In this document: positions 1-64,000 of the stretch, piece by piece
Layout: each line of letters begins with the position of its first letter
How positions within the stretch are numbered: the stretch's first letter is position 1
IMG/VR virus record: IMGVR_UViG_3300047557_001693
Coordinates: 1 to 64,000 of that record
Direction: 5' to 3' (one strand)
Origin: a virus
DNA: 64,000 nucleotides
Translations under genes and position numbers: made by a program
Notes under the pieces: model-generated
What the model was told of the DNA's origin: nothing
Databases searched by the model: none
Seen by the model: the letters and a program-made list of their open reading frames with translations, nothing else

Positions 1-880
1 TATATCTATAACTAATAGAACCATTTTTATATTTTATTATTTTAAAACCAGATGAGTTTAGATTTGTTGGTCTACCAAATTCATCATAAACTTCATATTC
101 TAACTTATCAGGATTATAAACACTAACAACACTATATTCAGTACTATAACCATTATAATCTGTTTCTACAAGTTTATAATATGATACACCTTCTAATGGT
201 TTATCATCTCTAAAACAATAATCTTTTAGATTATTAGAATATCTAGCAGCATCTATCTTATCAATAGGTTTAAAATTTGTAAAATTATCAGATCTATATA
301 TTGTAAAATAATGTGAATTACTTTCAGATGCTGTTGTCCATTTTAAATCTATATAGCCACTATAATAAAATCCTTCAAATTCAATAAGTTCAACAGCTAA
401 TGGTCCTATATCTAAATAATATGGACATATACTTGAAAAACCTTGACAGAATGGACCTGATGTAGTTGCATCTATTGTCCATGTGTAGGTGTGCCCTTCT
501 TGTAAAGAAAAGATAAACCCTTCTCCAACCAACTGACAGGTAGTATTGTCGTAAAGTAAAACACTGTTAAACACAGTAGAAACACAAGATAAAATACTAT
601 ATCCAGCATTGATGATATAAGTGCTAGACACACTAGGAGTAAAACTAAAGGAATAGGTAATATTACTGGCAGGAGGAGAAATGCTATAACAAAAGTTATT
701 GTTTTCAAGGTAATCATAAGAATTTGGTAATAAATTGGTTTTGTTTAATGATAAATTAGATGTGTCACAAGCAGAACTTAATCTGAGGTTATATACAATA
801 ATACTGTCTTCTATTCTTACAAACTCTTGTGCATTAAGCACAGAGCACATTAACATTAGAATAATAGTAACAGATTTCAT
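1..880 (-). CDS. Exported protein with T9SS-associated type A-like region, 3' end beyond window
   Basis: The frame opens with a clear signal peptide (MKSVTIILMLMCSVLNAQ) and stays open for 293 codons to the window edge, so the C-terminus is missing. The first half is a Cys- and Ser-rich beta-type region. After roughly residue 170 the sequence follows the pattern of the domain that usually precedes type IX secretion sorting signals in Bacteroidota: a PLAVELIEF-like start, LKWTTASESNSHYFTIYRS, a CFRD turn, then SYYKLVETDYNG and a VVSV strand. The last visible residues (YEVYDEFGR...IIKYKNG) resemble a type A sorting tail. It starts 12 bases after the polymerase stop, so it probably shares that transcript. 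The role is unknown; a surface or secreted protein acquired from a host is inferred. The signal peptide and domain style are visible, the secretion route is inference. Confidence 0.75.
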   Translation of the reverse strand, partial: MKSVTIILMLMCSVLNAQEFVRIEDSIIVYNLRLSSACDTSNLSLNKTNLLPNSYDYLENNNFCYSISPPASNITYSFSFTPSVSSTYIINAGYSILSCVSTVFNSVLLYDNTTCQLVGEGFIFSLQEGHTYTWTIDATTSGPFCQGFSSICPYYLDIGPLAVELIEFEGFYYSGYIDLKWTTASESNSHYFTIYRSDNFTNFKPIDKIDAARYSNNLKDYCFRDDKPLEGVSYYKLVETDYNGYSTEYSVVSVYNPDKLEYEVYDEFGRPTNLNSSGFKIIKYKNGSISYRY

Positions 881-892
881 GTAACAAAATTA

Positions 893-2776
893 CTAAAATA
901 AAGAAAGCTGTTTTCTATCTTTTATGTCTGTAATCCACTCATTTACCTTAGAAATATAATATTTATAATCTATATCATATTTGCTAAAATCATCATGTTT
1001 AACAGATTTATTAAAATAAGTTACTTTCCAATCTTTTAGTATTCTATTACCCTTTCTAACAGGAGCTTCCACATGTGACTGACTACCATCTTCTGAATGT
1101 TTCATTAATGTAGCACCCTTATTAGACACATAGTATCTGACAGTTTTAGATAGTTTCTTGGTTTTATAATCACCATCTTCTACCCAATGTAACTGATACC
1201 AATTACCACCTTTTTTATCAGATCTCTTAGATTTGACACCAGCACAAAAATCATATATGTTGTCATGATTAGTAATAAATTCTACAGGTTCAACATTATT
1301 CTTATGATATTCATAGAACGCTCTAGGTATAATGGCAAAAGATTTATTCTTGTGCAAAGGTATGTTTTCAAATTCACACCTACCTTTTGCTTTGTATTTT
1401 CCATTAGTATAAAATGCTAAATAGTTATTAACGTCAAATATAATCATCTTAGAATATTCTACATACTCTAGTTCTAGTTTAGTAATCTTCATCCACTTGT
1501 TACATATCTCATAATACTGATTAATATCATCTCTATGAATCTTCATAGTTAGACCATCTGTATTAATCTGAATTAGCTTACTATCATCAATCTCCATTAG
1601 CATTTCTGCTAACATAGTTAGTAATAACTGACCATTGATAGTTGTTGCCATAGTATATTGTGGATCATATAACCATGAATACACATCATTAGATTTACCA
1701 TATACACTATTGGCTGCTAACTTAAATCCATCAGCAAGAACCTTATTACCTTCTTTCTTTGCAACTAATCTTGGAACAACAATTTCTTGATTATATATAT
1801 CAACAAACTCTCTTCCTAAGTGTCTTGGATATAAACCATTGACAATTGCAATAGAAGGATATAGACTAGAAACATCTGCATCTATAATAACATACTCTGA
1901 ATTAGATTCTACTATGCTATTAGATATACTACCATGAATACCACCACTACCATAATCAAATTGAAAACCTTTATAATTAACACTAAATTCAGAACCTGAT
2001 TTAGTATCTTTTATTTCTAGATTCTTAAAATGATTAAGTACTAGGTTAAATATATCAGAGTTAAACTTGATATATGGGAATATAATATCACCTATCTTGA
2101 TAGATTTGCGATAAGTTCTCATAGACCTAACATCTTTTATATTCTTACCTGTCTTCTGACAATATAACTTCAGAGTAAGTTCTGAACCTATCTTACTGTC
2201 AGATGCATTAATTAGATTAATACCATACATTTTAGTTAATTGCTTTCTAAGTTCTATCATATCAATAGTTCTCTTGTACAATTCTTTAGTAGCAATAACA
2301 TCATTTAGATTATAACTAAGAATCATTTGTAACCAATTCTCACCTTCACCATCAGATGGCATATCTTCTATATTCTCCAAATCCATAGAAAACTCACACC
2401 ATTTTAGACCTGTTCTTTTATTCTTATTGTCAAAATGGTGTATTCTGTATAAATCTAAATGCTTATGTCTTAATCTCCACTCAGGAACATCTAACTGTCT
2501 ATCATTATCTGATGTTATAATTTGAGCATATCTCCTTATATCACCAGGTGTACAATCAGGATTCCTGTACATATATTCTAAAATCTGAGCATCAAAGTTT
2601 ATAGAGTTAAAACCTATAAGACCTGCTACTTCATTATCTAGAAATTCAAACATCAACTCTCTGTCATCTAGCTCATTATCTATGACAAAGACTCTGGTTT
2701 CATCAGAATCTTTATCTAGATAAGTTGCTGTAAATACATCAAGAGTTTCTAGGTCAAATACCCATACTTTTTTCAT
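893..2776 (-). CDS. Family B DNA polymerase
   Basis: Replicative DNA polymerase with a 3'-5' proofreading exonuclease. Exonuclease motifs are DLE at residues 8-10, GFNSINFD at 55-62 and YNLND at 155-159. The polymerase part shows YGSGGIHG at about 275-282 (the YxGG type), motif A DADVSSLYPS at 299-308, motif B FKLAANSVYG at 351-360 and motif C NTDG at 405-408, where Asn replaces the usual first Asp of DTD, as in some phage enzymes. At 627 residues it is compact, close in size to protein-primed enzymes, but I cannot confirm terminal-protein-specific inserts. It overlaps the upstream Cys-rich gene by four bases, so the two are probably translationally coupled. Crass-like phages carry either family A or family B polymerases; this is clearly the B type. 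Confidence 0.95.
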   Translation of the reverse strand: MKKVWVFDLETLDVFTATYLDKDSDETRVFVIDNELDDRELMFEFLDNEVAGLIGFNSINFDAQILEYMYRNPDCTPGDIRRYAQIITSDNDRQLDVPEWRLRHKHLDLYRIHHFDNKNKRTGLKWCEFSMDLENIEDMPSDGEGENWLQMILSYNLNDVIATKELYKRTIDMIELRKQLTKMYGINLINASDSKIGSELTLKLYCQKTGKNIKDVRSMRTYRKSIKIGDIIFPYIKFNSDIFNLVLNHFKNLEIKDTKSGSEFSVNYKGFQFDYGSGGIHGSISNSIVESNSEYVIIDADVSSLYPSIAIVNGLYPRHLGREFVDIYNQEIVVPRLVAKKEGNKVLADGFKLAANSVYGKSNDVYSWLYDPQYTMATTINGQLLLTMLAEMLMEIDDSKLIQINTDGLTMKIHRDDINQYYEICNKWMKITKLELEYVEYSKMIIFDVNNYLAFYTNGKYKAKGRCEFENIPLHKNKSFAIIPRAFYEYHKNNVEPVEFITNHDNIYDFCAGVKSKRSDKKGGNWYQLHWVEDGDYKTKKLSKTVRYYVSNKGATLMKHSEDGSQSHVEAPVRKGNRILKDWKVTYFNKSVKHDDFSKYDIDYKYYISKVNEWITDIKDRKQLSLF

Positions 2777-3045
2777 GATATTGTAATATTATTATCAGAT
2801 TTAAACTGGTTCCAATCTTCAGCATTCATCATATCAGGAAATCTTTTACCCTTATTACATGATTTTTTAACATATAATTTACCAGGTACAGAACATCCAC
2901 AATATGTACATTTACCTTTAACCATACAATCATTCTTACAGATTTCAGATCTGTATAATACTTGTTCTTTTTCATGTATAGGTAATAGATTTAACTTATC
3001 ACCTAACATTTTAAGATTACCTTCTATGAATTGAAGTACTTTCAT
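2773..3045 (-). CDS. Small Cys-rich protein, possible zinc-binding
   Basis: A 90-residue protein whose centre holds an ordered set of cysteines (C-x3-C, then C-x2-C-x-C and one more C before a KGKRFPDMM segment). This looks like a small zinc-ribbon or treble-clef fold. Its start overlaps the end of the diphosphohydrolase-like gene by 29 bases and its end overlaps the polymerase start by four bases, so it belongs to the same replication operon. Similar small Cys-rich proteins are frequent near replication genes of Bacteroidota phages, but I know no proven function. A nucleic-acid or polymerase accessory role is only a guess from position. Confidence 0.75.
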   Translation of the reverse strand: MKVLQFIEGNLKMLGDKLNLLPIHEKEQVLYRSEICKNDCMVKGKCTYCGCSVPGKLYVKKSCNKGKRFPDMMNAEDWNQFKSDNNITIS

Positions 3046-3442
3046 AAGCCTTGTTTCTATTATCAGTAATTGTTTTGTTTAATATACCATCTAATGCCAT
3101 TAATGCATTAGCTGCCACACAAGCTAAATGATGTACACCAGATTCATCCATATTTTCACCTGATAAATACTGATTAGTATGTCTATGTAATGCATCTATA
3201 TATCTTAATACATCACCTTGTTTAGAATAATTAAAATCACCATACTTATCAGCACCATGTGTAAATACTTTAGCAACTTCTTTAATTGCTAATTGTGGAA
3301 TCATAGTAAACTTCTCTTTACCTTGATCATCTTTTACAAATTTAGAATTTGCAAATTCTTCTCTCATTGCATTTATATCTTTCATATTTAGTTTACACCA
3401 ATCATTATAGATATTCTTCATATCATCTTTTAAATCAATCAT
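3017..3442 (-). CDS. dATP/dGTP diphosphohydrolase-like protein (DUF5664, MazZ-type)
   Basis: The 141-residue protein contains the pattern I associate with the phage dATP/dGTP diphosphohydrolase N-terminal family (DUF5664): P-x-LAIKEVAKVFTHGADKYGDFNYS, then RYIDALHRHTNQYLSGE, then DESGVHHLACVAANALMALD. The conserved E/H/D residues of these helices bind metal and nucleotide in the related MazG-like fold. The expected reaction is hydrolysis of purine dNTPs to dNMP and pyrophosphate, which shapes the nucleotide pool during phage replication. It lies two genes upstream of the DNA polymerase. No purZ-like gene is visible in this window, so a 2-aminoadenine genome cannot be inferred. The start was chosen at the ATG that overlaps the preceding stop by eight bases. 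Confidence 0.75.
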   Translation of the reverse strand: MIDLKDDMKNIYNDWCKLNMKDINAMREEFANSKFVKDDQGKEKFTMIPQLAIKEVAKVFTHGADKYGDFNYSKQGDVLRYIDALHRHTNQYLSGENMDESGVHHLACVAANALMALDGILNKTITDNRNKAYESTSIHRR

Positions 3443-3677
3443 TTAAGTTTAAATTATATTGTTGAAGTATTTCTCTAAGTTCTTCTCTAATCTTATCAGC
3501 TACATTTATTTCTGCATCAGTAGCTTGTTGATTCTTATTAAGAATACTAACATTATGTTTAACTGTGCTACGTAAAATTTGGTCTAAATCATACATAGCT
3601 AGTTTCCATTTCCAACCATTTAATGCTGTTTCAGCTTCTTTGGTTTCATCATCTCCAAATTCAAGTATTATGTTCAT
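3435..3677 (-). CDS. Hypothetical small acidic/helical protein
   Basis: An 80-residue protein starting MNIILEFGDDETKEAETALNG. I chose this ATG rather than upstream non-ATG codons because it leaves the usual short overlap (17 bases) with the gene before it. The sequence is predicted helical, with charged segments and a REELREILQQYNLNL tail. It overlaps the diphosphohydrolase-like start by eight bases, so the genes form one tightly packed operon. I do not recognise the family and suggest no function. Confidence 0.65.
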   Translation of the reverse strand: MNIILEFGDDETKEAETALNGWKWKLAMYDLDQILRSTVKHNVSILNKNQQATDAEINVADKIREELREILQQYNLNLND

Positions 3678-3852
3678 AATATTCTGTTTTATCAGGACTA
3701 CTATCATACTTAGTTAATATCCAAGCACATTCAACATCAGTTTCTTTACCTTCTAATCCAGCATTAACTATATCAGCTTTCTTAAAACCTTGTTCAAATG
3801 CTAAACACATTAACATATGTACTTCATCTCTTGTATATTGTTTACTTTCCAT
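3661..3852 (-). CDS. Small hypothetical protein, member of local paralogue group
   Basis: A 63-residue protein beginning MESKQYTRDEVHMLMCLAFEQG. Its first residues (MESKQ) and its ending (K-x-EYYEHN) resemble the two upstream genes, suggesting it diverged from the same ancestor. The ATG was chosen over an upstream non-ATG start because MESKQ is shared with the neighbouring gene. Short acidic proteins of this type, ending near a Tyr-Tyr pair, are common in Bacteroidota phages, where they have no known function. It overlaps both neighbours by 11 to 17 bases. Confidence 0.65.
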   Translation of the reverse strand: MESKQYTRDEVHMLMCLAFEQGFKKADIVNAGLEGKETDVECAWILTKYDSSPDKTEYYEHNT

Positions 3853-4054
3853 ATGTTTCGTTATAGTATTGCTCTGCACTCATTGAAGAAAATGAATCTT
3901 TACCAACATCCCAAGCATCTATTATCTGTTCCTTCTCCATTGCTTTAGCTTGTTCTATAACTTGCATCCATTCATTTGCTGACAATGCTTTTTGATTTTG
4001 GTCACTTTTAATCTGTTCTATTAACCAATTTACTGCAGTTTGTTTACTTTCCAT
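3842..4054 (-). CDS. Small hypothetical protein with MEKEQI / AEQYYNETYGK signature
   Basis: A 70-residue protein with an N-terminal TAVNWLIEQI helix, a central EQAKAMEKEQIIDAW segment and the ending SAEQYYNETYGK. These three segments match, in order, those of the next gene upstream (TAVQYL, MEKKQIMQA, AEQYYKDKYGK), so the two are tandem paralogues. I recall the MEKEQIIDA...AEQYYNET pattern as very common in small genes of phages and prophages of Bacteroidota, with no assigned function. Presence of the pair helps place the host group. It overlaps its neighbours by 11 bases on each side. Confidence 0.75.
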   Translation of the reverse strand: MESKQTAVNWLIEQIKSDQNQKALSANEWMQVIEQAKAMEKEQIIDAWDVGKDSFSSMSAEQYYNETYGK

Positions 4055-4253
4055 ATTTATCTTTATAATATTGTTCAGCTCTACCCATATTAGGGTCAAA
4101 ATTAGTACCCATAGAATCATATACAGCTTGCATTATCTGCTTTTTCTCCATATTTTCAGATTCTACAAAAAATTGACCTGTTAGTAGTTTTTGTTCATGT
4201 GTGAGATATGGAAATATCATTCTTTTTAAATATTGTACTGCTGTTTCTGTCAT
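4044..4253 (-). CDS. Small hypothetical protein, tandem paralogue of the AEQYY family
   Basis: A 69-residue protein starting MTETAVQYLKRMIFPYL and ending RAEQYYKDKYGK. It is the first gene of the replication operon that runs leftwards to the polymerase. The upstream 155 bases to the terminator at 4411 contain no other convincing gene and must hold its promoter, though I see no good TAnnTTTG box there. The family is common in Bacteroidota phages and has no known function. The ATG was chosen because its downstream sequence matches the paralogue next door. Confidence 0.75.
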   Translation of the reverse strand: MTETAVQYLKRMIFPYLTHEQKLLTGQFFVESENMEKKQIMQAVYDSMGTNFDPNMGRAEQYYKDKYGK

Positions 4254-4410
4254 ATTATTAATTTTAATATTGTTAAAAATATATGTATAAAATAAATGCT
4301 TCAACTCTTTGGTGACGAATTGGGCCTCAAAAACAAGTTTTGATATTTAATAGGCTTCTCTATGTTTTTAGACGTACTATCATTTTATACATAATATTGT
4401 TAATAAAAAT

Positions 4411-4435
4411 AAGTGGTAGCATTACACTACTACTT
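4411..4435 (-). terminator. Rho-independent terminator after the tRNA pair
   Basis: Read on the minus strand this is AAGTAGTAG, a seven-base loop, then CTACCACTT followed by ATTTTTATT. The nine-base stem has one mismatch. It sits directly downstream of the tRNA-Arg gene and upstream of the small-gene/polymerase operon, where a stop is expected. Confidence 0.65.
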
Positions 4436-4468
4436 ATCACAAACACACAAACTATACCCCTATAGTTG

Positions 4469-4542
4469 TGATTCTGATAGGATTCGAACCTATGGCCCAC
4501 AGCTTAGAAGGCTGTTGCTCTATCCAACTGAGCTACAGAACC
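4469..4542 (-). tRNA. tRNA-Arg (anticodon UCU)
   Basis: A 74-nucleotide cloverleaf is complete. The acceptor GGTTCTG pairs with CAGAATC (one G-U), the D-arm carries AGCTCAGTTGGATAGAGC, the anticodon stem is CAGCC with loop CTTCTAA (anticodon TCT), and the T-arm contains GGTTCGAATCC. The discriminator is A and the 3' CCA is not encoded, so host enzymes must add it. The UCU anticodon reads AGA, the main arginine codon in this AT-rich genome (most Arg residues in the long plus-strand genes use AGA). This fits the usual idea that phage tRNAs match the phage's own codon use. Confidence 0.95.
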
Positions 4543-4609
4543 AAATGCTTGTCTTTCCAAGCTGTCAGCAAACTTCTTTATCTATTAAGGCAAGCTTTGC
4601 ATTTCCTTA

Positions 4610-4711
4610 TAGTCAGGACAGGATTCAAACCTGTATGGAGTCCTTCTTTCGGGATTTTTGATATGTCTTCCCTCCTTACATTTTTAGCGTCTACCATTCC
4701 GCCACCTGACT
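4610..4711 (-). tRNA. tRNA-Leu-like gene with abnormal centre
   Basis: The outer parts are a textbook type II tRNA. The acceptor AGTCAGG pairs perfectly with CCTGACT, the leucine-type segment TGGCGGAATGGTAGACGC follows, and the T-arm is ACAGG-TTTGAAT-CCTGT, with discriminator A and no encoded CCA. The total length is 102 nucleotides against about 85 for a normal tRNA-Leu. The 51 nucleotides between the D-arm and T-arm do not fold into a five-pair anticodon stem with a seven-base loop plus variable arm; the best helices I find are ATGT/ACAT and GGGA/TCCC. Possible readings are a degenerate tRNA, one with a short insertion, or one with an unusual fold. The anticodon cannot be named. Confidence 0.55.
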
Positions 4712-4714
4712 ATA

Positions 4715-4747
4715 AAAACTAGCCCCAAAGATAATGAGGCTAGTTTT
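4715..4747 (-). terminator. Strong hairpin terminator after the 161-residue gene
   Basis: AAAACTAGCC and GGCTAGTTTT form a perfect ten-base stem around a 13-base loop. On the minus strand the stem is followed by a T-run (TTTTTATAG). It lies 24 bases after the stop of the 161-residue gene and only a few bases before the tRNA-like element, so the tRNAs depend on read-through or on an unseen promoter. Confidence 0.8.
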
Positions 4748-4771
4748 ATAAAACAACAACTTTGTTAATTA

Positions 4772-5257
4772 TTATCCTGCAATTTGTGCTTGCAATGCAG
4801 CTAAATGGCTTGCTACTGAAGATTCAGAGACATTACCATCTACAACATTGTGACCTTTTGATGAGAAAGCTGACTTCACAGAGCTTTCAAATGCAGGTGA
4901 ATCAGTATCACCAAATACTACAGTAGTATAGGTGTTTACTGTTCTTACACCACCATCAGCAGTAGGAATATCATATCCCTCAACTTCACGGGTTTCAATA
5001 GAACCTGCGAACCACCCACCATTGGCAGGATTGCTTTGGTTGAAAATTGGATCATTGTAGCCAACATCCATCTTACCAAGATAGTTGTTTTCATAGCAAT
5101 TGATCTTAGTAGTACGTGCTTGAGAAGCTGGTACTACCATTTTTCCAAATGGTGTGTCGATAAAACGAACTTCACCAAAAGTGATTGTTTTGTAATTACG
5201 TTGATTTTTGTCTTGTTTAAGCTCTGACTGAGCTACTTTTACTACGATGTTTGACAT
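4772..5257 (-). CDS. Hypothetical abundant early protein (possible single-strand-binding type)
   Basis: A 161-residue protein starting MSNIVVKVAQSELKQDKNQRNYK and ending with an Ala/Ser-rich helix (SHLAALQAQIAG). The middle is Gly- and Thr-rich with alternating hydrophobic residues, consistent with a beta-barrel or OB-like fold, but the acidic tail of typical SSB proteins is absent. Its codons are noticeably richer in C- and G-ending forms than its neighbours, a pattern otherwise clearest in the major capsid protein, which suggests high expression. A strong terminator follows it. Crass-like phages usually encode an SSB near the polymerase, so that is my first guess, but I do not recognise the family. 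Confidence 0.7.
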   Translation of the reverse strand: MSNIVVKVAQSELKQDKNQRNYKTITFGEVRFIDTPFGKMVVPASQARTTKINCYENNYLGKMDVGYNDPIFNQSNPANGGWFAGSIETREVEGYDIPTADGGVRTVNTYTTVVFGDTDSPAFESSVKSAFSSKGHNVVDGNVSESSVASHLAALQAQIAG

Positions 5258-5269
5258 GATTTCTAAATT

Positions 5270-5518
5270 TTAATTTTTGTTAAATTGTTTTAAATTGTTT
5301 TTGTTGTTGTACTTAGATTGTTGTTGTTGTTTTATTTCTTTAATTGCCAATCTGATATTGTTAATATCATTTTGACACTTGTTAAACATGATGATATCAC
5401 CTTTATTGATGAAGAAATCTGACCACATAAAGTTCATCTGCAAGTTTTTATGCAGTATGTCCATCTGTGTCATATCTTCTTCATTCCATCTAATAGGCAT
5501 TACGAAGTTATTATTCAT
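5270..5518 (-). CDS. Hypothetical protein with Gln/Asn/Lys-rich tail
   Basis: An 82-residue protein beginning MNNNFVMPIRWNEEDMTQMD and ending in a low-complexity stretch of Gln, Asn and Lys. The centre is predicted helical. It lies 12 bases upstream of the 161-residue gene and overlaps the gene before it by four bases, so it belongs to the same operon. No family is recognised. Confidence 0.6.
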   Translation of the reverse strand: MNNNFVMPIRWNEEDMTQMDILHKNLQMNFMWSDFFINKGDIIMFNKCQNDINNIRLAIKEIKQQQQSKYNNKNNLKQFNKN

Positions 5519-5697
5519 TTGTCTTTATTAATTTGATTGAAGATGTGTCTTGCTTGTGAGTTGTAATCTAGCACATCATTATAGCCTACAACTTTAGTTA
5601 ATTTTGGTTTTGTAGAGATAAAAGTGCTCTCTGGCTTGTTAGGTTTAACCAGAGAGCTTACTTTTAATCTCATATATTCCCATAGTGATAAATCCAT
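5515..5697 (-). CDS. Small hypothetical basic protein
   Basis: A 60-residue Lys/Ser-rich protein starting MDLSLWEYMRLKVSSLVKPN. Its end overlaps the next gene start by four bases, an ATGA-type coupling seen between many genes here. I recognise no domain. Confidence 0.6.
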   Translation of the reverse strand: MDLSLWEYMRLKVSSLVKPNKPESTFISTKPKLTKVVGYNDVLDYNSQARHIFNQINKDK

Positions 5698-5771
5698 ATA
5701 GATACCATCATTAGAATGTAAAACAATAGGATATAATGCTCAGGGTCTATTCTCTTCATAGCTGTTTTCAT
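5670..5771 (-). CDS. Possible 33-residue membrane peptide
   Basis: A short frame starts in an ATGA overlap with the stop of the Myb-like gene and reads MKTAMKRIDPEHY, then the hydrophobic run ILLFYILMMVSIWI, ending HYGNI. The coupled start and the single membrane-segment-like stretch argue for a real gene. Its 28-base overlap with the next gene and its length argue for caution. It would be an inner-membrane micropeptide of unknown role. Confidence 0.4.
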   Translation of the reverse strand: MKTAMKRIDPEHYILLFYILMMVSIWIYHYGNI

Positions 5772-6034
5772 ATTTCAACTATAAAAAGTTTACCTTTCTT
5801 AGACAACTTATACTTACCACTCTTAATAAGTGATTTAAATTCTTTTTGCAAAGATTTCTTATCAATCTTATTTTTGTGATAATAATAGTGCTGTCTAACT
5901 GCACTTAAACTCCTATTTAACTTCATTGATGCTAATTGTAAAGCATATTCTAAGATATACTGCTTATTAGCTTCAATTGTGTTAAACAAGATACTTTCTT
6001 CTTTTTCTGACCAATGGTTTCTGTTAGTTGTCAT
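5768..6034 (-). CDS. Myb/SANT-like DNA-binding protein
   Basis: An 88-residue protein beginning MTTNRNHWSEKEESIL. The N-terminal half has the spacing of a Myb/SANT-type helix-turn-helix: an early Trp followed by E-x-x-x-L, a middle helix, then NRSLSAVRQHYYYHKNK as a likely recognition helix. The C-terminal part (KSGKYKLSKKGKLFIVEI) is a basic beta hairpin. It is probably a small transcription regulator or DNA-binding accessory protein. I chose the internal ATG because the longer reading starts at a non-ATG codon and overlaps deeply with the gene upstream. The target is unknown. Confidence 0.65.
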   Translation of the reverse strand: MTTNRNHWSEKEESILFNTIEANKQYILEYALQLASMKLNRSLSAVRQHYYYHKNKIDKKSLQKEFKSLIKSGKYKLSKKGKLFIVEI

Positions 6035-6263
6035 GAAAATTAAAATTAAATGGTTCAACAATACGAGCAGTATATTCTGGCTGCTCATCCAGTTCACCTT
6101 GATTTGGAATAAGTTCTACTTCAACTATTCTACTTTCAAGTTTATCAACAACTATTACATTGTTAAATTGTGACAATGGATACCATTTCTGTTGAGTTGG
6201 TGCTGATGGTAAGTATACCATTACTTTACCATCAGGCAATTGGTGTATTTCTCCTAAATACAT
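6024..6263 (-). CDS. Hypothetical 79-residue beta-rich protein
   Basis: The protein starts MYLGEIHQLPDGKVMVYLP and consists mainly of short predicted strands with acidic turns, ending in EPFNFNFHDN. Its end overlaps the Myb-like gene start by 11 bases. It follows the lipoprotein gene after only five bases. No family is recognised and no function is proposed. Confidence 0.6.
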   Translation of the reverse strand: MYLGEIHQLPDGKVMVYLPSAPTQQKWYPLSQFNNVIVVDKLESRIVEVELIPNQGELDEQPEYTARIVEPFNFNFHDN

Positions 6264-6268
6264 GTGTA

Positions 6269-6406
6269 TTAATTTTTAGTCCAGCTCTTTTTGAAATCAG
6301 GGTGAGCCGATAATCCCTTGCAGCGATATTTGTTCTTTTTTGATGCACAGCTAGTCATTGCAGCTACTATGCACATTAGAATTAACAGTTGTACTGTTTT
6401 TTTCAT
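6269..6406 (-). CDS. 45-residue lipoprotein
   Basis: The frame reads MKKTVQLLILMCIVAAMTSC, then ASKKNKYRCKGLSAHPDFKK and SWTKN. The first 20 residues are a type II signal peptide with lipobox MTSC, so the mature form would be a 26-residue, strongly basic lipid-anchored peptide with one further Cys. It sits in an otherwise empty gap between two small genes, one base from the upstream stop and five bases from the downstream start. In Bacteroidota such lipoproteins usually reach the outer membrane. A role in lysis, as a small outer-membrane spanin-like partner, or in superinfection exclusion is possible but unproven. Confidence 0.7.
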   Translation of the reverse strand: MKKTVQLLILMCIVAAMTSCASKKNKYRCKGLSAHPDFKKSWTKN

Positions 6407-6407
6407 G

Positions 6408-6590
6408 TTATTTAGTTTTAGTGGTTAAATTTTCATCATATTGAAATACACCTGTTTTGTAGAAATTTTGTATTTCTTCTTTATAGGCATATTCAATCAC
6501 TTTATCATTTATAATGAGATGATATGTTTCTCTACCATCTACATTACCTGCAGGTATTAGCAGAATTACTGAAGTTATTAAATTGTACAT
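6408..6590 (-). CDS. Small hypothetical protein with hydrophobic N-terminus
   Basis: A 60-residue protein starting MYNLITSVILLIPAGNVDGR. The first 15 residues are hydrophobic and could be a weak signal or membrane segment; the rest is soluble with a KEEIQNFYKTG helix. The neighbouring lipoprotein starts just after its stop, suggesting co-transcription. No family is recognised. Confidence 0.5.
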   Translation of the reverse strand: MYNLITSVILLIPAGNVDGRETYHLIINDKVIEYAYKEEIQNFYKTGVFQYDENLTTKTK

Positions 6591-6660
6591 TGTTAGTTAA
6601 ATTAAACAGAGTATGCTTGGAAACTTAATCCACTACACCATATGCCTCTCTGTTGGTTAG

Positions 6661-7065
6661 TTAAAACACCAGTGATATTTCATCTGGTGGATCTGGCAAC
6701 TGATTTGATTGCCTAATATGCCAAATATCCCATGTACCAGCAAACTTACTATTAGACAGAATATCATTTTCTTTTTGATATCTTTCTATTTTCTTACTTC
6801 TATTCCACATCATAGCTTTCTTTTTAAACTCATAATAAGCTTCGTTGATTAATGTTGGTAAGTTCTTTTGATAGTCTACAGTAAATTCGAGAGCAAAATA
6901 TCTCCTACCATTACAATGTTTGCCATTTTTGTCAACATATGGCCTTGATTGCCATACTGTTATTCCATCATAAACTCCTTGTTCGAGTTCTGTGGAATAT
7001 GTCATTCTAACATGTACACTATTATTAGTGTATGTTACTTTGCAGTTTTTTGGAAGTGTTACCAT
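6661..7065 (-). CDS. Hypothetical 134-residue protein
   Basis: The protein begins MVTLPKNCKVTYTNNSVHVR. It has a beta-rich first half with RRYFALEFTVDY and a basic helical middle (FKKKAMMWNRSKKIERYQKE), ending in a Pro/Asp-rich tail. The gene overlaps the upstream membrane-protein gene by seven bases. About 70 bases without a gene separate it from the next one. I recognise no domain. Confidence 0.6.
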   Translation of the reverse strand: MVTLPKNCKVTYTNNSVHVRMTYSTELEQGVYDGITVWQSRPYVDKNGKHCNGRRYFALEFTVDYQKNLPTLINEAYYEFKKKAMMWNRSKKIERYQKENDILSNSKFAGTWDIWHIRQSNQLPDPPDEISLVF

Positions 7066-7298
7066 AGCTCGTTTCTTGAATTGAATTTTTTAAAGGTTAA
7101 ACATTTTGTGTATAAATACAGTGTTAGTGTAATCAAAACAAGCATTACAACACTAAAATATGCTTGACTTTCTTTAGTAGTAGCACCACTGATTGCTGAT
7201 TCTGTATATCCTAAAAAGAAATTTATTAAGATATCAGCAAAGAAAAATGCATTGGCTAGACATATTAGCCATACAATAACAAGAAATAGTTTTCTCAT
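7059..7298 (-). CDS. Small membrane protein with two transmembrane segments
   Basis: A 79-residue protein starting MRKLFLVIVWLICLANAFFF. The first hydrophobic stretch covers residues 3-28 and the second lies around residues 48-64 (YFSVVMLVLITLTLYLYT), followed by a basic tail. It is probably an inner-membrane protein. Early-region membrane proteins in phages often serve in superinfection exclusion or host takeover, but nothing here identifies the role. Confidence 0.6.
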   Translation of the reverse strand: MRKLFLVIVWLICLANAFFFADILINFFLGYTESAISGATTKESQAYFSVVMLVLITLTLYLYTKCLTFKKFNSRNELW

Positions 7299-7394
7299 TG
7301 TTTTGAAATTAAAGGGTTAATAAAAAAAAATAAAGCAGTTTTTCTTCATGCTTAGGAATACGACGAATATCACGTCCTTTCTATAGTATTTTTT

Positions 7395-7484
7395 GCACAA
7401 GTTGCAATCCTCCACTATACTATGGTACTTTAGGCTAGCTTCAACCATAGTTTTAAAACGCTTCTTAGGATTACAACTTTGTGC
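7395..7484 (-). ncRNA. Structured RNA element, copy A
   Basis: GCACAAGTTGCAATCC on the left matches GGATTACAACTTTGTGC on the right as a long-range stem with one bulge and one mismatch. Inside it a second stem, ACTATGG/CCATAGT, forms. The same arm sequence (GCACAAAGTTGTAAT on the minus strand) recurs in copy B. The strand is assigned from the direction of neighbouring genes. A 66-codon frame across this stretch is probably not a gene. Confidence 0.5.
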
Positions 7485-7639
7485 TTTGCAGGTTGTTATC
7501 ATCATACAACTGAACACAATTATGTTAATGTGTTGTAATGGCTTTACATTACTTTATGTATAACTATCCGTTTATAAAGGCTATCGGAATACCTTGCAGA
7601 GTATGTATTATCTGCTACCACACGCTTAAGTGAATGTTC

Positions 7640-7730
7640 TTTGCACTCAGTTGTAATAGATGTGTTTATGCCTTTTATTGACATGCTTTACACCAAGCAC
7701 CGTTTAACTGCTATTACAACTTTGTGCAAA
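7640..7730 (-). ncRNA. Structured RNA element, copy B
   Basis: This copy has the clearest fold. TTTGCAC pairs with GTGCAAA (7 bp), a symmetric TC/TT mismatch follows, and AGTTGTAATA pairs with TATTACAACT (10 bp), enclosing 53 bases that contain a TGCTT/AAGCA hairpin. It lies in a gene-free gap. Such a 17-bp interrupted stem is unlikely by chance even in AT-rich DNA. Confidence 0.6.
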
Positions 7731-7737
7731 TTCTTTA

Positions 7738-7781
7738 CAGGTGAGGACAGAGCCACTGAATAGTGGATGTCCTACAACCTG
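7738..7781 (-). ncRNA. Compact three-segment hairpin next to copy B
   Basis: CAGGT/ACCTG, GGACA/TGTCC and CCACT/AGTGG nest perfectly around a GAAT loop, with small internal bulges between them. There is no T-run, so it is not a typical terminator. It lies between copy B and the next gene and may be part of the same RNA or a leader or processing site. Confidence 0.5.
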
Positions 7782-7788
7782 TGCTGTA

Positions 7789-8121
7789 CTATAATACGCT
7801 ATCTATTCTGATAATATGTTGTTTATCAGTAAATTTAGCATATATTGTTTGCTTACCATGTTTTGTTCTTTTAGACAATATAAAACCATTATCTGTCATT
7901 TTTACATGAACATTTTCTAGTTTTAATACTTCTATTGGAATAATGACAACTGGCAATCCTGTAGATGCTTGAATCACTAAATCTACATCAACATCTGTTA
8001 TTTTAACAGCAAGATTTAAAGATTTAAAAGATTCCATCATGTATGGATTAACGAAAAAATGTGTAATACCATCTAATGGATTAACTTGTTGTTTTGTGGT
8101 GAAATTGTAATAGAATTCCAT
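7789..8121 (-). CDS. Hypothetical 110-residue protein
   Basis: The protein begins MEFYYNFTTKQQVNPLDGIT and is a regular alternation of predicted strands, with a basic C-terminal segment (LSKRTKHGKQTIYAKFTDKQ). It is framed by the structured RNA elements B and C, with no close gene neighbours, so it may have its own transcript. I do not recognise it. Its isolation among structured elements makes it a candidate early regulator, but that is only an inference from position. Confidence 0.6.
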   Translation of the reverse strand: MEFYYNFTTKQQVNPLDGITHFFVNPYMMESFKSLNLAVKITDVDVDLVIQASTGLPVVIIPIEVLKLENVHVKMTDNGFILSKRTKHGKQTIYAKFTDKQHIIRIDSVL

Positions 8122-8190
8122 GTTTTGTTTGTTGTGCTCTTACTAAACCTACAATATGTAGGAACCTATGAGCAATGGTTTATTGTTCCC

Positions 8191-8318
8191 TCTGCACTCA
8201 GTTGTAATAATCCTAACTACTAGGTTAATGCTTCTATACAGTTCCCCCATAGCGAGAGCTTACTTATATTGCTAATATTATTACAACTGCTCACCCTTGG
8301 GAAGTGAGTTATGGTGCA
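8191..8318 (-). ncRNA. Structured RNA element, copy C
   Basis: AGTTGTAATAAT pairs with ATTATTACAACT (12 bp). The outer TGCAC before it can pair with GTGCA at 8314-8318 after an intervening CTCAC/GTGAG hairpin. Inside are a CCTA/TAGG hairpin and an AGC-GAGA-GCT tetraloop-type hairpin. The strand GCACTCAGTTGTAATA is shared base for base with copy B, so these are related elements. Confidence 0.55.
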
Positions 8319-8399
8319 TTAAACATATGTGCTATATAATTGTTAATCTGATGACAATAGCACTTAGTCAAAAGATAATGAATTCTGAGCAAGAAAATA

Positions 8400-8430
8400 G
8401 AACCCTACTCCCACAAGGGTTTCAGGTTCA
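8400..8430. other. Nested hairpin in gene-free stretch
   Basis: AACCCT/AGGGTT forms a six-base stem around a nine-base loop, and GAACC/GGTTC can form an alternative or competing stem. The surrounding 338 bases between the two flanking genes hold copy C and this hairpin and no convincing gene. Confidence 0.4.
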
Positions 8431-8459
8431 TAATACAGAATACAGCAAGCAAAGGAAGA

Positions 8460-8714
8460 CTATTTAGTCTTCCATTCCATTTTAGGAGTTACACCTAACC
8501 AGTCTGCACCATGTTTACCATCTAGTAGAACTGGTTGGTTCCAGTCTACATCCACTTTCTGATTAGATGATGACCTGATTATGTAACCTAGATAGTTATC
8601 TCCATTCTTGAAATGGATAGACTTATCTTTTACTGCGTACTCTGTGGCTTGGATTATGTTAAAATAATCTGCCAGAATCATGGATTTGAGGCTGTCGCCT
8701 TTCTTGATTGCCAT
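8460..8714 (-). CDS. Hypothetical 84-residue protein, first gene of the left arm
   Basis: The protein begins MAIKKGDSLKSMILADYFNI and ends GVTPKMEWKTK. It mixes helix and strand, with no membrane segment. It is the gene closest to the divergent control region and has a TAATTTTG promoter box about 20 bases upstream of its ATG, so it is probably the first early protein made from this arm. Its codons are less AT-biased than most small genes here, consistent with strong expression. The family is not recognised. An early host-takeover or anti-defence role would fit the position but is unsupported by sequence. Confidence 0.65.
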   Translation of the reverse strand: MAIKKGDSLKSMILADYFNIIQATEYAVKDKSIHFKNGDNYLGYIIRSSSNQKVDVDWNQPVLLDGKHGADWLGVTPKMEWKTK

Positions 8715-8734
8715 ATAGGGGGAGTTTAGAATTA

Positions 8735-8742
8735 CAAAATTA
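8735..8742 (-). promoter_or_regulatory. Leftward promoter -7 box (TAATTTTG)
   Basis: On the minus strand this reads TAATTTTG, a perfect match to the Bacteroidota TAnnTTTG box. It lies 20 bases before the ATG of the first left-arm gene. An unusual run of seven G (minus strand C) lies just upstream. No clear -33 TTTG is seen. Confidence 0.55.
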
Positions 8743-8818
8743 AGGGGGGGACAATTGATTGGTTACTCATCATCCACATAAACACAAAACATTTTATTTT
8801 TTTAAAAAAAATTTTTTA

Positions 8819-8826
8819 TATATTTG
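8819..8826 (+). promoter_or_regulatory. Rightward promoter -7 box (TATATTTG)
   Basis: TATATTTGCA matches the Bacteroidota TAnnTTTG box and follows a long A/T tract. Transcription would start near 8833, giving a leader of about 325 bases before the GroES-like gene. Confidence 0.6.
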
Positions 8827-9159
8827 CACTGCAACCCAAGTTAAGGTCTTACCCTCTTAACCTCTGGATCACCCATAAGTAAAAGTGGGTTAGAAGTTGG
8901 ATCAGAATCTTCTAAATAGGAAGATAACTTTCTCCGATAGTTGCAAAAAAGGTTTTGGTATAATTGCAGGGCTACCACCAGCGTGTAAGGGGAAGAGTAG
9001 ACTAGGGGCTAAAAACCAACTGCAAGAAATCCAAAATTAAGTTTAAAACTCTCAGGGGAAAATTATATCTACTCAGCAACAGTTAGTTAAGTTATAACTT
9101 TACTTTTTATTTGTTAAAGTCAAACTATCACTTTACTTTTGTTTTAAAATTTATAAGAT
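8827..9159 (+). ncRNA. Long structured leader or ncRNA before the capsid operon
   Basis: These 333 bases hold no convincing gene but contain several helices: CCCA/TGGG, ATCTTC/GAAGAT (around 8930), TTGCAG at 8964-8969 with CTGCAA at 9020-9025, and GGTTTT at 8951-8956 with AAAACC at 9012-9017. The last two pairs interleave (a-b-a'-b'), so they would form a pseudoknot. The first three-quarters is richer in G and C than the surrounding DNA. It may be a regulatory leader or a separate small RNA. Confidence 0.5.
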
Positions 9160-9453
9160 ATGATTATGTATGAACCACACCCTAAGGGTATTTTAATTGA
9201 GTACAAAGAACTAGAACAAACATCTACTGGAGTATACTTACCTAATGGTACACAAACTTCTGATGTAGAAGAGTATAATGGTGATGTTGTTGTTGCAGTA
9301 GGAAGCCAAGTTGAGCTTTACAAAGTAGGAGATAGAGTAATGTTTTTTCCACATTCAATGCCTACAAGTTTTGAAGGTAAAACTCATGATGGAGGTAAAC
9401 AAAAGTATCAGCTGTTTAGAGAAGCTGATGTTGCATGTAAAGTGTTGCTATGA
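9160..9453 (+). CDS. GroES-like co-chaperonin
   Basis: A 97-residue protein of GroES (Cpn10) size. The order of motifs fits the family: an early PHPKGILIEYKE strand, a mobile-loop-like segment with TGVYLPN where GroES has GGIVL, then VVVAVG, the highly typical VGDRVMFFP, and a final READVACKVL like the REEDILAVI end of GroES. Phage co-chaperonins such as T4 gp31 replace GroES and help host GroEL fold the major capsid protein. It is the first gene of the rightward capsid operon, which suits this role. A second in-frame ATG lies two codons downstream and could be the true start. The next gene overlaps its stop (ATGA). Confidence 0.8.
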   Translation: MIMYEPHPKGILIEYKELEQTSTGVYLPNGTQTSDVEEYNGDVVVAVGSQVELYKVGDRVMFFPHSMPTSFEGKTHDGGKQKYQLFREADVACKVLL

Positions 9454-9656
9454 ATATAACATTGGAAGGTAACCTACAGCAGCAAATGAATACTAATACT
9501 ATTAAACAACAATTGAATATATACCTTGCTCAAGGTAAGATTAACTTCTATCAGCTACAATCTATTGTCAGAGAGATAGGTCAAGATAAGTTGATGAAAG
9601 ATTTAACTCCTCAAGAAAGAGATTTAATTGTAAGTTATATTAATGGTAAACAATGA
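9450..9656 (+). CDS. Hypothetical 68-residue helical protein
   Basis: The protein begins MNITLEGNLQQQMNTNTIKQ and is nearly all predicted helix, with a KDLTPQERDLIVSYINGKQ ending. ATGA overlaps at both ends couple it to the GroES-like gene and the next gene. No family is recognised. Confidence 0.65.
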   Translation: MNITLEGNLQQQMNTNTIKQQLNIYLAQGKINFYQLQSIVREIGQDKLMKDLTPQERDLIVSYINGKQ

Positions 9657-9862
9657 TAACACAGTTAAATCCTCCAATTCCTTTTTATGTTCCTGAATTT
9701 GACATGGAAGGATGGGCATTCTTAGTTAATGATTATGGTCCAGAAAGTTATATTTATTTTACTATATTAATGGATAATGGTGAAATATGGACTTTTGATA
9801 ATACTAAGGTTAGAGGTTGTGTAAATAAAACATTAGGAAGATATGAAAAGAATAGAAGTTAA
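9653..9862 (+). CDS. Hypothetical 69-residue protein
   Basis: The protein begins MITQLNPPIPFYVPEFDMEG and reads as a small all-beta fold with an acidic, aromatic-rich core (EIWTFDNTKVRG). I recall similar short IPFYVPE...GW-x-F proteins in other Bacteroidota phages without known roles. It starts in an ATGA overlap with the gene before it and its end overlaps the next gene by 20 bases. Confidence 0.65.
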   Translation: MITQLNPPIPFYVPEFDMEGWAFLVNDYGPESYIYFTILMDNGEIWTFDNTKVRGCVNKTLGRYEKNRS

Positions 9863-10052
9863 AGCAACTGATTTAAATATGTTGTATAACACAGTTAATC
9901 ACTTATATAAGGTAGGTAAATTAACTGAGCATATGGATGCTGATATAGAACATAATGGTAATATTATCAGATTTATACATGATAGGAACATGGGTAGAAA
10001 AGGCTCATGGGTAGTGATTACTCCTATTAGCGTGGTATATGATGAAGATTAA
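9843..10052 (+). CDS. Hypothetical 69-residue protein
   Basis: The protein starts MKRIEVKATDLNMLYNTVNH and appears as an alpha-beta fold with a central IRFIHDRNMGRKG turn. Part of the tightly packed small-gene run between the co-chaperonin and the terminase. No domain is recognised. Confidence 0.6.
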   Translation: MKRIEVKATDLNMLYNTVNHLYKVGKLTEHMDADIEHNGNIIRFIHDRNMGRKGSWVVITPISVVYDED

Positions 10053-10057
10053 TTTTG
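10050..10057 (+). promoter_or_regulatory. Promoter -7 box (TAATTTTG)
   Basis: TAATTTTGTA overlaps the stop of the upstream gene and lies 21 bases before the ATG of the next one. It matches TAnnTTTG. No good -33 element is visible. Confidence 0.4.
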
Positions 10058-10078
10058 TATTTTAGTAAAAAAATAATT

Positions 10079-10369
10079 ATGTTACCTGATCCTATTTGTG
10101 GAACAAATACTGTAGTTTTTGTACACAAAGAATTTGATGTTGTTATTCAGAAAATGAATACCTATGTTGAACTAGCTAAAAAGTTTATTAAGAAACATAA
10201 AAGATATCAATATATTAAGCATGTTGAAAAACTACCTGATGATAAATGGTGTTTAGTGTTTAAGGTATTACCATCTAATCATGAATCTATTAAAGAATAT
10301 AATAGGATTGTTGAAAAAAGTAAAAAAGAACTTTGGGTTAATCAATTAAATAATGAGATAACAGGATGA
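10079..10369 (+). CDS. Hypothetical 96-residue protein
   Basis: The protein begins MLPDPICGTNTVVFVHKEFD. I chose this ATG over an upstream in-frame TTG because the TTG is part of the promoter-like box. The sequence is a basic helix region (AKKFIKKHKRYQYIKHVEKL) followed by a strand and a charged helix. Its end overlaps the next ATG by four bases. No family is recognised. Confidence 0.6.
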   Translation: MLPDPICGTNTVVFVHKEFDVVIQKMNTYVELAKKFIKKHKRYQYIKHVEKLPDDKWCLVFKVLPSNHESIKEYNRIVEKSKKELWVNQLNNEITG

Positions 10370-10704
10370 TTATTAAAGTATTGGAACCAATTTATAAGAC
10401 TATTACCATTGAAGATGAAAATGGTGAAAAGGTTCCTACTGAAGTTCCTGGTAAAATTGTTTCTAAAAGAATGGAGATTAATGAAATTACAGAGTTTGCT
10501 GAAGTTATAAATCAAAAAACTAAAAAGCCTTATAAGAAAAGGTGTATGTTAAGATGTATGGATCAGTGGATTATAGTTAATCATTCATTTGATGAATTAA
10601 GTAAGATGAAGGATATACCTTCAAGAATAGTTATAAAAGGATTTTATGGTAAGACTACAGGACGAAGTTATAAGGAGATTAACAGATATAGCAAAAAGAA
10701 ATAA
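10366..10704 (+). CDS. Hypothetical 112-residue basic protein
   Basis: The protein begins MIIKVLEPIYKTITIEDENG, is beta-rich in the first half and ends in a basic RSYKEINRYSKKK tail, so nucleic-acid contact is possible. The HU/IHF-like gene starts inside its last 59 bases in another frame. No family is recognised. Confidence 0.6.
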   Translation: MIIKVLEPIYKTITIEDENGEKVPTEVPGKIVSKRMEINEITEFAEVINQKTKKPYKKRCMLRCMDQWIIVNHSFDELSKMKDIPSRIVIKGFYGKTTGRSYKEINRYSKKK

Positions 10705-10918
10705 TGTTTCTTATACAGAAGTTAAAGGAATATATTCAGGACTTTTTGAATTTTTAATCTCACAATTTTCAGAAATAAGTGATAGTGATCCTAATACATG
10801 GAATAAGAATGTTATTATCAAAAATTTTGGTAAATTTGTAATAAATAAAAATAAGTTAAAAAGATATGAACTCTTTAAAAGAAAAATTAATGAGCAATCC
10901 AATGAACTCACCAAGTAA
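10646..10918 (+). CDS. HU/IHF-like small DNA-binding protein
   Basis: A 90-residue protein of HU/IHF length. Two N-terminal helices (EVIRRLTDIAKRNNVSYTEV and GIYSGLFEFLISQF) precede a segment, VIIKNFGKFVINKNKLKRY, that resembles the FGxFxVxxRxxR beta arm of bacterial HU and IHF. Crass-like phages characteristically carry IHF-like genes near their structural block, so context agrees. It would bend or compact DNA during packaging or transcription. The only ATG gives a 59-base overlap with the upstream gene, long for this genome, so a non-ATG start further in is possible. Confidence 0.55.
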   Translation: MVRLQDEVIRRLTDIAKRNNVSYTEVKGIYSGLFEFLISQFSEISDSDPNTWNKNVIIKNFGKFVINKNKLKRYELFKRKINEQSNELTK

Positions 10919-11261
10919 GTTTATTGGTAGATTGTTTGAAGCAAGAGATGTTGCACATATTGAACATCTTAGAGTAAAAGGTCCAGGTGCTTATGCAGCA
11001 CACACAGCTATTGGTGGATTTTATGATGGACTACTTGATTTAGCAGATAGCTTTGTAGAAAGTTATCAAGGTAAGTATGGTATTGTAAACTTTGAAATTA
11101 AGTCTGTTAAGCCATTGGATTTTATGGAATATATTCAAGAGTTTGCTAAGTATGTTGAGGCATCAAGAGAAGTGTTTAAGGAAGATTACCTTAAGAATCA
11201 AATTGATGAATTAGCTAGTCTTACATACTCTACTATCTATAAGTTGAAGTTTCTTAAGTAA
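10866..11261 (+). CDS. DUF5856-like helical protein
   Basis: A 131-residue, all-helical protein. The central pattern AAHTAIGGFYDGLLDLADSFVE followed by SYQGKYG matches what I remember of the DUF5856 phage family, which has a ferritin/Dps-like look (H...GGFYD...D...E). Metal or DNA binding has been suggested by resemblance only. It overlaps the HU/IHF-like gene end by 53 bases, and a later in-frame ATG (MSNPMNSPSK) would reduce this overlap to about 29 bases. Its stop is shared with the next gene's start. Confidence 0.6.
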   Translation: MNSLKEKLMSNPMNSPSKFIGRLFEARDVAHIEHLRVKGPGAYAAHTAIGGFYDGLLDLADSFVESYQGKYGIVNFEIKSVKPLDFMEYIQEFAKYVEASREVFKEDYLKNQIDELASLTYSTIYKLKFLK

Positions 11262-11782
11262 TGAAAGTATTTGACTTAAAAGATAATGAGGTAGTTATCT
11301 CACCTGAGATACTCACTATAGATATATTTAGTGAGATATGGAAAGAAGATAAATCTAAAACAAAAATTAATGCATATACAGATTTTAAGTTTATCTATCA
11401 TTTATGTGATTTCAATTCTCCTTATAACAACTATTCAGAAGAAAAAAGAACAGAAGCCATTAAGGAAGAAGTACTCGGACAAAAGGACTATGAACCATCA
11501 GACAAGGTTAAACAAGCCTGCGAGATATATAAAAGATTAAAACAGAGTCCTTTAGAGGTTTTACTTAATAGTGTCAAGAATAAGATATTTGAATTCTCTA
11601 GATTTCTTGATGAAAGTGAAATAGATGCAGATAGTACTGCAGCTAGTTTAAAGATTATTGATTCTATGAGTAAGGTTGTATCACAGTATAAGAGTTTAGA
11701 GGCTGCAGTTAAGGCTGAAAAACAAGATACTGCTGTTAAGATTAGAGGTGATAAACAAGTAAATAGTGAATTTAACGAGTAA
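11261..11782 (+). CDS. Hypothetical protein before the terminase; small-subunit candidate by position
   Basis: A 173-residue protein starting MKVFDLKDNEVVISPEILTI. It has a conserved-looking FIYHLCDFNSPYNNYSEE segment, a long helix pair (SPLEVLLNSVKNKIFEFSRF), and a Lys-rich C-terminal coiled coil. It overlaps the large terminase gene start by one base. I recall similar proteins directly upstream of terminase genes in Bacteroidota phages. Position and the helical C-terminus suggest a terminase small-subunit-like role, but no helix-turn-helix is obvious, so this is unproven. Confidence 0.6.
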   Translation: MKVFDLKDNEVVISPEILTIDIFSEIWKEDKSKTKINAYTDFKFIYHLCDFNSPYNNYSEEKRTEAIKEEVLGQKDYEPSDKVKQACEIYKRLKQSPLEVLLNSVKNKIFEFSRFLDESEIDADSTAASLKIIDSMSKVVSQYKSLEAAVKAEKQDTAVKIRGDKQVNSEFNE

Positions 11783-13824
11783 TGTTAACTAATACAAAAG
11801 CATTTTTAGAAGCAAGACTTGTGTTTGAAAATACAGGTAATTATACAAAAGCATTACCTGGAACTTATCAATATAATGAGTTTTGGAAAGAAGAGAAAAG
11901 AAGGTGTATTGAAGGTGTTACTATTGGAAATACCACAATACCAGGTACTTATTACTTCTATTTGAATTATACAAGAATGCTTTTAAAGGATGAAAAGACA
12001 GGTAGAAAGACTGAAGGGTTTCCAAGGTTTACAGATGTGGATTTAGAGTTCTTTTCTTTAATAGAAAAAGCTAGACAGGAGAAGAAAGGGTTTATAATGG
12101 TTAAACCACGAAGAACTGGTTTTTCATATAAGAATGCAGCATTGGTTACACATGAGTATAACTTTTATAAGAATGCTAAATGTATTATCTCAGCTTATGA
12201 AAATAAGTATTCTGATAATACTATGGCAATGACTTTAAATAACTTAAACTTTCTAGATCAAGCTACTGTATGGTATAAGCCTAGAAATCCTAATACACAA
12301 GATTTTGTTAAAGCAAGACATCTTAAAAAGATGGAAGATGGTAGAGATGTATGGGTAGGTTATCAGTCTGAAATTAAAAAGATTACATTTAAGGATAATC
12401 CATTTGCATCTGCTGGTTTATCTAGCTCTATATTTCTGTTTGAGGAAGCTGGTATCTTTAGTAATATTATAGAGTCTTATAATATCTCTGAACCATGCTG
12501 GAAAGATGGTGATGATATGATAGGTTTACCTGTGATATATGGTACAGGTGGTGACATGGGTGGAGGTACTGCTGCATTCTCTGAAATGTACTATGATCCT
12601 GAAAGATTTAACCTACTTGCATTTCCTAATGAATGGGAAGCTGATAAAGGTAATCAAACTTGTGGGTGGTTTTTACCATCAACTAGACAGAGATTTGGTG
12701 TATATACTGATAAAGAAACTAAAATTACTGAAAAGCTAGTAGATGATGATGGTAATTCTAATGAGAATGCTGCAATGAAATCTATATTAGCTTATAGAGA
12801 AACTAAAAAAGGTAATCCTCAAGCATATAGAGATGCAGTTACACAATATCCATTAACACCATCAGAAGCATTCTTAGTAACATCAGGAAATATGTTTCCT
12901 ACTATGTTATTGAATGAAAGATTAGCTGATATTAAGGTTAATGTGCAAAAGTATGTAGAAAGTAACTGGATTGGTAGCTTTGTAATGTCAGAAGAAGGTG
13001 AATTAAGGTTTCAAACTTTTGATAATGCACAGCCATTAAGAGATTATCCTATTAAGAGAAGACCTGATGATAATATTGTAGGGTGTGTAGAAATTTATGA
13101 ACAGCCTCAAAAGGATAATGATGGTAAAGTTTTTCCAAGAAGGTATATTGTTGGTATTGACCCCTATGATGATGATTATGCAACTACAGATTCTGTAGGA
13201 TGTGCATTTGTATTTGACAGGTTTACAAGAAGAGTTGTAGCTGAGTACACAGGTAGACCACAATTAGCTAAGGATTTCTATGAAACTTGTAGAAAATTAA
13301 TTATTTACTACAATGCATTAGGATTTCCAGAGATTAACAAGTTAGGTTTTGTTACATATATGGAGCATAAGAAGTCTTTGCATATGTTATCTGAAACTCC
13401 TGTACAACTTAGAGATAAAATTGAGTGGAAACCAAATTTAAATACAAGTTATGGGTATAAGGCTACTGAAAGAACAAATACATGGGGTAGAGAATTGATT
13501 AGAGAATGGTTATTAGAACCAATAGAGGCTAATTCTGAAGTGTTAAATGTTAATAGATTAAGGTCTACTGGCTTAATACAGGAGTTAATTAAGTGGAATA
13601 AAGATGGAAACTTTGATAGGGTTTCAGCCATGATTGCCGTATTGATTTTAGATGTAACTTTGAATAAGGAAATTATAAAGGCTGATTCTAAAAAAGCTAA
13701 AAGTTTTCTGGAGTCTGATTTCTTCAAAGAAAAAGGATTTCTAAAAGACAGTTATGACCCTTTAGAAGAGTTTAACAGCTATAAAGATAATGGACTGTTT
13801 TTTAACAATATGTTTGGTAGATAA
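11782..13824 (+). CDS. terL: Terminase large subunit
   Basis: The packaging motor ATPase and nuclease that cuts concatemeric DNA and drives it into the prohead. A 680-residue length is typical of crass-like terminases. The ATPase half has a variant Walker A at about 107-118 (VKPRRTGFSYKN) and a Walker B plus catalytic Glu at 218-224 (FLFEEAG). The nuclease half shows the first acidic residue in VGIDPYDDD (D460) and a late FDRVSAMIAVLI segment with the third Asp. The Walker A lacks the canonical GKS but keeps the K/R-rich form found in related terminases. The gene follows the small unknown gene with a one-base overlap and is followed at once by a promoter and the portal gene. Confidence 0.95.
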   Translation: MLTNTKAFLEARLVFENTGNYTKALPGTYQYNEFWKEEKRRCIEGVTIGNTTIPGTYYFYLNYTRMLLKDEKTGRKTEGFPRFTDVDLEFFSLIEKARQEKKGFIMVKPRRTGFSYKNAALVTHEYNFYKNAKCIISAYENKYSDNTMAMTLNNLNFLDQATVWYKPRNPNTQDFVKARHLKKMEDGRDVWVGYQSEIKKITFKDNPFASAGLSSSIFLFEEAGIFSNIIESYNISEPCWKDGDDMIGLPVIYGTGGDMGGGTAAFSEMYYDPERFNLLAFPNEWEADKGNQTCGWFLPSTRQRFGVYTDKETKITEKLVDDDGNSNENAAMKSILAYRETKKGNPQAYRDAVTQYPLTPSEAFLVTSGNMFPTMLLNERLADIKVNVQKYVESNWIGSFVMSEEGELRFQTFDNAQPLRDYPIKRRPDDNIVGCVEIYEQPQKDNDGKVFPRRYIVGIDPYDDDYATTDSVGCAFVFDRFTRRVVAEYTGRPQLAKDFYETCRKLIIYYNALGFPEINKLGFVTYMEHKKSLHMLSETPVQLRDKIEWKPNLNTSYGYKATERTNTWGRELIREWLLEPIEANSEVLNVNRLRSTGLIQELIKWNKDGNFDRVSAMIAVLILDVTLNKEIIKADSKKAKSFLESDFFKEKGFLKDSYDPLEEFNSYKDNGLFFNNMFGR

Positions 13825-13825
13825 T

Positions 13826-13833
13826 TAAATTTG
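13826..13833 (+). promoter_or_regulatory. Promoter -7 box (TAAATTTG) directly before the portal ATG
   Basis: TAAATTTG ends seven bases before the portal start codon, so transcription would begin at about the ATG itself and give a leaderless or nearly leaderless mRNA. It overlaps the last codons and stop of the terminase gene. Confidence 0.5.
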
Positions 13834-13839
13834 TAAAAA

Positions 13840-16374
13840 ATGAATAATTTAGTAATACAAGTACCACAACAAGCTCTATCAGATTCACAAAAGAATTTAG
13901 AGTGGGCTAAAAAATGTATAGATGCTGGGGAAAATGTATTAATGTTTGACTCATCTGTTACTAGACAAACCTTTTATAATAAGAAGGTTAACTACAGATT
14001 GAGAAACAATATGTTAACAGATAAAGATATTCAAGCTATATGTGAACCATATGGTATTGAGTTTTCATCATTTCCCAAAAGTATTCAACATATAGGTTTA
14101 GGTAATTCAAAAATAAACACCCTTGTTGGTGAAGAAGCTAAAAGATTAGCAAGATATCCTTTTAGAGCTTTTATTTCATCATCAGATCAAATGGGTATTT
14201 CTTCTAAAGAAGAACAAATTAGAGACATGTGGTATCAGAAACTGGTATCAATAGCACAAGCTAAAATGCAAGCTGCATTTCAAGGTCAAGAAATTGATCC
14301 TCAAGCAATGGAGGAAGAAATGCAGAAAGAATTAAGTAAGTTTGATAAATATTTAAAATATAACTTTCAAGATCTTAAAGAAATAACAGCTAATAAAATA
14401 CTTAAGTATGAGTATAAAAGGTTAAAAGTTGCTGATGTTTTCTTAAGAAGTTGGGAAGATTTTTTAATATCAGGTGAGGAAATTGTATGTATTGAAGAAC
14501 TTGGAAATGATATTGTATTTAGAAAAGTAAACCCTTTATATCTATTTACTATTCAATCACCTGAAACTTATAAAATTGAAGATGCAGACTGGATTGTAGA
14601 ATATACAATGATGTCTGTAGGTCAAGTAATAGATTATTTCCATGAATATCTTACTAAAGAACAAACTAGTAATCTTGAGCAAAGTAAAGAGTACAATGCA
14701 ATGAGAACTGGTGGTATTCAAATGGCTTACAACAGAGATATTACTGTTGAAGAAAGATTTGGATATACAGCAGGAGAATTGTTTGTACCTAACCAAATTG
14801 CTACACATTATTTTGGTGGTGCTTATGACCAAAGAGGTAATGTTAGAGTAATGAGAGTTTGTTGGAGATCTAGAAGAAAAATTGGTAAGGTAAGTTATTA
14901 TGATGAGTATGGTAGTCCACAAGAAAAGATTGTAGATGAATATTACAAGATTGATAAAGATGCAGGTGAAACTGTAAAATGGTTATGGGTTAATGAATGG
15001 TGGGAAGGTACTAAGATTGCTAATGATATTTATGTAAAGATTAGACCTATTCCTTATCAGTCAAGAAGCATGAGTAACTTGTCTGAAAGTAAACCACCTT
15101 ATGTAGGTGTATATTGTAATACTAATAATTCAAGAGTAATGTCATTCATGGATGTTATGAAACCTATGGATTATTTGTATGATATATTCTTCCATAGATT
15201 AAACCTAGCTATATCTAAGTATAAAGGTCCAATGTTGGCAATTAATACCAGCATGATTCCTTCAGAGTGGGATCCTCTCAAATGGTTACAGTATGCTGAA
15301 GCTACTAATGTAATGTTTATGGATCCTACTAATGAGGTACTTAAAGGACCACTTCAGGGTAAATCAGCAGGTACATACAATCAGTTAGCTGCAACAGGTA
15401 TTAATCTTGAAATGGGTAACTATATTAATCAGCATGTACAGTTACTATCATTTGTTAAACAACAACTTGATTTGATTTCAGGTGTTAATGAATATAGACA
15501 AGGTGATGTTAAAGGTGATGCTAATGTAGGTACATCTAATATGGGATGGACAGCATCTAACTCAATGACTGAAAAGTATTTTGCATTACATAACTCATTT
15601 AAAAGAGATTGTATGCAAAGATTATTAGAAGTTGCTAAATATGTATGGAAACAAAATCCACATAAAGCACAGTTTGTATTAGATGATATGGGTGCTGAAA
15701 TTGTAAGTTATTATGATGAGTTTTCAGAATCAGAATATGATATTCATATAGATGATGGACCAAACACACAAGAACTTATGCAAGCACTTAATCAACTTGC
15801 ACATGCAGGTATGCAGACTGGTCAGATTAAGTTTAGAGATCTTATTGAGATTTACAAGAAAGATAGTATATCTGCACTTGCTAGATACTTAGAAGAAGCT
15901 CAAGATAAGATTACTCAAGAGCAACAACAAATGCAGCAAATGCAACAAGAATCTCAAGAGAGAATGGCAGCTCAAGCAGCTGAACTTAAAGCTCAAGAAC
16001 TACAACTTGAAATGGAGAAACTTAATAGAGAAGATATTAATAGACAATTAGATAGAGAAAACAAGATTCAATTGGAAACTATTAGAGCTATGAGTTATGC
16101 TCAAGATCAAGATGTTAATCAAAATATGGTTCCTGATGTATTAGAACAAAGTAAACTTGCATTAGAACAACAAAAAGCAACTTATCAGCAAATTCAGAAA
16201 GAAAAAGAAATTAGAATGAAGGATCAACTTGAGCAAAGAAAAGTTCAAATTGAGAAAGAAAAAATCTCTTTAAAAGAGAAAGAAATAGAAGCTAAGAAAG
16301 AGATTGAAAAAATGAAATCTGAAACTGCATTAAAAGTTGCAAAAGAAAATAAGAATAAATATGATAAAAAATAA
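13840..16374 (+). CDS. Portal protein
   Basis: An 844-residue protein directly after the terminase, the expected place and size for a crass-like portal, which forms the dodecameric ring at one capsid vertex. The N-terminal and middle parts include ALSDSQKNLEWAKKCIDAGE, a basic LRNNMLTDKDIQAIC region, and a wing/stem-like stretch with PYVGVYCNTNNSRVMSFMD and ISGVNEYRQGD. From about residue 680 to the end it is a long Gln/Glu/Lys-rich coiled coil that could form the barrel inside the capsid. The family is assigned from order, length and overall layout rather than a diagnostic motif. Confidence 0.88.
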   Translation: MNNLVIQVPQQALSDSQKNLEWAKKCIDAGENVLMFDSSVTRQTFYNKKVNYRLRNNMLTDKDIQAICEPYGIEFSSFPKSIQHIGLGNSKINTLVGEEAKRLARYPFRAFISSSDQMGISSKEEQIRDMWYQKLVSIAQAKMQAAFQGQEIDPQAMEEEMQKELSKFDKYLKYNFQDLKEITANKILKYEYKRLKVADVFLRSWEDFLISGEEIVCIEELGNDIVFRKVNPLYLFTIQSPETYKIEDADWIVEYTMMSVGQVIDYFHEYLTKEQTSNLEQSKEYNAMRTGGIQMAYNRDITVEERFGYTAGELFVPNQIATHYFGGAYDQRGNVRVMRVCWRSRRKIGKVSYYDEYGSPQEKIVDEYYKIDKDAGETVKWLWVNEWWEGTKIANDIYVKIRPIPYQSRSMSNLSESKPPYVGVYCNTNNSRVMSFMDVMKPMDYLYDIFFHRLNLAISKYKGPMLAINTSMIPSEWDPLKWLQYAEATNVMFMDPTNEVLKGPLQGKSAGTYNQLAATGINLEMGNYINQHVQLLSFVKQQLDLISGVNEYRQGDVKGDANVGTSNMGWTASNSMTEKYFALHNSFKRDCMQRLLEVAKYVWKQNPHKAQFVLDDMGAEIVSYYDEFSESEYDIHIDDGPNTQELMQALNQLAHAGMQTGQIKFRDLIEIYKKDSISALARYLEEAQDKITQEQQQMQQMQQESQERMAAQAAELKAQELQLEMEKLNREDINRQLDRENKIQLETIRAMSYAQDQDVNQNMVPDVLEQSKLALEQQKATYQQIQKEKEIRMKDQLEQRKVQIEKEKISLKEKEIEAKKEIEKMKSETALKVAKENKNKYDKK

Positions 16375-16396
16375 GCTATAATGAAATGATGGCTTA

Positions 16397-16430
16397 TTTG
16401 GTTAATAAACAATTATTAATAATAATTTTG
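16397..16430 (+). promoter_or_regulatory. Promoter with TTTG (-33) and TAATTTTG (-7)
   Basis: TTTG at 16397-16400 and TAATTTTG at 16423-16430 are 22 bases apart, within the spacing used by Bacteroidota sigma-A promoters. The box ends ten bases before the scaffold-like gene ATG, so the leader would be only a few bases long. It lies in the 66-base gap after the portal gene. Confidence 0.65.
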
Positions 16431-16440
16431 TAAGAATAAT

Positions 16441-17631
16441 ATGAAAACAAGTAAATTTTACAGTCCAGATTTTGGAACTCCTGAAGGAGATGGTATGGAA
16501 GTTATAGATAACTCTTCAGACAAAAATCTGGTAAAAGAAACAGCAGAAACAAATGACTTTGACTTTGATTCAGAATTATCAAATCTAATTAATGATTCAT
16601 CAGATGAAGATGTTGATACTAGTCCAGAGAAAGCAGCAAAAGACTTTACTCCACCTACTAGTGAAACACCAGATACTACTTCTAATGATGATGAGCCGTT
16701 ATACAAAGTATTAGCTGAACAGCTAAAAACTGAAGGATTATTTGATGAAGAAGATTTTGAAGAGGATGATGATTTTAAATTTGATGGTACTCCTGATAGT
16801 TTTAAAGCATTAATGGAAAGACGTGACTTCAAAAGAGGTGTAAAAATCTTTGAAGACATTGTATCAGAAATGCCAAATAAAATGCGTAAGCAGTTTCAAC
16901 TGTTTATGGATGGTCTAGATGAAGATTCTTCACTAGAAATTGGAAGTAAAGTTATTGACTATGCTTCAGTAACTAAAGATGATTTAGATTCTAATCCTCA
17001 AAAAGCAGAACAACTTTATAGAGAACTTCTTAAAACTAAAGGTTTTTCTCAAGAAAAAATTAACAAATATGTTGAGAGAGCTAAAGACCTTGATGAGTTA
17101 TCAGAAGAAGGATATGAAGCTGCACAAATTTTAAATCAAGAAGTTCAAAAACAAATTGAATATAAAAAGCAAGAAGAACAGTATATTGCACAACAAAGAC
17201 AACATGAAGCTCAAAAAAGACTTCAAGCTTTAAAATATACTATTAATCAAACTCCTGAAATTTTTAAAGGAGTTCCACTTACTGATAAAATGAAAGAGCA
17301 ACTGTATAAGTCCATGACAGAAACAGTAGCTTATGATGAAAATAAACAACCACTAAATAAAGTAGCTGCTTTGTCAAGAAAAAATCCAGAGGCATTTAGA
17401 ATGCAACTGCATTATTTGACAGAACTAGGTTTATTTAATACAGATGAAAAAGGAAACTTAAAACCTGACTTGACTAAAATTATGCGTCTAGCGGAAACTA
17501 AAGTTTCTAGATCAATTGAAGATAGACTTAAAAAAGCAGCATTTAAATCAGGCTCTAACTTAAGTAATACACTTAATGATAAAGAGGTTGATGTATTAAC
17601 AAATCTTGAGAATTTCCTTAAAAATAAATAA
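16441..17631 (+). CDS. Scaffold-like / capsid assembly protein
   Basis: A 396-residue protein between portal and major capsid genes, where phages place scaffolds. The first 130 residues are extremely acidic and disordered in character (runs of D, E and S), followed by alternating charged helices with a QEVQKQIEYKKQEEQYIAQQ coiled coil and a basic C-terminus (VSRSIEDRLKKAAFKSG). This acidic start, helical middle and basic end is typical of scaffolding proteins that bind capsid subunits through a basic tail. No protease motif is evident. It has its own promoter and ends six bases before the capsid gene. Confidence 0.7.
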   Translation: MKTSKFYSPDFGTPEGDGMEVIDNSSDKNLVKETAETNDFDFDSELSNLINDSSDEDVDTSPEKAAKDFTPPTSETPDTTSNDDEPLYKVLAEQLKTEGLFDEEDFEEDDDFKFDGTPDSFKALMERRDFKRGVKIFEDIVSEMPNKMRKQFQLFMDGLDEDSSLEIGSKVIDYASVTKDDLDSNPQKAEQLYRELLKTKGFSQEKINKYVERAKDLDELSEEGYEAAQILNQEVQKQIEYKKQEEQYIAQQRQHEAQKRLQALKYTINQTPEIFKGVPLTDKMKEQLYKSMTETVAYDENKQPLNKVAALSRKNPEAFRMQLHYLTELGLFNTDEKGNLKPDLTKIMRLAETKVSRSIEDRLKKAAFKSGSNLSNTLNDKEVDVLTNLENFLKNK

Positions 17632-17637
17632 TAAATT

Positions 17638-19143
17638 ATGCAATTATTTCAACTACAAAAATACGCAGCCAAAGACTACAATGGTCTTGTGACTGCAAAT
17701 AACTTGGGTGCTCTCTATATGAAGCGTCCTCAGCTTGTAACTAACACCATTCATCAAATCTTCAGAACTAACTTGAAGAATGCGATGTTTGATTTCCTCA
17801 ATCAGTTCCCTACTGTAGAAGTTGAAGAAAACAACTTTTATGAGTGGATGCTCCAAGGTCAACATGAAAAAAATATTCCTTTGCTAGAAGCTTATGATGC
17901 TAATGGTACATCTGCTGCAGATGCAGGTGAACTAGGTGCAGGTATTGCTTCTTTCTTTATGGTATATGGTGAAGAGTATTTTGAGCCAGATAACATTCTT
18001 AAAGGTAACAAAGCAGAATACCTTTTAAGAGTTCTTTCTGTTAAACCTAAAGGTACTAACTTTGAATATGAAGTAGAACTTCTTACTTCAGATCCATCAC
18101 TTTCTGTACCTGCAGAAGAACTTGAAGCTGGTTCACGTTGGGCTAAATTTTTCAACGTAGCTCCTTCAACTCTTTCTAACAGAGGTCAGAAGCCTAACTT
18201 TACTTCACCTTTCAGAATGAGAAACCGCATTACAATGCAGCGTTTTGAATATGAAGTTCCAGGTAACATGATTAACGAAGGTAAAAACTATCCTTTGGAA
18301 TTCACTTTCCCAGGTGTAGATGGTAAGCAAGAGCGTGTTTGGATTAACTATCTTGATATGGTAGCTATGTACCAAGCAGAAGTTGCTAACGTAGTTATGC
18401 ACTTCTATGGTCTACATAACTTCACTGACAAAGATCTTTTCTTGAACAAAGATGCTTCAGGAAAATATCCTTTGGAATCAGGTGCAGGTTTGTTTGAACA
18501 AATTGCTCCTTCTAACATTCATTACTACTCAACTCTAGATCTTGACTTCTTAACTGAAGTATTCTTGGATCTTTCAATTGGTAGAATTGACATGGGTAAC
18601 AGGGTTGTTACTTTGTGTACTGGTGAATATGGTCTTCGTGATTTCCACGCAGCTGTACTTGCTAAAGGTGGTACTGAACTTCTAATCGGTGCTAATGGTC
18701 CTGGACGTTCTAATGATACTACTGTATTCAAAGAAGGTGCTAAACATCTTACAGGTATTCCTAAGTCATTATCTGCAGGATTCCAGTTTACTAAATACTA
18801 CTCAATCAATGGTATTACATTTGAATTAATGTACTGTCCAATGTTTGATGATAAAGTATTATTCCCTGAAGTTCACCCACTTGGTGGTACTACTGAATCT
18901 CGCAGATTTGTTGCTATGGATTTTGGTGGTGAATCAGGTATCAAGAGAGTATCTGTAAAAGGTCAACCTTCAGTATTCCGTTATATCCCAGGTATGCGTG
19001 ATCCTTTCACTCCTGCAGGAAAAGGTTCTCCATCACTTGCTGTATCTAGATCAGATGGATATGAAATCCACAGAATGATGTGGGGTGGAATGATGATTAC
19101 TGACCCAACTAAAGTAGTAGATTTCCGTTATAATCTAGTATAA
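17638..19143 (+). CDS. Major capsid protein
   Basis: A 501-residue protein starting MQLFQLQKYAAKDYNGLVTA. It is the right length and in the right place for the HK97-fold capsid subunit of crass-like phages. Sequence points include FRTNLKNAMFDFLNQFPTVE near the N-terminus, a long beta-rich middle and the ending MWGGMMITDPTKVVDFRYNL. Codon use differs clearly from its neighbours (many AAC, TTC and GGT codons), as expected for the most abundant protein in the particle. It is closed by a very strong hairpin terminator. No N-terminal cleavage site can be read from sequence alone. Confidence 0.9.
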   Translation: MQLFQLQKYAAKDYNGLVTANNLGALYMKRPQLVTNTIHQIFRTNLKNAMFDFLNQFPTVEVEENNFYEWMLQGQHEKNIPLLEAYDANGTSAADAGELGAGIASFFMVYGEEYFEPDNILKGNKAEYLLRVLSVKPKGTNFEYEVELLTSDPSLSVPAEELEAGSRWAKFFNVAPSTLSNRGQKPNFTSPFRMRNRITMQRFEYEVPGNMINEGKNYPLEFTFPGVDGKQERVWINYLDMVAMYQAEVANVVMHFYGLHNFTDKDLFLNKDASGKYPLESGAGLFEQIAPSNIHYYSTLDLDFLTEVFLDLSIGRIDMGNRVVTLCTGEYGLRDFHAAVLAKGGTELLIGANGPGRSNDTTVFKEGAKHLTGIPKSLSAGFQFTKYYSINGITFELMYCPMFDDKVLFPEVHPLGGTTESRRFVAMDFGGESGIKRVSVKGQPSVFRYIPGMRDPFTPAGKGSPSLAVSRSDGYEIHRMMWGGMMITDPTKVVDFRYNLV

Positions 19144-19150
19144 TAAACCA

Positions 19151-19184
19151 AATAATGGGGGAGTGAAATATCTCCCCCATTATT
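19151..19184 (+). terminator. Perfect 13-bp hairpin after the capsid gene
   Basis: AATAATGGGGGAG and CTCCCCCATTATT pair perfectly around an eight-base loop, starting eight bases after the capsid stop. Only a short T-rich tail follows, so it may also protect the capsid mRNA 3' end. The next promoter box begins three bases later. Confidence 0.8.
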
Positions 19185-19186
19185 TA

Positions 19187-19194
19187 TAACTTTG
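19187..19194 (+). promoter_or_regulatory. Promoter -7 box (TAACTTTG)
   Basis: TAACTTTGCA lies immediately after the capsid terminator and 15 bases before the next ATG, so it probably restarts transcription. It matches TAnnTTTG; the -33 region is inside the hairpin. Confidence 0.55.
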
Positions 19195-19209
19195 CAAAAA
19201 ATAAGAATT

Positions 19210-20172
19210 ATGGCTAAAAAGACAATTGAACAAGTAGAAACAGAACAGTTGGAAAACTTTCTAATAGATAAAGTAGTAAAAGTAGTACCTATTGTAAGAC
19301 CTAATAGTTGGTCTTATAAATACCAAATTACTGAGGATGGTAAAGATAAAACCAATGGTGCTTATCAGTTTAATACTGCTATCACATATTTATCAGTTCC
19401 CATTAGTAAAAGGAATGGTCTTATTATTAGACCACTTGACAATATTAAAAAGGTAAAAACTATTCAGTTTCCTGATGAAGAAATTACAGAACAAGAATTC
19501 TTTGAAAGAATGTTAGGTTTAAATAAAGGTGAACTTGACACTAACAAGAAAAGAACAGATGAAAAAGGTAATACTTACCCTGATACTTTCTGGCAAAAAC
19601 TTGGAACTGTGAAACTAAAGAATGAAGCTAATGTATTGGATTTATCTAATCCAATGGATATGATTAAGTATAAAGTTCTAATGCTTAATAAAAATGTTGT
19701 AGCTCCATCTCCTACTGAAAAGAACAAAAAGCGTACTTACAGATTTATGATTGTAGATCAAGAAGTAGCTGAAGTTCAAGAAAAACAAGAACTAAATACA
19801 AAACTAGAAGCATTCTCTTGGTTTGCTAGAATTAAAGCAGATATTGAACAACTTAAAGAAGTAATGTGGTTATATGATTCAAGAATTACTAACACTACAA
19901 ACTATGATTATGTGTTTGCCTATGTGGGTAAGATTGTTAATGATTCACCTACAAACTTCCTTAAACTAGTTCAAGATACTCATAAAGATTCTAAACTACT
20001 TTTAATGAGAGCAGTTAAAGCAGGTGCACTAGTTGTTAGTAAAGAAAAAACATATCAATTCTTAGATGGTAAAGATATTGGTCCTCAATTACAAGCTATT
20101 AAATGGCTAGAAGATCCTGAAAACTTTGCTATTGTAGAAAGACTAAAAGAGCAATCAGGATATGACAGCTAA
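19210..20172 (+). CDS. Conserved-position structural protein after the capsid gene
   Basis: A 320-residue protein starting MAKKTIEQVETEQLENFLID. I reject a longer reading from an upstream TTG because that codon lies in the promoter box. The first half is a beta-rich, basic region (VKVVPIVRPNSWSYKYQITE) and the second half is helical with KLEAFSWFARIKADIEQLKE. Crass-like genomes have a protein of similar size after the capsid gene, part of the head or head-tail joint, but I cannot assign it precisely. It overlaps the next gene by 11 bases. Confidence 0.7.
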   Translation: MAKKTIEQVETEQLENFLIDKVVKVVPIVRPNSWSYKYQITEDGKDKTNGAYQFNTAITYLSVPISKRNGLIIRPLDNIKKVKTIQFPDEEITEQEFFERMLGLNKGELDTNKKRTDEKGNTYPDTFWQKLGTVKLKNEANVLDLSNPMDMIKYKVLMLNKNVVAPSPTEKNKKRTYRFMIVDQEVAEVQEKQELNTKLEAFSWFARIKADIEQLKEVMWLYDSRITNTTNYDYVFAYVGKIVNDSPTNFLKLVQDTHKDSKLLLMRAVKAGALVVSKEKTYQFLDGKDIGPQLQAIKWLEDPENFAIVERLKEQSGYDS

Positions 20173-20914
20173 CCAAATGTGGGAAAATATACTAGTGACT
20201 TATGATGCACTTTATTCACAGAGTGCACCTGGGTTTGTTGATCCTGAAGCTAGTATACTTTTAACTAAAGCACAATGGTACTATATTCTTCAAAGGTTGA
20301 ACCCTAAGAGTAACAGAAATATGGAAGGGTTTGAAGAAACTGAAATAAGAATCCAAGGTTTATCAGCTTTAGTAAAGGACTCTCAAGAGTCTACTACTCC
20401 TCCCACAACTAATGGTGTCAATCAAGTAGGTGCATTGCCTGGAGAAACTCTCTGGGCATTGCCTACTGATTTTATGCTTCCTATATATGAATCTTGTACT
20501 ACAAATATTCCTATGTGTGGAACTACTAATATGTATGACAGAATAATGATTGTTCCAATTACACATGATGAGTATAATTTAGGTTATGCTAATCCTTATA
20601 AAAAACCATATTGTAATGGTGATGAAGGTATTGTGTGGAGACTAGAACATGGTAAAAAAACTGTCAACAATGTTGAGAGAAAAATACATGGAATTATTAC
20701 TGATGGAGTATTTAATGTAACTCAATATTATTTGAGATATTTAAAATACCCAAGTGATATAGTAGTAAACTTAAATACACCATCATCACAAGTTAGTTGT
20801 GAATTAGATCCTCTAACTCACCAAGGAATTTGTGATATTGCTGTAAAATTACTGTCTGCTGCAGTAAGAGAACAAATACCAATTAACCAACTCACAGCAG
20901 ATGTTTTGGAATAA
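20162..20914 (+). CDS. Head-tail connector / ring-like protein
   Basis: A 250-residue protein starting MTANQMWENILVTYDALYSQ. The helical start, the ALPTDFMLPIYESC middle and the ending with RYLKYPSDIVVNL followed by CELDPLTHQGICDIAVKLLSAAVRE follow the layout of ring or adaptor proteins that extend the portal in crass-like podoviruses. The helix after the LDPLTHQ segment is the part I associate most with this group. The family is inferred from layout and order. A promoter for the next gene overlaps its final codons. Confidence 0.65.
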   Translation: MTANQMWENILVTYDALYSQSAPGFVDPEASILLTKAQWYYILQRLNPKSNRNMEGFEETEIRIQGLSALVKDSQESTTPPTTNGVNQVGALPGETLWALPTDFMLPIYESCTTNIPMCGTTNMYDRIMIVPITHDEYNLGYANPYKKPYCNGDEGIVWRLEHGKKTVNNVERKIHGIITDGVFNVTQYYLRYLKYPSDIVVNLNTPSSQVSCELDPLTHQGICDIAVKLLSAAVREQIPINQLTADVLE

Positions 20915-20933
20915 AAAAAAAATAATATATTTG
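20905..20933 (+). promoter_or_regulatory. Promoter with TTTG (-33) and TATATTTG (-7)
   Basis: TTTG at 20905-20908 and TATATTTG at 20926-20933 are separated by 17 bases of A-rich sequence, a very good match to the Bacteroidota consensus. The gene start is 38 bases further on, giving a leader of about 32 bases. Confidence 0.75.
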
Positions 20934-20971
20934 TAAAACAAAAATTAACAACAATTTAACATTTTAAAAAA

Positions 20972-22246
20972 ATGGCTTTAGATTCAAAAAATAATATCAA
21001 GAGTGTATTTATTGTACCTGATTTGGCAGTGACCACAGTTACAAAAATTACTCCTGGTGCAGCTGCTACTGGAACTGTAGTAGTAACAGATGTTAGTAAC
21101 AATGTACTTGGTACTGGTAATGTTAATGATTACTCTACAATTAAGATTGTAAAAGATCGTGGTGCTAATCTTCCACTTCAACAAGTAAGATTAAACCTTG
21201 CTGATGTAATTGCATATTCTGCTGCTTGTTACCAAGCTGCTACTGAACAAACATCTTTTATTGGTTATAATGGTACTACAGGTTCAATTGCTACTAACAA
21301 TAATACTTTCTATGAAATTAAACTTGAGCATGTACCTAACTCATTTGCTTATGGTAAGCGTCCTGCTAACTACAAGTATGGTACTTATAAATCAGATGGA
21401 GCTGCTACTCAAGCTGAAGTAGCTAATGGTCTTGTAGCTTCTTTAGTACAAAACTTTAAACCAAATAGAACTACTGATTGGAGAGTATTTTCAGAAGTAA
21501 CTAACTCTGGTGCAAGAACTGCAGCTACAGCTACTGCTCTTGTAACTCTTACTTTTACTAAATATTCTAAAATTGTAACTGCTTCTGCTGCTACTGCTTC
21601 AACAAACATTGTTGCTGGAGATTATGTAGCAATTGATGCTGCACTTGGAACTGGTGTTTATAAAGTAGCTAGTAAAGATGTTAATGGTAATTTAACTCTT
21701 GACATTCCTTACAATGGTGAAACAACTACTATTGTAGCTGCTGCTGCTAATATTCGTATTGCTGCTGTTACTGCAAATGCTGCTAATTTTGGTATCAAAA
21801 TTACTGGTATTAAACAAAAATATGATGTTAATCGTTGGAGACAATATGACAAAGTAAGATTTAATCCATTTATCAATGATGCATTTGTAAGTACTACTGT
21901 AACAACTCCTGTATCTACTACTGCTGCATTTGATGGTGTAGGTGTTTATGAGCAAGCTGCTAATGATGAATACATTTCTTGGGGTGATGAAGGTCAAGTA
22001 TTTGTAGACCAAGTTCCACCATTGTTCCGTGAGCAAGATGCTGATCCTAATGGTACATATGATGTAGCTATATTAGGATGGTTAAACAAGCTTCCTTCAC
22101 TCATTGGTGCTGGTGAAAACAAGGGTTCTGCAATTTTCTACATTGAAGATTCTTGTGCAAATCAAGGTCAAGAACTTTTAGATGTTCTTGATACTTGGGT
22201 AGCTGGTACAGGATTTAAAGCAGTTTCAGGTACTTGTTGCGGTTAA
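20972..22246 (+). CDS. Abundant structural protein, possible head auxiliary or decoration protein
   Basis: A 424-residue, Ala/Thr/Val-rich protein starting MALDSKNNIKSVFIVPDLAV and ending in a CCG motif. It shows many repeated short strands (AAATGTVVVTDVSNNVLG and similar) and two likely domains flanking a low-complexity Ala/Thr stretch around residues 170-280. It has the best promoter of the window and its own terminator, so it forms a single-gene transcript like an abundant structural protein. Crass-like phages carry head auxiliary and head-fibre proteins near the capsid gene; this could be one of them. I do not recognise a diagnostic motif. Confidence 0.65.
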   Translation: MALDSKNNIKSVFIVPDLAVTTVTKITPGAAATGTVVVTDVSNNVLGTGNVNDYSTIKIVKDRGANLPLQQVRLNLADVIAYSAACYQAATEQTSFIGYNGTTGSIATNNNTFYEIKLEHVPNSFAYGKRPANYKYGTYKSDGAATQAEVANGLVASLVQNFKPNRTTDWRVFSEVTNSGARTAATATALVTLTFTKYSKIVTASAATASTNIVAGDYVAIDAALGTGVYKVASKDVNGNLTLDIPYNGETTTIVAAAANIRIAAVTANAANFGIKITGIKQKYDVNRWRQYDKVRFNPFINDAFVSTTVTTPVSTTAAFDGVGVYEQAANDEYISWGDEGQVFVDQVPPLFREQDADPNGTYDVAILGWLNKLPSLIGAGENKGSAIFYIEDSCANQGQELLDVLDTWVAGTGFKAVSGTCCG

Positions 22247-22269
22247 TCCAACTAACAAACTAAACAGAG

Positions 22270-22315
22270 ATAGTGAAGGACCTAGTTTTAGAACTTGGTT
22301 TTTCACTATTTTTGT
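22270..22315 (+). terminator. Rho-independent terminator
   Basis: ATAGTGAA pairs with TTCACTAT (8 bp), with an inner ACCTAG/CTTGGT stem carrying one mismatch, and a TTTTTG tail follows. It separates the auxiliary structural gene from the fibre block. Confidence 0.8.
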
Positions 22316-22337
22316 TTAAATAAAATTTTATATACAA

Positions 22338-22946
22338 ATGGCATTTATACCAACAATATCAGCATGTCTTGTAGATTGTACTAAAATTGTCATTACAGAT
22401 ACTACTAGTTTTTATAACTCTACTACAAATCCTTATGGTTGGAATGACAATAGTACATTATGGAGAACTAATGCAGGTTCACCATATGTAACTGATGCAA
22501 CTATATCTATATCATTTAATGATCAACCTGTAGTTACTACTTCTGTATTGGGAAATATACAATCTGCAGTTTTTCCATCTTTTGATTTATATGAGTATTT
22601 ACCTCTTACTTCAGCAGGTGCTTATGCTCTTCAAGATGGATATTATAATATAGTTTACAGTATTACAGATAATAATGATAATGTTTATCAAACTGAAACA
22701 CAATTTATGGTTTATTGTAATGTAGCATGTTGTGTATCTAAACTTGCAACTAAAGTAGCTCAAGAATTATTATGTAATGATTGTGATTCTCAAGCTTATG
22801 ATGATTTTTTAATTGCTGATGGTATATTGCAAGCATTAAAAGCTGTAGCAGAATCTAAAGGAACTTCAGAATTTACTAAACTATTAACAAAACTTCAAAG
22901 ACTATGTAATCAAACTACAGATAATTGTGGTTGTGGTTGTAATTAA
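22338..22946 (+). CDS. Appendage-associated protein with Cys-rich C-terminus
   Basis: A 202-residue protein starting MAFIPTISACLVDCTKIVIT. The first 130 residues look like an immunoglobulin-type beta sandwich (DGYYNIVYSITDNNDNVYQT), and the rest is a helical module with CNVACCVSKLATKVAQELLC and a final CNQTTDNCGCGCN. I recall the CC-x-KL...C-x-x-C module from short proteins next to tail fibres in Bacteroidota phages. A fibre attachment or adaptor role is inferred. The Cys clusters might bind metal or form disulfides outside the cell. Confidence 0.6.
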   Translation: MAFIPTISACLVDCTKIVITDTTSFYNSTTNPYGWNDNSTLWRTNAGSPYVTDATISISFNDQPVVTTSVLGNIQSAVFPSFDLYEYLPLTSAGAYALQDGYYNIVYSITDNNDNVYQTETQFMVYCNVACCVSKLATKVAQELLCNDCDSQAYDDFLIADGILQALKAVAESKGTSEFTKLLTKLQRLCNQTTDNCGCGCN

Positions 22947-22951
22947 ATATT

Positions 22952-23536
22952 ATGGAAAAATTTAGAAATACAAATACTGGTATTGATCCTTTTGTAAAAA
23001 ATAATGAACAAGCTACTCCTGCAAGATTTGGGCATATTAATGCAATTGTAGATGTAGTTACTGCATTACAAAATACACCTCCTGGATCAGGTATTGCATC
23101 TGTACAAGCAGGTACTGATATATCAGTTGATAATACTGATCCTTTAAATCCAATTGTTAACTCAACAGTTATTTATTCTAGTGGTAGCTTTACTCCTGTA
23201 ATATCAAACGAGGTAGCTTGTACTGTTACTGTATTGCGTGGAATTTATAGCCGTGTTGATAATGTTGTTACTATGAGCATTTATTTAAGTATTGGACTTG
23301 ATACGGCTGGCAGCAATGGCACATTTAATGTTGATTTGCCTGTTGCATCGACCTTTGCAAACGCAAGGGATTTATATGGCGTTGCTTCAATAATGACAAA
23401 TGAAGTTACAAGGCTTGGTCAATATATAATTTCTGCTGATACAAGTAATAACAAATGTTATATTGACGTAACAGGCGATGGAGTTAGTACTGGTGTTACA
23501 GACTTTGTTGCTAATATTCAATATTTAGTACTATAA
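22952..23536 (+). CDS. Tail fibre / head fibre tip-like protein
   Basis: A 194-residue protein starting MEKFRNTNTGIDPFVKNNEQ. The N-terminal 60 residues form an attachment-like region ending SGIASVQAGTDISVDNTDPL, a phrase typical of phage fibre shafts in Bacteroidota phages. The second half is a predicted beta sandwich of the C1q/TNF or pilus-tip kind (GIYSRVDNVVTMSIYLSIGL) that usually trimerises and binds surface ligands. It is the first gene of the fibre series. Confidence 0.65.
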   Translation: MEKFRNTNTGIDPFVKNNEQATPARFGHINAIVDVVTALQNTPPGSGIASVQAGTDISVDNTDPLNPIVNSTVIYSSGSFTPVISNEVACTVTVLRGIYSRVDNVVTMSIYLSIGLDTAGSNGTFNVDLPVASTFANARDLYGVASIMTNEVTRLGQYIISADTSNNKCYIDVTGDGVSTGVTDFVANIQYLVL

Positions 23537-23563
23537 AACAAAAATAAATATATATAAATAAAT

Positions 23564-24460
23564 ATGTGTTCATGTTCAGGCAATTGTAATTGCAACTCAG
23601 CAACAATACCAAGAGGACCTCAAGGAATTCCAGGACCAAAAGGAGATGATGGAAATGCTGCTACTATATCAGTAGGAAGTGTAAATACTGGTTCACCTGC
23701 AGCAGTAACTAATTCAGGTACTCAAAATGCTGCAATATTTGATTTTATTATACCACAAGGAGATCCTGGTTCTGTATGGTATAATGGTGCAGTTGCACCA
23801 ACTACATTATATAATGATGGTGATTATTATATAAATACTTCTAATGGTGATTATTATGAACAACAATCAGGTGCTTGGGTTTTTATTGGAAATTTAACAG
23901 GACCTGCAGGTTTAAATGGTACTTTTTTAGTTTATTCTACTGGAAACTCTGCACCTACAACTACTACTGGATTTTGGGTAACTTTGTATACTGCTACAAT
24001 AAATGGTTCTGATTTATGTGAAAATAATTTAGATATTGGTAAAGTTACATCAAGTGTTTTAGCTTATCAAACAAATAATACATCACTTGCTGGACTTGGA
24101 GTTTCTTCAACAGCTAAATTTATATTTGAAATAAATGGAGTTGATGTTGCTAATACACAAGGAGTTTATTTACAACAACCAATTATAGAAATTGATGAAA
24201 CTGCTAATTCTAGGTCATATGCTAATTTACAATTAGATATTATTAGATTAACAAGTACATCTGCAAATTATATAGTAAAATGTATTGGTAATGGTTCAAA
24301 TGTACCAACTACAGTTGTTTATGAACCTACAAATACTATAACAATTGATTTTACAACAACAGTTACTATAAAATTAAAAGTATTTTTGACTCAAAATTCT
24401 CCTGCAGCAAATGTTTTTACTCAAGGTAAAATGTTTTATATTGAAAAATTAAAAAATTAA
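23564..24460 (+). CDS. Collagen-like fibre protein
   Basis: A 298-residue protein. It opens with a Cys-rich segment (MCSCSGNCNCNS), then a collagen-type Gly-X-Y run (GPQGIPGPKGDDGNAA) and a second one with GPAGLNG near residue 125. The later part is a beta-rich head. Gly-X-Y runs trimerise, so this is probably a trimeric fibre whose C-terminal domain meets the host surface. A pattern common in phages of Bacteroidota is INTSNGDYYEQQSGAWVFIG between the two collagen runs. Confidence 0.7.
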   Translation: MCSCSGNCNCNSATIPRGPQGIPGPKGDDGNAATISVGSVNTGSPAAVTNSGTQNAAIFDFIIPQGDPGSVWYNGAVAPTTLYNDGDYYINTSNGDYYEQQSGAWVFIGNLTGPAGLNGTFLVYSTGNSAPTTTTGFWVTLYTATINGSDLCENNLDIGKVTSSVLAYQTNNTSLAGLGVSSTAKFIFEINGVDVANTQGVYLQQPIIEIDETANSRSYANLQLDIIRLTSTSANYIVKCIGNGSNVPTTVVYEPTNTITIDFTTTVTIKLKVFLTQNSPAANVFTQGKMFYIEKLKN

Positions 24461-24465
24461 ATCAA

Positions 24466-25662
24466 ATGGAAAAATATATATTATATAATATAACAACATC
24501 AGGAGGAACTTTAAATGTTGGAACTGGTAGTTTTATTTTAGTAAATAGTTCTACAACAATAGCTTTAACATCATCATTTTCTATAGTACCAATAGTACCA
24601 TTATTTCCTTTTGTAAAAACAACAATTAGATGGCAAGCTAATGTATTATTAAATGGATTTACAGTAACTATTGGTGGTATACAATTACCTCAAGATCAAA
24701 TAAATCAACCTGGAACATTTGAATTAATGTATGATGGTTCAGGATATACATTACAATATTTTCCTGATTTTAGTGAAAGACCACAAGAAGTTTTTGGAGT
24801 AACTACAGTTAATGTACCTTCAATTGGTGGTACACTTGTAATAAGTCCAGGTGAAGATAAAAGAACATATGTATTAACTGCAAGTCCACCTGTTACTTTA
24901 TCATCTAATTATACAGTTAGTGGTTCAACAACAACAGGTACACCACCATTAAGTGTTACTGATGGTTCATCAATAAGAGTAGTTATATCAGGTGGTATTA
25001 CAATAGGCTCAAATACATTTACTGTATTTGGACATAGTATATCAGCTTATGATTGTTTAAATGGTGGAGTAGAAGTATACGCTGAATATAATGCTACTAC
25101 ATCATCATATGTATCAACTTATATTAATAAAAATGTACCATTAGAAAAATTAGATACTACAGGTTTAGGATCTGGTGATGATGGTAAAGTTGTTACATAT
25201 GATAATTCTATAAAGGAGTTTGTAGCATCATATTTATCATTAAATAATTTTGGAGTTAATTTTAAAGGAATAAATTTTACTGAAACTTACATTACTTCAG
25301 GACAATTATTAACTTCTAATACAACTCCAATTACATTACTTCCTGCATCAGGTTCATTAACAGAAGTTGAAGTTCCTATAATGTTTGTATTAAGATATAA
25401 GTATGGTTCAACAGCATATACTACAAATACTACAATTGATATTGAATATACTGGACCTGCTGCAACAGAATTAGTTGCATCAAAAAACTGTTTAGGATTT
25501 ACTGTAACAGGTATTGATTTTCTTCCACCTGCATCTGTAGGTACTCCTCATGTTAGAATTACTCCTAATTATTCTCTTCAACTTTCTACAAGAACAGGTG
25601 ATCCTCTTGCAGGAGATGGAGATTTAATTGTATACACTTATTCAATAACACTTAATATATAA
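24466..25662 (+). CDS. Beta-rich fibre or appendage protein
   Basis: A 398-residue protein starting MEKYILYNITTSGGTLNVGT. Two similar halves each begin with repeats of hydrophobic strands and Gly/Thr turns (GGTLVISPGEDKRTYVLTAS), followed by a conserved-looking GLGSGDDGKVVTYDNSIKEF linker and a C-terminal beta domain. No catalytic motif is visible. It lies between the two collagen-like genes with five-base gaps, so it is probably part of the same appendage. Confidence 0.6.
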   Translation: MEKYILYNITTSGGTLNVGTGSFILVNSSTTIALTSSFSIVPIVPLFPFVKTTIRWQANVLLNGFTVTIGGIQLPQDQINQPGTFELMYDGSGYTLQYFPDFSERPQEVFGVTTVNVPSIGGTLVISPGEDKRTYVLTASPPVTLSSNYTVSGSTTTGTPPLSVTDGSSIRVVISGGITIGSNTFTVFGHSISAYDCLNGGVEVYAEYNATTSSYVSTYINKNVPLEKLDTTGLGSGDDGKVVTYDNSIKEFVASYLSLNNFGVNFKGINFTETYITSGQLLTSNTTPITLLPASGSLTEVEVPIMFVLRYKYGSTAYTTNTTIDIEYTGPAATELVASKNCLGFTVTGIDFLPPASVGTPHVRITPNYSLQLSTRTGDPLAGDGDLIVYTYSITLNI

Positions 25663-25666
25663 AACT

Positions 25667-26257
25667 ATGGCATGTTATAATTCAGAATTACCAATAGGTC
25701 CTCCAGGACCACAAGGGCCCCCTGGTCCTTCAGGAATAAGTACAATTAATGTACAACAAGCTGCACCAACAACAACTAATGATGTATCTGAAGGATATGT
25801 AGTAGGTTCTACTTGGTTTGATGAAACTACAAGTAACTTTTATATATGTTCAGATAATACATTAAATGCTGCAGTATGGGATTTAATTGGTGGATTATCT
25901 GGTTCATGGACAGGTACTATTACAGGACCTAGTGGTGCAACATTTATACCTAATACAGGTAGATACAGTGTAGTTGGTAACGTTGTTACATGTACTTGTA
26001 GAATTCAAATTATTTTTTCAGGAATTAGTTCTTTAAGTTATAATTTAAGTTTACCAATACCTCCTCCTTCATTATTTAATGATAATTTACAATTATGTGG
26101 AGTTGGTGGTTTGTTAAATTATAGTGGTACTCAAACACCAATAAAAATGTCTGCAGAAAGTCAACCTGGAGGATTTGGTGCTTATGTATATTTTGAAACA
26201 GCTGCAATAAATTCAGATACTTTTACATATAATTTAATGATTCAATATACAATATGA
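25667..26257 (+). CDS. Collagen-like fibre protein, short
   Basis: A 196-residue protein with a near-perfect collagen run close to the start (GPPGPQGPPGPSG), followed by the WFDETTSNFYICSDN element also found in related fibres and a C-terminal beta sandwich of the tip type. It differs from the first collagen-like gene in having a Pro-rich rather than Lys/Asp-rich run. The stop overlaps the next gene's ATG by four bases. It is probably a trimeric fibre component. Confidence 0.7.
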   Translation: MACYNSELPIGPPGPQGPPGPSGISTINVQQAAPTTTNDVSEGYVVGSTWFDETTSNFYICSDNTLNAAVWDLIGGLSGSWTGTITGPSGATFIPNTGRYSVVGNVVTCTCRIQIIFSGISSLSYNLSLPIPPPSLFNDNLQLCGVGGLLNYSGTQTPIKMSAESQPGGFGAYVYFETAAINSDTFTYNLMIQYTI

Positions 26258-29200
26258 TACTAACACCATTAAAAATACAGACTGCTATTATTAAAGCTTA
26301 TTATAATTTAGCTTTAAAAACAATTAAGTATTACGGAGGTTTAGCAATAGGTATAAACAATGAATGTCTTTTAAAACAAGCAAGATTACTTAGAAAGTAT
26401 GTAGAAATACTAAAAAACTTTGATATAGTAGGTTCTACAATTACTTGTAGTTGTTGTGTTGAAGGAGAATATACTGTATTGTTAAATGATTTATCAGAAT
26501 TAACTGAAGCTAAAATTCAGTTTAATTGTGATGATACTGGTGGTATGTATTTTAATAGTATTAATTATCCTTTTACTTATTATTATGATAGTAATAATAA
26601 AAAGATTGTAATTAAATTTTCAACACTTATAGATCCAAGTACAACATTACCTTATGTTTTAACATTAGATGATGTTAATTTTACATCAGATTGTAGTTTT
26701 ACACCTGGTACTATATCACCTATTGAAGAAGCACTTGTTGAAGAAGTAACAGGTATTCCTGTAACAATAGATAATTTTTATGGTACTTGGGATGGTAATA
26801 TTACAGTATACACACCTCCTCCTGCTTCAACAATGTTACATACATTAACAATACCTGTAGCTATTATAGATGATCCTGAAGCTATAGTTAATCATTGGAA
26901 TACTAATGGTCCTACAGATTGGATATTGTTTTATGATGGTACTCAGTTTACAATGATAACTCCTTTTGATGGAACTAATTATAGTGGATATGTAGTTGAA
27001 TTTAATCAGTATGAAGGTGGAGTTGATTCTACAATTAATACAACATTCATTCCTCAGAATTTTGTACCTACAGGTACAAGAGCTAGTGTAGATGTTGATA
27101 TAGCTAATACATTTATAGGTGGTAAACAAGCACAAGCTTTAATAACTTCTGGACCACCACAACCATTTATTACAAGTAATACACCTGCTCATGTAGATAT
27201 ATTAATTCCAAGTAATAGTTTTAGTACTAATCATGTAAAAGCTTCTATGACTATTGAAGTAGAAGATGAAGCAATGTTTGGTACATTAAATCCATCAAAT
27301 AAATCTTTTTGGTATAGTTGTTTAAATTGTGTACCAGTTAATGCTGTTACAATGTTTACTCATGTAGGACCATATGCTAATCCTGCAGCATTAGTTACTG
27401 ATTTTAATAATAACAACGGTAATGGTTTTGTAATGACTTATGTAGGACCATCAACTAATGTTGGATATTCTTTATTTGAAATAGAAAGTCCTTTAAACAC
27501 TCAAGATTATAATGGAAATCATATTACTATAATTTACACTGGAGCAACACCTCCTTATATTAATGAAGTTGGTATATTTTCAGGAGGTGTATTACCAAAA
27601 CCAGTAGATGTAACTGTAACTGATACAACAAATGGTGTTATATATAATATAACATCTCCACCATTTAATTCTGTGCAAGATTTTGTTACTGATTTTAATA
27701 ATACCAACGCTTTTGGTTATTCAGCTTCAATTATACTTGCACCAATTACTAATACATTAATAAGAATAGAAGCACCTTCAACAACAGGATCTGCATTTAA
27801 TGGAACTACATTAACTTACTCTACAACAGGACCTACTTATTCTACAAGTGATACATATTCAGGTGGTATTGATGATACAACTTGTTTTTATACATTATTT
27901 ATAACAGATAATGTAAATCCTCCATTAAGTATAACTAATGGAGTTTATACAAATTATTCATCATTTGCTGATATAGCAGCTGATATTAATTCTAATCCTA
28001 TAAATGTTAATCCACCTTTTGGATTTAATGTATCTGTTTCAAATAATCAAATGTTAATAGTATATCCTTCACCATTTACATTACCAGAATCATTAGTTTG
28101 TAGTACATATAATAATTATACTTTTCAATTATATATAGGTTATCAAAGTAATGATTATTCAGATTGGTTTAGTCCTTCTGCAGTTATGACTGGAGGTATT
28201 GATGCTAATTCAAAACAGTTTGAAATAAGTGATAGTGCAGTTGGTACTATATTTTTAAAACCTTTAGATAGTTATAATTATCCAAATGGTTCAGAAATAC
28301 AAAATGGTCTTGTACCAGATTTTAATGCCAATAACCCTTTTAATTATACTGCACAATATATAGGACCTGGTGCAATTATTCCACCACAACCATCAATTTC
28401 ATCTAATAATTTTATTACTGAATTAACTACTGCAACTATTTCTAATGGTGAAGAAATAAGAGCATATATAGATAATACATATATAGGAAAATATCAAGCA
28501 CCTGCTAGTGGAGTTTTACCTTCTTATAATCAAATGATATTAAATCTTAAAAATGATATTGCATCACTTAATCCTTTAGGATTATCATCAATAAGTTCTT
28601 CACCTACTATAAATCCAACAACAATTACATTAGTTTCTCCTACAGGTCAAGAAGTTGCTTATAATAATAAATTATTTAAAATACAAAAGCATACATATGT
28701 TTCTGCAACAAATATATTAACATTTGGAAATGTGGCAACATTTACTCATTTTCAATTATCTATATCAGGTTTAGGAACTATAGCTGATGTTCAAATAAAC
28801 AGTGCTATAACACCTTCAATACTTGCAACAATTGTTGCTCTTAATATTAATAATTCTGGAACAGGATTAACTGCAACAAAAGTTGGTAGTGTAGTAACAG
28901 TAACTGCTCCTCCATTTACAGGAGGATCGTTTAACGGTGTTCCTATTAGAATAACTACAATTAATACTCCACCATATAATGCAGGTAGTGTTGTAATAAA
29001 TAGTACTACATATCTAACAACTGCTAATTGGGCTGATTCTCCTATTACTGGTGCTATTTTTGCAGGAGGACAAAGTTTTCCACCTACGTTAATTAAACAA
29101 ATACCATTTACAGGTGGAGTAAATCAAATAACTACCTCAAAAGTTAGATTTAGATCACCATTACAACCAACAACTTCTCCACAATATGGAACAGGTAATT

Positions 29201-29784
29201 GGGCATATAATTCTCAATTTTTATCATATAATTATAATTTTGGAGATTATGTATTTAATGGTGTTTATTCAGGTGGTATAGATCCTACTGTAGGAAAACT
29301 TAAAGTAGAAGTTTTAACTTCAGGTTTAAATCCTTTACCACCTCCCTTAATTTCAAACTTATATACTGATTCAACTCCTCAAAACTATTTAAGTAGACAA
29401 TTGTTAGTTAATATATTTAATAATACAAATTCATTTCCAAATAACTTTCAAATTAATTTACTTAATCCATCAAGTTCTGTTTGTACTATACAATCACCAC
29501 CTACTAGTTTTGATTATTTTAATACTCACGTATTTAGATATTCTTATGAATATGTATCTTCACAATCTATAGGTGGTCAATATGCAGATTATGTAGATGT
29601 AACTACAACATTTAGTGGTGGTGTAGATCCTGTATTAACTCCATATGAAGGTGAATTTCAATCAGGTGATATTGGTACATTTGTAACAGATAATCCTTGT
29701 GAACCTGTAGTTGTAGAACAAGAATGTTTATCTAACAATGATATAATTAGTATTATTAAGCATATAGATAAAATAGTAAGATAA
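26254..29784 (+). CDS. Large modular fibre protein with repeated SGG(I/V)D modules
   Basis: An 1176-residue protein. The N-terminal 70 residues are helical (AIIKAYYNLALKTIKYYGGL) with a Cys cluster (CSCCVEGEY), likely the attachment part. The rest is a chain of beta modules of roughly 100-190 residues that end in a similar phrase: EGGVD near 253, SGGV near 444, YSGGID near 535, TGGID near 646, FTGGVN near 953, YSGGID near 1005 and FSGGVD near 1120. Module centres often include a VTDFNNNN or AADINSNP helix. The C-terminus is a short acidic helix (SNNDIISIIKHIDKIVR). A long flexible adhesin-like fibre is inferred. Confidence 0.65.
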   Translation: MILTPLKIQTAIIKAYYNLALKTIKYYGGLAIGINNECLLKQARLLRKYVEILKNFDIVGSTITCSCCVEGEYTVLLNDLSELTEAKIQFNCDDTGGMYFNSINYPFTYYYDSNNKKIVIKFSTLIDPSTTLPYVLTLDDVNFTSDCSFTPGTISPIEEALVEEVTGIPVTIDNFYGTWDGNITVYTPPPASTMLHTLTIPVAIIDDPEAIVNHWNTNGPTDWILFYDGTQFTMITPFDGTNYSGYVVEFNQYEGGVDSTINTTFIPQNFVPTGTRASVDVDIANTFIGGKQAQALITSGPPQPFITSNTPAHVDILIPSNSFSTNHVKASMTIEVEDEAMFGTLNPSNKSFWYSCLNCVPVNAVTMFTHVGPYANPAALVTDFNNNNGNGFVMTYVGPSTNVGYSLFEIESPLNTQDYNGNHITIIYTGATPPYINEVGIFSGGVLPKPVDVTVTDTTNGVIYNITSPPFNSVQDFVTDFNNTNAFGYSASIILAPITNTLIRIEAPSTTGSAFNGTTLTYSTTGPTYSTSDTYSGGIDDTTCFYTLFITDNVNPPLSITNGVYTNYSSFADIAADINSNPINVNPPFGFNVSVSNNQMLIVYPSPFTLPESLVCSTYNNYTFQLYIGYQSNDYSDWFSPSAVMTGGIDANSKQFEISDSAVGTIFLKPLDSYNYPNGSEIQNGLVPDFNANNPFNYTAQYIGPGAIIPPQPSISSNNFITELTTATISNGEEIRAYIDNTYIGKYQAPASGVLPSYNQMILNLKNDIASLNPLGLSSISSSPTINPTTITLVSPTGQEVAYNNKLFKIQKHTYVSATNILTFGNVATFTHFQLSISGLGTIADVQINSAITPSILATIVALNINNSGTGLTATKVGSVVTVTAPPFTGGSFNGVPIRITTINTPPYNAGSVVINSTTYLTTANWADSPITGAIFAGGQSFPPTLIKQIPFTGGVNQITTSKVRFRSPLQPTTSPQYGTGNWAYNSQFLSYNYNFGDYVFNGVYSGGIDPTVGKLKVEVLTSGLNPLPPPLISNLYTDSTPQNYLSRQLLVNIFNNTNSFPNNFQINLLNPSSSVCTIQSPPTSFDYFNTHVFRYSYEYVSSQSIGGQYADYVDVTTTFSGGVDPVLTPYEGEFQSGDIGTFVTDNPCEPVVVEQECLSNNDIISIIKHIDKIVR

Positions 29785-29785
29785 T

Positions 29786-31519
29786 ATGCCATTTTTTGGA
29801 AACAAAAGAAAAGACTTTAGTATTCAACCTCCTACACAGCAGGTTAATGCTACTCCTTTCTTTGTAACAGATAGTGCTAATATTGATTTTACTTTAAATA
29901 ATTTAAACTTATCAGCAAACCTAACTTTAACAGGTGTTATAGCAGGAACTTATGGTAGCAGTACTCAAGTTCCTGTTTTACAAATAGATCAATGGGGTAG
30001 AATAACAGGAGTTACTTTACAAACTATATCTTCTTCAGGATTAGCATTAGAAACTAATGGTACACCTAATGGTGATCAAACACTATTAAATCTTGTTGCA
30101 GGTACTAATATGACTATAACTGATGATGGTTTAGGTAATATTACTTTTGATGCAACTGGTGGTGGAGGTTCAGGAACTGTAACTTCTGTTGGTGTTACTG
30201 CAGGTACAGGTATATCTGCATCAGTTACTAATCCTACAACTACACCTAATATTACAATAACTAATACTGCTCCTGATCAAACTGTAACTCTTACAGCAGG
30301 TACTGGTATATCTGTAAGTGGTACTTATCCAAGTTTTACTATAAGTTCTACAGTAACTGGTGGAATACCTAAAGGAACTGCATCAGGTACTGACACATAT
30401 ACTACAACTATAAGCGGTGTTACATCTTATAATGATGGAGATGCATATCTTATTAGGTTTACTAATGGGAATACTACAGGATGTACTTTAAACATAAACT
30501 CATTAGGAGCAAAAACACTTTACAGAAACAATGATGGTGCATTAATAGGTGGAGATATAATATCAGGAGCAGAAATGCTTTGTGTTTATAATTCTACGTT
30601 AAATGGATTTCAGACTATTGGTACAGCTCCTAATACGCTTCTTGGTTATGTTACTAATGATGATTCTGTAACCATAACAAAAGGTCAAGTTGTTTATGCT
30701 TTTGGTGGCCAAGGAGATAGAATGACTGTCAAGTTAGCCAATAATACATCTGATGCTACATCAGCAAGAACAGTAGGTGTTGTATTATCTACATCAATAG
30801 CTGCAAATCAAAAAGGGCTTATAATGATGCAAGGATTGTTGGATGGGTTAAATATACTTCCAACAGCAACTTGGTCTGATGGTGATCCTGTATACTTAGG
30901 GGCAACAGCAGGGTCTATTACAAAAGTAAAACCATATGCTCCAAATCACTTAGTTTATGTTGGAATAGTTACTACAGCGAGTAATGGTTCAGCAGGTAGA
31001 ATGTATGTAAATATTCAGAATGGCTATGAGCTTGATGAACTGCACAATGTACAAGCACAATCACCAAGTCTTAATGATACTCTGTATTATGACAGCACTG
31101 TTTCTCCTGGTCAATGGAAGACAACAAGTGTAAATACATTATTAAATACAAGTATTAAAACAGGCTCTTGCGGTGTTACATTTGATGGAGGAGGACAGGT
31201 TATACAAACTAAAACTGCATATGTTCAAGTTCCTTATAACGGAACACTAACAAGTTGGACATTAGTAGCAGATGTATCAGGTAGTTGCACTATAACTGTA
31301 TTTAAAGACACTTATGCTAACTACCCACCGACAACGCCTACAGATAATGTTTATACAGTTCAACCAGCATTATCATCTGCAATTAGAAATCAAAACTTGA
31401 GTCCAACATATGTAGGCTCACAAGCAACTGTAACAGCAGGAGATTACATAGGGTTTACTATATCTGCTATTACTACTATTACTTGGGCTAACTTAACAAT
31501 ACAAATAACAAAGACATGA
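29786..31519 (+). CDS. Tail fibre protein
   Basis: A 577-residue protein starting MPFFGNKRKDFSIQPPTQQV. It contains repeated fibre-shaft phrases (VAGTNMTITDDGLGNITFDA, TAGTGISASVTNP, TAGTGISVSGTYPSFTIS), a glycine-rich hinge (GGGGSG), and a middle domain with RTVGVVLSTSIAANQKGLIM seen in many phage fibres. The C-terminal 120 residues form a beta domain that could bind a glycan. It is followed with a four-base overlap by a small gene that may assist it. Confidence 0.75.
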   Translation: MPFFGNKRKDFSIQPPTQQVNATPFFVTDSANIDFTLNNLNLSANLTLTGVIAGTYGSSTQVPVLQIDQWGRITGVTLQTISSSGLALETNGTPNGDQTLLNLVAGTNMTITDDGLGNITFDATGGGGSGTVTSVGVTAGTGISASVTNPTTTPNITITNTAPDQTVTLTAGTGISVSGTYPSFTISSTVTGGIPKGTASGTDTYTTTISGVTSYNDGDAYLIRFTNGNTTGCTLNINSLGAKTLYRNNDGALIGGDIISGAEMLCVYNSTLNGFQTIGTAPNTLLGYVTNDDSVTITKGQVVYAFGGQGDRMTVKLANNTSDATSARTVGVVLSTSIAANQKGLIMMQGLLDGLNILPTATWSDGDPVYLGATAGSITKVKPYAPNHLVYVGIVTTASNGSAGRMYVNIQNGYELDELHNVQAQSPSLNDTLYYDSTVSPGQWKTTSVNTLLNTSIKTGSCGVTFDGGGQVIQTKTAYVQVPYNGTLTSWTLVADVSGSCTITVFKDTYANYPPTTPTDNVYTVQPALSSAIRNQNLSPTYVGSQATVTAGDYIGFTISAITTITWANLTIQITKT

Positions 31520-31761
31520 CATATAAAATTATATCTACACGCACAACACCTGATGGTGTTTTATTTGCAAATGTTGAATATAACTTTGATGGATATATTT
31601 ATACAGCAGAGATTCCTATTCCTGTTCCATTGAATGAACAACAAATAACTGAAAGCATTGTAAATCATGGCAAAAGTGAACAATGGAGAAGAGAGGCTAT
31701 TGCCAACCTTCCTAACATAGTTGCATCATTACCATTGAATCAAGAAATAGTTATTGAGTAA
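31516..31761 (+). CDS. Small fibre-associated protein
   Basis: An 81-residue protein starting MTYKIISTRTTPDGVLFANV. It reads as three strands and a helix with QWRREAIANLPNIVASLPLN. Four-base and one-base overlaps fix it between two fibre genes, the usual place for a fibre chaperone or adaptor. I recognise no specific family. Confidence 0.6.
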   Translation: MTYKIISTRTTPDGVLFANVEYNFDGYIYTAEIPIPVPLNEQQITESIVNHGKSEQWRREAIANLPNIVASLPLNQEIVIE

Positions 31762-33482
31762 TGGCTTTAAGATATTGGGTAGGAGGTACTGGTAATTGGG
31801 ATGCAGCAAATACTGCAAACTGGTCTGCTACATCTGGTGGTGCAGGAGGCGCTTCTGTTCCAATAGTATCTGATGATGTATTCTTTGATGGAAATTCTGG
31901 TACTGGAACTGTAACTCTTACTGCAGCAGCAGTTGTAGGAACAATAGATTTTACAGGCTATACAGGAACGTTTAGATTTGGTGCAAATTTAACTTCTGGT
32001 AATACAACATTAGGCACAGGTACTACCTATACTACAAATGCTACAGTTACATCTTATAATTTTTCACCAAGAAATATTAACTCCACCTTTACAGCTAATG
32101 GTAAAATATTACCTGTAAATTTAAGTACTGGAGGTATGAGTGGAGGTAATACATTAACCTTTGCTGGAAATGCAGATTTTCAAGGTAATTTAATAACTAA
32201 CACAGCTACACATAATTATAAAGCTGCTACAGGAACTACAATTGATTTAAGGATTGGAGGCAATATTGATATTAGAGCTATGCTTACCAATGCTACTGAC
32301 CATGTTACGATTAAGGGATATGGTACTTCAAAAACATTTATTGCATCAGGTGGGGTTGCTACTAATTTAAGAGTTTCATTTGTGTCTGGAAGCACATATA
32401 CATCTGGTAGTAGTGGAAATATTGGAACTGGAAATCATTTCTTTACAGTAGAATCTGGAGGTCAATTTACGGCTGTTTCTACACATACATTTAGTAATGT
32501 AGGAACATTAACTTTATCAGGATTTAATGCTTCAAATAATTCAGACTTCATAGCTTATGTGCAAGGAACATTGTCGTTAGCAACAGATACTGTTATTAAA
32601 TCATTTATAAGAATTGATGGTCCAATGGTTATCACATCAACAGGTGGTTCAAGATTATTATTGGAAGGAAATTGGAATCATTCAAATACATCAAACTGCA
32701 CAATAGATATATTAGAATTTAGTGGTACAACAACAAGTACAGTAACAACTTGGACAAATACTACAACTATTCAAGTTAAGAGTTTAATAATAAATAAAAC
32801 AGGTGGTGGTAGTGTAGTATTTAATCCTGCTAATCCATTATATCCATTTAGATTGTTTATTCCAGCAGGATCAATATATTCTTGGACTCATACATCTGGT
32901 ACAGTTACTCAAAGCAGTACATCTGTAATATTTATAAGTGGAAATGCTGTTACTTCACAACTTAACTATTCATGTGCAGTTCCTTCTTTTAAGTTTTCTT
33001 ATTTAGAAATAAATACAGGAACACTAAATTTAAGTTCAACACTAAACTGTGCATTACTTAGATTATCACTTGCGTCAAATACAACATTTACATCTCCAAC
33101 AACATTTGGATTTACAGTAGATAGACTTCAAGCAATTAATACATCAAGTGCATTAAGAATTATTGTATTAAAATCAGCAGTTACATATAGCATATTGAAT
33201 GATTTACTTATGCTTGGAGGTGGACCTTTTGGTTCTATATCATTACTTGCATCAACAGCACCAACTAAAGCAATATTTAATTTAGAAAATACAGCTCAAC
33301 AGCAAGTTGAATTAGTTAATCCAACAAACATAGACTCATCAGGTAACAATGGTGTTGGTAGTCCAATAAAGCAGACTATTTATACTTTTAATGGAACCAT
33401 TACAACTACCTTCAATTGGGGAACGGGTATAGCTCCTGTACCTTCAACTGCTGCAACTGTTGGATATACCTTTGTAAATTAA
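31761..33482 (+). CDS. Tail spike-like beta-helix protein
   Basis: A 573-residue protein starting MALRYWVGGTGNWDAANTAN. The RYWVGGTGNWDA...NWSATSGG opening with SDDVFFDGNS is a phrase I know from many phage spike or fibre proteins. The rest is a long series of short strands with Thr/Asn/Gly turns (SGNTTLGTGTTYTTNATVTS) as in right-handed beta helices. No catalytic residues can be assigned, so I cannot say whether it degrades a polysaccharide. It is the last fibre gene before the lysis block. Confidence 0.65.
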   Translation: MALRYWVGGTGNWDAANTANWSATSGGAGGASVPIVSDDVFFDGNSGTGTVTLTAAAVVGTIDFTGYTGTFRFGANLTSGNTTLGTGTTYTTNATVTSYNFSPRNINSTFTANGKILPVNLSTGGMSGGNTLTFAGNADFQGNLITNTATHNYKAATGTTIDLRIGGNIDIRAMLTNATDHVTIKGYGTSKTFIASGGVATNLRVSFVSGSTYTSGSSGNIGTGNHFFTVESGGQFTAVSTHTFSNVGTLTLSGFNASNNSDFIAYVQGTLSLATDTVIKSFIRIDGPMVITSTGGSRLLLEGNWNHSNTSNCTIDILEFSGTTTSTVTTWTNTTTIQVKSLIINKTGGGSVVFNPANPLYPFRLFIPAGSIYSWTHTSGTVTQSSTSVIFISGNAVTSQLNYSCAVPSFKFSYLEINTGTLNLSSTLNCALLRLSLASNTTFTSPTTFGFTVDRLQAINTSSALRIIVLKSAVTYSILNDLLMLGGGPFGSISLLASTAPTKAIFNLENTAQQQVELVNPTNIDSSGNNGVGSPIKQTIYTFNGTITTTFNWGTGIAPVPSTAATVGYTFVN

Positions 33483-33488
33483 TTAACT

Positions 33489-33947
33489 ATGACTAAAATA
33501 ACTAAAACAAGTAAAAAAGGTGTAGACCTTATTAAAAAGTATGAAGGATTTAGTTCTAAACCATACCTCTGTCCTGCTAATGTAGCTACAATTGGTTTTG
33601 GTGCAACATTCTATCCTGATGGCACTAAAGTTAAATTAACTGATGATCCAATAAATGAAGCTGTTGCTGAGGTTATTCTAAAGAAACATTTAGAAAAATT
33701 TGAGCAATATGTAGATAGTTATTGTACAGATGCTTTAAATCAAAATCAATTTGATGCATTAGTATCTTTTTGTTTTAATCTTGGTCCAGCTAATCTTAAA
33801 GCTAGTACATTATTAAAGAAAGTAAATGCTAATCCAAATGATCCTACTATAAGAACTGAGTTTATGAAGTGGGTAAAAGCAGGTGGTAAAACTCTTAAAG
33901 GTCTAGTTAGAAGAAGAGAAGAAGAAGCAAGTTTATACTTTAGTTAG
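33489..33947 (+). CDS. GH24 lysozyme (endolysin)
   Basis: A 152-residue muramidase that hydrolyses the MurNAc-GlcNAc bond of peptidoglycan. The catalytic pattern is E19 (KKYEGF), then residue C28 in YLCPANVATIGFG, then T34, with spacing E-8-C-5-T equal to the E-8-D-5-T of T4 lysozyme, so the usual Asp is replaced by Cys. YLCP variants are common among lysozymes of Bacteroidota phages. The C-terminal FCFNLGPANLKASTLLKK and GLVRRREEEASLY motifs are standard. There is no signal peptide, so a holin must release it. Confidence 0.92.
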   Translation: MTKITKTSKKGVDLIKKYEGFSSKPYLCPANVATIGFGATFYPDGTKVKLTDDPINEAVAEVILKKHLEKFEQYVDSYCTDALNQNQFDALVSFCFNLGPANLKASTLLKKVNANPNDPTIRTEFMKWVKAGGKTLKGLVRRREEEASLYFS

Positions 33948-33955
33948 TATATTTG
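33948..33955 (+). promoter_or_regulatory. Promoter -7 box (TATATTTG) directly before the exported-protein gene
   Basis: TATATTTGTA lies just after the lysozyme stop and ends five bases before the next ATG, so its mRNA would start at about the start codon. It suggests that the exported cassette has its own transcript inside the lysis block. No clear -33 TTTG is seen. Confidence 0.55.
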
Positions 33956-33960
33956 TATAT

Positions 33961-35313
33961 ATGATTAGGTATATTTTAATTATACTATTTATATATACTA
34001 AAGTATATTCACAAGGTTCTAATACTTGTACAGGTGCTGCAGCTAATCCTGTAACTTTACCATTCTTTACTAATAATCAAACTACTTGTGGTGATTTAAA
34101 TGATTATACAGGAAGTAATCCATGTATATTTACAACCACAGGTAATTATTATGGTGGACAAGATTGGTTATATAGTTTTGTTCCACCTCAAGATGGTTAT
34201 ATAAATATTGTTCTTAATGATGTACAACCAGCTACAAATACATATCCAACACTTGTATTATCAAGTGCATGTCCTGGAACTGCAGGAGCATGTATGGGAT
34301 TTTCAATATATAATCCAGCAACTAGTAATGCATCTATAGTTGAATATGTACAAGGAGGTCAAACTTACTTTGTTTTAGTAGATACTTATGTTTGGGGAAA
34401 TATATTTTCAAACTGTTATCAATTTGATTTAAATATTCAATTTACTCCTGTACCAGTTCAACCTGCTTGTACTAATATTGGATTTAGTAATAACAATTTT
34501 ACAGGATGGTTTGGTACAACAGGTTTATCTACAAGAGCATACATTGGTGCACCAACACCTAATTATGATGCAACAGCATTAGGTATAGTTAATGGAAGAC
34601 ATACTATAATGACAGGTGGTAATGATCCTTGTGCAGGATTTCCAAGAGTAGATCCATTAGGTGGACCATTTTCTGTTAGATTAGGAGATGCTAATGTTAA
34701 TTCTCAAGCAGAACAATTAACACAAACATTTATGGTAACTAATACTAATAATAGTTTTACATATAGATATGCTGTAGTGTTTGAAGATCCTGGTCATACA
34801 TCTAATGAACAACCTTTTTTTAGAGCATTATTAAGAGATCAGAATGGTAATGTTATTCCATGTTCAGAATTTGTAGTATCTGCTGCTGGTAATTTACCTG
34901 GATTTTTTAACTCACCAAACTGTACAGGAGTTAGATATAAACCTTGGAGTACAGTAAATGTAGACCTAGATAACTATATAGGACAAGCAGTTACAGCAGA
35001 ATTTACTACAGGAGATTGTACTCAAAGTGCACACTATGGTTATGCTTATATAGATGCTGCATGTTCACAATCATTTTTAGATGCATATCCTGATACTATA
35101 TGTGTAGGAGAAACTATAACATTAACTGCACCTAATGGTTATCAATCTTATCAATGGTTACCTACTAATCAAACTACACAAAGTATTAATGTTACACCAT
35201 CTGTAAGTACAAATTATCAATTAAATTTAGTATCATTTAATGGATGTGTTAGAACAGTTCAGTTACCCATTGTAGTTGTACCAGATCCTACTGCTGCTAT
35301 ATACACAAACTAG
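33961..35313 (+). CDS. Exported host-like surface protein (gliding-motility/T9SS-associated domains)
   Basis: A 450-residue protein with signal peptide MIRYILIILFIYTKVYSQ. Domain 1 (about 20-165) is a Cys-containing beta domain with FVPPQDGYINIVLND and QGGQTYFVLVDTY, like the pre-peptidase C-terminal type. Domain 2 (about 170-370) matches a module I know from large secreted gliding-associated proteins of Flavobacteria: NFTGWFGTTG, GRHTIMTGGNDPCAGFP, FRYAVVFEDPGH-type strands and HYGYAYIDAAC. Domain 3 is a PKD/Ig-like unit (DTICVGETITLTAPNGYQSY) ending PDPTAAIYTN at the stop. Nothing like this is needed for virion assembly. It is probably exported to the host surface; its purpose is unknown. 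Confidence 0.8.
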   Translation: MIRYILIILFIYTKVYSQGSNTCTGAAANPVTLPFFTNNQTTCGDLNDYTGSNPCIFTTTGNYYGGQDWLYSFVPPQDGYINIVLNDVQPATNTYPTLVLSSACPGTAGACMGFSIYNPATSNASIVEYVQGGQTYFVLVDTYVWGNIFSNCYQFDLNIQFTPVPVQPACTNIGFSNNNFTGWFGTTGLSTRAYIGAPTPNYDATALGIVNGRHTIMTGGNDPCAGFPRVDPLGGPFSVRLGDANVNSQAEQLTQTFMVTNTNNSFTYRYAVVFEDPGHTSNEQPFFRALLRDQNGNVIPCSEFVVSAAGNLPGFFNSPNCTGVRYKPWSTVNVDLDNYIGQAVTAEFTTGDCTQSAHYGYAYIDAACSQSFLDAYPDTICVGETITLTAPNGYQSYQWLPTNQTTQSINVTPSVSTNYQLNLVSFNGCVRTVQLPIVVVPDPTAAIYTN

Positions 35314-35339
35314 GTACAATAAGTAGTATAATTTTTGCT

Positions 35340-35347
35340 TATATTTG
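35340..35347 (+). promoter_or_regulatory. Promoter -7 box (TATATTTG)
   Basis: TATATTTGCA in the 81-base gap matches TAnnTTTG and would give a leader of about 40 bases. The leader contains CATAAGATA and TATCTTATG, which can pair as a 9-bp hairpin ending at the start codon of the next gene. Confidence 0.6.
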
Positions 35348-35394
35348 CAGTGAAATAAGGTGTTTCATAAGATATACGATGTAATATTTATCTT

Positions 35395-35862
35395 ATGAAA
35401 TACAAATTTTTAATATCATTTTTTGCAATATTACTGTTTTCAGTAGGAAGTTCTCCAGAACCTTTTACAAAAGGTGATGTAAGAATTGTACCTATTATTG
35501 AGAATGAAGATCTAGGTCCTAAGTATTGGTACATAAGGACTATTAAACTGTATTATAAAGATAAATTACCTCATGGGATAGAACTTAGAAAAGGTCCTCC
35601 TTTGGATTCTTATTGTTCTGATGAGACTGATTTAACATTTTACTCTAACTCTGATTCATTAACTATCAAGAGTCATAGTAGACTTTCTTGTGAAATATTA
35701 GCAATGTATAACTTGTCAGAAAAAGAGTCTGATTGGTTAAAATCTCATTTAGTATATAGATTAAAAATATACAATATAGTTACTGAAAATAAGTATTATA
35801 TCTATGTAGATAATGTATCTTATTTTAAGGATTTATTTAACAAATATAATGTAAACTATTAG
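35395..35862 (+). CDS. Exported protein of unknown function
   Basis: A 155-residue protein with signal peptide MKYKFLISFFAILLFSVGSS. The mature part is beta-rich with two Cys (SYCSDETDL and RLSCEILAMY) that could form a disulfide, followed by an amphipathic helix (SEKESDWLKSHLVYRLKI). It has its own promoter, and a hairpin (CATAAGATA/TATCTTATG) just before its ATG may hide the start codon and regulate translation. It sits among three other exported proteins. I do not recognise the family. Confidence 0.65.
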   Translation: MKYKFLISFFAILLFSVGSSPEPFTKGDVRIVPIIENEDLGPKYWYIRTIKLYYKDKLPHGIELRKGPPLDSYCSDETDLTFYSNSDSLTIKSHSRLSCEILAMYNLSEKESDWLKSHLVYRLKIYNIVTENKYYIYVDNVSYFKDLFNKYNVNY

Positions 35863-35910
35863 GTATAAATGGTAATCTGTATATTAAGTATATTTGTTAA
35901 AAGATTTGTT

Positions 35911-36471
35911 ATGAAAAATTTGTTTTTGTCATTATTTTTTATATTGTTAACTATAACAGTATTTGGACAGGTACCAACACCTAATATTGCTGATGGACAA
36001 GTAGTATGTCCTAATGCAGTACATTTCTATGGAGATCAAGTAATTAACCCTACTTCAACATATACATTTAACATTTTACCTCCACAAGCATTTACTGTTG
36101 TTGGACAACAAATACAAGTTACTTGGTTAACACCTGGAGTATACACTATGACTATGACAGAAACTAATGCAGCAGGTTGTCAATTTGTAACAGTAGCTAA
36201 TATAACTGTACAACCTAATGTTATTGCTACAATAGACCCTATAGTATTATGTCAAGATGGTGGTAATGTAACTATTACAGGACAAAATCTTGGTACTAAT
36301 CCTATATTTAATGGACCTGGAGTATCAGGAAATACTTTTAACCCTGCAGGATTAGCTCCTGGAACTTATAATATAACTGTTGTTTCTCAGACTGCAAATG
36401 GCTGTTCTATTACTGGAGCAGGTACTGCAACTGTAGAACCTTTACCTACTGGAATAATATATACTGACTAA
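35911..36471 (+). CDS. Exported PKD/Ig-like repeat protein
   Basis: A 186-residue protein with signal peptide MKNLFLSLFFILLTITVFGQ. I chose this ATG because the signal peptide starts there. Two PKD/Ig-like modules follow, the first with TPGVYTMTMTETNAAGCQFV and the second with LAPGTYNITVVSQTANGCSI. It ends with the PLPTGIIYTD tail, nearly the same phrase as the end of the 450-residue exported protein. The modules are typical of large T9SS-secreted adhesins of Bacteroidota. Its TAA stop overlaps the ATG of the sorting-domain protein, so the two are coupled in translation and may work together. Confidence 0.75.
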   Translation: MKNLFLSLFFILLTITVFGQVPTPNIADGQVVCPNAVHFYGDQVINPTSTYTFNILPPQAFTVVGQQIQVTWLTPGVYTMTMTETNAAGCQFVTVANITVQPNVIATIDPIVLCQDGGNVTITGQNLGTNPIFNGPGVSGNTFNPAGLAPGTYNITVVSQTANGCSITGAGTATVEPLPTGIIYTD

Positions 36472-37022
36472 TGAAATATACACTACTTACATTATTGATA
36501 AGTATGAATCTCATGGCACAAACAACATATGAATTATGTGATTCATATATTCAGAAGGAAATAAGAGCAAACACTTCAGCACAATCTATAAACTGGAGTG
36601 TTTCCCCTTTAATACCTTATCAAGTTAATGATGATGTTATGACAATAACTATCAGTGACTTGGGTACATATGTAATTACTGCTACTTTTAGCAATGGTTA
36701 TTGTTATACTAAAGACTTATTAGTATTACAAATCATTGAATGTAAGGAAAGTTTTTTATGGATACCTAATTCATTTACACCTAATGATGATAGAGTTAAT
36801 GATACATTTGGTGCTTATGGAATTAACATTAAAGATTTTAAACTTACTATCTGGAATAGATGGGGAGAATTACTTTTTGTAAGTAATGATTTAAACAATA
36901 GATGGGATGGTACATACAAAGGTGAAATTTGCCAAGATGATGTCTATACCTATAAACTTAGTTATAAAGATGTAAACAATAAACAATACACCAAATTTGG
37001 TAGAGTAACACTTTTTAAATAA
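36471..37022 (+). CDS. Exported protein with T9SS type B sorting domain (CHU_C)
   Basis: A 183-residue protein with signal peptide MKYTLLTLLISMNLMAQ, a short beta domain, and from about residue 95 to the end a full gliding-motility-associated C-terminal domain. The landmarks are WIPNSFTPNDDRVNDTF, then LTIWNRWGELLF, RWDGTYKGE, DDVYTYKLSYKD and a final GRVTLFK. In Bacteroidota this domain sends proteins through the type IX secretion system to the cell surface or outside. The family match is clear by eye. That the phage protein really uses host T9SS is inference. It follows the PKD-repeat gene with overlapping stop and start. Confidence 0.88.
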   Translation: MKYTLLTLLISMNLMAQTTYELCDSYIQKEIRANTSAQSINWSVSPLIPYQVNDDVMTITISDLGTYVITATFSNGYCYTKDLLVLQIIECKESFLWIPNSFTPNDDRVNDTFGAYGINIKDFKLTIWNRWGELLFVSNDLNNRWDGTYKGEICQDDVYTYKLSYKDVNNKQYTKFGRVTLFK

Positions 37023-37030
37023 CCTAACTT

Positions 37031-37339
37031 ATGAATCAACCAATTCTTTTAGCTTTAATTGCACTAGGTTCAGCTGTAGTAACTACAATTGTACCTAGAT
37101 TATTTAGTAAAAAGAAAGATACAGTAGATATGCTTGCTGAAATTCAAGATAAACTATATAGTGAAATAGATAGACTTGAAAAAAAGATTACTATTCTTGA
37201 ACAAAGAGAACATGAAGCATATCTATTAGAAGAAAAATTAGTTAAAAGAATAGCAGAATTAGAACAAGAAAATATAAGACAAGCAAATGAAATTCAACAA
37301 CTTAAAGCAGAACTTGAGAAATATGTCAAAAATAGTTAA
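37031..37339 (+). CDS. Membrane-anchored coiled-coil protein, lysis-block candidate
   Basis: A 102-residue protein with one N-terminal transmembrane segment (ILLALIALGSAVVTTIVPRL) followed by a continuous charged coiled coil to the end (AEIQDKLYSEIDRLEKKITI...). This layout is like inner-membrane spanins or holin partners. It overlaps the holin candidate by 17 bases and stands two genes before the M15 peptidase, so a role in lysis is likely. A DNA-ejection or structural role cannot be excluded. Confidence 0.6.
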   Translation: MNQPILLALIALGSAVVTTIVPRLFSKKKDTVDMLAEIQDKLYSEIDRLEKKITILEQREHEAYLLEEKLVKRIAELEQENIRQANEIQQLKAELEKYVKNS

Positions 37340-37583
37340 GAACTCTTTCATTGAATCTTTTAAAGGAAACAATGGTAAGATAGATCATAAAAGATTAACT
37401 GTATTTGCATTTGTAATAGGATTCTTTATTACAACAGGAATTATACTTTATAAAAAAAATCAAATACCTAATTCAGAATTAGTAGAAATAGTATTAATAA
37501 CAATGACATCTGTTATACTAGGAGGGATGGGTTTGACTAAAATAAAAACAAAAATAGAAAAACAGACAGAAAATGAAACTTAG
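37323..37583 (+). CDS. Holin candidate
   Basis: An 86-residue protein starting MSKIVKNSFIESFKGNNGKI. Two hydrophobic stretches, VFAFVIGFFITTGIILY and VEIVLITMTSVILGGMGL, are separated by a short polar loop, and the ends are highly charged. This matches class II holins, which make inner-membrane holes that free the endolysin. It overlaps the M15 peptidase gene by 11 bases and follows the coiled-coil gene. The longer reading from an upstream ATG would overlap more and lengthen the soluble N-terminus. The assignment is by topology and neighbours. Confidence 0.65.
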   Translation: MSKIVKNSFIESFKGNNGKIDHKRLTVFAFVIGFFITTGIILYKKNQIPNSELVEIVLITMTSVILGGMGLTKIKTKIEKQTENET

Positions 37584-38085
37584 TAGAAACTTTAGCTTAG
37601 ATGAGATGTTAAAATCTCAGACAGCAAGTAGATGGGGATTTGATGAGCAATTCAATCCTCCTGATGAGGTAATAAACAATTTAACTTTGTTGTGTACAAA
37701 AGTACTACAACCTATTAGAGATGCATTAAAAGCTAGTATTACTGTAACTTCAGGTTATAGATGTCCTAGACTTAATGCTAAAATAGGTGGTGCATATACT
37801 ATTATTAATGGTAAACCTGTACAAACTTCACAGCACTGTTATGGTCAGGCAGCAGATATTAACTTTATTAAAGATGGTAAAGAATTTAATGGTTCTTTAG
37901 TATCTGTAATAAAAGATTTATGTGCAGATCCTGATTTTAAATTTGATCAATGTATATTAGAATTTGGTTCTGATGAGAATCCTTCATGGATTCACATATC
38001 ATATTCTAATGATAACAATAGAATGCAAGTATTAAGAGCATATAAATCTGGTAAAAAAACTTTATACAAACCCTGGAAACTATGA
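37573..38085 (+). CDS. M15 family peptidase (endolysin)
   Basis: A 170-residue zinc D-Ala-D-Ala carboxypeptidase/L-Ala-D-Glu endopeptidase type. The N-terminal SLDEMLKSQTASRWG and the VTSGYRCPRLNAKIGGA motif are standard for Peptidase_M15_3. Zinc ligands appear as SQHCYGQAADI (H and D) and WIHIS (H). The enzyme cuts peptide cross-links of peptidoglycan and probably works with the GH24 lysozyme encoded 3.6 kb upstream. No signal peptide is present. The stop overlaps the next gene by four bases. Confidence 0.9.
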   Translation: MKLSRNFSLDEMLKSQTASRWGFDEQFNPPDEVINNLTLLCTKVLQPIRDALKASITVTSGYRCPRLNAKIGGAYTIINGKPVQTSQHCYGQAADINFIKDGKEFNGSLVSVIKDLCADPDFKFDQCILEFGSDENPSWIHISYSNDNNRMQVLRAYKSGKKTLYKPWKL

Positions 38086-38669
38086 GTAAAAATAAATCTT
38101 GGTTTACTATTGAAAGAATAACAATAATTGTATTATTAGTTATGTTATTCTTATTACAACAATGTCACAATGCATGTCCTAAAGAACCTTGGGAAGTAAC
38201 TAAAACAGTTATTAAAACTCACAGAGATACTATTACTAAGGTTAAAGTGGATACTATTACAAAGTATGTTACTTTAAAAGTACCTAAACCAACTCCTGAT
38301 CCTCAAGATACTGTATTAAGTGTATATACTCAAGAGCATAGTGACAGTAGTTTAGATGCTATATTTATTAGTAAAGTAGATGGTGTATTAGTAAGCTCTG
38401 ATTTTAAATACAAACTTAAGGTACCTAAAGAAATATATAGAACCATTACTCAAGTAGATACAATAACTAATACTGTAACTAATATAGTTAAGGTTAATAA
38501 GAATGTATTAGCAATGGGTGGTTTAATATTAGCTAGTCCAACAGCATATGGTTTTGATGCAGGTATGGGTATATCTTTTTATCACAAAAAAGGTTATCTT
38601 TACCAGCTGAACTATCTACCACTATCTAGGACAGTAGTAGTAGGTTTTTCATACCAATTAAATAGATAA
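38082..38669 (+). CDS. Spanin-like membrane protein
   Basis: A 195-residue protein with one N-terminal membrane segment (ITIIVLLVMLFLLQQC) and a periplasmic part full of Thr/Asp/Ile/Val repeats (THRDTITKVKVDTITKYVTL; DTITNTVTNIVKVNKNVLAM). The C-terminus is a hydrophobic, aromatic-rich beta region (YQLNYLPLSRTVVVGFSYQL) that could insert into the outer membrane. Proteins of this kind are often annotated as inner-membrane spanins or as unknown in Bacteroidota phages. It closes the lysis block. The Cys after the hydrophobic run does not make a good lipobox. Confidence 0.6.
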   Translation: MSKNKSWFTIERITIIVLLVMLFLLQQCHNACPKEPWEVTKTVIKTHRDTITKVKVDTITKYVTLKVPKPTPDPQDTVLSVYTQEHSDSSLDAIFISKVDGVLVSSDFKYKLKVPKEIYRTITQVDTITNTVTNIVKVNKNVLAMGGLILASPTAYGFDAGMGISFYHKKGYLYQLNYLPLSRTVVVGFSYQLNR

Positions 38670-38671
38670 TT

Positions 38672-39424
38672 ATGATAACTCTAAACCAAATGATTTATCA
38701 GATATATGAAGACCTTCAGATTTCATCTGATGATACTTCATTAGATAAACGTTTAATTAAAGATTTAATTAATCAAGAGAGAGCTAATTGGATAAGAAAA
38801 GAACATAATAAGAACAGAAGTATTGATGATAATATTATACAAGATTTAGGTTGTGTACCTATGTCATTAGTTAATAGACAATCTGATAACTGTTGTGATG
38901 TATTTATAGATTGTAAAATACTTAGATCATCAACTAAAATACCTAATGCAATAGAATTAAACCATGAAAAAATTATTACAAGAATTGCTCCTGTCGATTT
39001 CATGTCTATCCCTATTTATTTTATGGATTATGATCATGCTATTTATTATGGCAATGGTAGGTATAATACCAAATCATTAGGTGCATTTATTAAAAATAAT
39101 TATCTATATATTGTTTATAATAAAGGTAATCACAACAAACTTATTGAAACTTTAAATATTCAAGGAGTATTTGAAGACCCTACAGAAGCAGGTACTTATC
39201 AAACTTGTGATGGTAAACCATGTTTTACTTGGGATTCTCGTTATCCTATTAATGCATGGATGTGGCAAACACTTGTTAAACCTGCTGTTCTTAATGAATT
39301 GAGAACTAAGAGAACTCTTTATAGAGATGAAAATAACAATGCTAAAGATGATGCTATACCAACAGTAGCAGCTAATTTTACACAAGCTGGTACTGATCCT
39401 GGTAGCAATAGACAACAAGAATGA
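38672..39424 (+). CDS. Ring-like / tail adaptor protein
   Basis: A 250-residue protein starting MITLNQMIYQIYEDLQISSD. An N-terminal helical KRLIKDLINQERANWIRKEH region, a VPMSLVNRQSDNCCDVFIDC middle and a long loop region resemble the P22 gp4-like adaptor and ring proteins described for crass-like tails. The C-terminal tail is Gln- and Gly-rich. It is followed by an HU/IHF-like gene with a four-base overlap. The name is by layout and gene order, as direct motif support is weak. Confidence 0.6.
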   Translation: MITLNQMIYQIYEDLQISSDDTSLDKRLIKDLINQERANWIRKEHNKNRSIDDNIIQDLGCVPMSLVNRQSDNCCDVFIDCKILRSSTKIPNAIELNHEKIITRIAPVDFMSIPIYFMDYDHAIYYGNGRYNTKSLGAFIKNNYLYIVYNKGNHNKLIETLNIQGVFEDPTEAGTYQTCDGKPCFTWDSRYPINAWMWQTLVKPAVLNELRTKRTLYRDENNNAKDDAIPTVAANFTQAGTDPGSNRQQE

Positions 39425-39945
39425 CAAGAAAAGATTCTAAAAATAAGTTTGATATAAATATTGGTTATGATGATATATATAACCATTATAAGAATTCTAC
39501 ATCATCTAATATTAGCAAAGAAAAATATAATACTGTATTCACTCAGGTTTTTGATGAACTAATGGATATGGTTATTAAGAATGGATATAGTCTTAAGTTT
39601 CCACATAAGTTTGGAACATTAGAAATACAGAAGAAAAAACAGAAAATTGTTTACAGTAAAGATGGTACTGTAAACAGAATCTGTTATAAGGTAGATTGGA
39701 AGGCAACTAAAGAATACTGGAAGAAAGTATATGGTGATATATCTGCTGAAGAATTAAAGACTATAACTAACAAACCTAAAATATATTGTAAAAACAAATA
39801 CAGGATGAAATTTAAATATATCAAGAATGATGCACAATATAAAGGTAAATCATTAGTAATGTTTATACCTACAAGAAAATGGTGCAGAGAACTTGCTAAT
39901 CATTTAAAGAGTGATCCTTATAAAACAGATTATAAAGAATATTAA
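39421..39945 (+). CDS. HU/IHF-like DNA-binding protein with basic extension
   Basis: A 174-residue protein. The first 75 residues hold two helices (VFTQVFDELMDMVIKNG) and a YSLKFPHKFGTLEIQKKK segment, close to the FGxFxVR arm pattern of HU and IHF. The rest is a basic region with VDWKATKEYWKKVYGD and a C-terminal MKFKYIKNDAQYKG segment. Crass-like phages are known for IHF-like genes in this part of the genome. The second such protein in this window lies at 10646-10918, so the pair might form a heterodimer. Confidence 0.6.
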   Translation: MTRKDSKNKFDINIGYDDIYNHYKNSTSSNISKEKYNTVFTQVFDELMDMVIKNGYSLKFPHKFGTLEIQKKKQKIVYSKDGTVNRICYKVDWKATKEYWKKVYGDISAEELKTITNKPKIYCKNKYRMKFKYIKNDAQYKGKSLVMFIPTRKWCRELANHLKSDPYKTDYKEY

Positions 39946-39947
39946 CA

Positions 39948-40226
39948 ATGCATTTAATAGCTACAACAATGGATAAAAAACATAATCGTTGGGAGAAATC
40001 TGAAACTTCTAATGGTATTACAAAAAGAGTTTGTGTTGAACAAGTAGAAAATGGTTTTGTAATTACAATGGAAAAATATGGTTCATCTGGTGAAGATGAA
40101 AAATATGTTAGTGAATGTAAGAAATACATCTCTAAGAAAAATCCATTAGAAGGTCAACAACCTAAAACTGAAGAGGAGTCTTATGAAGATAAGATTCTTG
40201 ATGGTTTAGAAAATCTTTCATTCTAA
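39948..40226 (+). CDS. Hypothetical 92-residue protein
   Basis: The protein has NRWEKSETSNGITKRVCVEQ followed by ENGFVITMEKYG and a KYVSECKKYISKKNP helix, ending in an acidic tail. I recall similar short proteins (a W-x-K-x-E-x-S-x-G start and a VENGFxI strand) beside tail genes in Bacteroidota phages, always uncharacterised. A second ATG eight codons in (MDKKHN) is an alternative start. Confidence 0.6.
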   Translation: MHLIATTMDKKHNRWEKSETSNGITKRVCVEQVENGFVITMEKYGSSGEDEKYVSECKKYISKKNPLEGQQPKTEEESYEDKILDGLENLSF

Positions 40227-40234
40227 TATAAATT

Positions 40235-41173
40235 ATGGCAATCTCTGGAAAACATGTTAGTCTTAAAACCATAGTAGAAAGAGTCTACATGGATTTTGGC
40301 TTTAATTACAGCCTATCATTTACTGAAGCAGCTGAATGGGCAGGTAGTATTTTAGCTTTATTAAAAGTTCCTCTTAGTCTTCAAAACAAGGTTGAGGAAA
40401 TAACTATTGAAGAATCCAGAGGTGTATTGCCTTGTGATTTAGAATCTATTGTACAAACTGCTAGAATGGTAGAGGCAGGTAATGATGGTTGTACATCAAT
40501 GGTAATATCTACATTAGATAGAGGTACAGAATATGTTGAAGTATCTGCTATTGATATAGTTAACAGAAAGTTTAAACTATGTGGATGTAATTCATTTACT
40601 ACTTGTGATGAGTGTACACCAGAAGGATGTGATCCAGGTAAACCTATTATTAGATCAGCAGGTGGTTCTTTAGCTAAACCTAATTACAGATTAGAGCCTA
40701 TGAGATGGGCTACTGATACTTTTCATACTAAACAACATTGTTCAGATTATGACTTTTATTGTAAGTCTAATCATACTTATACAGTAAGTGGTAATCATAT
40801 ATTTACCAATTTTACTAATGGTAGAGTGTTAATGTCATACTTGGCAATTCCTACTGATGAAGAAGGATTTCCTATGATACCTGCTGATGAGTGGTGGAGA
40901 CAAGCTGTACAATATGAGATTGCTTACAAGATTGCATTTAAACAATTTATACAAGGTAATATTACTGATAAAGTATTCCAAATGATTGAGAGAGAAAGAG
41001 ATTGGAAAGTTGCTCAAGCAGTTAATAAAACTAAGACACCTTCTATTGATGAAATGGAATCATTCAAGAATCAGTGGCTTAAACTTATTCCTCAATATAA
41101 CAATCATAACAACATGTTTAGAAACATGCAGTTACCTGAAAAAATGTTTAATCACCCATATAGATATTTTTAA
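40235..41173 (+). CDS. Ring-like / tail hub adaptor protein
   Basis: A 312-residue protein starting MAISGKHVSLKTIVERVYMD. Helical N-terminus, a central Cys-rich loop (LCGCNSFTTCDECTPEGC), and a YLAIPTDEEGFPMIPADEWW motif followed by the amphipathic helix QYEIAYKIAFKQFI. The YLAIP-TDEEGFP-x-IP phrase is typical of crass-like ring proteins that line the portal-proximal channel. It directly precedes the very large stabilisation-like protein. The Cys cluster might bind metal. Confidence 0.65.
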   Translation: MAISGKHVSLKTIVERVYMDFGFNYSLSFTEAAEWAGSILALLKVPLSLQNKVEEITIEESRGVLPCDLESIVQTARMVEAGNDGCTSMVISTLDRGTEYVEVSAIDIVNRKFKLCGCNSFTTCDECTPEGCDPGKPIIRSAGGSLAKPNYRLEPMRWATDTFHTKQHCSDYDFYCKSNHTYTVSGNHIFTNFTNGRVLMSYLAIPTDEEGFPMIPADEWWRQAVQYEIAYKIAFKQFIQGNITDKVFQMIERERDWKVAQAVNKTKTPSIDEMESFKNQWLKLIPQYNNHNNMFRNMQLPEKMFNHPYRYF

Positions 41174-41184
41174 TTTGAAGACAT

Positions 41185-44100
41185 ATGCCAGTAAGTAAGA
41201 ACACTTGGATTAAAGGATTAAATTCAGACTTTTCAAAACTTAAAACTCAACCAGATAGTTACCTTGATGCTAAAAACATCAGGGTAATTACTGATGAGGG
41301 TTCATCAACATTTGCTATAGAAAACATTAGAGGTAATAAGTTTGACTTTAAGTTACCTCCAATTGAAGCTACACATTCATTTACCAAGATTAATAATTAC
41401 TCAGGTACAGCATTTATATTTATACAAAGAACAGTGTTTGATCCTTCAACAGGTTTTTCTTATGTTGAACAAAATTTCTTTACTATAAATAACATACAAG
41501 ATAAATCATATGAGTTTATAAGTATTGAATTAAATAATATACTTGCAGATCCTACATTTATATTTTCTGGTAAAGAAAATTTAAAGTTTTATTTTAATTC
41601 TAATAATGTAGTACTATATGATTTTAAACCACAATCAGATATTATTAATTCTAGTATAACTGTTACTACAAGTAATATAGAATATATACAAAGAACAGAT
41701 AAAATTACTGGCCATACTATATTAGGATGGGGTGTATATAATGATAATGTAGTACTTATAAGTTGTAGTGGAGGAGAATCTTCAGTAGATCCTTTAGATA
41801 CTGAAGGGTTTTTATGGGATGTAACTTATAATAATGCTACTGGTAATATAATTACTTCACAACTAGATGGTTTGTTTTTAAAACCATTAACCACATTAAA
41901 ATATGCAGGTAGATTAAATCTATCTAGAAACTATACTATTAGTGAACATTTAAAATGTAGATTTGAAAGTACTGAAATTACAAGAGTAGTATGGACAGAT
42001 TGGTATAATAACTTAAGAACTTGTAATATACAAGACCCTCAAATATGGGCAACACCTGAAGAATTATTTTCTTATATACCATTACACTTACCACAAAAAC
42101 CTATTATTGAACAAATAATAGATGGTGGTACATTACCTGCAGGTAAATATCAATACTTCTATCAACTATATTCTAATCAAGGTGCCAAATCTACATACTC
42201 ACCTGTAAGTAGTTTAATATCATTATTTTCAGGTGATATTTCTAAATATGTAGTTACAGGTAGTAAACCAGGAGTTAATTCACAAAAGTCAGTTAAGATT
42301 CAATTAACTAATTTAGATACTAACTATGATATTATTAGAATAGGTTATATAGTATATCAGATTGCAGATTTTCCAGAAGCATTCTTTTTTGATGAAAGAT
42401 TTATTCCTGATGATGGATTTATAAGTATAGTTCACAATGGTAATGAGAATGACATTCCTGTAGATTCTACAGAGATTGCTAATCTTAATAGACCACCAGA
42501 AATATTTAAAACTCTTGATGTTGTAAGAAATAGATTGTTTGCAGCTAATGCAATTACTAAATACTTTGATCCTGCATTTGATGCAAGAGCTTATAGATTT
42601 AATTCTTCAAGAATATCTAAACTATATAATGCAAGTGATACTATATCAACTCCATCAGTTTTAATAAATGCTAATAGTAATACAATATCTATTGAAGGTA
42701 ATATATCAGGTCCTATTGACTATTCATTAATACCTGATAATTTTGATGTTATAAATCCATTTAATGATGAGAATCCTGATATATCTGTAAATCCATTATC
42801 TGCTGGTAACTGGGGAGCTAATTCTCAATACAAATATAAATCTGATGGTATAACATTAGGTGGTGAAGGTTTAAATATAAGTTATGAATTTATTGTTGAT
42901 ACTAAATTAGCTAAACTTGCAGGTTTACCAAATACAACACCTTATATAAGACCTGCTATGGATGGTGTTAATGATTTTACACAACCATTCACAGATACAT
43001 ATACTTATTATTTATCTAACAATACATCATTAGATTCTATGAAAAATCCTTATGTAGAATCTTTATTTACAGGATATTCTAGAGGTGAAGTGTATAGATT
43101 TGGTATTGTATTCTATGATATATATGGTTATCCATCTTATGTTAATTGGATAGGTGATATTAAGTTTCCATTTGCATATGACAGTAATGGAGATTTTGGT
43201 TTAACTGATAATAATGCAGGTAATAGAGATTTTGCAATTCTAACAATAGACCCTTCATATTACTCTGATTCACTTAGTCAAACTATATTTAATAATACTT
43301 TATTATTTAGTGGTAGCGTGTCTGATATAACAGATTATGTTGATACATTTAATACTTCATTTTTACCTAATGCTTTAGATATAACTGCATCAGTTTATAA
43401 TTCAACTCAAGTTTATTTTTCATTTCCTGCAGGTTTAGGTGCTGTTGGTTTAATAATTGAAGCTCTTCCTGGTGGTTCTACTGTAAACAGTACTTCAGCA
43501 ATAGTTTTTCCTGCAGGTTATTCTCAAGTAAGTGGTGACTTATATACAAAACAAATAGGTATTAAATTTACATTAGACATTAGTAAACCACAGTTTCAAG
43601 CTATTAAAGATCAAATATCTGGATGGTCTTATGTAAGAGTTAGAAGAGATATTAATAATAGTACTAGATTAGGTACAGGTGTTTTATTACCAACTGTATA
43701 TGTAGAATTTGCTCCAGATTCAGTAGGTAAATATAATATAGTACCTTATGAAAGAAGTGGTGATATACTTCCTACAAATGATAGATGGTTATTTGATTCA
43801 ACAATACAAGGTAATCCTAATTGGAGAACAAGAGCTAGAATACAAACTTTTTATTCACCTAATTTTTTAAATAGAAAATCAGGTTTTTTTATATCAAATG
43901 ATTATATGAGAATGATAGGTAGGACTAATGATTTTAGTCAATTATCATATTATTCTCAAAAAATATTTAATTCTGCAACATGGCCTTCAAATACAGTATT
44001 ATATTATATAGCATCTGCTGATTTTAATTATACTTATGGACTTGAAACAACTAATCCTTTAGTACCAGATAGTACAGGTACAACTTCAGATTATACAGCT

Positions 44101-45939
44101 ACATCTAAAAATAAATTTGAAATAGCAGGTAGAACATATGTTAATTATCCAACAGGTGGAGGCTCTTTACCTGTTAATAGTATTACAGGTTTAGATTTTC
44201 CATTTATAAATATGGCTTCTTCTAACATGAATGAAGCTGAAAATAATGAATATATGGAATGGGGTAATGCTTGTGAATTAATGACATTTATTCAACCTGG
44301 ACCTGATACTTCTAGAGCATATAATAGTAATACTTTAAAATTACCATTATATTTAACTTCATATGAAAGATATTTAACAAGTCAATATGGTGGATGGTTA
44401 AGATCTGATAGATATGGTAATGATTATATACTTACTAATCACTTTCAACCTTGGGATAAAAATACATCAGAAGATAATTATCCTAGTGGATTAGTAACTA
44501 ATGGTGTATTTGGTGGAGATACTTATGTTAATTATTTTGATTGGCAAAGAAGTAATATAAATTATAAAGAAGGTAGTGGATGGGATATAAGTCCAAATCC
44601 AGGAAGTAATCCTCCATTTGGATTAGGTTTATTTTTTCCTTGTGAATCATCATTTAATACAGAATTAAATATAAGTAATCAACATGCATCTAATAGATTA
44701 GATACTGTTGAAGGTAGTTATACAATAACTCCAAGTTATTATGTTTATAATGATGCACTATCTCAACAAAATACAACTAACCTATTTATATCTAAAGGCT
44801 TAAATCAAACTAATGTAGTTCGTGAACCACATACTATATATGGTACAGAACCTAAGTTAGATAATGAAAGAATAGATAGTTGGAGATCATTCTTAATTAA
44901 CAATGCACTTACTGTTAATGGTAACTATGGTGAGATCAATAGACTAGTTCAATTTAAAGATAAACTATACTATTATCAAAATGATGGATTTGGTGTTGCA
45001 TCTGTTAATGAGAGAGTACTTGCTAATGAAGGTGATGCTACACAAACTCAATTAGGTACAGGTACTTTACTTCAAAGATTTGACTATATATCTACTGAAA
45101 CAGGAGCTAAACATTCATTTGCTGTAAAAGCTACAGGTTCTGCTATATATCACTATGATGCTTTTATTAATAAGTTGTTTAAATATTCAATGTCTAAAGA
45201 TGGTGCAGGTGTATCACCACTTACTGATGTTAATGGTTTAAGTGGATTCTTTAGAACTGCATTTGTTAATACTGAATTAAAAAGTGTAGATAAAATATCT
45301 TTAACAGGTAATAGTAGAATAGGTATAACATCAGGTTATAATTCAGAATACAATACAGTATATTTTACATTCTTTGATGGAACTAAAAATGTTAAAACTA
45401 CAATAGCATATAATGAACTATTAGATTCTTTTGAATCTTTCTGTGACTTTTATCCATCATTATATATCAACATGAGAAAAAGATTTTTGTCAATTAATCC
45501 ATTGGCAACATCTGAAGTATATACACATAATCTAGGATTAAGAAATACTTTTTATGGAACTACATTTCCATCATATATTAAATTTAGAGTTAATGAAAAC
45601 TCAGACTTTGTAAAGACATTTGATAACTTTATTATTAATACTGAAGTTATTGATGTAGCAACAGATCAACAATTAAATGAAACTATTACTAGTTATGCTA
45701 TATCTAATGACTATCAAATAGTTAATGAAAGAATTGCTAACTTTACTGAGAAGATTAGATCTTGGAGATTACAAATCCCAAGAGATGAAACTAATCCTAA
45801 CTTAAATATAAAACCAAGAATGTCTGATAAATACATTGATGTACTATTTAAACATACTATTAATGGTGGAGATAAAATATTCAGACTACATGATGTAATG
45901 ACTGAATACTCATTAAGAAGTAAAATACTACCTAGATAA
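41185..45939 (+). CDS. Large tail stabilisation / muzzle-like protein
   Basis: A 1584-residue protein. The N-terminal WIKGLNSDFSK and SYLDAKNIRV phrases match what I know of the P22 gp10-type stabilisation proteins, in crass-like phages a very long gene next to the ring genes. The rest is almost all beta, with many Tyr/Asn/Ser-rich loops (GEVYRFGIVFYDIYGYPSYV, YNEYNTVYFTFFDGTKNV-like) and no catalytic motif. In the known crass-like virion structure a protein of this class closes the tail end (muzzle). It begins 12 bases after the ring gene and is followed three bases later by the 2396-residue gene. Confidence 0.75.
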   Translation: MPVSKNTWIKGLNSDFSKLKTQPDSYLDAKNIRVITDEGSSTFAIENIRGNKFDFKLPPIEATHSFTKINNYSGTAFIFIQRTVFDPSTGFSYVEQNFFTINNIQDKSYEFISIELNNILADPTFIFSGKENLKFYFNSNNVVLYDFKPQSDIINSSITVTTSNIEYIQRTDKITGHTILGWGVYNDNVVLISCSGGESSVDPLDTEGFLWDVTYNNATGNIITSQLDGLFLKPLTTLKYAGRLNLSRNYTISEHLKCRFESTEITRVVWTDWYNNLRTCNIQDPQIWATPEELFSYIPLHLPQKPIIEQIIDGGTLPAGKYQYFYQLYSNQGAKSTYSPVSSLISLFSGDISKYVVTGSKPGVNSQKSVKIQLTNLDTNYDIIRIGYIVYQIADFPEAFFFDERFIPDDGFISIVHNGNENDIPVDSTEIANLNRPPEIFKTLDVVRNRLFAANAITKYFDPAFDARAYRFNSSRISKLYNASDTISTPSVLINANSNTISIEGNISGPIDYSLIPDNFDVINPFNDENPDISVNPLSAGNWGANSQYKYKSDGITLGGEGLNISYEFIVDTKLAKLAGLPNTTPYIRPAMDGVNDFTQPFTDTYTYYLSNNTSLDSMKNPYVESLFTGYSRGEVYRFGIVFYDIYGYPSYVNWIGDIKFPFAYDSNGDFGLTDNNAGNRDFAILTIDPSYYSDSLSQTIFNNTLLFSGSVSDITDYVDTFNTSFLPNALDITASVYNSTQVYFSFPAGLGAVGLIIEALPGGSTVNSTSAIVFPAGYSQVSGDLYTKQIGIKFTLDISKPQFQAIKDQISGWSYVRVRRDINNSTRLGTGVLLPTVYVEFAPDSVGKYNIVPYERSGDILPTNDRWLFDSTIQGNPNWRTRARIQTFYSPNFLNRKSGFFISNDYMRMIGRTNDFSQLSYYSQKIFNSATWPSNTVLYYIASADFNYTYGLETTNPLVPDSTGTTSDYTATSKNKFEIAGRTYVNYPTGGGSLPVNSITGLDFPFINMASSNMNEAENNEYMEWGNACELMTFIQPGPDTSRAYNSNTLKLPLYLTSYERYLTSQYGGWLRSDRYGNDYILTNHFQPWDKNTSEDNYPSGLVTNGVFGGDTYVNYFDWQRSNINYKEGSGWDISPNPGSNPPFGLGLFFPCESSFNTELNISNQHASNRLDTVEGSYTITPSYYVYNDALSQQNTTNLFISKGLNQTNVVREPHTIYGTEPKLDNERIDSWRSFLINNALTVNGNYGEINRLVQFKDKLYYYQNDGFGVASVNERVLANEGDATQTQLGTGTLLQRFDYISTETGAKHSFAVKATGSAIYHYDAFINKLFKYSMSKDGAGVSPLTDVNGLSGFFRTAFVNTELKSVDKISLTGNSRIGITSGYNSEYNTVYFTFFDGTKNVKTTIAYNELLDSFESFCDFYPSLYINMRKRFLSINPLATSEVYTHNLGLRNTFYGTTFPSYIKFRVNENSDFVKTFDNFIINTEVIDVATDQQLNETITSYAISNDYQIVNERIANFTEKIRSWRLQIPRDETNPNLNIKPRMSDKYIDVLFKHTINGGDKIFRLHDVMTEYSLRSKILPR

Positions 45940-45941
45940 TT

Positions 45942-48900
45942 ATGGCAGAAAAAAACTCACTCTGGAAAAACATTAGGAAGAAAGCTGAACAAAACAGAAG
46001 GACAGGTGCTAAACCTAAAAAGCCTACTGCTGAAATGCTTAGGCAAGAAAGAAAAATTAAAGCTCAAAAAGCTAATGGTGGTCCTGTAGGTGATGATGAT
46101 TTAATGCTTTCAAATATTTATAATAAATATCCTGCTTTTAGAAATATGGGAAATGTTACATTAAAAGCAGATACTGGATTTACAAAAGAAAACACAGGTA
46201 TTGGAGATATAGAGTTTTTTGATTCAAAAACTAAAGAGATTACTTATCCTAATGGTTACAAAGTTGTTAATCCAAGTAATAATGGATCTGGAATTATATA
46301 TAATCCAAATACAAATACTGAGCAAAATATAATGTTAGATATGTTGCATGGGATGCCTTCAGATCCAGTATATAATAAAATAAAATCTGAGCTTGGAGAT
46401 GCTTATCTTAATTCTGAATTTGCAGAAGATTTTTATAATGATAGTAAATATTTTAAAAATAAAGTAGGTGAAGAAAAATGGAAAGAATGGTATGGTAATG
46501 ATAAAGGATTTTTTGATAAAAGTTATTTAGATGGTGTTATAAGAAACTTAATGTTTGAAGGAACTGCAGAAGATTTTAAAAAAAACAATTATTGGGAAGA
46601 TGCTCGTAAAGAATATTTTAAAGATAAGGATATAAAAACTAAATACACTCAGTTAGAAAATTATCTTAAAACAGGACAAGGGTATGTTTTACCAGAAGTA
46701 GAAATATTTGGTGATAAAATAAAAGCTAATGGAGGACCTACCAAATCATTAGTACAACCTCCAGTATTATTAGATGATAATATTATTTATCCTACTGATA
46801 ATCCTTATATGCCAGGAGTAAATAAAGATATTTTAGATTCTGACTATGATAGTTACATGAGATGGAGAGAAGGTTTTATAAATAATCAAGGAATGACTCC
46901 TGAAGAATATTATCAAACTTATCCTAGTAGACAAGAATATGATAGACAAAATTTTGATCCTGCAAATTTTTATAAAGGTGTTTCATTAGCTCAAGGTGGA
47001 CCAACAGATGGTAAAGATGATCCTTTTAAATCTACTTTAAATCAAGGAGTTACTGTTGCTAAACCTGCTCAAGATTGGGTAAGTTCTTGGGTTCAACATC
47101 CTGAATTTGCTAATAGATTAAATGAAAATTTTCGAGACCATGCTTCAAAATTAAGTAAAAAAATTTATGGAAATAAAGAAGCTAAACAAAGAGCAGCTGA
47201 GTCTAATTTAAAAAGTATAAATAAAGCAATACCTGGTGTTATAAGTGATATCTACGATACTAAATTTTTATATAACACAAATCCAGAAAATAATTCACAA
47301 TTACTTGATTTATATAGAGCTAGTTATAATGATCCTGAGTATGATAAATTTTTTAAAAAAACCATGAGTAAAAATCCTCAAGGATTTACTGATGAACAAG
47401 GTAGAATTGTAATTACAAATGCAGCTAATGATCAATATGGTCCAGAATCAGTATCTGTTCATGAGTTAATGCATAAAACAGGTTTATATGATGATGAAAC
47501 TTTTGATAGAACATTTAAAGGTAAATTTTTAACACCTTCTCAAGATAGATTAGATAAAGATTTTAATAGAGGTGAAATGTATCCTTTTTTAATGCAAATG
47601 AGATTTGATAATAATTTTCAACCAGGTGAAATAATTACTCCAGAAAGATTAAAACAAATTAAAGAATCAGGATATAAAAATCATTTATTTAAATATTATA
47701 CTGATGATGAAATATCTAAATACTTAAATACACTTGCTAGTAATCAAACACAAACACCTATGCAATATGCTGCTCAAGGTGGATATATGTATGATAGTGG
47801 TGGAAATACTAACCCTGTTACACTTTATAAAAAAGCACAATATGATCCTAATACAGGTAAGATATTAGAATATGCAGGTACTCAAGGTAATGAATACTAT
47901 GTGACACCTAATACACCTCAAGGTATTGATTTTGAAAGAAGACTTTCTGAAATTGAAGTTGTTGAAGATACTGGTTTATATAATCCAGATATTGTTGGTC
48001 CAACTGCACCAAAGTTTATTCCATCTGAAACTGGTTGGATACAAAATCCTAATTGGAGAGGAGGAGATGCTTTAGAATATGTACCAATTGAATCTGCATT
48101 ATTACCTGCTAGTTTGCCTATTAAAGCAAGTACAAATTTAGGTAAAGTAGGTAAGTTTGCAGCAGAAGCTTTAAACCCTTTAGGAGGATTTAGAAATATA
48201 TCTAAAAAACTAGTTAAATCACCTAATACTTTTAAATCAGAAATAGATTGGGGTAAATGGAATCCAGATACACCAAACTATCCAGAACTTATTAATGAGT
48301 ACAATGCAATAGAAGAATCTACTAAAAAAGCAGGTACCTGGATGAAAAATCCTGATGGTTCTCCTTTTCAAGGAACTCCTGAACAATTTATACAACAGCG
48401 AAGTAGTTGGTTTAAAAAATATGTTGAAGATGCAGGAGGAAATTATGATGAAGTCATTAATGATCCTTATTTTTATCATGGTTCAAAAACTAAAGGAATA
48501 AAAGAGTTTCATACTCCTCAACATGCTGATTATACAAAAGCAACAGGAGATACTCCTGAAACTGGTATATTTATAACTAAACGTAAAAGTTTAGCTGATA
48601 TATATGCTTCAGAAAAATTATTCGATGATTTAACTCCAAAAATTGGTAAAAAAACAGGAGAAACTTATCAACTTTATGCTCCTGCAAATTATGCTAATCC
48701 TGGATTAAAAAATCCAAATAATTCAAATAAATTAATAAATACAGGAACTTTAAAATTAAAAGATGTAGATTATTTGGAAAGTTTAGGTTATTCTGGTTTA
48801 AAACAATCATCTATGTTTGAAGGAAGTGAAAGAGCTATATTTAATCCAAATTTACTTAAATCAGCAGTAGGTAATGTAGGATTTTTTGATATAACTAATC

Positions 48901-51900
48901 CTAATATATATAAAGTAGTAGTTCCGCCAGCAGCAATAATAGGAACAGGAGTAGTAGGAGCAGAAGCAATGCAAGGCTCTCAACCTGAACAACAATCAAA
49001 AGGTGGTCACATAAATCCATATATGTACTATGCAGGTGGACCAATGCAATCAACTAATAACAAATATTCAAAAAATAATATTATGAAATATAAACGAGGA
49101 GGTGGTGTTGGAGGTTTCTTCAAAGACTATGGTAATTATTTAATAAACGCTAACCTTGCTCCTTTTGAAGCTTTAACAGGTAAAGATTTTTTTGACCCTG
49201 AATATAATAATAAGATTTTTCAAGTTGGAGATAAAATTACTGAAACAGCATCTAACATAGGTATGGGTATGTTAGGTTCTATGTATTTAACACCTCAAGG
49301 TTATCAAGCAGCTAGACAAGGTATAAATTCTATTTCTGATGAATTTATAGATACTCCACAACAACAGCAGCAACAATATCCTCAACAACAATATTCTCCT
49401 AATGTAAATCAAGGATTATCATTTGCAGCTACTGGTGGTAATATAAATAATAATTCATTAAATTTGCAAAACTCTATGAGAGGTAAATACAACAGTTATA
49501 AAAGAAAGTATTCCAGAGGTGGTACTTTTCAAAAATATGGAATAAATGAAATTCCTGAATCTGCAGGTTATCATCATCAAAATGCTTATGGTGGAGTACC
49601 TATTGGACCTAATGCTATGGCTGAAGGTGGAGAATTTGTACTTGACAATAATTATGTTGTATCAGATCAAGTAGATGGTATGAACACTCAAACTGATGAG
49701 TTTGGTAGAACTATGGCTCAAAATCTTAAAAGAGATTTGAGTAAATATACATTAAGAGATTTAGATTCTAAAAATAGAGATCAAGAAAGAAGACCTTACA
49801 GTGATATTTCTAGCCTTACTATTGAGCAAATTAAACAAAATGCTATAATAGAAACTGAAAAGGCAAGAGCTGAAGCACAAGCTAAAGAAGAACAAAGACA
49901 AGCTATGGTTAATGGTGCTTTACAATATGCAGCTGCAGGTGGTAAGTTAAATAAAGATCTTGAAAAGATTTTAAGTAATGATATCCAAAGATATGTTGAA
50001 GCAGATAATTATTATGCTTATGGTGGATATCTTCCTAAAGATAAAGGGTTTAATATGCCTAACTCCTATGCTAAAGGTGGTAGTATTCATATTAAGAAAT
50101 CTAAAAGAGGTACATTTACTGCTGCAGCTAAAAAGAGAGGTAAATCTGTACAAGAGTTTGCAAGACAAGTATTAGCTAATAAAGAAAAATATTCTGCAGC
50201 TATGGTTAAAAAAGCTAACTTTGCTAGAAATGCTTCTAAATGGAAACATGCAGATGGTGGATATACTTTTGGAAATGAAACTCCTGAAATAATTTATCCA
50301 CAACAACCAATGTTATACAATATAGCTCCAACAGATGTTGAACAACCATATGTTATAAATAATAATCAACTTCTCAATAGTATGCCAAAAAGAAATCCTG
50401 TAATTTCTGATGAAGGTTTTATATATGATGATAGTGAAACAAATGTTAAACCAACTACATCATTAGATTATAATATTGATAAAAATATAATTGATCCTAA
50501 TAATAAAAATTTAAATGCAAATATAAATTTCTTAAGAGAAAGTTCAAAAGGTAAAATAGGAGTTACTGGTAGTTATGAAAATTCTACAACTTTAACACCA
50601 CAAGAGTTAGAAGAAATTAGAACACAACAAGCAATAAATCAACAAAAATTAAATTTAGGTTTAACTGGTAGTAGAACATTTAATACAAAAAATGATGGTA
50701 AAATAATAGTTGGAGGAAGTGTAAATTCTACTATGCAACCAGGTTCTGCACCAGTTTATAATTATCAAGGTACTGTTGGTTATAGTACACCTAAAGGAAA
50801 TACATTTGATGCTAATATTTCAAGAGATGCAGCTACTGGAGCTACTACTGGAAAAGTTAGTGGTAAAATTGTATTTGGAAAAGCAAAAGGTGGTCCAATG
50901 GTATCTAATGTTGCACAACCATTTCAAGTAGCTGCACAAAACAGAGGTGGAATGATGATGAATTATGCTATGGGTGGTAATATGTATGCTATGGGTGGTC
51001 CTGGTGATGAATTAGATCCTGAACAACTTAAAGCACAAGGATTTGTAGAATATGAAGAATATTTTTACAATCCTACTACTGGTCAATATATTGATAAAGT
51101 TTCTATAGACACTAGACGTGAAAAACAACTTCAGGAACGTATAGATAGATTTATGGAACAAGATGTTAAATTTGATAATTCAGCTATAAAACCTATGGCT
51201 AGTTTATTAAGTAATACAGGAATTGAAAATTCACCTATTAATACAGGTATAATGACATATGATGCAACTCCTCAAGCTACAAATCCACTTGGAGGAATTA
51301 AAAAACCTGGAATGGAAAATATGATTGGTTCTAATACTTTTGAACCAGGAACTACTTATAGTATAGCTAATACAAATCCTTATGGAAGTTATTATGATTT
51401 AAGATATTCAGATCCAAATTCTTTTGACTTTTCTTTAGATAGATTTCCTATTTTAGATAGAGAGGGTAACATTCAAACTACTCCTGAAGATTTTGCAAGA
51501 TTACAAAGTGTAGCAGGTACAGATATTGAACAATCTAGATTAAATAGATTTACTGAACCTTACAATCAAGTAATGTCTACTAGAGATAAAGTTAGAAGAG
51601 CTTATCAAAATAAATCTCCTTACTTAGATAATATGGTAGATGAGCCTGCTAAATCTAATAAGTCAAATAATTATTTTAGAAATCTAAATACACCTAATGT
51701 AATAGATGCTCAAGGTAATACAAGTAGTATTCTTAGTAGAAGAAATAAAAATCAATCTACACCAGTAGAACCTATTGAAAGAATGCAATCTAGAAATCTT
51801 CAGCAATTACCTACAGATAATACACCATTATCAATAACAAATAACTATCCAGAGTCTAGTTATAGACCAGCTACATTAACAGAAGAAGAACAAAACATGT

Positions 51901-53132
51901 TAGATAGAATGTCTAATACAGCAGGCTTTATACCATCTGATGTAATGTCTGGAAAATTAGGAACTTCTACTGCACCTTTCCCTTATGAAGAAGGACCTGT
52001 TAATATTTCTATTCCTAGAGAAGCAAATCCTGGAGAAAACATTAGATTTATACTACCAGAAGGATCTGATATAATTGAAGATTTACCAGGAACTGTTTCA
52101 ACTCAAACAAAAGTTTCTGATGCAGCTATAGGTTTAGATAATAATTTATCAGATCTTCCATTAAATTTTACAGAAAAATCTGCTAAAAAATATGGTTTAA
52201 ATCCTAATGTAAATAATATTAATATTGTACCTAAACAACCTAATGATGGTCTTGGAATACCAGATTATATATCAATGGTAGCACAAGCTGCAGGCCCATT
52301 AATTCAATCATACTATGGATTAAAAGGAGGTGATGATGTTAACTATGAAAGAATTAAAGCTGATAAAATAGATCCTTATAAAGCAATACAAATAATAAGA
52401 GATTATTTTACAACAGGTGATAATACTACAAGTTATAACTTAAGACAAAATGCTCCTACATCAGGAAGTTTTATGTCTAATATGAGATCAAAATTACAAA
52501 ATCTTAAAGATAAAGCAGCTCAAATTGCAAATATGCAGTATCAAGCTGATGTAGCTAATACTCAAACGCAAAATCAAGTTAATGCACAAAATGCTCAAAT
52601 AGCAATGCAGGAGCAAATTGATAGATTACAAGAGAAAGATGCTGCTAGAACTAATGTAACAGAAGGTTTTAGTGGATTAGGTTCATCTGCTGCTAATATG
52701 ATTAGAGATTATAGAATTAATCAATTAAATAAAACTATTGCTGAAAATATTGGTACTAGTAATACTCAATTAGTTAGAGGTGCAGATGGAAAATATAGAC
52801 TTGTAATGAAACCTAATAGTGGAAATGATTGGACACCAACACCTTACAATGATCCTTATAAACAAAATGCACCTGCAGCAAATACAGGTGCTAATGCACC
52901 ATCTGCTAATGTTACTCCTGCTGCTGCACCAGCTGCTAATACAACACCAAAATCAGTTAATTTTGACGATAATATTAAAGATAAAACAGCAGGTGATGCA
53001 TTTAGAAAATGGGTTAATGAAAAACATCCTGACTATGCTAAAGAAAAAGATTTATGGGTAAGTGGAGAATATAATAATAGTTATATTAAGAAAGCTTGGG
53101 ATGAATATGGTAAAGAATATTTAGGACAATAA
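45942..53132 (+). CDS. 2396-residue virion cargo-like protein with zinc-protease motif and ADP-ribosyltransferase-like domain
   Basis: A polyvalent protein probably packaged and ejected. A basic N-terminus is followed by a linker; a zincin motif VHELMHKTGLYDDETF lies at about 506-521. An ADP-ribosyltransferase domain of the phage ART-PolyVal type covers about 840-995: PYFYHGSKTKGIKEF (YHG at 845-847), ETGIFITKRKSLADIYA near 870-885, and SERAIFNPNLLKSAVG with FDITNPNI at its end. A basic module near 1382-1440 (IHIKKSKRGTFTAAAKKRG, then KKANFARNASKWKH) occurs in other large phages. About nineteen short A-x-GG or similar GG motifs (YAMGG, AKGG, AEGG) dot the whole length. Gln-rich stretches and a C-terminal coiled region follow. 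Enzyme activity is unproven. Confidence 0.75.
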   Translation: MAEKNSLWKNIRKKAEQNRRTGAKPKKPTAEMLRQERKIKAQKANGGPVGDDDLMLSNIYNKYPAFRNMGNVTLKADTGFTKENTGIGDIEFFDSKTKEITYPNGYKVVNPSNNGSGIIYNPNTNTEQNIMLDMLHGMPSDPVYNKIKSELGDAYLNSEFAEDFYNDSKYFKNKVGEEKWKEWYGNDKGFFDKSYLDGVIRNLMFEGTAEDFKKNNYWEDARKEYFKDKDIKTKYTQLENYLKTGQGYVLPEVEIFGDKIKANGGPTKSLVQPPVLLDDNIIYPTDNPYMPGVNKDILDSDYDSYMRWREGFINNQGMTPEEYYQTYPSRQEYDRQNFDPANFYKGVSLAQGGPTDGKDDPFKSTLNQGVTVAKPAQDWVSSWVQHPEFANRLNENFRDHASKLSKKIYGNKEAKQRAAESNLKSINKAIPGVISDIYDTKFLYNTNPENNSQLLDLYRASYNDPEYDKFFKKTMSKNPQGFTDEQGRIVITNAANDQYGPESVSVHELMHKTGLYDDETFDRTFKGKFLTPSQDRLDKDFNRGEMYPFLMQMRFDNNFQPGEIITPERLKQIKESGYKNHLFKYYTDDEISKYLNTLASNQTQTPMQYAAQGGYMYDSGGNTNPVTLYKKAQYDPNTGKILEYAGTQGNEYYVTPNTPQGIDFERRLSEIEVVEDTGLYNPDIVGPTAPKFIPSETGWIQNPNWRGGDALEYVPIESALLPASLPIKASTNLGKVGKFAAEALNPLGGFRNISKKLVKSPNTFKSEIDWGKWNPDTPNYPELINEYNAIEESTKKAGTWMKNPDGSPFQGTPEQFIQQRSSWFKKYVEDAGGNYDEVINDPYFYHGSKTKGIKEFHTPQHADYTKATGDTPETGIFITKRKSLADIYASEKLFDDLTPKIGKKTGETYQLYAPANYANPGLKNPNNSNKLINTGTLKLKDVDYLESLGYSGLKQSSMFEGSERAIFNPNLLKSAVGNVGFFDITNPNIYKVVVPPAAIIGTGVVGAEAMQGSQPEQQSKGGHINPYMYYAGGPMQSTNNKYSKNNIMKYKRGGGVGGFFKDYGNYLINANLAPFEALTGKDFFDPEYNNKIFQVGDKITETASNIGMGMLGSMYLTPQGYQAARQGINSISDEFIDTPQQQQQQYPQQQYSPNVNQGLSFAATGGNINNNSLNLQNSMRGKYNSYKRKYSRGGTFQKYGINEIPESAGYHHQNAYGGVPIGPNAMAEGGEFVLDNNYVVSDQVDGMNTQTDEFGRTMAQNLKRDLSKYTLRDLDSKNRDQERRPYSDISSLTIEQIKQNAIIETEKARAEAQAKEEQRQAMVNGALQYAAAGGKLNKDLEKILSNDIQRYVEADNYYAYGGYLPKDKGFNMPNSYAKGGSIHIKKSKRGTFTAAAKKRGKSVQEFARQVLANKEKYSAAMVKKANFARNASKWKHADGGYTFGNETPEIIYPQQPMLYNIAPTDVEQPYVINNNQLLNSMPKRNPVISDEGFIYDDSETNVKPTTSLDYNIDKNIIDPNNKNLNANINFLRESSKGKIGVTGSYENSTTLTPQELEEIRTQQAINQQKLNLGLTGSRTFNTKNDGKIIVGGSVNSTMQPGSAPVYNYQGTVGYSTPKGNTFDANISRDAATGATTGKVSGKIVFGKAKGGPMVSNVAQPFQVAAQNRGGMMMNYAMGGNMYAMGGPGDELDPEQLKAQGFVEYEEYFYNPTTGQYIDKVSIDTRREKQLQERIDRFMEQDVKFDNSAIKPMASLLSNTGIENSPINTGIMTYDATPQATNPLGGIKKPGMENMIGSNTFEPGTTYSIANTNPYGSYYDLRYSDPNSFDFSLDRFPILDREGNIQTTPEDFARLQSVAGTDIEQSRLNRFTEPYNQVMSTRDKVRRAYQNKSPYLDNMVDEPAKSNKSNNYFRNLNTPNVIDAQGNTSSILSRRNKNQSTPVEPIERMQSRNLQQLPTDNTPLSITNNYPESSYRPATLTEEEQNMLDRMSNTAGFIPSDVMSGKLGTSTAPFPYEEGPVNISIPREANPGENIRFILPEGSDIIEDLPGTVSTQTKVSDAAIGLDNNLSDLPLNFTEKSAKKYGLNPNVNNINIVPKQPNDGLGIPDYISMVAQAAGPLIQSYYGLKGGDDVNYERIKADKIDPYKAIQIIRDYFTTGDNTTSYNLRQNAPTSGSFMSNMRSKLQNLKDKAAQIANMQYQADVANTQTQNQVNAQNAQIAMQEQIDRLQEKDAARTNVTEGFSGLGSSAANMIRDYRINQLNKTIAENIGTSNTQLVRGADGKYRLVMKPNSGNDWTPTPYNDPYKQNAPAANTGANAPSANVTPAAAPAANTTPKSVNFDDNIKDKTAGDAFRKWVNEKHPDYAKEKDLWVSGEYNNSYIKKAWDEYGKEYLGQ

Positions 53133-53149
53133 TTAAATAAAAATAAGAT

Positions 53150-55033
53150 ATGAGATTTTATAAACCTAGATTAAGAGAATATGTATCTACTCAAGTAGAT
53201 ATGCCTTGGGAATTCTTACAAGGAGTTGCTGAACAAAAACAAAAAAGTTATGATGCTGCTTTAGCACAAGGTGATGCTGCTAATAAACTTTTAAACTTTG
53301 AAGTTAATCCTGGTGATATGCCAGGTAAGCAACATGTTCAAAATGAATATAATGATCAATTATATCAAATTACAGATTATATAAGACAAACAGGTGACTT
53401 TAATACTGCATCTAGAGAGTTTGCTAAAGTTATTAAAAACATTGCTCAAGATAAAAGAATACAAGTTATGACTAATGCTGTTAAACCATATAGTGAACAA
53501 AAACCTGTTATAGAAAAAATGATTACTGAAAATAAACTTCTTAATCCTTGGCAAAGTAATTGGAATCCAATGTATTCTACATATAATCCTGAAACAGGTG
53601 AGTTAAGAAATTATAATCAAAGTGTGGGTTATGAAACTCCTGATTATAATAAATATTTAAAAGAAACATTTGGTGATTTAAGATTAAGTACAAGTGGAAA
53701 TTCTTATGAAGTAGTAGATCCTATAAATGGAACAATACAAAACATATCTACTGAAGGAGGTGCTATTACAGCTAAAGATATAATGAATAGAGCTAAAACA
53801 TCACTATATAACTATAGAGCAACACCTGCTTATTTTGATCATAAACAAGAAGCTTTATATAGATTTAGAAATGGTTTAGTAAGTGAAGAAAAACTTAAAG
53901 AATTTGAAACTGATCCTAATAAAGCAGTATCTGAATTATCTGATGAAATAGCAGTTAACAAATTATATGTACATGGCTTACAACAAATTGAAAGTAAGTT
54001 TAGTAGAAAAGTTGATACTGATTATATGCCAGAATGGAAATATAATCAATTAAATCCTCCTGATGCTCCTGATACTGATTGGATTCCTTTAGAAGCTATG
54101 AATATTGCAGGAACTGTTACTGATAATGAATTTGAAAATCAAGAAGGTTCTTTAAAACAACCTAAAGCAGATAGTAAATATGGATGGATGAGAAAAGACA
54201 TGGGAGTTCCAGAAACAAGAAAAGATTATTATAAACCATTTAAAGAATTAAGTAAAGAAAATAAACAAATTGCTTTAAAATGGTTTGAAACTACAAATAA
54301 TCCTAAATTAAAAAGATTATATGAAAATAACCAATTAGATCAAAAAACATTAGGATGGGTTAATGGAGAAATTAATAAATATAGAAATCAGTTTTTTGCT
54401 ACAGCAAAACAAAATGTTCAAGGTAGAGGATTTAAAGATCCAGGAAAAGTTGCTAAACAATATGTTGGTGTAGAATCTTCAAATGGAACATTTGATGCTG
54501 AAAATTTAACTTCAGGTGCAGGATTTTTAACAAGTAGTACTGAAGTTTATAATGTAAAAACAAATGAAAAAATGCCATTAAACAAAATACCTATTGCTCC
54601 TGGAGATAAAGCTGAAATATCTAAAGAGTTTAGTTGGAAGTCTCCATTCTTTACATTATCAGGTAATAATCCACTATGGTCTGTTCCAAGACAACTTGTA
54701 ATTAAAGATAAAGATGGTGCTATAAAAGGTATTTATGCTATTCCTAGAATAAAAGAAGATAGAGAATTTACAGCTGCTGCTATAAATTCTAGTGCATTAT
54801 ATACACCAGGAGTAAAAGCACAATCTCATAGATCAGCATATAATATACAATTTAATCCAGTAAATCCTAGTACACTTCAACCTTTAACTCAAGATGAAAT
54901 ACAATCTTATTTACAAACAGGAAAAGAAATGAAAGGATCATATGATATTTATGATAAAAGTGGTAATTTAGTAAACGATGTAATATTACCTACTCCTGAA
55001 GACGCAACTTATTTTTTAAATGAAATTGAATAA
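53150..55033 (+). CDS. Virion cargo-like protein
   Basis: A 627-residue protein starting MRFYKPRLREYVSTQVDMPW. The N-terminal RFYKPRxxEYxSxxVDMPxxF phrase, then LQGVAEQKQKSYDAALAQGD and a long helical region, are features I associate with a capsid-packaged protein that crass-like phages place just before the giant polymerase gene. It is followed by charged helices and a beta-rich tail (SALYTPGVKAQSHRSAYNIQ). No enzymatic motif is seen. It is probably one of the cargo proteins that fill the capsid and leave with the DNA. Confidence 0.7.
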   Translation: MRFYKPRLREYVSTQVDMPWEFLQGVAEQKQKSYDAALAQGDAANKLLNFEVNPGDMPGKQHVQNEYNDQLYQITDYIRQTGDFNTASREFAKVIKNIAQDKRIQVMTNAVKPYSEQKPVIEKMITENKLLNPWQSNWNPMYSTYNPETGELRNYNQSVGYETPDYNKYLKETFGDLRLSTSGNSYEVVDPINGTIQNISTEGGAITAKDIMNRAKTSLYNYRATPAYFDHKQEALYRFRNGLVSEEKLKEFETDPNKAVSELSDEIAVNKLYVHGLQQIESKFSRKVDTDYMPEWKYNQLNPPDAPDTDWIPLEAMNIAGTVTDNEFENQEGSLKQPKADSKYGWMRKDMGVPETRKDYYKPFKELSKENKQIALKWFETTNNPKLKRLYENNQLDQKTLGWVNGEINKYRNQFFATAKQNVQGRGFKDPGKVAKQYVGVESSNGTFDAENLTSGAGFLTSSTEVYNVKTNEKMPLNKIPIAPGDKAEISKEFSWKSPFFTLSGNNPLWSVPRQLVIKDKDGAIKGIYAIPRIKEDREFTAAAINSSALYTPGVKAQSHRSAYNIQFNPVNPSTLQPLTQDEIQSYLQTGKEMKGSYDIYDKSGNLVNDVILPTPEDATYFLNEIE

Positions 55034-55047
55034 TAAAATATAAAACT

Positions 55048-58000
55048 ATGCCAGAAGAAAAATTAAACTCCAGTAAGTTAATAGGTATGATGAAAAATTC
55101 AGCACCATCTAATCCTGTGATGATTGCTGATGAATCAAAATATGATTTAGGTTCTGGATTCACTATTGATCCAAATCCACAATATGCAACTGAAAATATA
55201 GAAGATCTTTATGAATCAAGAGCACAAATGCAGGGTGCTGCTGATAAATGGGGTAATGGTATAGTTAAATTAATAGGTAAAACAGGTACAGCAGTAGTTG
55301 GTGGTGTTGGTATGATTGGTTCAGTAGCATATAATGTTGCAGGTCAATTAGAAGATTTATGGACAGGTGTAGATGATACATCATTTAAACAAATATATGA
55401 TAATGATTTTTACAATGCTTTAAATAAAGCTAATGAAGCAATGGATGAAGATTTTAAACACTATGTTACTAGAGAAGCTCAGGAATATAGTGCTTTTGAA
55501 AAAATGGGTACTGCTAATTTTTGGTCTAATGACTTCTTACAAGGTGCTTCATTTGTTGTAGGTGCAGTATTAACTGAAGGTGCTTTTGCAGCAATGGCTA
55601 GTGTTGGTAGATTAAATAATCTTACAAAAGCAATTAGAGCTGTAGATAAAGCTATAGGTGCTACAGATAATGTAGTTGGTAGTGTAGGTAGTATGATGAG
55701 TAAATCAGCAATTAGACAAACTGGTTATGAAGCAGCTACATTAGGTAGACAAATGATTACTAGTGCAGGTTATGAATCTGCAGTAGAAGCAAATTCATTT
55801 GTTAAAGATGCTAAAGAAAAATGGTTATTAGACTTTACTGAAAAAAATAGAAGAGAACCTACTGCTGAAGAAACAGCTGCTGCAATGGATGAAATATATA
55901 AAGTAGGTAATAGTGTATTTGGTATTAACTTAATTGTTACAGGACTTACACAAGCTAAAAGTATACCTGGAATGTTTTCACCTAAATTAGGTAAGATGTT
56001 AGGTAGTACTTATAATCCTGAAAAAAAGTTTTTAAAAGAGATAGTTGAAACTGCAACTTTAACTGATAAGCAATTAATTAGAGCAGCTAAAAACCTTGGA
56101 AAAACTGTAGATGAAGTTAAGGCTATGCCTAATATTAGTAAATATGCAATATTAACTGGAGGTGAAAAATTTGCAAGAGGTGCTGTTAGAGGTTTAGAAG
56201 GTGCTGTGTTTGAAGGTGGTCAAGAAGGTTTACAAAAAGCAATTAGTTATGCAGGAGAAGATTATCTTCAAGATAGATTTGATCCTTCAGAATCTGAAGA
56301 TATTATTAAATCAGGAATTGCAGGTTTGACAAAAGCTTTTGGTAATAATGCGGAAAGTTGGACTGAAATATTTATTGGTGCTATATTAGGTTCTGCAGGT
56401 GGACCTGGACCAAGTGGTTCTAGATTAAAAGGATGGCAAGGAGGAATTATTGAAGCTTTTAGAGATCCTGCTAATTCTCCTGAATTAAATAGTTTTATTG
56501 ATTTAGCTAATAATTATGCAGCAAATAGTGAAGGTATAATGAATAATTATATTAAGCACTTTAATCTAATTACTAATTCTCAATTAAAGAAAGATAATTT
56601 TGCTGAACAAAATGATGTTTATAATTATAAATCAGAAGAAGCTAAACAGATGTTTGATTATTTAAACATGATGTCTAAGATGGACAGGCTTTCAGAAGTT
56701 GAAGAAAAATATCTTGCAGAATTAAATAAACTTACTAAAGAACAATTTCAAGAAAGATATGGTTATGAAAATTTAACTGAAAAAGATTTCTTAAAAAGAA
56801 AAACAGATATAAATCTTAATATAAAAGAACAAATTGAATCTGTTAAAAATTCTAGAGATAAAGCTTCTGGTATTTATAGAGGTGGTGATGTTGATGTATT
56901 AGATCAAATTGCATATACTGTATATGCTAATAAAAATTTAAGTGATAGAAAAAAACAAATGCTATCAGAAATATCTAATACTTTAAATAAAGCTGTATCT
57001 CAAAGAACAGCTGAAATTTCAAAGATGGCTAATTTTAAAGAAATTAGAGATCTTCAATATTCAATTAATCAGTTAAAAAACTCAAGAGTTGAACCACAAA
57101 GTGAACAAGCTCAAGTTGATCAGATAGTAAAGTTAGAAGCTGAATTAGATAAGCTTCTTGAAAAAACTTATAATAAAGAATTAAAGAATACTGCTCCTGA
57201 TGCAAAACTTGCTAAAGATTTTCAAAAGTTTAAAGCAGATGTATTGTTTCACATTGAAGATTTTAATTCTATTTCAGAAGATATAGAAAATGTAGATCCT
57301 ATAGATAAAGCTGATATACAAAAGAAGTTAGATGATATTGGTAAAATTCTTAATCAAGAGCAAGAATATGCAAAACTTTTTAATAGATTACTAACAAGAG
57401 AAGGTATTCAAAGCTTAGAAGAATCTGTTAATAAATTAAAAGATGATATTGTAAAAGAACATATTGAATTACAAGATTATTTAATGTTTGAAAAGTTTAA
57501 AAAGGAAGATCCTAATAAAAAACTTTTTGAAGCACAGGAACAAATTCTTAAACAGAAAAGAAAAAAAGTAAACTTTGATGTTGCTGTAAGTGCACAAGTC
57601 CAAAATACTATTGGACAGATTAATGACATGAAAACATTAATCAATGGATTATCTCTTGAAGATAATATGAAAGAAAGCTTAATTGTATCTTTTGAAAAGT
57701 TACATGAAATTCTTGCAAAATATGAAACTATTCCTACAGAAGAAGGTAAAAAGACTTTTTTACAAAATGAAATAAAACCAATGTTTGAAGATTTTAAGAA
57801 CAGACTTAAGTTTCTTGAAATCTATAGCCCAGAATCTTATAATAAAGTAATAGGTTCTGAAATATACACTAAATTAAATAACCTTATTAAAAGTTTAGGT
57901 GCAACTACTCCAGCAAATTCATCTGCAACATTATCTCCTGTTAACTCAGATCCTTCTAGATTACAAACTATGGAGTGGTTACCTAGTCCTGAAGTAGATG

Positions 58001-61000
58001 CTATTAAAAATACAGTTACTGATATAGATGAAAAACTAAACTTTAAAATTGTAAGAGAAGATTTAGGTGAAGGACATCCTGACTTTGCACTACCTAATAA
58101 TCAGATTGGTGAAAACATGGTAGGTACTGGTGTAATGGTAGCTAAAGGTATTCCTGAATTAAAAGAAATGATGGGTGATACTGCACCTGGAGTTAAGTAT
58201 GCAATTGAAGTTTACTATGAAAACACACTTGTAGGATATTTAAATACACCTAACAAGTATAGGTTTGGTCAAAACATGGATGAGTTTAATGGTAGCCCAG
58301 AGCACCTTGGAATGCTTAATCCTAAATATGTAATGACAGATGAAGCTACTGGTGAAATAAAAGCATCAACTGATGGTAAAAGATTTATAAGCATATATGA
58401 AAATTCAGTAGAAGCATTCAATAGATTGTTAACTCAAGCTAAGGATAATGATAAAACAGAGTTTACTAATGAAGAGTTTACATCTATCTATGATATAAAC
58501 TTTGATTACTCAGGCATGAGATCAGGAAATATATCAGTAGATGATTTAACTAAAGTTGCTAATGGTAATACTGTTTCTAACCTAGCAGATATATTTGAAG
58601 ACATTCCTGATGGGTTACCTGAAAGAGGAATGATTATATTCAACAAGTATCTTGATAAATACTATGTGTATGATCCTGCTACAAAGACTGGAATTAATAT
58701 TGATGAAAAATACAATCACTATTTAAATAACCATTTTAGTCATGCATTAAATATTATAAGAGATAATAACTTTGCTGTATCAGCTTTATATAAAATAAGA
58801 GGTAAAGAGTTATTTACTGTATTTAAAGATGAAGCTTTAGATGTTGATGATGTTAATTTTAATGAAGAGTTAAATAATGACCTTGATAAAATAATTGAAT
58901 ATGTTAAAGATTTAAAAGACAAATATCAATTATCATCTTTATTTACTAAAGATGGTAATGAAACTACTTTAGCAAAATATTTAACTGAAGTTGAATCTAA
59001 ATATAGATTTACCTCTTTAGGTAGAAACTATAAATTAAACTTTATTGTTAAAAAAACTAATGATGATCCTGTAATTGAATTACAATTATCTGTTAGTAGA
59101 GAAGGTTCAGGATTTACAAATGTTACTTTAGCAGTATATAATTTAAATAGAAATCTAATACCTTTTTCAAAAGGTGCTAAATTAAGTAGTAAATCACAAG
59201 GGTTTTTATTTAACAATAGTGCTTTATTATTTACTAAAGATGGTTTAAAATATGATGGTAAAATACTTAAAACAACCAAAGATTTTGTAAATTTTTTAAA
59301 TGCTAGAATAAAAGATAAATTAGAATTTAGGAAAAAAGGTACTAGTGAATATGATGAAAATGATGTTTACAATTTATCATATGTAGATCCTAATACAGGT
59401 AATCAAGAAGTAGCTGCAATTCAAAATGTTAAAAGAAACTTATCTTCTGAAGATATAGTATCTAATCTTGATAAATTTAATACTGTAAAATTACCTGAAC
59501 TAAAAGTAACCTTTACTAAGAAGAGTGGTGTTATTGATAGTGAGATAGAAACTGCAATTGAGAAAGCTTTAGCTACTACTGATAAAACTCAAGATAAATA
59601 TTTAACTAGTACACTTGATTTATTAAACTATACTTTTAATAATCAGAATGAAGAAACTAAGAATGCATATAGAATTAAATATAACAATGCTGCAAATCAT
59701 CTTAATAAACTTATTAATGATAGATTAAAGTTTAGACAGCAAGGGCAACAAACTTCTGTTTCTGAAATAGTTATTGGTAATTTTAAAACTAAATTTGATT
59801 CTACAACAAATTTGTGGAAAATTTATGATTTACAAGATAATAGTTTAGGTTTAAGTTTTAAAACAAAAGAAGAAGCTGTTAAAGAATTAGAATTAACTGA
59901 AATTCAACAAAAGGTACAAGATATATTACTTACTGAAGATAATTATTTAAATTGGAGTAATATAAGAGATAAATCTGATTATGATAAATTTGAAGATGCT
60001 GTTAACTTTTTAATGTCTAATATAGATCAAGCAGCTTCTAAAAAAATATTAACTAAACAAGATATTGAAGATATTTGGAGTAATCACAAAGTAGGAAGAA
60101 ATACTAAAACAAAAGATGCTGTAATTTCTTTATTACTCAAAATGCAAGCATTATCTACTAAACAACCAACACAACAAGCACCTCCTCAACCTCCAACTCA
60201 ACCACCTGCAGATGATTCATCTAGTGGACCATTAGGTACATTCTATGCATCAGATGTATTATCTACTGAAAATGAAGAAATAGCTGCTAAGAGAGAAAGA
60301 TTACTTCAAATACTTCCTGATTGGATTAGTATTAAAGATATAGATACTGTATTAGAAGGTTTATCTAAAAGTGGATTTACCTATGGTATGTTTAGAAACT
60401 CAGCAATCTATTTAGCTAAGAATGCTCCTAAAGGTGTTGAGTACCATGAAGCATTCCATGCTGTGTTTAGAGTATTGTTAACTGATAGTCAAATTAGTAA
60501 AATACTTTCTGAAGCAAGAGTTAAGTATGGTGTACCTACTGCAGAGCAACTTAAAGATTTAAAATCTAAATCACCTAAGTATAGTAAGTTAACTAAAGAA
60601 CAGTTAACTAATCTTTACTATGAAGAAAGAATGGCTGATGAGTTTATGGATTACATGCAAAATGGTAAACCAATGAAATCAGATTCTTTCATTAAAAAGA
60701 TGTTTGATAAGATTATCAATTTTATCAGAAACATGTTTGGTTTAGGTAATGTTAAACAACCACTTAGCAGTGAGATAGAACAATTGTTTGAAGACATTGC
60801 TACAGGTAAATTTAAATCTGCACCTAAAGTCAAGCAGTCTATTATACCATTAGATGTTGATGCATATAAACTATTGAAAAATAATGACAATAGTTTTATG
60901 GATGGTAAGACCACTAACAATATTATTAATAGAGTTTTCTTTGAAGTACTAGAGTTTAAAAATAACAATGGGTACTTTACTCAAGATATTATCTATCAAT

Positions 61001-64000
61001 TTATAGATAGTGTTAAAAATGAAATATACTCTATAAATAACTTTACAGATTTAATTTCTAAATTAGCTGAAACTAATCCATCTGAAGCTTTAAGAGTTCA
61101 GAATAACATTATGTCAATATATGATAATATTGATAATGATTATAATAAGAAAGAAGTAGTTGATGTAATTACTAAAATGATGCAGATGTATAAGTTCTTT
61201 GATTATGATATTGATGATGATCTTGAATCTGAAAAAGGTACTGAACTAATCCAAAAGTCTAATCAAAGAATTGGTGGTGTAGATTCTCTTAGTAAGAAGT
61301 TAAAGCAGTATATAATGTTTACTCCATCATTATCAGATGATTTTGGTTTTAGATTAACTGATAATGAAATTAGAGAACTAGTAAGTAATGATAGTAATCC
61401 AATTGGATTAAGAAAATCATTCATGAATTATGTAGATGGATTTAAACTACATGCTTCAATGGAAAGAATGTTAGTTAATACTAATAGAGAACAACTGTTA
61501 AATAAACTGTATCAGCTTACACATGAAAACATGGATCTTGATTCATTCTATACAAGATTAGCTACAGATATATATACAGACCTTAAACTTCCAATACCAG
61601 CTGATTTTAAAACTGCTTTGTTAGAAATACCATTAAGTCAGTTAGCAAAGTCACCATACTTTAGAATGTTTGTTTCTGGTTATAATAAACATAAAGTAGA
61701 TTCTATATTAAATAGATATGATAAGAAGACAGGTCAAACTAAACTTCACAGATCTAATCTTAATGATGTTCAAGATAATCAGTTAAAGATTTGGTATAAT
61801 GATTTTAGATCATCTAACTTTATGGGATTATCTAAATCAGTTATTACACAAGCAATTTCTGATATTAATGCTAACTTATTATTTGATAAACCTTCTAGAT
61901 TTGATTCAGCATTTAATATTGTAAAACAAAATCTTAGAGATGTATTAAAACTTAATTTATCAGATACATATATTAAACTATCATTGTTCCACAACAATGC
62001 TCAATTGTTTCAACAAGTTGAACCAGGTAGTGAGATTGAAAGAATTAAAAGATTATATGAATCTTACAATGATATTAAGTTTCTAACTAAAGACATTGTA
62101 CTAGCAATAAGTAGTTCAATTAAATTTAATTCAGAAGGTAATGTTGTAGCACACCACTTTACTAAGTCTGAACAAGAACTTGAAAAGGATAATCAAGATA
62201 CTGTAGAAGACATTGAATTAAATGCAGCTAATCTTGGTTCTGTATCTAGAATTAAAGACTTAGCATTAGCTAACTCAATGTTTGATGCATCAGCATCTCC
62301 ATCAACATTTACTAATGTTAACAATGAGAAGGTTTATAACCATTTATATCCTAACTACATTACAACACTATCATTAATTGTAAGAAATAAGTTCTCTAAA
62401 TCTGATTTTGATTTTATAGATGCTTTTGATTACAACCAAGGTTTTGAATTGTTTAAGAAATTTATGGTTGAGAACAATTTAGCATCATCATTAGATGATG
62501 ATTTAATTCTTAATATATACTACAGACAGTTAAGAAACAATCCTATCTTAAATGATAAAGAAGTAAGAAAGCAATTTGTAGATAACTTTGAAGTATATAT
62601 TAATGATGGTTTAAAATCACAATCATTTGATGCATCATTTAAAGGTATTGAGTATGCTGATTCATTCTTTAGTCTTGATTCAAGAGCTAAGATCTTATTT
62701 AACTTAAATCAATATTCTAATGTAGAAGATAATAACATTGACAAAGTAGTTAGTACTACTGATGAAAATGATAAAACTACTAAAGTAAGATTGTATCCTA
62801 TAACTTGGACACAGAATGAAGGTAAGAGTACTCAATGGTCAGCATTAGCACCAGATCAATTATATGTTAATGATATTGGTGAACTAAATGATAAGGCTTT
62901 AGAATACTACAGACAATTATTAAAATCTGAATTACAAAGAGTATTTGAAGAATATAAAGAGATTATTGATGGTGCTGGTGTAATTGAAGGTTATAACTTA
63001 ATAAAAGGTAATGCAGAAGCTAAACAGAAGGTTATTGACAACCTTACAAACTTTAATGATGTTGATACACTATTAAAAGAAGCAAGTAACTTTAGAGCTT
63101 TAAAACTAACTCACTTTGAAGTATTAAAGAATATTAATCCTGAAATGTATAATAAGTTAATACTTAATGCTATACAAGGTAATTTAAATTTTGATAATCA
63201 ACTTATTGCTGGAACAATATTTACTCATCATTTTAATGAGTTTATTGACTTTTTAAAATCACCTGACATTAGAATTATAAGTAACATTGAAAACATGTTA
63301 CCTCAGTACTATACTAAAGATGGTGGTCCTGATATTAATAGATTAAAACAATTCTTCTTAAACTACTTCTTTAATTCAGCATCACTCAATAATATATTTA
63401 TAGGTGATTTAAATGCTAATCTTAAAGATAGTACTGACTTATTTAAAAGATATGCTGGACCTAATTCAGCTGGTGCTTCTCAAGGATTTGGAGAAAGTAA
63501 TATAGCTGTATTTAGAGACATTAAGATTGATGGTATTAATACTACAGATGCTCAGTCTATGTCTACTATGTGGTGGTATATGAATCAATACTTACCAACT
63601 AATGGTAAATGGAATTCAGAGATTGAAAAGATTTATGCTAAGATGTTAAAGCTTGAAGATATTACAGCTGATGAACTTGCTATACTTCAAGAAACAGGTA
63701 ATCTTTTAAATCCTAGAAAGACATCTGCATTTACATTTAACTTCTATGGTAAAACATCAACAGCTGTATTATCAAGAAAAGAAGTTTCTTATGTTCCTGA
63801 AAATCTTAAAGAAGAATTTGAAAGAGAAGTTGTTAAACTATTACCATCATCAGGTTTAATTTATGGAACTAAAGCATTTAATGACCAAGTTAAACTTGTA
63901 AAGAGTTTTTATAGACCTAGAAGAAATACTGAAGAACTTCATAATCTTTTAAATAAGATGGAAGAATCTGGAATTGACTTAGCATTTTTTGAATCAGCTG
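55048..64000 (+). CDS. Giant virion polyprotein, probably RNA polymerase-containing; 3' end beyond window
   Basis: An uninterrupted frame of 2984 codons running off the right edge. Residues 1-130 hold Gly/Ala/Val-rich amphipathic stretches (KTGTAVVGGVGMIGSVAYNV) as in ejection proteins. About 480-950 is a long coiled-coil zone, and 1700-1730 a Pro/Gln-rich linker (QAPPQPPTQPPADD). A zincin-like motif VEYHEAFHAVFRVL has H1800, E1801 and H1804, with E1865 in EERMADEF as a possible third ligand. The last 200 residues (FIGDLNANLKDSTDLFKRYA, IDGINTTDAQSMSTMWW, NKMEESGIDLAFFESA) resemble the region just before the active-site domain of crass-like virion RNA polymerases. The catalytic DxDxD is not in this window. 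Confidence 0.8.
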   Translation, partial: MPEEKLNSSKLIGMMKNSAPSNPVMIADESKYDLGSGFTIDPNPQYATENIEDLYESRAQMQGAADKWGNGIVKLIGKTGTAVVGGVGMIGSVAYNVAGQLEDLWTGVDDTSFKQIYDNDFYNALNKANEAMDEDFKHYVTREAQEYSAFEKMGTANFWSNDFLQGASFVVGAVLTEGAFAAMASVGRLNNLTKAIRAVDKAIGATDNVVGSVGSMMSKSAIRQTGYEAATLGRQMITSAGYESAVEANSFVKDAKEKWLLDFTEKNRREPTAEETAAAMDEIYKVGNSVFGINLIVTGLTQAKSIPGMFSPKLGKMLGSTYNPEKKFLKEIVETATLTDKQLIRAAKNLGKTVDEVKAMPNISKYAILTGGEKFARGAVRGLEGAVFEGGQEGLQKAISYAGEDYLQDRFDPSESEDIIKSGIAGLTKAFGNNAESWTEIFIGAILGSAGGPGPSGSRLKGWQGGIIEAFRDPANSPELNSFIDLANNYAANSEGIMNNYIKHFNLITNSQLKKDNFAEQNDVYNYKSEEAKQMFDYLNMMSKMDRLSEVEEKYLAELNKLTKEQFQERYGYENLTEKDFLKRKTDINLNIKEQIESVKNSRDKASGIYRGGDVDVLDQIAYTVYANKNLSDRKKQMLSEISNTLNKAVSQRTAEISKMANFKEIRDLQYSINQLKNSRVEPQSEQAQVDQIVKLEAELDKLLEKTYNKELKNTAPDAKLAKDFQKFKADVLFHIEDFNSISEDIENVDPIDKADIQKKLDDIGKILNQEQEYAKLFNRLLTREGIQSLEESVNKLKDDIVKEHIELQDYLMFEKFKKEDPNKKLFEAQEQILKQKRKKVNFDVAVSAQVQNTIGQINDMKTLINGLSLEDNMKESLIVSFEKLHEILAKYETIPTEEGKKTFLQNEIKPMFEDFKNRLKFLEIYSPESYNKVIGSEIYTKLNNLIKSLGATTPANSSATLSPVNSDPSRLQTMEWLPSPEVDAIKNTVTDIDEKLNFKIVREDLGEGHPDFALPNNQIGENMVGTGVMVAKGIPELKEMMGDTAPGVKYAIEVYYENTLVGYLNTPNKYRFGQNMDEFNGSPEHLGMLNPKYVMTDEATGEIKASTDGKRFISIYENSVEAFNRLLTQAKDNDKTEFTNEEFTSIYDINFDYSGMRSGNISVDDLTKVANGNTVSNLADIFEDIPDGLPERGMIIFNKYLDKYYVYDPATKTGINIDEKYNHYLNNHFSHALNIIRDNNFAVSALYKIRGKELFTVFKDEALDVDDVNFNEELNNDLDKIIEYVKDLKDKYQLSSLFTKDGNETTLAKYLTEVESKYRFTSLGRNYKLNFIVKKTNDDPVIELQLSVSREGSGFTNVTLAVYNLNRNLIPFSKGAKLSSKSQGFLFNNSALLFTKDGLKYDGKILKTTKDFVNFLNARIKDKLEFRKKGTSEYDENDVYNLSYVDPNTGNQEVAAIQNVKRNLSSEDIVSNLDKFNTVKLPELKVTFTKKSGVIDSEIETAIEKALATTDKTQDKYLTSTLDLLNYTFNNQNEETKNAYRIKYNNAANHLNKLINDRLKFRQQGQQTSVSEIVIGNFKTKFDSTTNLWKIYDLQDNSLGLSFKTKEEAVKELELTEIQQKVQDILLTEDNYLNWSNIRDKSDYDKFEDAVNFLMSNIDQAASKKILTKQDIEDIWSNHKVGRNTKTKDAVISLLLKMQALSTKQPTQQAPPQPPTQPPADDSSSGPLGTFYASDVLSTENEEIAAKRERLLQILPDWISIKDIDTVLEGLSKSGFTYGMFRNSAIYLAKNAPKGVEYHEAFHAVFRVLLTDSQISKILSEARVKYGVPTAEQLKDLKSKSPKYSKLTKEQLTNLYYEERMADEFMDYMQNGKPMKSDSFIKKMFDKIINFIRNMFGLGNVKQPLSSEIEQLFEDIATGKFKSAPKVKQSIIPLDVDAYKLLKNNDNSFMDGKTTNNIINRVFFEVLEFKNNNGYFTQDIIYQFIDSVKNEIYSINNFTDLISKLAETNPSEALRVQNNIMSIYDNIDNDYNKKEVVDVITKMMQMYKFFDYDIDDDLESEKGTELIQKSNQRIGGVDSLSKKLKQYIMFTPSLSDDFGFRLTDNEIRELVSNDSNPIGLRKSFMNYVDGFKLHASMERMLVNTNREQLLNKLYQLTHENMDLDSFYTRLATDIYTDLKLPIPADFKTALLEIPLSQLAKSPYFRMFVSGYNKHKVDSILNRYDKKTGQTKLHRSNLNDVQDNQLKIWYNDFRSSNFMGLSKSVITQAISDINANLLFDKPSRFDSAFNIVKQNLRDVLKLNLSDTYIKLSLFHNNAQLFQQVEPGSEIERIKRLYESYNDIKFLTKDIVLAISSSIKFNSEGNVVAHHFTKSEQELEKDNQDTVEDIELNAANLGSVSRIKDLALANSMFDASASPSTFTNVNNEKVYNHLYPNYITTLSLIVRNKFSKSDFDFIDAFDYNQGFELFKKFMVENNLASSLDDDLILNIYYRQLRNNPILNDKEVRKQFVDNFEVYINDGLKSQSFDASFKGIEYADSFFSLDSRAKILFNLNQYSNVEDNNIDKVVSTTDENDKTTKVRLYPITWTQNEGKSTQWSALAPDQLYVNDIGELNDKALEYYRQLLKSELQRVFEEYKEIIDGAGVIEGYNLIKGNAEAKQKVIDNLTNFNDVDTLLKEASNFRALKLTHFEVLKNINPEMYNKLILNAIQGNLNFDNQLIAGTIFTHHFNEFIDFLKSPDIRIISNIENMLPQYYTKDGGPDINRLKQFFLNYFFNSASLNNIFIGDLNANLKDSTDLFKRYAGPNSAGASQGFGESNIAVFRDIKIDGINTTDAQSMSTMWWYMNQYLPTNGKWNSEIEKIYAKMLKLEDITADELAILQETGNLLNPRKTSAFTFNFYGKTSTAVLSRKEVSYVPENLKEEFEREVVKLLPSSGLIYGTKAFNDQVKLVKSFYRPRRNTEELHNLLNKMEESGIDLAFFESA

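Follow-up and report, generated by a model that had tools for sequence, protein, structure and literature searches.

The window analysed here, the first 64,000 nucleotides of a 92.5 kb virus record, carries on its plus strand four consecutive genes for predicted exported proteins (33961-37022). Three of these, genes 1, 3 and 4 (A, B and C), probably encode the parts of one split T9SS type B surface protein, in which A and B would ride out of the cell on C by means of their C-terminal tails. An earlier note on this DNA had proposed a type B sorting domain, exported proteins, a setting in the lysis block and a possible use of the host T9SS, and these parts of its interpretation were supported. 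Its claim that no phage system of this kind had been described was not, since phage T9SS sorting domains are reported in PMC7468147 and PMC6949934.

The short putative carrier C (183 aa, 36471..37022) was recognised by profile search, which placed a CHU_C / type B T9SS sorting domain at 36762..36992 with 60.9 bits for PF13585 and 53.4 bits for TIGR04131 (curated cut-offs 27 and 35 bits), and all of the CHU_C motifs that the earlier note had quoted are present in the translation. The domain lies at the extreme C-terminus and is the sole CHU_C in the 92.5 kb record, and a CHU_C search of 14 control genomes was silent. There was no CHU_C match on A, on B or on the 155 aa protein encoded by gene 2, and A and B are not classed as T9SS CTD substrates. 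Overlooked before was that three of the four proteins are without a sorting domain, and that two of these have a conserved C-terminal tail. Signal peptides were judged by a crude N-terminal hydrophobicity score together with the family pattern. Genes 1, 2 and 3 scored 2.93, 3.0 and 3.03 (the last from position 35911), which puts them with the highest-scoring ORFs of the record. The score of gene 4 was weaker (2.16), and its N-terminal pattern of MK, a hydrophobic run and Q is kept in C homologues. A signal-peptide pattern ending in Q is conserved across the A, B and C families, and by this crude score and conserved pattern all four consecutive genes encode signal-peptide-like N-termini, as had been proposed.

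All features described here lie on the plus strand. A (33961..35313) is a predicted exported head protein of 450 aa with homologues in 30-40 viral loci. The module of gliding-associated proteins that had been seen in gene 1 corresponds to residues 168-369 (A-core, 34462..35067), which are kept in phage A proteins and were found in T9SS type B proteins at 80 Bacteroidota loci. A ends in the tail VPDPTAAIYTN (35278..35310), the end of which is disordered in an AF2 model of A (pLDDT 65), and a fold search with this model gave weak beta-sandwich matches with TM-scores of about 0.2, which yields no function. Gene 2 (35395..35862) encodes the predicted exported 155 aa protein of unassigned function, which matches its counterparts in the relatives L019 and L130 at 77% and 45%, and according to the gene maps is restricted to crAss-like cassette members. 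Neither A nor the 155 aa protein had a match in Pfam, NCBIfam or PHROG, and other proteins in the A position matched little except PKD in these collections. B (35911..36471), a putative exported adapter of 186 aa with two Ig/PKD-like domains, could be aligned with 28 homologues. Its listed start at 35869 is probably wrong and the true start is probably the Met at 35911, because that is where the homologues begin. The first domain of B (D1, 35998..36213, HMM BD1) is the proposed docking domain for the A tail, and B ends in a tail of its own, EPLPTGIIYTD (36436..36468). The C start codon and the B stop codon share one base, and the proposed docking domain for the B tail is D1 of C (36525..36743, HMM CD1, 61 bits).

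The source record is that of a crAss-like phage, based on terminase, portal and major capsid matches. The major capsid protein matches crAss-like phages at 32-33% across 99%, and the crAss-type capsid/portal/terminase families phrog_6681, phrog_6547 and phrog_11589 were all matched. Host contamination of the contig was considered and is unlikely, since the cassette also occurs in the crAss-like relatives L019, L129 and L130 and in the near-identical records L004 and L005. The four-gene run sits between genes for two endolysins, used here as context only, a lysozyme (33489..33947, PF00959, 138.7 bits) and an M15 peptidase (37573..38085, PF08291 and phrog_894), which bears out the lysis-block setting. 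In the window, the CHU_C gene is also near structural genes. The lysis-gene context is shared by other crAss-like relatives and absent from most other cassette phages, and outside the crAss-like group a lysis linkage was seen for one B-C pair, in a 294 kb phage record (L240). Because this linkage is not general among cassette phages, a role in lysis is less likely.

Searching with A gave 30 viral loci and with an A alignment 40, while a C alignment found 278 relatives, from which we retained 80 loci; the virus records among them may be incomplete. As judged from gene maps, A-B-C is a recurrent cassette in unrelated phages: crAss-like phages carry the trio (the window, L005, L019, L129 and L130), and so do L008, a phage of 128 kb that has queuosine-type genes, and virus records as large as 322 kb. 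Members of the A family consist of a signal peptide, a beta-sandwich and a PKD-like domain (about 290-460 aa), B proteins of a signal peptide and two Ig-like domains (about 186 aa), and C proteins of a signal peptide, an Ig-like domain and CHU_C (about 187 aa). The A position in other phages is filled by different proteins of about 190-630 aa. Between the window and the unrelated L006/L008 phage, identity is 82% for A, 49% for B and 41% for C, and compared with the crAss-like L130 the values are 47% for A, 60% for B, 52% for C, 64% for the lysozyme and 73% for the M15 peptidase. A has been exchanged between phage groups. Three CHU_C matches from cultured collections were inspected; two, in phages of 634 and 642 kb, are long fused proteins that are not split, and in the third, a 4.2 kb scaffold, the cassette was undetected.

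The tails of A and B share the motif P.P....I.[HT][ND], with endings such as SPIQHN, GIISHD, AIYTN and TIFTN, and within one genome the A tail and the B tail look alike. In the B tail, the Pro is 96% and the Ile 93% conserved, versus a column mean of 58%. Counted over unique proteins, the tail was present in 17 of 18 A proteins and 51 of 110 other exported phage proteins encoded close to a short CHU_C ORF, in 1 of 72 exported phage proteins elsewhere, and in 2 of 807 phage proteins without a signal peptide. The difference between 51/110 and 1/72 has a p-value of 5e-13, calculated over related and therefore non-independent sequences. The CHU_C proteins themselves carried no tail, nor did any of 496 proteins of host A-core loci. 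Tails cluster beside short CHU_C genes and are absent beside fused ones. In the subset of 22 short-C loci with upstream sequence that were found via C alone, 19 had a neighbour with a canonical tail, two (L163 and L212) one with a variant, and one (L211) no tail neighbour. Two records of 71.5 and 94.8 kb (L011 and L013), which may be incomplete, hold a tailed A and no CHU_C.

In cellular Bacteroidota, the A-core is part of long single proteins, and 70 of the 72 complete ones end in CHU_C; the other two are a masked ORF and an apparently broken ORF. The unique A-core proteins of phages comprise 27 separate ORFs and three that are fused to CHU_C. A second phage CHU_C group, of about 650-820 aa, consists of an A-like region followed by the whole B profile (about 110-163 bits) and a C part, so that natural fusions keep the order A'-B-C. 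In one of these fused proteins (L222), the joins read ..VVGNITS/LDTIC.. and ..AISQIQNN/LGNST..FIELC.. (slash at the join), and the join residues resemble the split tails VGNITHN and VLSPIQHN. Such natural fusions are a classical kind of evidence, from which we infer that the separate A, B and C proteins associate in that order. Apparently, the cassette was cut out of a host-type surface adhesin.

The D1 domains of B and C are homologous (hhalign E 3e-11, probability 97%). Under the docking model, with A bound to B and B to C, a B-type domain would be expected on C wherever a cassette has no B. This was found in two B-less cassettes, L025 and L029 (98 and 85 bits versus 20 and 11), but a third, L028, has a C-type domain on C (51 versus 8 bits), so there the docking prediction failed, and the B gene then predicted for this record was searched for and not found. 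The expectation of a B-type domain thus passes in two of three sequence tests. In the record L192, the B and C genes share a frame, and an artificial read-through chain was modelled with AF2 (pLDDT 84.5, pTM 0.59). The B tail was ordered, with a mean of 89 for residues 181-190, and the signal-peptide linker disordered. This single-chain B-C model is compatible with docking, and shows no interface. Covalent joining of the tail to its partner was set aside, since the terminal N/D is without a leaving residue.

A PorP/SprF shuttle was found in none of 24 virus records, and three host genomes contain 7-11 PorP/SprF genes each. Type B CTDs bind PorP/SprF-like shuttles, which anchor them (PMC9143113, PMC12618676), hence C should depend on a host shuttle, and use of the host T9SS by the phage, as the earlier note suspected, is likely. 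The best cellular matches of A (59-61%) are in one small Bacteroidota order (n=10 genomes), which has a chromosomal operon (L254, L255, L256, L287 and L288). Its genes encode two or three tail-bearing exported proteins (endings ..TTPIYHD and ..TSPIFHD), a CHU_C protein with a first domain that matches D1 of phage B at 35-54 bits, and PorP/SprF. The operon came to light by inspecting individual matches of a short tail pattern, which showed no enrichment in 18 related host genomes (11 matches versus 14 in the reversed control). A longer pattern, run against 297 Bacteroidota genomes, gave, outside G037, only scattered single matches. The B profile recovers phage genes at 1e-47 or better, and at 1e-25 it found no host gene in 118 genomes, a set with no positive control. 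It is plausible that the order with the tail operon is the host group or the donor.

The mechanism that we propose is as follows. A, B and C would each reach the periplasm via their own signal peptide, and the host T9SS, with a PorP/SprF-like shuttle that is also the host's, would recognise C through CHU_C and anchor it on the outer surface. The A tail would bind to B and the B tail to C, in each case at the N-terminal Ig-like domain, and A and B, themselves without a sorting domain, would be displayed together with C in the order A-B-C, with A as the exchangeable outer head. The sequences show the sorting domain, the split architecture, the tails, the D1 homology, the fusions in this order and the exchange of A; association, joint export, display and benefit are inferred. 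The phage would benefit from the altered surface of the infected cell. Superinfection exclusion is the role that we favour, at somewhat less than even confidence, in which adhesins used as phage receptors would be masked, or in which there would be competition for adhesin shuttles. Bacteroidota phages use gliding/T9SS proteins in adsorption, with the exported adhesins SprB and RemA as possible receptors (PMC13288928). A phage-made mini-adhesin that has a module in common with host adhesin-like proteins, and that relies on the same type of shuttle, could mask receptors or displace them. There is a smaller chance that infected cells do display the proteins, but for adhesion, aggregation or the attachment of particles instead of superinfection exclusion, which would fit the split architecture. 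Masking, aggregation and altered release, as suggested in the earlier note, are hypothetical. The B-C profile matches Aureispira GhpA (E 9e-57), folds of Ig-chain adhesins were matched, and the A-core is common to host adhesin-like proteins, but the GhpA match runs over generic Ig/PKD repeats and CHU_C, and the fold search was weak.

The tail could also be a sorting or assembly signal for a host factor, with A and B exported or anchored independently and C just one more member, but we consider this unlikely. It would account for the tailed A in L011 and L013 and for the likeness of the tails, both between A and B within a genome and among all tail proteins in the host operon, but not for the concentration of tails at short CHU_C genes, for the A-B-C order of natural fusions, or for the domain type of C, which in two cases out of three follows whether B is there. 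Still less probable is that C alone is surface-bound via the T9SS, and that A and B, though encoded in its operon, stay in the periplasm or are released as ordinary proteins: neither has a sorting domain, but hosts and the fused phage proteins have the matching regions in one chain with CHU_C, and the conservation of the tails would be left unexplained. Finally, it is highly improbable that A, B and C belong to the virion, as decoration, fibre or neck proteins, with misleading signal-peptide-like N-termini. Ig-like virion proteins are common, the CHU_C gene of the window is close to structural genes, and that of the fused-class L222 follows a tail sheath gene at a distance of two genes, but the conserved Q-ending signal-peptide pattern and the complete, C-terminal type B sorting domain would be useless in cytoplasmic virion assembly.

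The split surface protein may belong to a general class of split T9SS surface complexes. In these, proteins that have no sorting domain would reach the surface by docking their tails on a CHU_C carrier, and the class would occur in one Bacteroidota lineage and, in miniature, in many unrelated phages as a modular display of exchangeable heads; we regard the chances for and against this as evenly balanced. T9SS substrates have been described as each bearing their own sorting domain. Neither a split system nor such a tail was found in the openly licensed literature. If true, proteins borne by their tails on a CHU_C partner would use an export route that is new in Bacteroidota, and modular surface remodelling of infected cells would be common to several phage groups. 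Infected cells could be made to show viral proteins on the outside, possibly keeping other viruses away, and since gliding/T9SS proteins are needed for the adsorption of some Bacteroidota phages, superinfection exclusion is directly testable.

Several known systems resemble parts of this cassette. Donor-strand assembled pili, among which the cassette is not classed, offer an analogy for the tail: there, an extension of the partner supplies the strand that is missing from an Ig domain. Here, the tail is ordered in the B-C model and disordered in isolated A, and the models show no interface. The operon of the small Bacteroidota order likewise has exported proteins encoded one after another, with I[YF]HD at their ends, followed by a CHU_C protein with a B-D1-like first domain, but it is chromosomal, its proteins are far longer, and it has its own PorP/SprF gene; no description of it was found in the literature. 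Aureispira GhpA shares Ig/PKD-like repeats and the CHU_C end, and there is a fold match to its base, but it is a single cellular protein of 5898 aa. SprB-SprF of F. johnsoniae and PG1035-PorP-PorE of P. gingivalis also combine a type B sorting domain with a PorP/SprF-like shuttle that anchors the cargo, and PG1035, too, is a type B protein of the surface that is not essential (PMC9143113, PMC12618676). In these systems tailed partner proteins are unreported and the same organism encodes the shuttle, which the phages do not have. The T9SS sorting-domain genes reported near crAss-like BACON ORFs in a cluster of gut phages are likewise phage-borne, but they are mentioned in passing, and concern BACON repeats and no A-B-C cassette (PMC6949934). 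Also known from phages are the three type A T9SS cargo genes of Cryophage, for which hijacking and superinfection exclusion were proposed (PMC7468147). These likewise are phage genes with a T9SS C-terminal domain, and they vary between phage variants, which we count as a likeness. Unlike here, the Cryophage domains are of type A, on enzymes and a PA14 protein, with one domain per protein, and neither a split cassette nor C-terminal tails were reported (PMC7468147). Thus, phage T9SS cargo as such was already known, and what is new here is the split A-B-C cassette with its tails.

As listed, the ORF of gene 3, which encodes the adapter B, spans 35869-36471, a start that places 14 extra residues ahead of the signal peptide; in gene 3 homologues, the start is the Met at 35911. 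Immediately ahead of the lysozyme gene, on its upstream side, a 573 aa protein (RYWVGGTGNWDAANTANWSATSGG; 31761-33482) gave no family match and is possibly a tail fibre. Between C, the short T9SS carrier, and the M15 gene lie two small overlapping genes (37031-37583), also kept by crAss-like relatives, whose products of 102 and 98 aa contain N-terminal or central membrane-like segments, and which are holin/spanin candidates.

Genes for the head protein A with the conserved C-terminal tail motif also occur alone in viral records (L013:9834-11359, L009:9818-11356, and L018:4212-5754), next to a tail sheath gene that runs in the other direction, and preceded by a conserved 54 aa ORF (KNLKISKEVHDILKKYCDKRGIKIY); no CHU_C sorting domain was found in these records. 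Fused CHU_C proteins of about 650-820 aa, with an A-like region in front of B and C, are located in a myovirus structural block (L222:1629-7577 and similar loci), two genes after the tail sheath gene. A minimal CHU_C protein of only 111 aa (L026:9415-9750) consists solely of a signal peptide and the sorting domain, and its record carries a second, full B-C pair (L240) after a lysozyme gene.

Tail proteins (..I[YF]HD) are also encoded, together with a CHU_C protein and the T9SS shuttle PorP/SprF, in a chromosomal operon in a small order of Bacteroidota (L254:3982-16065; also L255, L256, L287, and L288), an arrangement that has apparently not been described before.
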